A DNA stretch of 32,854 nt, taken from Actinophytocola sp. (lineage in GTDB: Bacteria > Actinomycetota > Actinomycetes > Mycobacteriales > Pseudonocardiaceae). The DNA lies in NCBI GenBank assembly GCA_009379975.1, contig WHSS01000029.1, positions 1 through 32,854 on the forward strand, read 5' to 3'. The translations under genes were made by a program, and so were the position numbers. Below the pieces are notes generated by a model, which was given only the letters and a program-made list of their open reading frames with translations, made no database searches and was not told where the DNA came from. This document shows, piece after piece, positions 1-32,854 of this stretch. Position 1 is the stretch's first letter, and each line of letters opens with the position of its first letter.

Positions 1-111
1 CCGCAGCAGTACGGTCCGCCGCCGCAGCAGCAGCCACCCTATGGTCAGCCGCCGCAGCAACCGCCCTACGGCCAGCAGCCACCGCAGCAGCAGCCGCCGT
101 ACGGCCAGTGA
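1..111 (+). CDS. C-terminal tail of a Pro/Gln/Tyr/Gly-rich protein (partial, left edge)
   Basis: Frame 1 is open from the first base to a TGA at 109-111 and encodes 36 residues made of imperfect PPQQQPPYGQ-type repeats. Tails like this are low-complexity and probably disordered; they occur at the ends of many actinobacterial membrane and secreted proteins, so the tail alone does not identify the family. The gene is convergent with argA and is followed 7 nt later by a perfect hairpin. The start and main domain lie outside the window, so no function is assigned. Confidence 0.7.
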   Translation, partial: PQQYGPPPQQQPPYGQPPQQPPYGQQPPQQQPPYGQ

Positions 112-118
112 CGGCACC

Positions 119-156
119 GGTACGTCGGGTAGCGGCAAACCGATACCCGACGTACC
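119..156. terminator. Bidirectional terminator hairpin between convergent genes
   Basis: The arms GGTACGTCGGGTA (119-131) and TACCCGACGTACC (144-156) are perfect 13-bp complements with a 12-nt loop. The hairpin lies between the stop of the left-edge gene (111) and the stop of argA (178). There is no strict U-run on the plus side, as is common in high-GC actinobacteria. Confidence 0.75.
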
Positions 157-177
157 TCGGTTTAGGAGACACGCTTT

Positions 178-723
178 TTAGAGCGTGAGCAGCATCCGGG
201 TGTTGCCCAGCGTGTTCGGCTTCGCGAAGGGTAGATCGAGGAACTCGGCGACGCCCGGGTCGCGGGAGCGGCGCATCTCCTCATAGACGGCGGCCGAGAC
301 GGGTGTGCCGTCGATCGCGGTGAAGCCGTGCCTGCCGAAGAAGTCGGTCTCGAAGGTGAGCACGAAGATCCGGGGGAGCCCGAGCTCCGCCGCCGTCTTG
401 ACCAGGCGGCTGACGATGGCATCGCCCACGCCGCTCCGGCGCACCGAGCGGTCCACCGCGACGGTCCGGATTTCGGCGATGTCCTCCCAGAGCACGTGCA
501 GTGCGCCACATCCGACGATGCGCTCGCCGCGGTCGGCGACCCAGAACTCCTGCACGTCCTCGTACAGGGTGACCAGTTCCTTTTCCAGCAGGACGCGGCC
601 GGCGTAGGAATCGATCAGCGCCTTGATGTCGGTGACGTCGCTTATTCGGGCACGCCGGACATTCAATCGATCCGGCGACTTCTCGGTCTTAAGTGTCACC
701 CCTAGCAATTTATACGGTTTCAT
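178..723 (-). CDS. argA: Amino-acid N-acetyltransferase (N-acetylglutamate synthase, short GNAT form)
   Basis: Transfers acetyl from acetyl-CoA to glutamate, the first step of arginine biosynthesis, in the cytoplasm. The 181-residue product is a single GNAT domain: VRRARISDV opens the fold, LLEKELVTLYEDVQEFWVA and GCGALHVLWEDIAEIRTVAV form the central strands, RRSGVGDAIVSRL is the acetyl-CoA pyrophosphate loop, and FETDFFGRHGF lies near the end. It closely resembles mycobacterial Rv2747, which lacks the kinase-like domain of E. coli ArgA. The ATG at 721-723 has no Shine-Dalgarno, but a TAACAA box lies 6 nt upstream, which would suit a leaderless mRNA. A start further inside, nearer VRRARISD, is possible. 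Confidence 0.9.
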   Translation of the reverse strand: MKPYKLLGVTLKTEKSPDRLNVRRARISDVTDIKALIDSYAGRVLLEKELVTLYEDVQEFWVADRGERIVGCGALHVLWEDIAEIRTVAVDRSVRRSGVGDAIVSRLVKTAAELGLPRIFVLTFETDFFGRHGFTAIDGTPVSAAVYEEMRRSRDPGVAEFLDLPFAKPNTLGNTRMLLTL

Positions 724-729
724 GGCGGG

Positions 730-735
730 TTGTTA
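730..735 (-). promoter_or_regulatory. Possible leaderless -10 box for argA
   Basis: On the minus strand TAACAA (735 to 730) is followed by 6 nt and then the ATG of argA. This is the spacing of actinobacterial leaderless promoters (TANNNT about 6-7 nt before +1). No convincing -35 was seen, and the last base is A, not T. Confidence 0.35.
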
Positions 736-776
736 GCCGGGTCACCCTAAATATGGCGGGGGTAATGCGCGCCGCA

Positions 777-807
777 TTGAGGCGGCGAGAATTGCTTTCG
801 CTAGCAT
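777..807 (+). promoter_or_regulatory. Possible sigma70-type promoter for the acyltransferase pair
   Basis: TTGAGG (777-782) and TAGCAT (802-807) are separated by 19 nt in the divergent gap between argA and the first acyltransferase. The spacing is slightly long, so this is only a candidate. Confidence 0.3.
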
Positions 808-852
808 GCGCTGGCGCCCCGACCTGCTCCCCGGCCCATTTGGAGGATTCAC

Positions 853-2973
853 GTGGCCCAGCGCGGCTTTGCTCCGTCAACACCGCTGCGCGGAGCCGGC
901 GCCGAAGCCGGGGCCGGGGCCGGGGCGACCCTCACCGCACCGCAGCCACAGGTCAGCGGGCCCGCGCCGGCCGGGCAGCCTGCCTACCGTGCTTACCGGC
1001 CCGAGTTGCAGGGGCTCCGCGCCTTGGCCGTCATTCTAGTAGTCTGCTATCACGTCTGGCTGGGCCGCATTTCCGGTGGCGTTGACGTGTTCTTCGTCAT
1101 CACCGGCTTTTTGATCACCGGTCAGCTTCATCGCGCGATCACCCGGGGCGGCATCCGGTTCGGCCCGCTGTGGGGCCGCATCATCAAGCGGCTCTTCCCC
1201 GCGGCCTTGACCGTGCTCGCCGGTGTCATCCTCGCCGGCTACCTCTTCTTACCGCAGCACCGCTGGTTCAGCACCATCGAGCATGTCTTCGCCTCCGCGC
1301 TCTACTTCGAGAACTGGCAGCTCGCGGCCGAGTCGACGGACTACTTCGCGCAGCAGAACTCGGCGAGCTTGCCGCAGCACTTCTGGTCGCTGTCCATCCA
1401 GGGCCAGTTCTATCTCCTGATGCCGATCGTCGTCGCCCTGGTGGCGTTCGTGGCGCGCAAAGCAGGCTGGGGCCTGCGGAGCCCGTTGCTGGTGACCATG
1501 ACACTGCTGTTCGCGGGGTCGCTGGCGTACTCGGTGTGGCTCACCGCGACGAATCAGCCGCTGGCCTACTTCCACTCGCTGACCAGGGTGTGGGAGTTCA
1601 TGCTGGGTGGCCTGCTCGCGTTGTCGATCAATCACCTCGTGCTGCCCCGCGGCTTGCGTATCCTGCTCGGCTGGCTCGGTGTCGCCGGGCTGGTGTGCTG
1701 CGGGTTGCTGCTGCAGGTCGGCACCGTCTTCCCCGGTTATGCCGCGTTGTGGCCGACGATGGCCGCGGTGCTGGTGCTGCTCGCCGGGGCGACGGAGAGC
1801 AGGCTCGGCGCCGATCGGTGGCTGAGCTCCCGGCCGCTGGAATTCCTCGGCGACATCAGCTACTCGCTGTACCTGTGGCACTGGCCGGTACTGCTGATGT
1901 ATCTGACGGTCCGGCATCAGGAGGAGGTCGGTCTCAAGGGCGGCGCGGTGATCATCGTGGCTTCGTTCGTCCTGGCGATCGCGACGTACTACCTCATCGA
2001 GGAGCCGGCGAGGAGGTCGCGGTTCGGGCTCAAACGTACGTGGGGCGGGTACGCGTTCGGTGCGGTGCTGCTGGTGCCGGTGCTCCTGCTGACGCAGGGC
2101 TGGCAGCTCCACAGTGAACGGCTGGCGACCGCCGGAGCCGTCGCGGCCGGTGATCCGAACTACCCGGGTGCGATGGCGATCGACGGCGGCGCGGCGGACA
2201 TGGCGGCCTATGACGCCGAGCCTGCCCCGTCGTTGATCAATCTTCCGTATGAATGGAACAAGTTCTCCGATCGCGAATGCGAGATGTCCCGGCGCGGTCA
2301 CAAGATGAAGATCTGCAAGACCACCAACGGTGCCACCGCCAAGAAGCGGATCGTGGTCGTCGGCGACTCGCATGCGCAGCTCTATACCGGCGCGCTGGAT
2401 CCGCTGGTGGAGCCCAACGATTGGCAGGCATACTCGATCATTCGGGGCGGCTGCCCGTTCTCGACGGACTCCGAGCTGATCAAGGAAAGCCAGGCCTGCG
2501 TCGATTACAACGCCGCGCTCGTCGAGGAGTTGCGGGAGATCGATCCCGATGCCGTGGTGACCATGGCGAGCTATCAGGTGAGCAAGGGGCGGACCGAGCG
2601 CACCCCGGAAGGTTTCGTGGCGCAATGGCGCAAGCTGGCGAGCGCCGGAATTCCGGTGGTGGCCTTTCGTGACAACCCTCGTTACGACTTCGAGCCCTCC
2701 GCCTGTGCTGATGATCTAGGGGCGCGTTCGCCGCGATGCTCGGGCGTTCGCGCCGAGCTGTACCCCGAGGTGCCGTCCTACGAGCGGATTCCCGGCGTGC
2801 CGGGCAACGTGCGATTCGTCGACCTGAGTGACTACTTCTGCGATGGGCCCACCTGCCCGCCGATCATCGGCAACGTGCGCGTGTACATGGACGATAACCA
2901 CATCACCCAGACGTACATGAACACCCTGGCGCCCGTAATGGAGCGCGAGCTGACTACGGCCCTTGGCTGGTGA
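853..2973 (+). CDS. Membrane O-acyltransferase, acyltransferase_3 (OafA/YrhL type) with C-terminal SGNH domain, copy 1
   Basis: Predicted to move acyl (often acetyl) groups across the membrane onto a cell-surface glycan; the acceptor cannot be read from sequence. The 706 residues comprise a Pro/Ala-rich cytoplasmic N-terminus (1-45), an acyltransferase_3 core with about ten membrane helices (about 48-410) opening with YRPELQGLRALAV, His67 in CYHVW and Asp78 in GGVDVFFVITGFL, a linker, and an extracytoplasmic SGNH domain (about 470-706). In the SGNH domain GDSHAQ (504-509) carries the Ser and DDNH (680-683) the Asp/His. The GTG start is set by GGAGGA 5 nt upstream. Its stop overlaps the start of the second copy as GTGA. 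Length and architecture are normal for OafA-like enzymes. Confidence 0.9.
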   Translation: MAQRGFAPSTPLRGAGAEAGAGAGATLTAPQPQVSGPAPAGQPAYRAYRPELQGLRALAVILVVCYHVWLGRISGGVDVFFVITGFLITGQLHRAITRGGIRFGPLWGRIIKRLFPAALTVLAGVILAGYLFLPQHRWFSTIEHVFASALYFENWQLAAESTDYFAQQNSASLPQHFWSLSIQGQFYLLMPIVVALVAFVARKAGWGLRSPLLVTMTLLFAGSLAYSVWLTATNQPLAYFHSLTRVWEFMLGGLLALSINHLVLPRGLRILLGWLGVAGLVCCGLLLQVGTVFPGYAALWPTMAAVLVLLAGATESRLGADRWLSSRPLEFLGDISYSLYLWHWPVLLMYLTVRHQEEVGLKGGAVIIVASFVLAIATYYLIEEPARRSRFGLKRTWGGYAFGAVLLVPVLLLTQGWQLHSERLATAGAVAAGDPNYPGAMAIDGGAADMAAYDAEPAPSLINLPYEWNKFSDRECEMSRRGHKMKICKTTNGATAKKRIVVVGDSHAQLYTGALDPLVEPNDWQAYSIIRGGCPFSTDSELIKESQACVDYNAALVEELREIDPDAVVTMASYQVSKGRTERTPEGFVAQWRKLASAGIPVVAFRDNPRYDFEPSACADDLGARSPRCSGVRAELYPEVPSYERIPGVPGNVRFVDLSDYFCDGPTCPPIIGNVRVYMDDNHITQTYMNTLAPVMERELTTALGW

Positions 2974-5057
2974 CCGTGCTGAAAGACGCACTCAGTCCGC
3001 CCAGTGGACTGAAAGGGCCATTCACTCCGCCCAGTGGACTGAAGGCGTCTTTCAGCGCGGGTGGCTATCGTCCGGAGTTGCAAGGCCTGCGGGCGCTCGC
3101 CGTGACGCTGGTGGTCTGTTATCACGTGTGGCTCGACCGGGTTTCCGGTGGCGTCGACGTGTTCTTCGTCATAACCGGCTTTCTGATTATCGGCCAATTG
3201 TCTCGCGCGATCGAACGGGGCGCGATCGCGTTTCGGCCGATGTGGGGCCGGATGATAAGGCGGCTATTTCCGGCCGCGCTGACGGTGCTGGCCGCGGTGA
3301 TGGTCGCCGGCTTCTTTTTGTTGCCTGAGCACCGGTGGCTGCAGACCATTCGCGAGGTATTCGCCGCCGCGTTGTATGGGGAGAATTGGCGGCTGGTTGC
3401 CGATTCGACCGACTACTTCGCGCAGCACGACACGGCAAGCGTGGTCCAGCACTTCTGGTCGCTGTCCATCCAGGGTCAGTTCTACCTGGTGATGCCGATC
3501 GTGGTGGCACTCCTCGCCGGCATGGCGCACCGCGCCGGATGGCGGCCGCAGCGGGTGCTGACGCTCGCTGTCGCGGTGCTATTCGCCGCTTCGCTGTCCT
3601 ATTCGGTGTGGCTGACCGGCGCGGATCAGGCCATGGCGTACTTCCACTCGCTGACCAGGGTGTGGGAGTTCATGCTGGGTGGTCTGGTCGCGCTGCTCGG
3701 TCACCGCGTCGTGTTGCCGGTCGCCGTGCGCATTCTGCTGGGATGGCTCGGCGTCATCGCGCTGATCTCGTGCGGGCTGCTGTTGCGGGTCGGCAGCGAA
3801 TTCCCCGGCTACATCGCGTTGTGGCCGACGATGGCCGCGGTGCTGGTGCTGCTCGCCGGGACGACGGAGAGCAGGCTCGGCGCCGATCGGTGGCTGAGTT
3901 CGCGGCCGCTGGAGTTCATCGGTGACATCAGCTATTCGCTCTACCTCTGGCACTGGCCGGTGCTGGTGCTGTACCTGACCGTCACCGATCAGCAGGCCGT
4001 AGGCGTGTTCGCCGGTGCCGTGATCATCGCCGCCTCGGCCTGGCTGGCCGTGGTGACGCACTACCTGGTGGCGGAACCGGCGCGCAAGGCGCGCTTCGGC
4101 CACAGCAGCTCCGGCGGCGCTTACCGGTTGGGCTGTGCCCTGCTCGTCGCCGTGATGACCGTCGCGGGCAGTTGGATGTGGTACGGCTGGCAGCGCGTCG
4201 AGGCGGTCGCCGTGTCCGGGGACGATCCGAAGTATCCCGGTGCGATGGCGCGGGCGGGGGTCGCCGTCCACGACAAGGGCGAGGGCGCTGACGAGGGCGT
4301 TGAGCCGGGGCCGTCGATGGTCACGCTGCGCGGTGAGTTCGCGGACCTGCCGGACGGGGACTGTTCCCCCTCGCGGTACAACGAACGGATCGAGCTGTGC
4401 TCGACGCCGGACGCCGCCACCGCGACCAAGCGGGTCGTCGTGGTCGGTGACTCGCACGCGCAGCAGAACCTGGCCGCTTTGCAGCCGGTCGCGCAGCGAC
4501 AGGGGTGGCAGCTGGTGTCGATGGTCGGCGGTGGCTGCCCGTTCTCCGAACCGTCACCCGGCGTCGCGATGAGCGAGAGCTGCGTGCGGGCCAACGCCGA
4601 CCGGACCACCGAGCTCGAGCGGTTGCGGCCGGACGCGGTGGTGACCATGGCCACGTATCAGGTGCGCCAGGGCAGGACCGAATGGACGCCGCCGGGATTC
4701 GTCGCACAATGGCGCAAGCTGTCGGCGGCAGGCATCCCGGTGGTCGCGGTGCGGGATCACCCGCGCTTCGACTTCGATCCCGCGCGGTGCGCCGTCCGGC
4801 ACGGCGTCGACGCGGAGCAGTGCACCGTACGGCGTGACGAGTTCTACCGTGAGCGGCCGCCCTATACCGACATCCGCGACATGCCCGCGAACGTGCGGTT
4901 CGTCGACCTCGTCGACTACTACTGCGAGAACGAGTACTGCCCGCCGGTGATCGGCAACGTCTGGGTCTACATGGACCCCAAGCACCTCAGTGCCAGCTAT
5001 ATGAGGACGATGGCGCCGGTCATGGAGCGGGAACTGCTCGCCGCGCTGTCGTGGTGA
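2970..5057 (+). CDS. Membrane O-acyltransferase (OafA/YrhL type) with SGNH domain, copy 2, repeat-derived N-terminus
   Basis: Tandem paralogue of the preceding gene: 695 residues with the same acyltransferase_3 core (YRPELQGLRA from residue 33, His52, GGVDVFFVITGFL) and SGNH domain (GDSHAQ 493-498; Asp669/His672 in MDPKH). Identity to copy 1 is patchy, nearly complete in parts of the core and lower in the SGNH half. The GTG start overlaps the upstream stop as GTGA; GTG at 2976 is the only other in-frame start before the domain. No Shine-Dalgarno is seen, so translation is probably coupled to copy 1. Residues 4-30 are encoded by the 30-bp palindromic repeats at 2979-3055, giving 10-residue repeats LKxxxxPPSG. 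This N-terminus is unlike that of copy 1. The two may act on the same or different acceptors. Confidence 0.88.
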   Translation: MTVLKDALSPPSGLKGPFTPPSGLKASFSAGGYRPELQGLRALAVTLVVCYHVWLDRVSGGVDVFFVITGFLIIGQLSRAIERGAIAFRPMWGRMIRRLFPAALTVLAAVMVAGFFLLPEHRWLQTIREVFAAALYGENWRLVADSTDYFAQHDTASVVQHFWSLSIQGQFYLVMPIVVALLAGMAHRAGWRPQRVLTLAVAVLFAASLSYSVWLTGADQAMAYFHSLTRVWEFMLGGLVALLGHRVVLPVAVRILLGWLGVIALISCGLLLRVGSEFPGYIALWPTMAAVLVLLAGTTESRLGADRWLSSRPLEFIGDISYSLYLWHWPVLVLYLTVTDQQAVGVFAGAVIIAASAWLAVVTHYLVAEPARKARFGHSSSGGAYRLGCALLVAVMTVAGSWMWYGWQRVEAVAVSGDDPKYPGAMARAGVAVHDKGEGADEGVEPGPSMVTLRGEFADLPDGDCSPSRYNERIELCSTPDAATATKRVVVVGDSHAQQNLAALQPVAQRQGWQLVSMVGGGCPFSEPSPGVAMSESCVRANADRTTELERLRPDAVVTMATYQVRQGRTEWTPPGFVAQWRKLSAAGIPVVAVRDHPRFDFDPARCAVRHGVDAEQCTVRRDEFYRERPPYTDIRDMPANVRFVDLVDYYCENEYCPPVIGNVWVYMDPKHLSASYMRTMAPVMERELLAALSW
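2979..3055. repeat. 30-bp palindromic repeat array A (2.6 units), inside coding sequence
   Basis: Units start at 2979, 3009 and 3039 with CTGAAAG or CTGAAGG. They carry imperfect hairpin arms (for example CTGAAGG...TCTTTCAG) joined by a CCGCCCAGTGGA-type linker. The exact 30-nt period equals ten codons, so the array stays open in the frame of the second acyltransferase. The array starts 5 nt after the stop of copy 1. Array B (5063-5139) has the same length and unit order. Confidence 0.9.
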
Positions 5058-5062
5058 GGGCG

Positions 5063-5139
5063 CTGAAAGACGCTTTCAGTCCGTTCAACGGACTGAAAGC
5101 GTCATTCACTCCGCTCAGTGGACTGAAGGCGTCATTCAG
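5063..5139. repeat. 30-bp palindromic repeat array B (2.6 units)
   Basis: Units start at 5063, 5093 and 5123. The first contains the perfect hairpin CTGAAAG-ACG-CTTTCAG, and the linker contains AGTCCGTT-C-AACGGACT. Total length is 77 bp, the same as array A, and it starts 5 nt after the stop of acyltransferase copy 2, exactly as array A follows copy 1. It may act as a transcription terminator before rimO, but it lacks a T-run. It is also open in the matching frame from a GTG at 5054, although no acyltransferase follows. Confidence 0.9.
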
Positions 5140-5191
5140 CGCGCGGTGGTCTCTCACTGGGCGCGTTCGGCTGACGGCCCCGCCCGCCAGC

Positions 5192-5197
5192 TACCCT
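5192..5197 (+). promoter_or_regulatory. Likely leaderless -10 box for rimO
   Basis: TACCCT ends 7 nt before the GTG start of rimO, and no Shine-Dalgarno is present. A CTGACG (5171-5176) could be a poor -35, though its spacing of 15 nt is short. Confidence 0.45.
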
Positions 5198-5204
5198 GAG
5201 CGAC

Positions 5205-6689
5205 GTGCCTTCTCCCACATCAGGTTCATCCGACGGGCGGCGCGTGTCGCTGCTGACGCTCGGCTGTGCCCGCAATGAAGTCGACTCCGAAGAACTGGCG
5301 GGGCGGCTGACCGCGGGCGGGTGGGAGCTGTCGGCCGAAGCCGACGATGCCGATGTCGTGGTCGTGAACACCTGCGGATTCGTCGAGTCGGCCAAGAAGG
5401 ACTCGGTCGACACGCTGCTGGCGGCGTCGGAAACCGGTAAGAAGGTCGTCGCCGTCGGCTGCATGGCCGAGCGATACGGTGCCGAGCTCGCGGCGAACCT
5501 GCCCGAGGCGGATGCCGTACTGGGTTTCGATCACTATCCGGGGCTCGCCGAGCGGCTGGATGACGTCGTCGCGGGCCGCGGCATCGCCTCGCACACCCCG
5601 AGCGACCGCCGTACGTTGTTGCCGATCTCCCCGGTCCAGCGGCAGGAGGCCAGCTCCGAAGTCGCGATCCCGGGTCACGAATGGGTACCGACCTCGGGCC
5701 CGCTGCGCACGCGGCTCGACGACGCACCGGTCGCCGCGCTCAAGATCGCGTCGGGCTGTGACCGCAAGTGCTCGTTCTGCGCCATCCCGTCGTTCCGCGG
5801 CTCGTTCGTTTCGCGGTCGCCCGAGGAGATCGTCGCCGAAGCCGCCTGGCTCGCCTCTCGAGGCGTGCGCGAGCTGTTCCTGGTCAGTGAGAACTCGACC
5901 TCCTACGGCAAGGATCTCGGTAAGGAGTACGGGGCCGGTCGTGCGCTGGAGCTCCTGCTGCCACAACTGGCGGCGCTCGACGGCGTCGACCGGGTGCGGG
6001 TGTCCTACCTGCAGCCCGCGGAGACCAGGCCCGACCTGGTGAAGACGATCGCGACGACCGAAGGTGTCGCGCCCTATTTCGACCTGTCGTTCCAGCACGC
6101 CAGCGCGACGGTGCTGCGCAGGATGCGGCGGTTCGGCTCCACCGAGTCGTTCCTCGCGCTCATCGAGCAGATCCGCGAGTATGCGCCGGAAGCAGGCATC
6201 CGGACCAATGTCATCGTGGGCTTCCCGGGGGAGACCGAGGACGACCTCGCCGAGTTGGAGCACTTCCTCACCGAGGCGCGGATGGACGTCGTCGGCGTCT
6301 TCGGTTACTCCGACGAGGACGGCACCGAAGCCGAGACGTTCACGGACAAGCTCGACCCCGACGTGGTCACCGAACGGGTGCGACGGGTGACCGGCTTGCT
6401 CGAGGAACTCATGGCGCAGCGAGCCGAGGACCGCGTCGGCACCGAGGTCGAGGTGCTGATCGAGCGGCATGACGGAGACGGGGACGGCGGCGACGGCGGG
6501 GACGTTGCCGGCCGTGCCGCGCACCAGGGACCCGAGGTCGATGGCGAGTGCATCCTCGCCGTGACGGACGAGGCCGAAGCCGCCGCCGCGGCGGCCTACG
6601 CGGTCGGGGAAATCGTTCGCTGCGAGGTCGTCGACTCCGAAGGTGTCGATCTGCACGTGCGCCCGGTTTCCTGGCGGGATCGGCAGTGA
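5205..6689 (+). CDS. rimO: Ribosomal protein S12 methylthiotransferase
   Basis: Radical-SAM enzyme that adds a methylthio group to the conserved Asp of ribosomal protein S12. The 494 residues show the MTTase N-terminal domain with its three cluster cysteines (Cys21 in LGCARN, Cys57 in NTCGF, Cys86 in GCMAER), the radical-SAM motif CDRKCSFC (Cys185, Cys189, Cys192), and a C-terminal TRAM domain. The sequence SFQHAS and the [11 protein letters not shown] segment are typical of RimO. The TRAM domain carries an Asp/Gly-rich insertion (about 424-436, [12 protein letters not shown]) that looks like a low-complexity expansion. The GTG start has no Shine-Dalgarno but a well-placed -10 box. Its stop overlaps a possible pgsA start. 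The order rimO-pgsA-cinA-clgR is common in this group. Confidence 0.93.
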
Positions 6690-7342
6690 GCGGCGCGGTC
6701 GATCGGCCTGCCACCCACGACGACTCCACGCCGGGACACGCCGAGCCCGGCCATGAGGTGCGCGGCGGGAAGCAGCCGGTGCCCACCATGAACGTGGCGA
6801 ACGTGCTGACGATCTCCAGGCTCGCCCTGGTGCCGGTGTTTTTGTTCGCCCTGTTCTACGGCAGCGGCGACGATCAGGCGTGGCGGCTCATCGCCGCGGT
6901 GCTCTTCGCCGTCGCGTCCATCACCGACCAGGTCGACGGCTGGGTCGCGCGCCGCTACGGGCTGATCACCGACTTCGGCAAGATCGCCGACCCGATCGCG
7001 GACAAGGCGCTCACCGGCTCGGCCCTTGTCGGATTGAGCCTGCTCGGCGAACTGCCGTGGTGGGTCACGTTCGTCATCGCGGCGCGCGAGATCGGCGTCA
7101 CCCTGCTGCGCTTCTGGGTCATCAAGCACGGCGTGATCCCGGCCAGCCGCGGCGGCAAGGTCAAGACCATGGCGCAGGTGCTGGCGATCGGGCTGTTCCT
7201 GCTGCCGTTGCCTCTGGCCCTTGACCCGGTGCGCTGGGTCATGATGGGCATCGCGCTCCTGCTCACCGTCGCGACCGGCGTCGACTATGTCGTGCGGGCG
7301 ATTCGGCTGCGAACGGTCGGCATGCGGGTGCAGGGGCAGTGA
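6686..7342 (+). CDS. pgsA: CDP-alcohol phosphatidyltransferase, PgsA type (phosphatidylglycerophosphate synthase)
   Basis: Membrane enzyme of phospholipid synthesis that joins a CDP-diacylglycerol phosphatidyl group to an alcohol, most likely glycerol-3-phosphate. The family signature D-x2-DG-x2-AR-x8-G-x3-D-x3-D is complete in [10 protein letters not shown]... through DPIAD. Several hydrophobic helices follow, and the end is basic. The GTG at 6686 overlaps the rimO stop as GTGA and gives 218 residues. An ATG at 6788 ([11 protein letters not shown], the usual family start) would give 184 residues, and the extra N-terminus looks non-conserved, so the downstream start is a real alternative. It corresponds to mycobacterial pgsA3, which also lies next to clgR. 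The exact alcohol is inferred from family and context. Confidence 0.88.
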
Positions 7343-7348
7343 CGGGCA

Positions 7349-7837
7349 GTGAGTGATCCGGAGTCGCTCGTGTCGGCGGTGCTCGACGCGTTGCGCACGC
7401 GCGGCGAGACGGTCGCGACCGCGGAGTCCATCACCGCAGGCGGCGTGTGTGCGGCGCTGACCTCGGTTTCCGGCGCCAGTGACGTGGTGCGGGGCGGGGT
7501 GATCGTCTATGCCACCGACCTCAAGATCGGCCTCGCCGGGGTGCCGCGGGCGCTGATCGACGCCAGGGGAGCGGTTGACCCCGAGGTGGCCCTCGCCCTC
7601 GCCGAGGGCGCGCGGAAGCGCTGTGAGGCGGACTGGGGGCTCGGCCTGACTGGTGTCGCCGGGCCCGGCCCATCGGACGGCATCGAGGCGGGAACCGTGC
7701 ACATCGGCCTGGCGGGACCCGGCGTCCGCACCACGACACCCGCGCGGCTGGCGGGGGACAGGGACCAGGTTCGGGCCGACGCCGTGAGGCTCGCGCTGCG
7801 GGTGCTCGCGGAACATCTCGACCCGGCTGGGCGTTGA
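7349..7837 (+). CDS. cinA: CinA C-terminal-type nicotinamide-nucleotide amidohydrolase (PncC-like)
   Basis: 162 residues covering only the CinA C-terminal domain, which in characterised members deamidates nicotinamide mononucleotide in NAD recycling. Recognisable segments are [20 protein letters not shown] near the start, [18 protein letters not shown], and the [19 protein letters not shown] block. The N-terminal molybdopterin-like domain of full-length CinA is absent, which is normal for the stand-alone form. The GTG start lies 6 nt after pgsA and is probably co-transcribed. The DNA-uptake role implied by the name cinA should not be assumed here. Confidence 0.88.
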
Positions 7838-7865
7838 ATCATCGCGTTCGCCCTTGGCTGAAGGT

Positions 7866-7910
7866 GAACCGATATGAACCGATATTGTGCGGCGTGCCGC
7901 ACGCTATAGG
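7866..7910 (+). promoter_or_regulatory. clgR control region: 10-bp tandem repeat, perfect palindrome and -10 box
   Basis: GAACCGATAT occurs twice in tandem (7866-7875, 7876-7885). It is followed at once by the perfect palindrome GTGCGGC-GT-GCCGCAC (7887-7902) and by a -10-like TATAGG (7905-7910). No good -35 is seen, which fits an activator-dependent promoter. ClgR activates its own gene in related bacteria, and GTTCGCC just upstream (about 7852) resembles half of a Streptomyces ClgR site. Which protein binds which element cannot be told. Confidence 0.45.
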
Positions 7911-7980
7911 TAACGTGGGTGGCGGACCATGGACCGATGCCCGCTGCCGAGCAGGCCAGAGACGAGTGAGGAGGCGCGCG

Positions 7981-8379
7981 ATGACCGTGTTGTTGCGCGA
8001 GGCGATCGGCGATCGGCTTCGTCATGCCCGCACCAACCAGCGCCGGACGCTGCGCGAAATCTCCCACTCGGCGAGAGTGAGCCTCGGCTACCTCTCCGAG
8101 GTCGAGCGCGGGCAGAAGGAAGCCTCGAGCGAGCTGCTCGCCGCGATCTGTGATGCGCTCCAGCTGCCGTTGCCGGAGCTGCTGACCCACGTCGCGACCG
8201 ATATGGCCGCCCTGGACAACATGGTGATCAACGGCAGCGAGCTCGGTGCCGAGCCGCAGTCCGGTGCCGGTATGCCCGCTCAGGAGCAGCCGGGCGAGAT
8301 CACCAACTCCGCGGCGGGCATGACCACCGCGCTACGCCGGACCATCAGCAGCCCGAAGGTCAGCGTCTTCGCCGCCTGA
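7981..8379 (+). CDS. clgR: XRE-family transcriptional activator ClgR
   Basis: DNA-binding activator of Clp protease and envelope-stress genes in actinobacteria. The 132 residues begin with an XRE helix-turn-helix (about 5-62: [40 protein letters not shown]), followed by a short linker. The protein ends in VFAA; ClgR proteins of Streptomyces are degraded by ClpP through a C-terminal Ala-Ala, so this looks like the same degron. The ATG at 7981 is chosen because GAGGAG lies just upstream (about 7969) and the preceding in-frame residues are not conserved. It lies directly upstream of pspA and pspM, as in mycobacteria, suggesting one stress regulon. Confidence 0.92.
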
Positions 8380-8385
8380 GCTCCC

Positions 8386-8398
8386 GCCCCTGAGGGGC
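8386..8398 (+). terminator. Small GC hairpin after clgR
   Basis: GCCCCT-G-AGGGGC begins 6 nt after the clgR stop. With a single-base spacer and no T-run it is a weak terminator at best; it may only attenuate readthrough into pspA. Confidence 0.3.
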
Positions 8399-8464
8399 AA
8401 GATCAGTGCTGACCCTGAATTCTCCCGGGGTCACCTGGAAGCCGGACCTCCGACCTGACACGAT

Positions 8465-8491
8465 GGAACGTGCCCCGGGTACGCGTGCGTT
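8465..8491 (+). promoter_or_regulatory. Possible ECF-sigma promoter for pspA
   Basis: GGAAC (8465-8469) and CGTT (8488-8491) are separated by 18 nt, which resembles the promoters of extracytoplasmic stress sigma factors (SigE/SigH/SigR type). In mycobacteria the clgR-pspA locus is under SigE, so the context fits. The spacing is at the long end. Confidence 0.4.
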
Positions 8492-8547
8492 ATCCGTGGG
8501 ACACGGGTATCGGAGTTTACTGGGAATGCAGAAGGCAGGCGGATGAG

Positions 8548-9444
8548 ATGGCCAACCCGTTCGTGAAGTTCTGGAAGTACCTGATGGCGGCGTTCTCGAC
8601 GAAGATCGACGAACATGCCGACCCGAAGGTGCAGATCCAGCAGGCCATCGAGGAGGCACAGCGCAACCACCAAGCCCTCTCACAGCAGGCCGCTTCCGTG
8701 ATCGGAAATCAGCGGCAGCTGGAGATGAAGCTGAACCGTCAGCTCGGCGAGGTGGAGAAGCTGCAGTCGTCGACGCGGCAGGCGCTGGTGCTCGCCGAAG
8801 AGGCCCGCGAGAAGGGCGACGAGAAGAAGGCGGGGGATTACGAGGTCGCCGCCGAGGGGTTCGCCGCGCAGCTGGTGACCGCCGAGCAGAGCATTGAAGA
8901 CCTGAAGACGCTGCACGACCAGGCGCTGCAGGCCGCGACGCAGGCCAAGCAGGCGGTCGAGCGGAACTCGTATCAGCTGCAGCAGAAGCTCGCGGAGCGG
9001 ACCAAGCTGCTCTCGCAGCTCGAGCAGGCCAAGATGCAGGAGCAGGTGTCCTCGTCGCTGACCCAGATGACCGAGCTCGCCGCGCCGAGCAACACCCCGT
9101 CCCTTGACGAAGTGCGGGAGAAGATCGAGCGCCGGTACGCGACCGCCGTCGGCTCGGCCGAGCTCGCCGAGAACTCGATGCAGGGCAGGATGCTCGAGGT
9201 GCAGCACAGCACGATGCAGCTCGCCGGTCACAGCCGCCTCGAGCAGATCCGGGCGTCGATGAAGGGCGAATCCGTCGCGGGCCAGGTCACGGCGGGTTCG
9301 GACGCGGCTTCGGCAGGCGAGACCGCGGCTCCGGCCGGGCAGGCCGCCGATGCGAAGCCGGCAGGGCCCCAGCAGCTGAGCGCGGATATCCAGTCGGAGA
9401 TCGCCAAGCGAGTCCAGGCAGAACAGCAGCAGAACAAGGCGTGA
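8548..9444 (+). CDS. pspA: PspA/IM30-family membrane-stress protein (35-kDa antigen homologue)
   Basis: Peripheral membrane protein that forms coiled-coil oligomers on the inner face of the membrane and protects it under stress. The 298 residues begin [21 protein letters not shown], the amphipathic helix plus start of the coiled coil, then a long helical region rich in Gln, Glu and Ala (about 30-215), and an Ala/Pro-rich tail ending in a further helix. The ATG at 8548 matches the conserved family start; a longer reading from 8470 adds non-conserved residues. It follows clgR and precedes pspM, the same order as Rv2745c-Rv2744c-Rv2743c. Confidence 0.93.
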
Positions 9445-9476
9445 CCCGGAGGGCTACGGCGTGAGGCGGGGAAGAC

Positions 9477-10205
9477 GTGAGGAACAGGCCCAGGCGGCTG
9501 ACTGATTTCCCGCTCGTCGCCGATCTGGCGCAGCAGTGGGTGGACTTCAACGAGCCCGCCGCCAAGCTGGCGCGGCGCAAGGAGCGGGCCTCGCGCGCGC
9601 TGACGTTCTGGCTGGTGCTGACGGTGCTGTGCGGCATCGTGGTCGCGACCGGCTCGATGCCGTTTATCACCGGGGGCGTCGTCTTCGGCGCGCTCGCGGT
9701 CCGGGCGGGGCTGCGGCTACGGCGGCTGCACCGCGCCCCGCCGCCCAGCGCGGCGCCTCGGCGCCGCGTGCCACCGCCGCGCACCTCGCTCGCCCATGAG
9801 CCGATGCAGCGGCTCGGGCGGGCGGAGGCCTCGTTGAACGACCTGATGGCACGGCTTCCCGCCCAGCAGGCGGGGCCGGTCATCCCGGCGGCCACGGTCG
9901 CCGAGGCCGGTTCCACCGCCGCCGACGCGGCGCAGGCCCTGCGGGAGCTGGCGGCACGCATCGTCGCGATCGAGCGGGCCCGTGACGCCGCACCCACTGG
10001 TGAACGCGCCGCGCTGGATGCCGCGCTGCGGACGTTGCGTGAGCAACTCGATGAAGGCGTTGACTCCTACGGCGGCCTGCTCGCGGCGGCCGGGCACGCG
10101 GTCGCCGCCAGCGGCGTGGACCTCGAACGCCCGCAGGCCGCGCTCACCGACGCGACGGACCGGCTCGCCGGTATGGCGATCGCGCTGCGCGAGCTCGGCC
10201 ACTGA
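9477..10205 (+). CDS. pspM: PspM-like membrane protein of the phage-shock locus
   Basis: 242 residues with a short basic N-terminus, two adjacent hydrophobic segments (about 41-59 and 63-80) and a long Ala/Arg/Leu-rich, probably helical cytoplasmic part. By position after pspA and by its layout it matches mycobacterial Rv2743c (PspM), the membrane partner that links PspA to the bilayer. Primary-sequence conservation in this family is low, so the call rests largely on context. The GTG start lies 32 nt after pspA, so the two are probably co-transcribed. No PspN-like gene follows. Confidence 0.7.
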   Translation: MRNRPRRLTDFPLVADLAQQWVDFNEPAAKLARRKERASRALTFWLVLTVLCGIVVATGSMPFITGGVVFGALAVRAGLRLRRLHRAPPPSAAPRRRVPPPRTSLAHEPMQRLGRAEASLNDLMARLPAQQAGPVIPAATVAEAGSTAADAAQALRELAARIVAIERARDAAPTGERAALDAALRTLREQLDEGVDSYGGLLAAAGHAVAASGVDLERPQAALTDATDRLAGMAIALRELGH

Positions 10206-10216
10206 GCGAGCCCGAC

Positions 10217-10301
10217 GGCGGCCGCCGGGCGGCGACACCAAGGTGCCATGGGGTTCCTATATGGCACCCAGGGCCACCTTGGGCTCCCCGCCGGCGGCCG
10301 G
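10217..10301. terminator. Large hairpin between convergent pspM and pyrD
   Basis: Outer GC-rich arms (GGCCGCCGG near 10220 and CCGGCGGCC near 10291) enclose CCAAGGTG (10239-10246) paired with CACCTTGG (10275-10282) and an inner GGTGCCAT (10242-10249) / ATGGCACC (10261-10268). These inner pairings overlap, so alternative folds are possible. The position just after both stops supports a bidirectional terminator. Confidence 0.65.
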
Positions 10302-10302
10302 C

Positions 10303-11352
10303 TCAAGCGGCGAGCGCCCGCCCGATCCGCCTGATCAACGCCGGCCCGGAGTAGATGAACGCGGTGTAGAGCTGGAGCAGACTCGCGCCCGCGTCGAGCA
10401 TACGCAGCGCGTCGTCCGGGGACGCGATCCCGCCGACGCCGATGATCGGGAGCCTGCCCTCGGTGTGCTGGTGCACGAAGCGGATGACCTCGCGAGAGCG
10501 CGCGGCGAGTGGCTCGCCGGACAGGCCGCCTGTTTCCCGCCCCACTGCGGCGTCCTTGGCGTTCAGGCCGTCACGGGAGAGCGTGGTGTTGGTCGCGATG
10601 ATGCCCGCGACGCCGTGGCCGGTACAGACTTCGAGGAGCTCGGTGAGCGCGTCGTCTGTCAGGTCCGGCGCGACCTTGACCAGCAGCGGCGTGGCCCGTT
10701 CCCGGCCGAGGTCGGCGCTGAGTATGGCCGAGAGGGCCTGCAGCTCGCCGAGCAGTTCGGTGAGCGCGCCGCGGTCCTGCAGCTTCCGCAGCTGTGGCGT
10801 GTTGGGTGAGCTGACGTTGATCGCGAAGTAGTCGGCGTAGGGATAGAGGGTCCGCAGCGAGAACTGGTAGTCGGCGACGGCGTCGTCGAGCGCTGCCGCC
10901 TTGGACTTGCCGATGCTGATGCCGAGGGGGATGCCGAGCGCCGGCAGCCCGGCGAGGCGGGCGCCCAGCACCTCCGCGCCCGCGTTGTTGAACCCCATCC
11001 GGTTGATGAGGGCATGCGAATGGGGTAGCTGGAACAGCCGCGGCCGCGGGTTGCCGGGCTGCGGCAGCCGGGTGACGGTGCCGACCTCGACGAACCCGAA
11101 GCCGAGCGCGGGCCAGGCGGGTACGGCGCGGCCGTCCTTGTCCATGCCTGCGGCCAGCCCGACCGGGTTGGGAAACCGCACCCCGAAAACCGTTCTAGGC
11201 GCCTCGGCGGCGTAATAGGCCCGTAGCCGGGCGAGCAGGGCCGGGTGGGACCCGAGCCGCGACAGGGGCGCCAGCGTGCGCTCGTGCACCATCTCAGGGT
11301 CATTTCGGCCGATGCGGTACAGCGCGGGACGCACGATTTTGTCGAACAGCAC
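10303..11352 (-). CDS. pyrD: Dihydroorotate dehydrogenase (quinone), class 2
   Basis: Oxidises dihydroorotate to orotate in pyrimidine synthesis, passing electrons to the quinone pool at the membrane. From the GTG at 11352 the product has 349 residues. It has the N-terminal helical membrane-association segment of class 2 enzymes and the FMN barrel with [42 protein letters not shown] (catalytic Ser region), LVKVAPD, TNTT and GVGGI. The GTG is chosen because [13 protein letters not shown] is the typical start; an ATG at 11433 would overlap the upstream parA gene and add basic, unconserved residues. It follows the parA-like gene by 34 nt on the same strand. Confidence 0.93.
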
Positions 11353-11386
11353 CTGACCAGTCTCGCGCACCGGCGCCGAGGGTTCG

Positions 11387-12271
11387 CTACCGCGTCGGCG
11401 CTTCCAGATCGAGCGCATCCTGATCGAGCGCATCCTGATCGAACTCGGTCACGCTGGACCGTTGGGGCGGCTCCAGGTGATGCCTGCCGCGGCGAGCGGA
11501 GCGCAGCATCCTCGCGAGCACCAGGTTGAACCCTAGTGAGATCTCCCTGCCGCCCGGCGTCGCCCACTCGTGAATGGGAGTGCAGGATCCGGCCGCCTGC
11601 TGCACCGCGAGCCGATCCGGCAGCGCGACCGGCATGACCAGCGAGCCGAAGCTCTCCCGGAGCTCGCTGATCCGGTACAGGTGCTCGTGGGAGCGGACGC
11701 GGAACTTGTTGACCAGCACGCCGAGCGCCCGCAGCTGGGGATTCTCCTCCCTTCGGGTCCGTTCGATGGCCTCGAACGCTCGCTGTGCCCCGGACACCGC
11801 GTACATGGTCGGTTCGGTGACCAGCAGGGCGCCGTTGGCGGCGAGCAGCGCGGAGCGGGTGAGCCTGCCAAGCGACGGCGGGCAGTCCAGGATGATCAGG
11901 TCGTAGTACGGGTCGGCGGCGGGGTCGGCGTACCACGCCGTCGCCAGTGAGAGGTTCTCCAGCCCCGGTGTGTTCGCGGCGGGTTCGTTGATGAGCTCGA
12001 TGTCCTCATTGCCTGCGAGGACGTCGAGCTGATCGCTCCAGGCGCTGGCCGAGACCGCCCTGCGGAGCATTGACGGGCGGGGGGTGGCGAGGACTTCGGC
12101 AAGACCGACTTCGGCGCCGGCCGGATCGAGCGTCGCGGTCGCATTGCCTTGCGGATCGAGATCGACCACGAGCGCGCGAACGCCACGACGCAGCGCTGCG
12201 GATGCGAGACCCAGAGCGACGGTTGTCTTGCCGACGCCACCCTTCAAGCTGAGGACGGCGACGATGTGCAC
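11387..12271 (-). CDS. ParA/Soj-family ATPase (orphan)
   Basis: 294 residues of a MinD/ParA-type P-loop ATPase. The deviant Walker A is KGGVGKTT (residues 10-17), the A' motif VVDLDPQGN has Asp37 and Asp39, and the Walker B-like segment is [13 protein letters not shown]. Such proteins position DNA or other cargo on the nucleoid or membrane. No parB or other partner is next to it, so its cargo is unknown. The chosen GTG at 12271 gives the usual [11 protein letters not shown] start but has no Shine-Dalgarno; ATG codons at 12340 and 12337 would add about 23 residues. The C-terminal tail contains [11 protein letters not shown], produced by a 15-bp tandem repeat near 11406-11436. Confidence 0.82.
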
Positions 12272-12465
12272 GACTGCGAGGGTAGTCGCAACCGGTCGGG
12301 GTGTCGCGGGTCGCCTCGCTTGCGGAGCCTGCGGCATCATCCGCGTGGCCCCCGGCTGCCCCTGACGTTCCTGGGCTCCCGGGACGGCGCTGAACAACCC
12401 GCCGCCTTGCCAGACACCAAACCTGGATCCCCGGGCCCATCCGGCGGGGTCATTCAGCACCGTCC

Positions 12466-12471
12466 TAGGGT
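12466..12471 (+). promoter_or_regulatory. Leaderless -10 box for the methyltransferase gene
   Basis: TAGGGT is followed by exactly 6 nt and then the ATG at 12478. The same hexamer and spacing occur before pyk and tesB. The AGGG within the box could also act as a weak ribosome-binding site, so both readings remain open. Confidence 0.5.
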
Positions 12472-12477
12472 AAGCGC

Positions 12478-13209
12478 ATGCGAATGGACAGCCCGGCCGT
12501 GCGCGGCTCGGATTCGGTGCACCGCGTGCTGGAAGCGGAGCTCGCCGCGGCCCGCGAGCGCGCGACCGGCAAACCGCGGGTGGTGGATGTCGGCGGCGGT
12601 AGCGGCGTCTGGGCGGTACCGCTGGCCGCCGCGGGCTGTGCGGTGACGGTCGTGGAACCCAACCCGAACGCGATCGCCACCCTGTGGCGGCGCGCGGAGG
12701 AGGTGGCGGTCGCCGAGAACATCGAGGTGATCGCCGACGATGTGGACGCGCTCGCCGACGTGATCCCCGCGGGATCGGCGGACCTGGTGCTCGCGCACGG
12801 CCTGCTGGAGGTCGTCGATGACCCGGCGGCCGCGCTCGCGGCCCTCGCCGCGACGGTGGCGGACGACGGCGCGGTGTCGGTGCTGGTGGCCAACCGGCAC
12901 GCCGCGGTGCTGCATCGGGCGCTCTCCGGCCGCTTCGACGAGGCACGCAAGCTGCTCGCCGACCCCGACGGGGTGCTGCCGGAGGACGCCGAGGCCCTGC
13001 TGCGCCGGTTCGATGTCGACGGGCTGCGGACGCTGCTCGCCGCTGCGGGGCTCCGGGTCTCGCGGCTGCTCGGGGACGGGATCGTGGCGGACTGGGTCGC
13101 CGACCCCGGTGAAGGGGAGTTGGCGGAGTTCGAACTGGCGGCGGCGGGCACGCCACCGTTGCGCGACATAGCATCGCGGCTGCATGTGGTGGCGCGCCGC
13201 GCGGGCTAG
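12478..13209 (+). CDS. Class I SAM-dependent methyltransferase
   Basis: 243 residues with a Rossmann-type methyltransferase fold: motif I VVDVGGGSGVWAVPLA (about 35-50), the acidic end of strand 2 in VVEPNPNAI, motif II around DLVLAHGLLEVVDDP and a downstream PDGVLPEDAEALL helix. The family resembles SmtA/CmoM-like methyltransferases, but the substrate cannot be inferred. It is divergent from the parA-like gene (206-bp gap) and stands upstream of the inverted-repeat element and dinB. ATG at 12478 is preferred for its position after the TAGGGT box; ATG at 12484 is a close alternative. Confidence 0.8.
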   Translation: MRMDSPAVRGSDSVHRVLEAELAAARERATGKPRVVDVGGGSGVWAVPLAAAGCAVTVVEPNPNAIATLWRRAEEVAVAENIEVIADDVDALADVIPAGSADLVLAHGLLEVVDDPAAALAALAATVADDGAVSVLVANRHAAVLHRALSGRFDEARKLLADPDGVLPEDAEALLRRFDVDGLRTLLAAAGLRVSRLLGDGIVADWVADPGEGELAEFELAAAGTPPLRDIASRLHVVARRAG

Positions 13210-13235
13210 GACCCCGCCGGTGCCTATTGTGTAGC

Positions 13236-13359
13236 CCTGGAGGGCTATTCACAAGTCGTTCGGCGGGGCCGCCCGGAGGGTGGTCGCGACGACCGACTGC
13301 AGGTGAGACGCGAGATCGAGGTGACCTGTTCGCGGTGAATGGCCCGACTTATGAATAAG
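13236..13359. mobile_element. ~124-bp inverted-repeat element, copy 1 (MITE-like)
   Basis: The left end CTATTCACAAGTC (13245-13257) is the imperfect inverted repeat of the right end GACTTATGAATAAG (13346-13359). The interior shares an identical 25-bp run (13260-13284) and further blocks with the element at 21204-21328. It has no coding capacity of its own beyond a chance minus-strand reading. It sits between the methyltransferase and dinB. A small palindrome AGCCCT-GG-AGGGCT overlaps its left boundary. Confidence 0.7.
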
Positions 13360-13366
13360 ACTCAAG

Positions 13367-13380
13367 GAGCCCTTGGGCTC
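13367..13380. repeat. Perfect 14-bp palindrome upstream of dinB
   Basis: GAGCCCTTGGGCTC is fully self-complementary; the surrounding CAAGG-AGC-CCTTG forms an alternative hairpin. It lies between the inverted-repeat element and the dinB start. It could be an operator or part of the hairpin family that shares CCTTGGGCTC. No LexA-type box was recognised in this gap. Confidence 0.5.
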
Positions 13381-13420
13381 GCACCGCTCCGCGCAAGACG
13401 CTGAACGAGGGGCGATCGAG

Positions 13421-14722
13421 GTGGGACGCAACACCGGCTTACCCGAGCGGATCCGGCATCTCCGCATCGCCGCCGACGATCCCCGCCCGGTCGACGAGTG
13501 GCCCGACGACACCGGGTGTGGCGTGCTGCACATCGACATGGACGCGTTCTTCGCCGCGGTCGAGCTTCGCACCAGGCCCGAGTTGGCCGATCGTCCGGTG
13601 GTCGTCGCCGGTGCGGGCCCGCGCTCGGTGGTGCTGTCGGCGAACTACCCGGCTCGCGAGTACGGCGTGCGATCGGCGATGCCGGTCGCCGCCGCGCGCA
13701 GGCTGTGCCCGCACGCGGTGTACATCCCGCCGACGAAGGGCCTCTACGGCGAGGTCTCGTCCGGTGTCATGGCGACGTTTCGCGAGGTGACACCGCTGGT
13801 CGAGCCGCTGAGCGTGGACGAGGCGTTCCTCGATGTCTCCGGCGCGCTGCGCAGGCTGAACACCACCCCGTCCCGGATCGGGGCTGCCCTCCGCGCACGG
13901 ATCGCGGCCGATCACGGCATCACGTGCTCGGTCGGGATCGCGCCGGTGAAGTTCATCGCCAAGCTCGCTTCCGGCATGGCGAAGCCGGACGGGATGCTCG
14001 TGGTGTCGGGGGAGCGGTTGCTCGACTTCCTCCATCCGCTGCCGGTATCGGCGCTGTGGGGGGTCGGCGGCCACACCAACGCCGCGCTCGAGCGAGCGGG
14101 GCTCCGGACGGTTTCCGACGTCGCGAACACGCCGCTGGCCAGGCTCAAACGCGTGGTGGGGGCGGCGGCCGGTGAGCACATGCACGCGCTGGCCAACGGC
14201 CGTGACGACCGGGCCGTCGTCACGGAGTCGGTGGACAAGTCACTCGGCGCCGAACACACCTTCGGTGTCGATCAGGTCGACCGTGTGGTGCTGACCCGTG
14301 AGCTGCTCCGGCTGTCCGAGAGGACGGCGGCGAGCCTGCGGGCGAAGGGCCTGCGCGGCAAGACGGTATCGATCAAGATCCGGTTCGCCGATTTCACCAC
14401 GATCACCCGGTCCCGATCGCTGCCTTCGCCGACCGATGTCGCACGCGAGATCCACTCCTGTGTGGTGGCGTTGCTCACTGCGAATACCCTGGACGGCGCG
14501 TCCGTGAGGCTGGTCGGGGTGCGGGTCGACGGGCTCGTCGACGATGCGGGCGGCGAGCAGCTCCGGCTGACCGCCGACGAACCGAGGTGGCGGGACGCCG
14601 AAGTCGCCGCCGACTCGGCGCGTTCCAGGTTCGGCGCCTCGGCCGTGCGACCCGCATCGCTGCTACCGTTAGAGACAGGACGGGCGCGGCCAGGCGCCGG
14701 CGACACCGGGACGGCAGGCTAA
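13421..14722 (+). CDS. dinB: DNA polymerase IV (Y-family translesion polymerase)
   Basis: Low-fidelity polymerase that copies past damaged template bases. The 433 residues show the palm motif HIDMDAFFAAVE (Asp39, Asp41), the LSVDEAFLDVSG motif with the catalytic acidic pair (Asp133, Glu134), a helix-hairpin-helix thumb region (LWGVGGHTNAALERAGLRTV) and the little-finger domain (SLGAEHTF to IRFADFTTITRS). No clear C-terminal beta-clamp peptide was recognised. GTG at 13421 is chosen for the upstream GAGGGG (about 13407); an in-frame TTG at 13373 would add 16 residues. Its upstream gap holds the inverted-repeat element. Confidence 0.9.
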   Translation: MGRNTGLPERIRHLRIAADDPRPVDEWPDDTGCGVLHIDMDAFFAAVELRTRPELADRPVVVAGAGPRSVVLSANYPAREYGVRSAMPVAAARRLCPHAVYIPPTKGLYGEVSSGVMATFREVTPLVEPLSVDEAFLDVSGALRRLNTTPSRIGAALRARIAADHGITCSVGIAPVKFIAKLASGMAKPDGMLVVSGERLLDFLHPLPVSALWGVGGHTNAALERAGLRTVSDVANTPLARLKRVVGAAAGEHMHALANGRDDRAVVTESVDKSLGAEHTFGVDQVDRVVLTRELLRLSERTAASLRAKGLRGKTVSIKIRFADFTTITRSRSLPSPTDVAREIHSCVVALLTANTLDGASVRLVGVRVDGLVDDAGGEQLRLTADEPRWRDAEVAADSARSRFGASAVRPASLLPLETGRARPGAGDTGTAG

Positions 14723-14869
14723 TTGTTGTGGATAAGCTTGCCAGATCGGGTAGTCGTGGCTGCGCCGTACTCGTATCCTTGACAGTGGTACCGGAAAACG
14801 CCGGTGCGAGTATGGGATGTGATGAGTTGCGCGGCGCAGCGCCGAGGACATGCCGCGGGAGGAGGACGG

Positions 14870-15271
14870 ATGCCACTCTCCGAGCATGAACAGCGGTTGC
14901 TCGACCAGATCGAGCAGGCGCTCTATGCAGAGGATCCGAAGTTCGCATCCAGTGTCCGGGGGAAGCGACTTCGGAGGCCTACCCGTGGCAGGCGGTTACA
15001 GGGTGCCGCACTGTTCATAGTCGGAATCACCCTGCTACCCCTTGGCGTGATGGTGCCGGTGCGCCTGGCGGAGATCCCGATCTTGAGCGTGCTCGGATTC
15101 CTGATCATGTTCTTCGGCGTGCTGCTGGCCGTGACGGCGATGCGGGCCCAGCCGGAGGCCACGAGCGACTCCGGCGACGGCAAAGGGTCCGGGTCCGGCA
15201 AGGGCGGAGCGCGCGGTTCGTTCTCCCAGCGCATGGAAGAGCGATTCCGCCACCGCTTCGACGACCACTAG
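14870..15271 (+). CDS. DUF3040 membrane protein
   Basis: 133 residues, starting MPLSEHEQRLLDQIEQALYAEDPKF, the conserved opening of the DUF3040 family found throughout actinobacteria and often close to mraZ. Two hydrophobic helices (about 46-64 and 68-86) are followed by a Gly/Ser/Lys-rich linker and a basic His/Arg/Asp tail. The function of the family is unknown. The start is fixed by GGAGGAGG a few nt upstream. A small hairpin ACCGG-AAAACG-CCGGT lies at 14790-14805 in its leader. It faces the transglutaminase gene. Confidence 0.85.
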   Translation: MPLSEHEQRLLDQIEQALYAEDPKFASSVRGKRLRRPTRGRRLQGAALFIVGITLLPLGVMVPVRLAEIPILSVLGFLIMFFGVLLAVTAMRAQPEATSDSGDGKGSGSGKGGARGSFSQRMEERFRHRFDDH

Positions 15272-15287
15272 GCGAGCCGGCTTCGGT

Positions 15288-15342
15288 CGAGCCGAAGGGC
15301 CCTTTCGGTGCCGCAGGTGTACCGGCGGGCCCCTTCGGCTCG
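15288..15342. terminator. Bidirectional terminator between DUF3040 and transglutaminase genes
   Basis: CGAGCCGAAGGGCCC (15288-15302) pairs with GGGCCCCTTCGGCTCG (15327-15342), 15 pairs with one bulged base, across a 24-nt loop. It lies between two converging stops (15271 and 15353). A nested CTTCGG/CCGAAG hairpin is also possible. Confidence 0.75.
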
Positions 15343-15352
15343 CTTGGCACCC

Positions 15353-17836
15353 TTAGCGCTTCAGCACCGACGTCGGCAGCAGCCTGCCCCGCCAGGTCAG
15401 CGGAGCCGACCGGTTCAGCGCTTGCCGCAGTCCTTCGAAGGACGCGGTGAACTCGGCGTCGGCGTCGGCTTCCCCTGTCGCGCTGTACCACGACTGCTCG
15501 AGCACGGCTACCACGGCGGCGAGGTGACCGCGACCGTCCTCGTCGAGGTCGTGCGTTTCGGCGAGCCGGTTCGCGGTGTCCCTGACGGTTTCCGACTCGC
15601 GCACCGGCGTACCGCGATCGGCGAGCTCGTCGAGGAGTTCGCGCCACGCCGCGTGCGCCGCGGCAGGCCGGCTCATGGTGATGTCATGCAGCCTGCTGCC
15701 TCGGTTGTTCTCCCGCAGCATGGCGGGCGCCGCCACGACGCAGCCGATGACCAGCAACGCGATGGCCAGCAACCACGAGACCATCCAGCCGAGCAGGCCG
15801 ATGGACAGGATCCACCCACCAGCGGTCGCGACCGGCAGCCAGCGGCGTGCGATCGACAGCCGTTGCCGTTCGGGATCCGGCGTGGCGGGCGCGGGCCGTC
15901 GGCGTAGCTCACTGGTGCGGCGTGCCACGGCGACCGTCGTCGCCGTCATCGCCCCCGCGAGGAAGATGATGAACAGCGTCGACCACCGGACCCAGGTGGG
16001 CGCCTGTGCCAGGTTCAGCGTTTCGGACCCCGGCTTGTCGAGGTTGTCCTGGTTTTCCGGCTGCTCCGGGCTCTCCGGCGGCGCGGTGGTCTCCTCGGTG
16101 GGTTCGGCCTCGGTCGGCTCGGCCGGATCGGTGTTCGGGTCGTCCTGTTCCAGGTAGGGCGGCACCGCGCCACGGCCATCTTCGAGTGGCGTCGGGTCGA
16201 AGGAAACCCAGCCGTACTTCTCGCCGAAATACACCTCGACCCAGGCGTGGGCGTCCTGTGAGGTGATCGAGCGGTAGCCGCCGACCCGTTTGCCCGAGGT
16301 GAATCCGATGGCGACTCGCGCGGCGATGCCTTCGGCGCGCAGCATCACCGCCATGGCGGAGGCGAACTGGGAGCAGTAGCCGCGCCTGCCTTCCAGCAGG
16401 AAATGGGTCAGTGCGTCGGTGTCCACGTCGTCGCCGGCGGCGGTCTCGGTGTCGTAGACGAAGTTCCCCTCAGCGGTGAAGTATTGCCAGAGGGCCGTTG
16501 CCTTGCCGAACGTCGTCGACTGGCCCCGCACGATCTCCTTGGTCAGCGCCCTCACCTTGGGGTCAACGGACTCGACCGAGGTGTAGATGTCGGGAATGTC
16601 GCCGTTATCGGGCCGCGCCCGCTCCAGTTCCTCGCGCGTTGGCTCCTCGAGTGAGGTCGACAGGGTGTAGGTCGACGGGCGCTGTGCGCGTTCGCTGTAG
16701 ACGATGCCGCTGATCGAGTCGTAGTACCACTTGCTGTTGATGCCCTTGATCTCCCGCGGCGAACCGTAGGTGGGCAGCCACACGTCCTGCCAGTTCATCG
16801 GCACGATCTGGACGGTGCTCGCTTCACCGGAGTTGTCGCCCGGCGCCCTCGGCAGCGGCCCGTTGGCGGCGACGCCCGCTCGCATCGGGTCCGGCGCGAG
16901 CCGCCAACCCTCATTGGGCGCGTAGGTGTCCAGCGTGAAGGCCCGCAGCAGCTCCTTCTTCCTGCCCAGTCCGCGCGCCCGGAACAGCTCGGCGTTGCCC
17001 TGGTCGGTGAGCAGGCCGCGCAGCTTGGTGAACGGTTGCAACGCGTATCCGCCGGTGATCGCGCTGCCTTTGCCCCTGCCGTCGAACGGCAGCTGGCCGA
17101 CGGTGCCGATCGCGGTGAACGACGCACCGGCCAGCAACCCGAGTACCAGCGCGACGCTGACCACGGCGGCGGGCGCGGAGACCATCGTGTTCGCCCGGTC
17201 GGGCTGGCCGGTCCGGCCTTGCCAGCGGCGATGCCGATGCGCGCTGTCGATGGCGATCAGCACCGTGAAGGTCGCGGCGCCGAGCACGAACGTCCACCAG
17301 GGCAGCATCTCGTCGGCCAAGGAGGCAGGGACCGCGTAGAGGCACAGCAGCACCAGCCCGGCCGCCGCGGGCGCGGCGACGGCGACGGCGATGGTGTCGA
17401 CGAGGACGGCGATCAAGCCGATGCCGATCGTCGCAAGACACAGGATCGGGGCCGTCGGTTCGACCGGGGGCGCTCCGGTGCGGATGTCCTCGCCCGCCGC
17501 GGTGAGCACCTCGGTGAGCTCGGTCAACGCGGCCGGACCGGGAATCACCGCGAGGATGCCCTGCTCGGTGAACATGCCGGTGATCAGGAAGAGCAGCACC
17601 AGCAGCTGCGCCAGCCCGACGACAAGGGCGGGGGCTCGCACCGAACGCAGCGCGAGACCGGTGCACGCCACCAGGACGACCGCGACGATGACGTAGCTCA
17701 GCCAGGTCCAGCCGCGGATGACGCCGGTCAGCGCGCTCGCGGCGCAGGCCGTCGCGAGCCCCGCGGCGGCGGGCGCGATGATCGAGCTCGCCCAGTCCGA
17801 GTGGTTCCGTTGCGCGGGCGAGTGCTGCGTGGTCAT
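15353..17836 (-). CDS. Transglutaminase-like membrane protein (TgpA type)
   Basis: 827 residues: an N-terminal block of about six membrane helices (about 20-245), a large extracytoplasmic region containing a transglutaminase core, one more helix (about 607-630), and a C-terminal cytoplasmic region with two helices and a DUF4129-like end. The catalytic triad is visible as Cys488 in RRGYCSQFASAM, His530 in SQDAHAWVEVYF and Asp547 in SFDPTP. Proteins of this kind are presumed to act on surface peptides; the true reaction is not established. It is the last gene of a moxR-DUF58-tgpA operon, overlapping the DUF58 stop by ATGA. A Pro/Glu/Thr-rich stalk precedes the final helices. Confidence 0.88.
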   Translation of the reverse strand: MTTQHSPAQRNHSDWASSIIAPAAAGLATACAASALTGVIRGWTWLSYVIVAVVLVACTGLALRSVRAPALVVGLAQLLVLLFLITGMFTEQGILAVIPGPAALTELTEVLTAAGEDIRTGAPPVEPTAPILCLATIGIGLIAVLVDTIAVAVAAPAAAGLVLLCLYAVPASLADEMLPWWTFVLGAATFTVLIAIDSAHRHRRWQGRTGQPDRANTMVSAPAAVVSVALVLGLLAGASFTAIGTVGQLPFDGRGKGSAITGGYALQPFTKLRGLLTDQGNAELFRARGLGRKKELLRAFTLDTYAPNEGWRLAPDPMRAGVAANGPLPRAPGDNSGEASTVQIVPMNWQDVWLPTYGSPREIKGINSKWYYDSISGIVYSERAQRPSTYTLSTSLEEPTREELERARPDNGDIPDIYTSVESVDPKVRALTKEIVRGQSTTFGKATALWQYFTAEGNFVYDTETAAGDDVDTDALTHFLLEGRRGYCSQFASAMAVMLRAEGIAARVAIGFTSGKRVGGYRSITSQDAHAWVEVYFGEKYGWVSFDPTPLEDGRGAVPPYLEQDDPNTDPAEPTEAEPTEETTAPPESPEQPENQDNLDKPGSETLNLAQAPTWVRWSTLFIIFLAGAMTATTVAVARRTSELRRRPAPATPDPERQRLSIARRWLPVATAGGWILSIGLLGWMVSWLLAIALLVIGCVVAAPAMLRENNRGSRLHDITMSRPAAAHAAWRELLDELADRGTPVRESETVRDTANRLAETHDLDEDGRGHLAAVVAVLEQSWYSATGEADADAEFTASFEGLRQALNRSAPLTWRGRLLPTSVLKR

Positions 17837-19098
17837 GGCTGCATCATCGCCGGCCTGCTCCTGCTTGCCCGGCAGAGCTCGCTCCAGACGGCGGGCGCCG
17901 ACGACGTGGGGTTCGCGATCACCACACCCCAGCCCGAGGCGCGGAGCATCCGGGCGGAGTCCTCGACGGCGGTCGCTCGCTGGGCGGGTGCGGTCACCGC
18001 GGCCGAGAAGGCGGCGGTGTCCAGCAGTACGGCGAGATTGCGCCTGCCGGCGGAGCGGTAGCGGCCGAGCTCGTGAATGGCATCGTTGCTCACGTTGCCC
18101 AGCACCGCGATGAGCTCCTGCCCGGCGCCGGGATCATGGCCGAGGGTGATGTCGCGCTGGTGCGCCGTCTGCAGCACCGCGAGCGCGTCCAGGGCGAGGT
18201 TGTCGTGCGCGGGGGAGCTTTCCGCCGGGATCTCCGCCAGGAGCTTGCCGTGCTCGCTGACCAGGCGGACGCCATGCCCGGCACGGCGAAGGTGCACGCA
18301 CACGCTCGCGGCGAAAGACACCGCCCATTCGATGCTCGCCGTCGGCCCGGTGCCGTGATGCGCCGCCGTGCGGTGATCGATCAGAACGGTGGTGCCGCCG
18401 TGGCGCGGCTTCTGCTCCATGCGCACGATGATCTCGTCGCGGCGCGCGGTCGACGGCCAGTGCACCATGCGGAGGTCGTCGCCCTGCCGGTACTGCCGGA
18501 CCATGGCGTCCGGATCGCCGACGCCGGAACCTCGGCGAAGCGCCCCTTCGTCGCCCGCGCCGACCCCGGAGCCGAAGGGAAGGCCGTTGAGCGACTCGGT
18601 GCGTGGCACGACGGTCAGCCGGGACTTGCCGATCAGCTCGCGCTCGAACTCGCAGACCCCGAACGGATCGGTGACCCTGGCCCGCAACGGCCCGATGTGC
18701 TGGATCCCCCGCATGACCGGCCGGACGGGATAGCGCAGCGGCACCCGGTGGTCGTGAGGCAACCGTTCCACGACGAACCGGGGACGGGCGCCGAGGGCGT
18801 AGGCGACGCCGTCCTCGAGCAGGACCTCGCCCGCGGGGAGGTGACCGGTCCGCCACAGTTCGAGTTGCACGGTGGCTTCGGTGCCGGCGGGCACGCGATC
18901 CGGCAGCAGTTGCCTGCCCGCTCCGATACGCACCTTCGATATCGACAGGAACGCGACGACGAGCAGTGGCAGTGCGACGACGAACACCGCGACCCGCAGC
19001 AGATCCCGCTCGTTGAGCGCCCACGCGCAGATCGCGGCGGCTACCCCGGCTGCCAGGAGGCATCTGCCCCGCGTGGTCAAACCGGACAGCATCGACAT
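17833..19098 (-). CDS. DUF58 protein (MoxR-partner, vWA-like)
   Basis: 421 residues from the ATG at 19098, with two adjacent hydrophobic segments at the N-terminus (about 12-50) and the DUF58 signature VRQYRQGDDLRMVHWPSTARRDE in the second third. Proteins of this family work with MoxR AAA ATPases, probably as substrate or adaptor at the membrane; details are unknown. The ATG follows the moxR stop by 4 nt, and the gene ends in an ATGA overlap with the transglutaminase gene, so the three are translationally coupled. A longer reading from 19164 overlaps the upstream gene and is not preferred. Confidence 0.87.
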   Translation of the reverse strand: MSMLSGLTTRGRCLLAAGVAAAICAWALNERDLLRVAVFVVALPLLVVAFLSISKVRIGAGRQLLPDRVPAGTEATVQLELWRTGHLPAGEVLLEDGVAYALGARPRFVVERLPHDHRVPLRYPVRPVMRGIQHIGPLRARVTDPFGVCEFERELIGKSRLTVVPRTESLNGLPFGSGVGAGDEGALRRGSGVGDPDAMVRQYRQGDDLRMVHWPSTARRDEIIVRMEQKPRHGGTTVLIDHRTAAHHGTGPTASIEWAVSFAASVCVHLRRAGHGVRLVSEHGKLLAEIPAESSPAHDNLALDALAVLQTAHQRDITLGHDPGAGQELIAVLGNVSNDAIHELGRYRSAGRRNLAVLLDTAAFSAAVTAPAQRATAVEDSARMLRASGWGVVIANPTSSAPAVWSELCRASRSRPAMMQP

Positions 19099-19102
19099 GG
19101 CG

Positions 19103-20188
19103 CTAGCGCCGCGACGGGGTCGCGCGGGGTACCGGCACGCGTTGCATGATCGAGCGGACCACATCCGACGCCGACCTGCGGGCGGCGTGTGCTTCGGTGG
19201 TAAGCACGAGCCGGTGCGTCAGCACGGGAATCGCGACGGTGTGCAGGTCGTCCGGGATGACGTACTCGCGGCCGGAGAGCGCGGCCTGGGCCCTCGCGCA
19301 GCGGACGAGCTGCAGCGTGGCACGGGGCGACGCGCCGAGCCTGACCTCGGAGAGTCCGCGGGTGGCGGAGACGAGTTCGACGGTGTACTGCCGGAGCTCC
19401 CGGGAGACGTGGATGCCGCGCACGACCTCGATGAGCCGCGCCAGCGTCGCCGCGTTCGATACGGCGGCGAGATCGGCAAGCGGGTCGTGTCCGGCGTGTT
19501 CGTCGACCATCGACAGTTCGGCGGCGGGGTCGGGGTAGCCGATGGACACCCTGGCGGTGAACCGGTCCCGCTGCGCCTCCGGCAGCGCGTAGGTGCCTTC
19601 CATCTCGATGGGGTTCTGGGTCGCGATCACCATGAAGGGCCGGTCGAGACGATACGTCGTCCTGTCGACGGTGACCTGGCGCTCTTCCATGCACTCCAGC
19701 AGCGCCGACTGGGTCTTCGGCGACGCGCGGTTGATCTCGTCGCCCACCACGATGTTGGCGAAGACCGGGCCCGGCCGGAACTCGAAGCCACCGTTCTGCC
19801 GGTTATAGATCGATACCCCGGTGACGTCGCTGGGGAGCAGATCCGGCGTGAACTGGATACGGCTCACACTGCAGTCGATCGAGCGTGCGAGCGCCTTGGC
19901 CAGCGAGGTCTTACCGACGCCGGGAACGTCCTCGACGAGCAGGTGACCTTCGGCGAGCAGCGTGACGATGGCGATGCGCACCACGTCGGGTTTGCCGACC
20001 AGGACTCGCTCGATATTGGTGACGATCTCACCGACGACGATGTGCAGGTCGTCGAGATTGGCAGGGGCGCCGTCGAACTCGCGCTGTTGGCGTGGGGGGT
20101 GGGATCCGTTTCCGATGATGTCTTCGTCCGTCGTCGGGTAGGTGGCGGCGAATCCTGTCGCCGTTGTGGAGTCGATCCTCGACGTCAC
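19103..20188 (-). CDS. MoxR-family AAA+ ATPase
   Basis: 361 residues. Chaperone-like ATPase believed to remodel or assemble partner proteins, here probably the DUF58/transglutaminase system. Walker A is EDVPGVGKTSLAKAL (about 86-100), Walker B VVGDEINRASPKTQ, followed by the MoxR-typical LLECMEERQVTVD, ATQNPIEMEGTYALPEAQRD and the lid domain ending near GREYVIPDDL. The start is the GTG at 20188, set by the strong GAGGAGG 4-5 nt upstream; more distal in-frame ATGs lack conservation. It is first in its operon, divergent from mraZ over a 528-bp gap. Confidence 0.9.
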   Translation of the reverse strand: MTSRIDSTTATGFAATYPTTDEDIIGNGSHPPRQQREFDGAPANLDDLHIVVGEIVTNIERVLVGKPDVVRIAIVTLLAEGHLLVEDVPGVGKTSLAKALARSIDCSVSRIQFTPDLLPSDVTGVSIYNRQNGGFEFRPGPVFANIVVGDEINRASPKTQSALLECMEERQVTVDRTTYRLDRPFMVIATQNPIEMEGTYALPEAQRDRFTARVSIGYPDPAAELSMVDEHAGHDPLADLAAVSNAATLARLIEVVRGIHVSRELRQYTVELVSATRGLSEVRLGASPRATLQLVRCARAQAALSGREYVIPDDLHTVAIPVLTHRLVLTTEAHAARRSASDVVRSIMQRVPVPRATPSRR

Positions 20189-20610
20189 ACGTCCTCCTCG
20201 TGAGCAATTTCCCCACGATAGCGCGTGGGCGTGAAGCGGCGCGTGGCCCCGCTGATGCTGCCGGACTCCGACCACTCTGCCAAGTAGTGTGTCAAAGTTC
20301 TGTCGCTTCTTCCTCGCCTGGCCGGAATTCGTTCCGTCTGTCCGGTTCTTTCTTCGGTTCGTTGTCATGGTCGCCGCGATGATCTTGCGCCGCCCCGCGC
20401 GAGCCCCACGACACTCCACGCGGGCCGAGAAGGTTGCCGCCCCAGCCGCCCAAGCCGCCGCTACGCCCGGTGAGGCTCGGCCGTAGTGACCCGATAGGGG
20501 GAGATGCGGCCCGGTGTGGCCTTGGGCTCCCCACCGTCACCCACCTTGCCCCCTCGACTCTGACCTGCGTAAACGCTGATCAATACGCGGGGTAGTGAGG
20601 CGATTTCGCG
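20189..20610. other. Long divergent intergenic region between moxR and mraZ
   Basis: No convincing gene is seen. On the minus strand TATCGT (about 20220-20215), about 27 nt before the moxR start codon, could be its -10, and TTGACA further upstream has no matching -10. A 65-codon plus-strand ORF from a GTG at 20289 has one hydrophobic stretch but no recognised relatives and no clear ribosome-binding site. CCTTGGGCTCCCC near 20520 repeats a motif from the hairpin at 10275-10290. Confidence 0.5.
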
Positions 20611-20656
20611 TTGACTGTGGTGAAAAGTGGGGTAGTGTGGTGGCCAGTGGGGCAAC
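20611..20656 (+). promoter_or_regulatory. mraZ promoter with four MraZ operator boxes
   Basis: GTGG-type boxes start at 20617, 20627, 20637 and 20647: GTGGTG, GTGGGG, GTGGTG, GTGGGG, each with a 4-nt spacer, an exact 10-nt period. MraZ is known to bind direct repeats of this kind once per helical turn to repress its own operon. TTGACT (20611-20616) and TAGTGT (20633-20638, 16-nt spacer) could be the -35 and -10, so the boxes cover the promoter core. A partial fifth match (TAGTGAGG) lies near 20593. Confidence 0.75.
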
Positions 20657-20716
20657 AGGGAGCCCCGTGGTCGATCGCCACCCGAACAGCAGGGGATCGG
20701 CAGGGAGGTGGATGCC

Positions 20717-21148
20717 GTGTTTCTCGGCACCCACACGCCCAAACTCGATGACAAGGGGCGGCTGACGCTGCCCGCGAAGTTCCGCGACGCATTGGCAGGT
20801 GGGCTGATGGTGACGAAGGGGCAAGATCACTGCCTTTACGTCTTCCCACGTGCCGAGTTCGAGGAGATGGCCAAGAAGGTGGCGCAGGCGCCGTTCACCA
20901 ACGAGGCGGTGCGTGCCTACCAGCGCTATCTCTTCGCCGGAACCGACGAGCAACGCCCCGACGGGCAAGGGCGCATCGCGATCGCGTCCGAGCTGCGGCG
21001 CTACGCCGGGCTCAACAAGGACTGCGTGGTGATCGGCGCGATCACCAGGCTGGAGATCTGGGATGCCCCCGCTTGGCAGGGCTACCTGGAGGAGCACGAA
21101 GACAGTTACGCCAAGGCGCAAGAGGAGGTATTGCCGGGCATCTTCTGA
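20717..21148 (+). CDS. mraZ: Transcriptional regulator MraZ
   Basis: 143 residues with two SpoVT-AbrB-type half-domains, each with the D-x-x-GR motif: [19 protein letters not shown] near the start and [17 protein letters not shown] in the second half. MraZ forms ring-shaped oligomers that bind repeats upstream of the dcw cluster and repress it. The GTG at 20717 gives the family-standard [10 protein letters not shown] start and sits 8 nt after GGGAGG; a GTG at 20708 would add three residues. It opens the division/cell-wall cluster and is separated from rsmH by 333 bp, a longer gap than usual, which contains the inverted-repeat element. Confidence 0.95.
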
Positions 21149-21203
21149 CTCGTGGCCGACCCAGACCGTCGGGGGGTTGGGGTCGGGCACAAGCCAGAAG
21201 GCT

Positions 21204-21328
21204 CCCGGAGGGTTATTCACAAGTCAGTCGGCGGGGCCGCCCGGAGGGTGGTTCGCGACGAGTGACTGCAGGTGAGAGACAAGATCGGGCGACATGGGAA
21301 GACGTGAATAGCCCGACTTATGAACAAG
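21204..21328. mobile_element. ~125-bp inverted-repeat element, copy 2 (MITE-like)
   Basis: The left end TTATTCACAAGTC (21213-21225) and right end GACTTATGAACAAG (21315-21328) are imperfect inverted repeats. The interior matches the element at 13236-13359, including a 25-bp identical run and the block GACTGCAGGTGAGA. It lies between mraZ and rsmH in the same orientation as copy 1. If transcribed, the ends would pair and place a stem in the rsmH leader. The remainder of the gap (21329-21481) holds a hairpin CCTGGT-N14-ACCAGG. Confidence 0.7.
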
Positions 21329-21481
21329 AGTGGCGGATGTCGTGAGGCCTCTGTCCGCACGTAGGACCCTGGTGCACCTTCCCCGGTACCAGGTTCACGG
21401 CGGAGCGGGCGGGGACCTGACGACATCGGCGTATCTATCACTCGCCGAGGGGGCGTGACTGAAGCAGGAAGGGGGTTGGCG

Positions 21482-22456
21482 ATGACAGCAGACGACCATC
21501 CGGTCGCCCATGAGCCGGTGATGCTCGACCGGATACTCGCCCTCCTCGCTCCCGCTCTCGACGCCACCGACGCCGTGCTCGTCGACGCGACACTCGGCCT
21601 CGGGGGTCATGCCGACGCCCTGCTCTCGGCCCACCCGTCGCTGCGGCTGGTCGGCCTCGATCGCGACACCGATGCGCTGGCCCGCTCCGGCGAGCGGCTC
21701 GCCCGCCACGGCGATCGGGTACGGCTGGTGCACGCCGTCTACGACACGATGCCCGCGGTGCTCGCCGAGCTTGGGCTGTCTCACGCCGACGGGATCCTGT
21801 TCGACCTCGGAGTCTCCTCGATGCAGCTGGATCAGCGCGAGCGAGGTTTCTCCTATGCGAGGGACGCTCCGCTGGACATGCGGATGGACGCGGGCGCCGG
21901 GCCGACAGCGGCCGATGTGCTCAATACCTACCCGGTCGGCGAGCTCACCAGGGTCCTGCGGGAGTACGGCGAGGAACGCTTCGCTCATCGCATCGCCAAG
22001 GTGGTCGCCGCCGAGCGGGAACGCGAACCGTTCACCACGAGCGCCCGCCTGGTCCAGTTGCTCTACGACGCGGTGCCCGCCGCGAGCAGGCGCACCGGCG
22101 GACATCCCGCCAAGCGCACGTTTCAGGCGCTGCGGATCGAGGTCAACGGTGAGCTCGAGGTGCTGCGCCGCGCCCTTCCCGCCGCACTCGACGTGCTGGG
22201 AATCGGCGGCCGGATCGTCATCGAGTCCTACCACTCGCTGGAGGACCGGATGGTCAAGCGCGCGCTGGCGGAGCGGGCGAAATCCCGCACGCCGCCGGGG
22301 CTTCCGGTCGAACTCCCCGGGCACGGGCCTGAGCTGAAGCTGCTCACCAGGGGTGCTGAGCAGGCGTCGGAAGCGGAGATAGCGCGGAACCAACGGGCGA
22401 AGTCAGTGAAGTTGCGAGCGGCGGAACGAATCGCGGAGAAAGGGGTAGCGGCATGA
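21482..22456 (+). CDS. rsmH: 16S rRNA (cytosine-1402-N4)-methyltransferase
   Basis: Methylates N4 of C1402 in the ribosomal P site, using SAM. The 324 residues show [10 protein letters not shown] at the start, the SAM-binding [47 protein letters not shown], and the C-terminal [29 protein letters not shown] and [15 protein letters not shown] segments; all are typical of RsmH (formerly MraW). ATG at 21482 follows GGAAGGGGG by 6 nt. It overlaps ftsL by ATGA. The long leader from mraZ contains the inverted-repeat element, so it may have its own promoter or be attenuated. Confidence 0.96.
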
Positions 22457-23082
22457 CGGCACCAACGCGGACCCGCACACCTCGCCGCGGCCGCACCGCC
22501 CAGCCGAACCGGAGTGCGACCCGTGCGGCGCCGGCGCGCCGGCAACGGACCGATCAGCGCGGCAGGACAACGGCGGCTCAGAAGGCCTACGCCCGCCGCG
22601 CGCAGCGCACCGCTGTGCAGCCGCACCGCTCCGGCGCCGCCGCGACCGCGCCCGCGACGGGCCTCGGCTCCATGCTGCGGCTGCGCTTGCCGCGGTCGCG
22701 AGCGTCGTTCGTGACGCTGATGATGGTGTTGCTGAGCTCCGGGGTCGCGCTGACCCTGTGGTTGTCGACGCAGGCGATCGCGGATTCGTACCGGCTGGAA
22801 ACCGTGCGAGAGCAGACGGCGGGTCTCGCCGAACGGGCGGAACGGTTGCAGCGTGAAGTCGCGCGGCAGGAATCCGCCGCCGCCCTCGCGGACAAGGCCA
22901 AGGCGCTCGGCATGGTGCCCTCCGGTAACCCGGCCAGGATCGTCGTGACCGAGAGCGGTAAGCCCAAGCTCGTCGGGGAGCCGGAGAAGGTCGAAGGGGC
23001 TCCCGCGCTACCGCAACAGCAACAGCAACAGCAGCAACAGAGTCGCGGCGAGCAGGCCGACTCGGCAAGGGACCGGGGATGA
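22453..23082 (+). CDS. ftsL: Cell division protein FtsL (actinobacterial type)
   Basis: Bitopic division protein that links the FtsQB complex to FtsW/FtsI at the septum. The 209 residues have a long basic cytoplasmic N-terminus (about 1-83, rich in Arg, Thr and Ala), one membrane helix (about 86-105: [20 protein letters not shown]), then a coiled-coil (about 110-150) and a tail with nine consecutive Gln from CAA/CAG repeats. Conservation in FtsL is low, so the call rests on topology and on position between rsmH and ftsI, both joined by 4-bp overlaps. Confidence 0.85.
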
Positions 23083-25067
23083 GTAAGCCACGGCGATCTC
23101 GTGCGGTGGCTCCCGGGCGCGCCGCGAGAAAGCCGGCCCGGCCCCGGACCGGCGCCGCCCGCGGGGTGAGCGCCAAGCGAGTCGGCGCCAAGCCGCGCCG
23201 GCGTACGCGGCCGAAAGCGCGCTCCCGGCTGCGGCGGCGGATCGCCGGGTGGGGTGGCAATCGCTACACCACGGCCAGCGTCATCCTCGTCGCCGTGCTG
23301 AGCTTCGCGGGCGTGAAGCTGGTATATCTGCAGGCATTTCAGGCCGAGGCGTTGTCCGAGCGTGCCGAGCGGCAGCGGGCCACCATGATCGACATCCCGG
23401 CGCGCCGGGGTTCGATCCTCGACCGTAACGGGACCGAGCTCGCGTTCAGTGTGGAGACGCGCACGTTGCAGGTGAACCTGCGCGTTATGCGCGAAACCTG
23501 GCGCAAGGTGGCCCAGGAGCAGCCCGATTCCGGGCAGGATTTCCAGACCCGCGCCGCCGAGATCTCGAAGTTCATGGCCGAGAAGTTGCCAGGGCTCACT
23601 ACCGAGCAGGAGCTGCTGGAGCGATTCAACAAGTCGGGCCCCTTCACCTTCCTGGTCCACAACGTCGAGCCGTCGGCGGCGGCCGAGATCACCGCGAAGT
23701 ATCCGGAGATCGCCGAGGAGACCCGGGCGTTCCGGGACTACCCGGGGGGCAGGCTGGCGTCCAACGTCGTCGGATTCGCGAACTGGCGCACGGACGATCC
23801 CGACCGGACCAAGCACAACATTCACGGGCTGATCGGGCTGGAAAGCCTGCGAGACAACGATCTCGCCGGACGGCCGGGCAGGCGGCTGGTCGATACCGGT
23901 GAGGGCGACAACGTCGTGATCCCCGGCACCGAGCGGGAGATCAACCCGGCGGTGGCCGGCTCGGACATCGAGCTCACGCTGGACTCCGATCTGCAGTACG
24001 ACCTGCAGCAGCGGTTATCCGACTACGTCGGCAAGACGCGGGCCAAGGGCGGCTCCGCGGTGATCATGGACGCGCGCACCGGCGAGGTCTACGCGCTGGC
24101 CAACGACAAGACCTTCGACCCGGAGAACGTCGGTTCGGCGCCCGAGGCCGAGATGAACAACCGCGCGGTGACCACGCCGTACGAGCCCGGCTCGGTGAAC
24201 AAGGTCGTCACCGCGGCCGCTGCGCTCGAGCACGGTGTGACGACCCCGGACGCGCGACTACGGGTGCCCGGGCGGATCGAGATCGCCGACCGGGTGGTGC
24301 GCGACGCGTGGCCCCACGGCACGCTGAACTTCACCACGACCGGGATCTTCGCGAAGTCTTCGAACGTCGGAACGTTGCTGCTGGCGCAGCAGCTGGGCGA
24401 GGACCGGTGGCTGGAGACCGCGAAGAAGTTCGGGCTGGGGCAGCGCACCGGTGTCGGCCTGCCGGGGGAGAGCCCGGGCCGGGTGCCGCCGCGTAATCAG
24501 TGGTCCGGGTCGACCTTCGGCAACTTGCCGATCGGTCAGGGACTGTCGATGACGGTGTTGCAGATGGCGGGGATGTATCAGGCCATCGCGAACGGCGGTG
24601 TCCGCGTCGAGCCCCGCGTCGTCAGCGCGAAGGTCAGCGCGGACGGCACTCGTACTCCCGATCCGGCGTCGAAACGGACGAGGGTGGTCAGCGAAAAGAC
24701 CGCGGGTCAGGTGCTCAAGATGCTCAAGGCGACCACTCAGCGGGGGAAGCCGCAGGACACCGGCACCGCACCCGCCGCCGCGGTGTCGGGCTACCAGATC
24801 GCGGGCAAGACCGGCACCGCGCAGCAGATCAACCCGGTCACGGGCACGTACTCACGGTCGAAGCACACCATCACCTTCGCCGGAATTCTGCCCGCCGAGG
24901 ATCCGCGGTTCGTAGTCGGCATCATGCTCGACGCGCCGGACACTACGCTGCCCCTCGGCCACAACGCCGCGCCGCTGTTCCACGACATCGCGTCCTATCT
25001 GGCGCAGCGCTACGAGATCCCGCTCTCGCCGAAGCGGGCGCCGGTGGTCCCGCTCATCGTCGATTGA
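23079..25067 (+). CDS. ftsI: Septal peptidoglycan transpeptidase FtsI (class B PBP)
   Basis: Cross-links septal peptidoglycan. 662 residues: a very basic N-terminus (1-60), one membrane helix (about 66-88), the PBP dimerisation region starting at ARRGSILDRNGTELA, and the transpeptidase domain with SVNK (Ser372-Lys375), SSN (427-429) and KTG (577-579). All three active-site motifs are intact. The gene overlaps ftsL by ATGA and ends at 25067; the expected next gene, murE, is absent, and pyk follows after 132 bp. It corresponds to mycobacterial pbpB. Confidence 0.95.
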   Translation: MSKPRRSRAVAPGRAARKPARPRTGAARGVSAKRVGAKPRRRTRPKARSRLRRRIAGWGGNRYTTASVILVAVLSFAGVKLVYLQAFQAEALSERAERQRATMIDIPARRGSILDRNGTELAFSVETRTLQVNLRVMRETWRKVAQEQPDSGQDFQTRAAEISKFMAEKLPGLTTEQELLERFNKSGPFTFLVHNVEPSAAAEITAKYPEIAEETRAFRDYPGGRLASNVVGFANWRTDDPDRTKHNIHGLIGLESLRDNDLAGRPGRRLVDTGEGDNVVIPGTEREINPAVAGSDIELTLDSDLQYDLQQRLSDYVGKTRAKGGSAVIMDARTGEVYALANDKTFDPENVGSAPEAEMNNRAVTTPYEPGSVNKVVTAAAALEHGVTTPDARLRVPGRIEIADRVVRDAWPHGTLNFTTTGIFAKSSNVGTLLLAQQLGEDRWLETAKKFGLGQRTGVGLPGESPGRVPPRNQWSGSTFGNLPIGQGLSMTVLQMAGMYQAIANGGVRVEPRVVSAKVSADGTRTPDPASKRTRVVSEKTAGQVLKMLKATTQRGKPQDTGTAPAAAVSGYQIAGKTGTAQQINPVTGTYSRSKHTITFAGILPAEDPRFVVGIMLDAPDTTLPLGHNAAPLFHDIASYLAQRYEIPLSPKRAPVVPLIVD

Positions 25068-25187
25068 GACTGCTTGATCGCGGCGTAACCAGGTTCGGCA
25101 GGACTTGAAAGTCAAGGTGGCGCGGCTTTTCGGTGACGGCGTCCTTAACGATCTCGGGATCGGTTCAGTCGGCCAGGCCGATGGGGT

Positions 25188-25193
25188 TAGGGT
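25188..25193 (+). promoter_or_regulatory. Leaderless -10 box for pyk
   Basis: TAGGGT is followed by 6 nt and the GTG start at 25200. The intergenic 25068-25199 contains otherwise only a small CTTGA-AAG-TCAAG hairpin and no strong terminator after ftsI. Confidence 0.55.
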
Positions 25194-25199
25194 GTTAGC

Positions 25200-26624
25200 G
25201 TGACACGACGCGCAAAGATCGTTTGCACCATGGGCCCCGCCACCGCGACCGCGGGCAAGATCCGCAGCCTCATCGGCGCGGGCATGAATGTCGCCAGATT
25301 CAACTTCAGCCACGGCACGCACAGTGATCACAAGCAGGTATACGACCTGATCAGGGCGACGGCGGCGGAAACCGACAGCCCGATCGGCATCCTGGCCGAC
25401 CTGCAGGGCCCGAAGATCCGGCTCGGCACCTTCGCGGGCGGTCCCACCGAGTGGCGCACCGGCGACACGGTGCGCATCACCGTCGAGGACGTCGCAGGCA
25501 CGCACGATCGGGTCTCGACGACTTACAAGGGCCTCGCCGAGGACGCGAAACCGGGTGACCGCCTGCTCATCGACGACGGCAAGGTCGGCTTGGTGGTCCG
25601 GGGGGTCGAGGGCCCCGACGTGGTCTGCGAGGTAACCGAAGGCGGCCCGGTCAGTAACAACAAGGGCGTCTCGCTGCCGGGGATGGACGTCTCCGTGCCC
25701 GCGATGTCCGAGAAGGACATCGCCGACCTCGAGTTCGCGCTCGAACTCGGTGTCGACTTCGTCGCACTGTCGTTCGTGCGCTCCCCGGCGGATATCGACC
25801 TGGTGCACCAGGTGATGGATCGGGTCGGCAAGGGCAGGGCGCCGGTCATCGCCAAGCTGGAGAAGCCGGAAGCGGTCGCCAACCTCGAGGCGATCGTGCT
25901 GGCCTTCGACGGCGTCATGGTCGCCCGCGGCGATCTAGGTGTCGAGTTGCCGCTCGAGCAGGTCCCGCTGGTGCAGAAGCGAGCGATCCAGATCGCCAGG
26001 GAGAACGCCAAGCCGGTCATCGTCGCGACCCAGATGCTGGATTCGATGATCACCAACTCGCGGCCCACCCGCGCCGAGGCCTCCGATGTGGCCAACGCGG
26101 TGCTCGACGGCGCCGACGCGGTGATGCTTTCCGGCGAGACGAGTGTCGGCCGGTACCCGATCGAGACGGTCGAGACGATGAGCCGGATCGTCACCGCCGT
26201 GGAAGCGGAGTCGACCGCGGTGCCGCCGCTGAGCCACGTACCGCGGACCAAGCGAGGGGTCATCTCGTATGCGGCTCGGGATGTCGGCGAGCGGCTGAAC
26301 GCGAAGGCGCTGGTTGCCTTCACGCAGTCGGGAGACACCGTGCGCAGGCTGGCACGGTTGCATACCCGGCTGCCGCTGCTTGCGTTCACACCACTGGAGA
26401 GCGTGCGCTGCCAGCTCTCGCTCACCTGGGGAACCACCGCGCGCATTGTGCCCCGGGTCGAATCGACCGACGCGATGGTGCGCCAGGTCGACCAGGCCAT
26501 GCTCGCGATGCCGCGCTATCAACCAGGTGATCTGGTGGTCGTGGTCGCCGGCTCGCCGCCGGGCACCGTGGGAACCACGAATCTCATCCGGGTTCACCGG
26601 CTCGGCGAAGAGGATCACGCCTAG
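25200..26624 (+). CDS. pyk: Pyruvate kinase
   Basis: Last step of glycolysis: transfers phosphate from phosphoenolpyruvate to ADP in the cytoplasm. 474 residues with the family landmarks [13 protein letters not shown] at the N-terminus, [18 protein letters not shown], the B domain (about 70-165), [9 protein letters not shown]-like [11 protein letters not shown] around the catalytic Lys, [12 protein letters not shown], and [38 protein letters not shown]; the C domain closes with [12 protein letters not shown]. GTG at 25200 is the start supported by the conserved TRRAKIV opening and by the TAGGGT box. It is followed by tesB, as in mycobacteria (pykA-tesB1). Confidence 0.96.
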   Translation: [474 protein letters not shown]

Positions 26625-26638
26625 AGGCAGTGTCGATC

Positions 26639-26644
26639 TAGGGT
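26639..26644 (+). promoter_or_regulatory. Leaderless -10 box for tesB
   Basis: TAGGGT lies 6 nt before the ATG at 26651, within the 26-nt gap after pyk. The same hexamer and spacing precede pyk and the methyltransferase gene at 12478. It would allow tesB to be transcribed separately from pyk. Confidence 0.5.
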
Positions 26645-26650
26645 GATCGC

Positions 26651-27523
26651 ATGACCGAACTGGAACCGGCGGGTGAGCAACCCGTCCTCGATCGCTTGGT
26701 GTCGCTGCTCGATCTGGAGAAGATCGAGGAGGACATCTACCGTGGCATCTCGCCGCCCGGCTCGTCGGTACGGGTCTTCGGCGGCCAGGTTGCCGGGCAG
26801 GCGCTGGTCGCCGCCGGGCGTACGGTGCCATCGGAGCGGCATGTCCATTCGTTGCACGCGTACTTCATCCGGGGCGGCGACCCCAGCGTGCCGATCGTGT
26901 ACCAGGTCGACCGGATCAGGGACGGCCGCTCCTTCGCGACCCGGCGCGTGGTCGCTGTCCAGCACGGCAAGGCGATCTTCGCGCTGTCGGCGTCGTTCCA
27001 GAAGATCGAAACCGGGCTGACGCACATGCCGGAGATGCCCGACGTGCCGGAACCGGAGTCGCTGCCGACCTTGCCCGAACGCCTGCGGCAGTTCGGCGAT
27101 CGGTTGGCGCCCTTCAACCGGCCGCGCCCGATCGATCTGCGCTACGTCAACGACCCACCGTGGATAACGCGGGAGTCCGGTGGGCGGGCGGGCCGCAACC
27201 AGGTGTGGATGCGCGCCGACGGCAGCTTGCCCGACGACGAACTGCTGCACGTGTGCGTGCTGACGTACGCATCGGACATGACCTTGCTCGACTCGCCGCT
27301 CGCGCGGCACGGCGTCTACTGGGGGATGGACAAGGTGCTCGGCGCGAGCCTGGATCACGCACTGTGGTTCCATCGGCCGTTCCGGGCGGATGAATGGTTC
27401 CTCTACGACACCGAGTCTCCGACGGCTTCCGGCTCCCGTGGGCTCGCCACCGGCAAGTTCTTCGCTCGCGACGGCACCTTGATCGCGACCGTGGTGCAGG
27501 AGGGCTTGCTCCGGGTGCTGTGA
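26651..27523 (+). CDS. tesB: Acyl-CoA thioesterase II
   Basis: Hydrolyses medium- and long-chain acyl-CoA to free fatty acid and CoA. The 290 residues form a double hotdog: the first repeat contains RVFGGQVAGQALVAAGRTV, HSLHAYFIRGGDP and GRSFATRRVVAVQHGKAIF; the second has LTYASDMTLLDSPLARHG, SLDHALWFHRPFRADEWFLY and ATGKFFARDGTLIATVVQEGLLR. The length is normal. It lies 26 nt after pyk on the same strand. No obvious terminator hairpin follows. Confidence 0.94.
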   Translation: MTELEPAGEQPVLDRLVSLLDLEKIEEDIYRGISPPGSSVRVFGGQVAGQALVAAGRTVPSERHVHSLHAYFIRGGDPSVPIVYQVDRIRDGRSFATRRVVAVQHGKAIFALSASFQKIETGLTHMPEMPDVPEPESLPTLPERLRQFGDRLAPFNRPRPIDLRYVNDPPWITRESGGRAGRNQVWMRADGSLPDDELLHVCVLTYASDMTLLDSPLARHGVYWGMDKVLGASLDHALWFHRPFRADEWFLYDTESPTASGSRGLATGKFFARDGTLIATVVQEGLLRVL

Positions 27524-27648
27524 GGGTGGGTTTCGCCGCCGCTGACGCTGCGTGATTTCGTCCGCGGAGCAGGTGCGCGCCGTGAGTGTACATACGCAAT
27601 CTGCAACTTGCCTTCCCGAGTCGTGATTGTGATCACTACTTACACCGG

Positions 27649-27668
27649 TTCACTGGGCTTCACTGGGC
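27649..27668 (+). repeat. 10-bp tandem repeat upstream of the XRE regulator
   Basis: TTCACTGGGC occurs twice without a gap (27649-27658, 27659-27668), about 70 nt before the regulator start. It follows a TGATCA palindrome (about 27629-27636). One-turn spacing makes it a possible operator, perhaps for autoregulation; no promoter was recognised with confidence. Confidence 0.6.
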
Positions 27669-27737
27669 GCGGAATGCACGTCGAGCTGATTAGATGCGAC
27701 GAGAACACGTGATTCAGGGCAGGCACGGAGGTGCGAT

Positions 27738-28604
27738 GTGGCACGGGGCCAGGGGCCGACGGTGCGCCGCCGCAGGCTGGCGAGTGAGTTGCGGCGGCTG
27801 CGCGAGGTCGCCGACCTGACCATCGAAGAGGTCAGCGAGCGGCTCGAGTGCTCGTCGTCGAAGATCAGCAGAATCGAGACCGGACATGTCGGCGTCACTC
27901 CGCGCGATGTACGCGACATGCTCGAGTTGTACGGGCTGACCGGGGACGACAAGGAAGCCTTGGTGCAGCTCGCCCGCGAGGCGCGCAATCGCGGCTGGTG
28001 GTACGCCTACGGCGAAGTCTTCACCGGTGCGTTCGTCGGGCTCGAGGCCGACGCCAGCTCGCTGCGTACCTTTCAGGCGCTCATCGTTCCCGGGCTGCTG
28101 CAGACCGAGCGGTACGCGAACTCGGTCATCCGGGCGATGCGGCCCGATGCGGACGAGACCGAAGTGACGCGCCGGGTGACGGCGCGGATGGAGCGGCAGC
28201 GGCTGCTGACCGAACCGTCGCCCCCCGAGTACTGGGCCGTCATTGACGAAGCGGTGCTGCACCGCTGCGTCGGCGGTCCTGAGGTCATGGCGGAGCAACT
28301 GGCGAGGCTGCTCAAGCTCGCCGCGCTGCCGCACGTGACCATTCAGGTGGTGCCGTTCAGCGCGGGAGCACATCCAGGGATGGAGGGCCCGTTCCTCATC
28401 CTGGGGTTTCCCGAGCAAGCTGATCCGGACGTGGTGTACGTGGACAACACGACCAGCGGCGCCTACCTGGAACTACCCGCCGATGTCCGGCGGTACGCGT
28501 TGATGTTCGATCATTTACGGGCGGCGGCGCTCAAGCCGGACGACTCGGTCGAGCTCATCGCCGGGTTCGCGGCGGCTACGGCCGCCCGTGTCACTGAAGG
28601 GTGA
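27738..28604 (+). CDS. XRE-family regulator with DUF5753 (Scr1-type) domain
   Basis: 288 residues: a helix-turn-helix (about 10-66; LRRLREVADLTIEEVSERLECSSSKISRIETG) followed by a DUF5753 domain (about 95-275) containing FQALIVPGLLQTERYA, ARMERQRLL, YWAVIDEAVLHR, LPHVTIQVVPFSAGAHPGMEGPF and the end VVYVDN. Such proteins are paired with small DUF397 proteins throughout actinobacteria, where the few studied pairs affect morphology, antibiotic production or act like toxin-antitoxin modules. GTG at 27738 follows GGAGG by about 6 nt. The gene ends within a 27-bp direct repeat, immediately before its DUF397 partner. Confidence 0.92.
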   Translation: MARGQGPTVRRRRLASELRRLREVADLTIEEVSERLECSSSKISRIETGHVGVTPRDVRDMLELYGLTGDDKEALVQLAREARNRGWWYAYGEVFTGAFVGLEADASSLRTFQALIVPGLLQTERYANSVIRAMRPDADETEVTRRVTARMERQRLLTEPSPPEYWAVIDEAVLHRCVGGPEVMAEQLARLLKLAALPHVTIQVVPFSAGAHPGMEGPFLILGFPEQADPDVVYVDNTTSGAYLELPADVRRYALMFDHLRAAALKPDDSVELIAGFAAATAARVTEG

Positions 28605-28631
28605 CGGCTACGGCCGCCCGTGTCACTGAAG
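28573..28631 (+). repeat. 27-bp direct repeat at the XRE/DUF397 junction
   Basis: An identical 27-bp block (beginning CGGCTACGGCC and ending GTCACTGAAG) occurs at 28573-28599 and again at 28605-28631, separated by GGTGA. The period is 32 nt, which is not a multiple of three. The first copy encodes the end of the XRE protein (ATAARVTEG and stop); the second encodes the same residues in the frame of the DUF397 gene. Confidence 0.95.
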
Positions 28632-28654
28632 AGAATAAGGAGTGGGGATTATTA

Positions 28655-28876
28655 GTGGGCAGTATCGATGGCGCCGGGGAAAGTGGTGCCGCACCCGAGT
28701 GGCGCAAGAGCAGCCACAGCGGGGGTGGCAACGACTGTGTCGAGGTCGCGTTCATCAACGCGCATCCGGTTCTTCGCGATTCGAAACATCGCGAGGACGG
28801 GTTGATCCAGGTCGACGCCGCCCAATGGCGGGCACTGTTGCACGCCGCGCGTGAAGGTCACCTCGACCTGAGCTGA
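28655..28876 (+). CDS. DUF397 small protein, partner of the XRE/DUF5753 regulator
   Basis: 73 residues from GTG 28655 containing the DUF397 hallmarks WRKSSHSGGGNDCVEVAF, VLRDSKHREDG and a final WRALLHAAREGHLD helix. Function as partner of DUF5753 regulators is inferred from the family. AAGGAG lies 12 nt upstream, rather far. A GTG at 28601 overlapping the upstream stop would give 91 residues but starts inside the direct repeat and lacks good spacing. The Shine-Dalgarno is weak for both choices, so translation may be coupled to the upstream gene. Confidence 0.85.
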   Translation: MGSIDGAGESGAAPEWRKSSHSGGGNDCVEVAFINAHPVLRDSKHREDGLIQVDAAQWRALLHAAREGHLDLS

Positions 28877-28884
28877 GTGCACCA

Positions 28885-28936
28885 ACGGGCCCCTTATTTC
28901 CGGCGGGCAGGGGCTAGCCGGAAATAAGGGGCCCGT
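28885..28936 (+). terminator. Strong perfect hairpin after the DUF397 gene
   Basis: ACGGGCCCCTTATTTCCGG (28885-28903) is perfectly complementary to 28918-28936, a 19-bp stem with a 14-nt loop, starting 9 nt after the DUF397 stop. A short T-rich stretch (TTAATTCTTT) follows at about 28945-28954. It separates the XRE pair from the LAL regulator gene, whose start lies about 45 nt downstream. Confidence 0.85.
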
Positions 28937-28981
28937 GCGCTGTGTTAATTCTTTCGCCGATTGTCGGTGTCTTCGACCAGA

Positions 28982-31900
28982 ATGGACGTCATGCCGAGAC
29001 TGGGTTCTGGGGTGCCGCTTGTCGGCAGGCGTGACGAGCTCGCGCGGTTACGGGCCGCGCTCGAGCGGGCTGAAGGCGGCCGGCCGCGTGGTGTCCTGCT
29101 CGCGGGGGACGCCGGTGTGGGCAAGACCCGGTTGATCAGCGAACTCACCGCTCAGGCGGAGGCAGGTGGAGCGCTGGTCCTGTCCGGGCGTTGCATCGAC
29201 ATCGCCTCCGACGGCCTGCCTTATCTGCCCTTCGCCGACGCGTTGACGCCGCTGGCGACCTCGCCGGATCCCGTGATCTCCGGTGTGGTGTTTTCGCGGC
29301 CCGGCCTTGGCAGGCTGTTGCCGCAGCTGGCGCCGGTGTCGCGGTCGCAGCAGGACGCCCCGGACACGGTTGACAGCGAGATGCGGCGAGACGCCGGCGG
29401 GAATCAGGACCTGGGGCAGTTGCAGCTGTTCGAAGCGGTGCTCGGCGCGTTGACCGAGCTCGGCATGCTCCGCCCCGTCGTGCTCGTCGTCGAGGACTTC
29501 CACTGGGCCGACGGTTCCACGCGTGACCTGTTGTCGTTCTTGCTCGCCCGGTTGCGCGAACAACGGCTGCTCCTCGTCGCCAGCTACCGGCAGGAGGACG
29601 TCCATCGGCGGCATCCGTTACGGCCGATGCTGGGCGAGCTCGCCCAGCTGCCCGAGGTCGAGCGGCTCGATCTGGCACCGTTCGACGATGCCGACGCCCG
29701 CCGCTTCGTCGATGCGCTCGCCGAGGAACCGCTCTCCGCCGACACCGCGTCCGACATCGTCAAACGGGCGGAGGGCAACGCCTTCTTCGTCGAGGAGCTG
29801 CTGGCCTCCTGCATCGAGTGCGACGGAATCCCCGCGGGCCTGGCCGACGTGCTGCTGTCGAGGCTGGAGCGGTTGGCCCCGGCGACGCAGCGGATCATCC
29901 GCATCGTCTCGGTAGCTGACCGGTCGGTGTCACACATGGTGTTGACCGAAGTGACCGACGTTGGTGACACGGAGCTCGACGAGGCGCTACGTGAAGCAGT
30001 GCAGCACCACGTGCTCGTCGTCGACGGTGTCTTCTACAGCTTCCGCCATGCGCTTCTGCGGGAGGCCGTGTACAGCGACCTGCTGCCGGGCGAACGCAGC
30101 CGGATCCACGCGGCCTACGCGGCACGCTTGCGGGGCAAGGCGGGGCCCCGTCAGGCGACGTTGCTCGCGTACCACAGCTTGGAGAGCAATGACCTGCCGA
30201 CGGCGCTCGTGGCGTCGCTGCAGGCGGCGGACGAAGCCGAGCGGCGGGGCGCGCCGGGCGCGGCGCTGCGCAGTGTCGAGCAGGCCCTGCGGATCTGGGA
30301 TGCGGTGCCGTCCGGGCAGCGGCCCGAGGACGTCGACGAACTGCGGTTGCTCGACACGGTGGCGTCGCTGGCGAGCCGTTCGGGCGAAGTCGATCGCGCG
30401 ATCAGCTACGCGCGGTCGATGGCGGATCTGCTGGAATCGGGCCGGATTGACGTCAGTACGCGCCGCGCCGCGCGGGTGTGGCTCCGGCTGGCGCAGGCCT
30501 TGCAGAACACCGACGGCACCAGGCACGAGGCTCCGGCGATCATCGAGCGCGCGTGGCAGTTGATCGCCGACGACGCACCGAGCGAGACCAAAGCATGGGT
30601 GCAGGCCAGGCGGGCGACCATCCGCCGGACAGCCGGACAGCGCCAGGAGGCGTTGCGTAGTGCGGGCCGAGCCATCGCGGACGCACAGGCCGTCGCCGCG
30701 GGCGACGCCGAGGCAGACGCATTGGTCACCCTCGCGGCGCTGTACGAGGCCGATGGCGATTCCGAAGGTGCGCGCGGGCGGCTCCGGGAGGCCCGCAGCA
30801 GCGCGGAACGGGTGGGCGCGCTCGGCGTCGAGTTGCGCGCGCGCCATTACCTCGGGATCAGCTACCAGGACCAGGGCGAGCTCCGCGAGGCGCGCGAAGG
30901 TGCCGATCGCGCGGTCGAGACCGGCTTGACGTGGAGCGACTACGGGCTGGAGCTTCGCGTGCAGCGGTTGGCGGTGCTCTACCTGCTGGGGGAGTGGCAG
31001 GTGGTGGTTCGAGAGGTCGGGACCCGGGACATGCCCCGCGAGCTCGGTGAGCTTCCGAAGGGCGCGTTCGCGGTGCATCCGGCCAGTGAGGGGCGAAGGC
31101 AGCACTCGGGGTTGCCGACGATAGCCGCGGCAAGGACAAGGGCGATCGCAGTGCATATCGCGGTCGCCCGGGGAAGGTTCGCCGAGGCGGCGGATCTCGT
31201 CGAGTACCTGCGGGAGAACTGGGGCGTGGATGCGCAGGTCGCGCTCGAGGCGGGCAGCGCGGGCGCGGAGCTCGCCAACTGGCTGGGCGAGTACGGCACC
31301 GCGCTACGCCGGGTACGCGAGGGGATAGCGTGGCTTGAGCAGTTCCAACCTTCGCTGCTCGCGGGCATCCGGATAGCGACGCTGGGGATAGCGGCGGCGG
31401 CCGATCAGGCGCGCACCGCCCGGCTGGCCCGCAACATCGATGCCGAAGCGGCCGCGATCGCCGCCGGTGAAGAGCTCCTCGGGCACGTAGAGACCTGCAG
31501 AAAGAATGGGCGTCGTCGCGCGGGCACGCTGGGGCCCGAAAGCAGGGCGTGGTTGGCGCGGGCGGCAGCCGAGGTGGCCAGGTTACGCGGCACGGCCAGC
31601 GTGGCTCTCTGGGCGGAAGCGGTCGAGGCGTTCGGGTTCGGCGCGGTATACGAGCAGGCGCTGTGCCGGTGGCGCTATGCCGAGGCGTTGCTGGCCGATG
31701 CCGGCTCCCAGGGCACTGCGCAGGACAAGGCCACCGAGGAGCTCGCTGACGCATACCGCGTGGCCCAGCAGCTCGGTGCCGAGCCGCTGGCCGGCGCATT
31801 GCGCGGCCTCGCGCGCCGCGGTCGTATCTCCCTGGGAGACGAGTTCGCCGCGCGCACCACGACGGACCCGCTGACCGCGCGGGAGCGCGCCGTGCTCGAG

Positions 31901-32074
31901 CAGGTGGCCCTTGGCCACACCAACCGCCAGGTCGGCGAGACCCTCTACATCAGCGAGAAGACCGTCAGCGTGCACCTGTCGCGGGTGATGGCCAAGCTCG
32001 GCGCGAGCAGGCGCACCGAGGCCGTCGCCATCGCCATCGACCGAAACTTGCTCGAAGCGCCACTGGACACCTGA
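28982..32074 (+). CDS. LuxR-type LAL transcriptional regulator (AAA ATPase + HTH)
   Basis: 1030 residues. Large ATP-binding regulator: an N-terminal AAA ATPase domain with Walker A GDAGVGKT (42-49) and Walker B VVLVVEDFHWAD (about 163-174), a long helical repeat region (about 350-930), and a C-terminal LuxR helix-turn-helix (about 964-1022: LTARERAVLEQVALGHTNRQ, TVSVHLSRVMAKLGA). Proteins of this kind often control nearby metabolic or secondary-metabolite genes, but no such cluster is visible here. The start is uncertain: ATG at 28982 or 28991, neither with a clear Shine-Dalgarno; TTG at 28961 is less likely. It converges on the aldehyde-dehydrogenase fragment. Confidence 0.9.
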   Translation: MDVMPRLGSGVPLVGRRDELARLRAALERAEGGRPRGVLLAGDAGVGKTRLISELTAQAEAGGALVLSGRCIDIASDGLPYLPFADALTPLATSPDPVISGVVFSRPGLGRLLPQLAPVSRSQQDAPDTVDSEMRRDAGGNQDLGQLQLFEAVLGALTELGMLRPVVLVVEDFHWADGSTRDLLSFLLARLREQRLLLVASYRQEDVHRRHPLRPMLGELAQLPEVERLDLAPFDDADARRFVDALAEEPLSADTASDIVKRAEGNAFFVEELLASCIECDGIPAGLADVLLSRLERLAPATQRIIRIVSVADRSVSHMVLTEVTDVGDTELDEALREAVQHHVLVVDGVFYSFRHALLREAVYSDLLPGERSRIHAAYAARLRGKAGPRQATLLAYHSLESNDLPTALVASLQAADEAERRGAPGAALRSVEQALRIWDAVPSGQRPEDVDELRLLDTVASLASRSGEVDRAISYARSMADLLESGRIDVSTRRAARVWLRLAQALQNTDGTRHEAPAIIERAWQLIADDAPSETKAWVQARRATIRRTAGQRQEALRSAGRAIADAQAVAAGDAEADALVTLAALYEADGDSEGARGRLREARSSAERVGALGVELRARHYLGISYQDQGELREAREGADRAVETGLTWSDYGLELRVQRLAVLYLLGEWQVVVREVGTRDMPRELGELPKGAFAVHPASEGRRQHSGLPTIAAARTRAIAVHIAVARGRFAEAADLVEYLRENWGVDAQVALEAGSAGAELANWLGEYGTALRRVREGIAWLEQFQPSLLAGIRIATLGIAAAADQARTARLARNIDAEAAAIAAGEELLGHVETCRKNGRRRAGTLGPESRAWLARAAAEVARLRGTASVALWAEAVEAFGFGAVYEQALCRWRYAEALLADAGSQGTAQDKATEELADAYRVAQQLGAEPLAGALRGLARRGRISLGDEFAARTTTDPLTARERAVLEQVALGHTNRQVGETLYISEKTVSVHLSRVMAKLGASRRTEAVAIAIDRNLLEAPLDT

Positions 32075-32080
32075 GCCGCT

Positions 32081-32115
32081 CCCCGCGTGTCCGCGCTCCA
32101 GCCCCGCGTGTCCGC
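32081..32115. repeat. Short direct repeat at the dehydrogenase breakpoint
   Basis: CCCCGCGTGTCCGC occurs at 32081-32094 and 32102-32115 (21-nt period), directly after the LAL stop. A related sequence in opposite orientation (GCGGACGCG, 32158-32166) lies next to the point where dehydrogenase homology ends (about 32175). Confidence 0.8.
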
Positions 32116-32174
32116 ACTTGCGGGACGGCAGCGTCGGCACCGCAGCGTTTCTGGGGTGCGGACGCGTGTTCCTG

Positions 32175-32612
32175 GCCGAGCAGCTTGGCGCTGTGTTTGC
32201 CGTAGTACGACGACGCCAGCGCGGTCGCGGCGATCTCGTCGAAGGCATCGAGCCTGCTCTTGCCCGATTCGACCTGCACCAGGTCGAGCCCTTCCTGCTG
32301 CCGGTCGAGCACCAGCTTCATGAGCCGGGTGAGCACCTGCTGCCGCTCGACGGCGGGCGTCACCGCCCACTTCCGCTGTGCCGCCCGTGCGTCGTCGAAC
32401 GCGGCGCGCACGTCGGCGTCGGTCGCCTGCGGCAGCGACGCGATGGGCTCGCCGGTGAACGGGGCGGTCATCTGTACCGGGGCGGAGTCCTTGCCGCCTG
32501 CCGCTCGCGAGACCAGTTCCTGGGCCCGGGACGCCGAGGGAGCCCCCGCCACGCCGCCGATGGTGCCGCTCGTTGCCTGCTGACCGGTGCCGGCCGGCGT
32601 CGTGCTCGTCAT
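32175..32612 (-). pseudogene. 5' fragment of a succinate-semialdehyde dehydrogenase-like (aldehyde dehydrogenase) gene
   Basis: From ATG at 32612 about 146 residues read as the N-terminus of an actinobacterial NAD(P)-dependent succinic-semialdehyde dehydrogenase: APFTGEPIASLPQATDADV, AAFDDARAAQRKWAVTP, ERQQVLTRLMKLVLDRQQEGLDL, VESGKSRLDAFDEIAATALASSYYGKHSAKLLG. Homology then stops at about 32175, and the frame runs on as meaningless sequence to a stop inside the antisense of the LAL gene (31965). The cofactor-binding and catalytic Cys/Glu regions (normally about 300 more residues) are missing, so the gene cannot make an active enzyme. GGAG precedes the start, and TAAACT-like sequence on the minus strand (about 32655) could be its old promoter. 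The break lies beside the short repeats at 32081-32166. Confidence 0.85.
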
Positions 32613-32771
32613 GGGCGTCTCCAGTTACTCGGCGGTAGCTTCTAGTAGGAGTTTACCGCCGCTAGGTTGACCCGCAAGGTGCTCACCGGGGGCATCGGCG
32701 GGTCATCGGCAGACCATCGGCCCAGCTCGCGGCGTCATGAACCGCGGGATTCCGCATCTCCATCAAGGGGC

Positions 32772-32808
32772 GGCGGGCCGGTTCGTGCGAGGGCCAGACC
32801 GGCCCGCC
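32772..32808. terminator. GC-rich hairpin near the right edge
   Basis: GGCGGGCCGGT (32772-32782) pairs perfectly with ACCGGCCCGCC (32798-32808) across a 15-nt loop. Outer AAGGG and CCCTT can extend the stem. It probably terminates a gene lying to the right of the window. The stretch 32613-32771 shows no gene. Confidence 0.6.
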
Positions 32809-32828
32809 ACGACCCTTGTTCCAACGGA

Positions 32829-32854
32829 CTGAAAGCGTCTTTCGCTCCGCTCAG
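32829..32854. repeat. 30-bp palindromic repeat family, third locus (cut by window edge)
   Basis: CTGAAAG-CG-TCTTTCGCTC and the CCGCTCAG linker start match the units of the arrays at 2979 and 5063; AACGGA just before it (32823-32828) matches their linker end. The array continues beyond the window, so its unit number is unknown. Confidence 0.85.

Follow-up and report, generated by a model that had tools for sequence, protein, structure and literature searches.

Known palindromic repeats and comparison with the present element

Rickettsia palindromic elements (RPEs) are known both from intergenic DNA and as in-frame insertions in conserved protein genes, whose enzymes tolerate them (PMC2229807). 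REPs are high-copy palindromes that reside chiefly in gaps flanked by convergent or co-directional genes, and a REP end often contributes the stop codon. Some copies fall inside open reading frames, including at the N-terminus, and two species can have one at the same position (PMC3733652). In two Xanthomonas species, recB has different REPs at roughly one and the same position (PMC3733652), a parallel to the fbiC linker described below. QMITE1 and QMITE2 of Coxiella favor the 3' ends of genes, where they overlap the C-terminal coding region and supply stop codons (PMC5896051).

The element studied here was found in a window of 32,854 nucleotides (the whole stretch of DNA that was analysed), which is contig C133 of a 4.74-Mb draft genome of Actinophytocola sp. 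in 297 contigs, 86% complete. It resembles RPEs in having in-frame copies in conserved genes, internally in fbiC and cobG and at the N-terminus of an acyltransferase (acyltransferase 2). RPEs are 105 to 146 bp long and belong to Rickettsia, whereas the present elements are 53 or 83 bp long, belong to an actinobacterium, and favor gene 3' ends, only a few copies having been found within genes. As host and length differ and the systems were compared by description, the relation to RPEs is best regarded as an analogy only.

With REPs the element shares high copy number, palindromic structure, placement in convergent gaps, stop-codon supply and intragenic copies. In contrast to REPs, its ends read GCGC...GCGC and carry no GTAG or CGTC tag, the palindrome is longer, and the unit is 30 bp. 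No Y1 tyrosine transposase gene (RAYT) flanked by elements was detected in the 86% complete genome, and a Y1_Tnp transposase was on this ground rejected as partner of the element; the three Y1_Tnp matches of the genome are IS200/IS605-like, with no element in the stretches retrieved around them. The 3'-end preference and the stop-codon supply are common to QMITEs and the present element, which differ in sequence and host, and the available portion of the QMITE source reports no N-terminal fusion (PMC5896051).

A search of the open-access literature returned nothing relevant on such repeats in Pseudonocardiaceae or Amycolatopsis, and the sole passage on Actinomycetota in the available text of a 2025 REP survey names other genera. 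Within the searchable literature, the element family appears to be undescribed. The kind of behavior, like that of REPs and RPEs, is already known; the family appears to be new.

The repeat element and its family

The 83-bp palindromic element at 2976-3058 (plus strand) is supported by TRF, genome search, profile and RNA folding. TRF (score 95) resolves it into 30-bp tandem units spanning 2979-3043 and a third, incomplete unit that extends to 3055. A second 83-bp copy, the 3'-end element of acyltransferase 2, is located at 5060-5142 (plus strand; TRF, profile, direct repeat), and a third, at 32821-32854 (plus strand; profile match, sequence), is interrupted by the contig end. TRF and the profile assign the arrays at 5063-5139 and 32821-32854 to the same family as the units at 2979-3055, as the sequence-only reading had proposed. 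The contig ending inside an element copy suggests that the repeats broke the assembly.

Both complete window copies are exactly 83 bp with the outer bases included. The family consensus starts with GCGCTGAAAGACGC and ends with GCGTCTTTCAGCGC, indicating that the element is one long palindrome; these ends are terminal inverted repeats, a feature of MITEs. The copy at 2976-3058 reads GTGCTGAAAGACGC...GCGTCTTTCAGCGC. Its predicted RNA fold has an energy of -56.8 kcal/mol (z -8.6), and that of one 53-bp copy -49.6 kcal/mol (z -12.5). The two window copies lie within a 146-nt direct repeat (2914-3059 and 4998-5143, 78%); they are themselves 88% alike, which is no more than random copies of the family. 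Elsewhere in the window, at 11398-11442, three near-identical 15-bp units (GCGCATCCTGATCGA) stand in tandem at the overlap of two minus-strand ORFs.

The core pattern had 155 matches in the genome and none when the pattern was reversed, which is far more than chance would give. A profile built from single-unit copies detected 141 distinct elements in 589 kb of stretches from the same genome, a lower limit and not a density since the stretches were picked around matches; the same 589 kb reversed gave no match. The elements fall into size classes of about 83 bp (109 elements) and about 53 bp (30 elements). With at least 141 dispersed near-perfect palindromes, most of them outside genes, the family has the general features of REP/MITE-like repeats, and the array at the acyltransferase pair is one copy of such an element (53 or 83 bp) spread through a Pseudonocardiaceae genome.

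Among 120 sampled genomes of the same family, Pseudonocardiaceae, the strict core pattern matched in one. This sole outside match, in another genus (G062, L103 1487-1538), is a 53-bp element flanked on both sides by the 3' end of a gene. A looser DNA search detected related elements in Haloechinothrix halophila (G003, E 2.8e-9) and in G006. In the latter, also a different genus, a related palindrome with a GCGCTGAAAGACGCTTTCAG-type end occurs many times, for example at L317.

Placement and reading frames of the element

Gene calls were made with a purpose-written caller based on codon usage. Elements were present in 45 of 72 gaps between convergent gene pairs, compared with 6 of 64 divergent gaps. 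At 45 of the 132 adjoining gene 3' ends, about a third, the element's TGA is the stop codon of the gene. This stop is the TGA within the element's own CTGAAAG at 33 ends and lies one 30-bp unit earlier at the remaining 12; in several of these loci it is the same TGA, the first unit of the 83-bp copy having diverged. The preference for convergent gaps and the stop-codon supply indicate that these are 3'-end elements, and the copy at 2976-3058 is such an element of acyltransferase 1, in the position typical of the family.

Most 83-bp copies (87 of 110) are open in four of the six frames, giving a chance of about two in three that a copy in a permissive linker is open. The ten-codon length of the unit does keep the frame of acyltransferase 2 open, as had been noted from the sequence, but this is no special fit to this gene, since the 30-bp unit is family-wide and most copies are open. 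No design for coding need be assumed for the element.

The acyltransferase pair and its origin

Acyltransferase 1 (853-2973) and acyltransferase 2 (2970-5057) are plus-strand paralogues, each with an AT3 domain fused to an SGNH domain (PF01757 and PF19040). The upstream gene has an ordinary, non-repeat N-tail. The frame of acyltransferase 2 comprises 695 open codons, the array included, confirming that the array lies inside its open frame. A candidate GTG start at 2970-2972 overlaps the TGA of acyltransferase 1 at 2971-2973 (GTGA overlap), also as previously read. A second candidate, GTG 2976-2978, is the first codon of the element and differs by one base from the consensus GCG of the family copies. 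The in-frame translation of 2976-3058 corresponds to residues 3-30. Just past the element, at 3066-3098, starts the conserved block YRPELQGLRAL; BLASTP and the alignment place the beginning of the conserved domain at residue 33, in agreement with the earlier claim. From Y33 of acyltransferase 2 onward the paralogues are 61% identical, and the local BLASTP alignment stops short of the earlier residues.

The gene order acetyltransferase, one acyltransferase, rimO was found in Haloechinothrix halophila, Amycolatopsis arida and two Actinophytocola bins. No element was present in the short gap before rimO in these four relatives, and their N-tails are unrelated to the element-coded tail; conservation of the repeat-coded N-terminus in orthologues, which had been suggested for checking, was thus not observed. 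An upstream start and a tail were present at all 26 homologous loci, with tails of about 7 to 50 residues. As these tails have no conserved sequence, the N-tail is a tolerant place, and the element-coded tail looks like a tolerated replacement of the usual one.

The two acyltransferases are sisters on the tree with modest support (81/60), nested in a clade with Haloechinothrix and the two Actinophytocola bins that is supported at 100/100. In both genes, 5 nt separate the stop codon from the element's CTGAAAG. Of 132 other gene ends, a single one has this offset, although the probability that two ends picked at random share an offset is 0.083. The pair probably arose by tandem duplication of a gene together with its 3' element, which is the simplest route. 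The element would have spread through the genome mostly to sites just downstream of genes, and the copy 3' of acyltransferase 1 would then have become the 5' end of the tandem paralogue. The duplication junction would have joined the element's end to codon 33, leaving acyltransferase 2 with no trace of the usual N-tail or start and with a frame that opens at GTG 2970 or GTG 2976. It is likely that the element copy following acyltransferase 1 now forms the 5' end of the paralogue and is read through into the conserved block.

The genes may instead have been in tandem already, with an element inserted between them later and displacing the start of acyltransferase 2, which would result in the same N-terminus. 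Elements do stand singly at many gene ends where no duplication occurred, and the two window copies, at 88%, are no closer than random copies. The identical 5-nt offset after both stops argues against this order of events, as does the sequence between the element and codon 33, where no trace of an earlier tail is left. Later insertion is therefore the less probable course, at well under even chances, and with the modest sister support and the 0.083 probability of chance agreement duplication is not proven over it.

Translation start of acyltransferase 2

No in-frame ATG, GTG or TTG occurs between 2979 and TTG 3078, which falls within the conserved YRPELQGLRAL block. This agrees with the sequence-only reading that no ATG or GTG start follows 2976 before the domain. 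The only standard starts are GTG 2970 and GTG 2976, and with either GTG residues 4-30 are element-coded. Read-through of the array is accordingly forced by the sequence, barring a non-standard start codon, and as far as sequence can say the N-terminus of acyltransferase 2 is a translated repeat. The claim of an N-terminus derived from a repetitive element is thereby supported; the notion of a wandering intergenic array was set aside, as the array belongs to the 3' end of acyltransferase 1.

A non-standard start at CTG 3009, CTG 3039 or TTG 3078 would make most or all of the element an untranslated 5' leader. In-frame CTGs are available at 2979, 3009 and 3039 in addition to TTG 3078, and a downstream start is the usual objection to REPs at gene starts in other species (PMC3733652). 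Against such a start, TTG 3078 would delete R34, P35 and E36, which are invariant, and the available CTGs sit inside the element, so that part of it would be coded anyway; the upstream start and tail at all 26 homologous loci point the same way. CTG start codons are rare. A start downstream is thus unlikely.

Sequence reading found no ribosome-binding site at the usual spacing before GTG 2970 or GTG 2976, and translation of acyltransferase 2 would probably be coupled to termination of acyltransferase 1. In the AlphaFold model, pLDDT is below 50 for residues 1-31 and a helix begins at residue 35; this low pLDDT is weak evidence of disorder, because no homologue in the alignment covers residues 1-31. 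The tail may be a neutral disordered segment ahead of the membrane domain.

Functionality of acyltransferase 2 and the assembly

Acyltransferase 2 has both domains of an acyltransferase-3/SGNH fusion with R-x10-H (R41, H52), GDSH (493-496) and DxxH (D669/H672) intact; these residues are invariant in 14 homologues, as are R34, P35, E36, Q38, G39 and R41 of the conserved block. Differences between the paralogues are distributed over codon positions 1, 2 and 3 as 27, 22 and 47%, a coding-type pattern. By its sequence, the gene looks functional.

It is very improbable that acyltransferase 2 is a pseudogene or silent copy whose fused frame yields no protein. Its branch is longer (0.51 versus 0.32 for acyltransferase 1), and a scan covering the sigma-70 type detected no promoter-like site of that type near its start. 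However, 695 open codons at 61% identity would be unexpected for a pseudogene, and the substitutions are of the coding type with all catalytic residues kept.

An assembly error joining unrelated flanks through the repeat, conceivable in a 297-contig draft in which the window contig itself ends within an element, can hardly be the explanation, because the element runs on its 3' side directly into acyltransferase 2, so that an element stands before the domain regardless of which left flank is correct, and the gene order is that of the relatives.

Other in-frame copies

Acyltransferase 2 is not the only gene with an element in frame. In-frame copies also lie in two genes that we take to be fbiC and cobG, from recognition of the proteins and the homologues found across the family and not from a domain search. 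The fbiC gene, on the minus strand (L267 1780-1831, G000:C111), contains a 53-bp copy. It is read in the element frame used by acyltransferase 2 and encodes DALKDAFSPLDGLKASFSAPP, which separates the two enzyme halves. The cobG gene (L203 2232-2313, G000:C216) contains an 83-bp copy encoding ERRLQSAQRTEWPIQSVERTEGVFQ and, unlike acyltransferase 2 and fbiC, uses the element's other open frame. Alignment with relatives places both copies in variable linkers.

In miaA (L168 2114-2200, G000:C159), a possible start lies inside an element: a GTG overlaps the stop codon TGA of the preceding gene, the arrangement also seen at the acyltransferase pair. This may be a second N-terminal case; it is not counted as firm, since a GTG directly after the element can start miaA. 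The intragenic copies thus comprise two firm internal cases and one firm N-terminal case. Long open frames through other arrays proved, with coding potential taken into account, to lie mostly antisense to genes or downstream of them.

The fbiC linker also varies within Haloechinothrix. In genome G072 (L352) the same linker site is occupied by a nearly intact 83-bp element that belongs to a sister subfamily, and the fbiC of H. halophila (L271) has a decayed-looking element with 18 exact bases in common with the element family of the Actinophytocola genome. In two further Haloechinothrix genomes (L350, L351) the linker is short and empty. Among 2,659 windows used for comparison, a single one matched the main consensus at least as well; at 106, its score is that of a near-intact copy, and it is presumably the cobG locus of the Actinophytocola genome itself (L295), which is part of the comparison set. 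Either the fbiC insert is old and has since been lost or exchanged, or the site received an element on more than one occasion; repeated entry is favored, as the Actinophytocola copy matches the subfamily of its own genome. Tentatively, the elements may form a Pseudonocardiaceae superfamily that is mobile and recurrently protein-coding, in which stop-poor frames and ends capable of TGA or GTG supply starts, stops and linkers, and whose subfamilies entered the fbiC linker independently in two genera; this wider picture is possible rather than probable.

Implications

The element represents an actinobacterial counterpart to Rickettsia palindromic elements. The N-terminal case appears unusually firm, judged from the reading frame, because the conserved domain follows right after the element and the usual objection to such cases, a downstream start, is nearly excluded. 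fbiC encodes a conserved cofactor enzyme, and since the element is present or absent across four Haloechinothrix genomes, one can test how an element-coded peptide is born and decays and what it costs. For annotators, some odd LK..FSP or ERR..QS stretches in the proteins of these bacteria are probably translated repeats.
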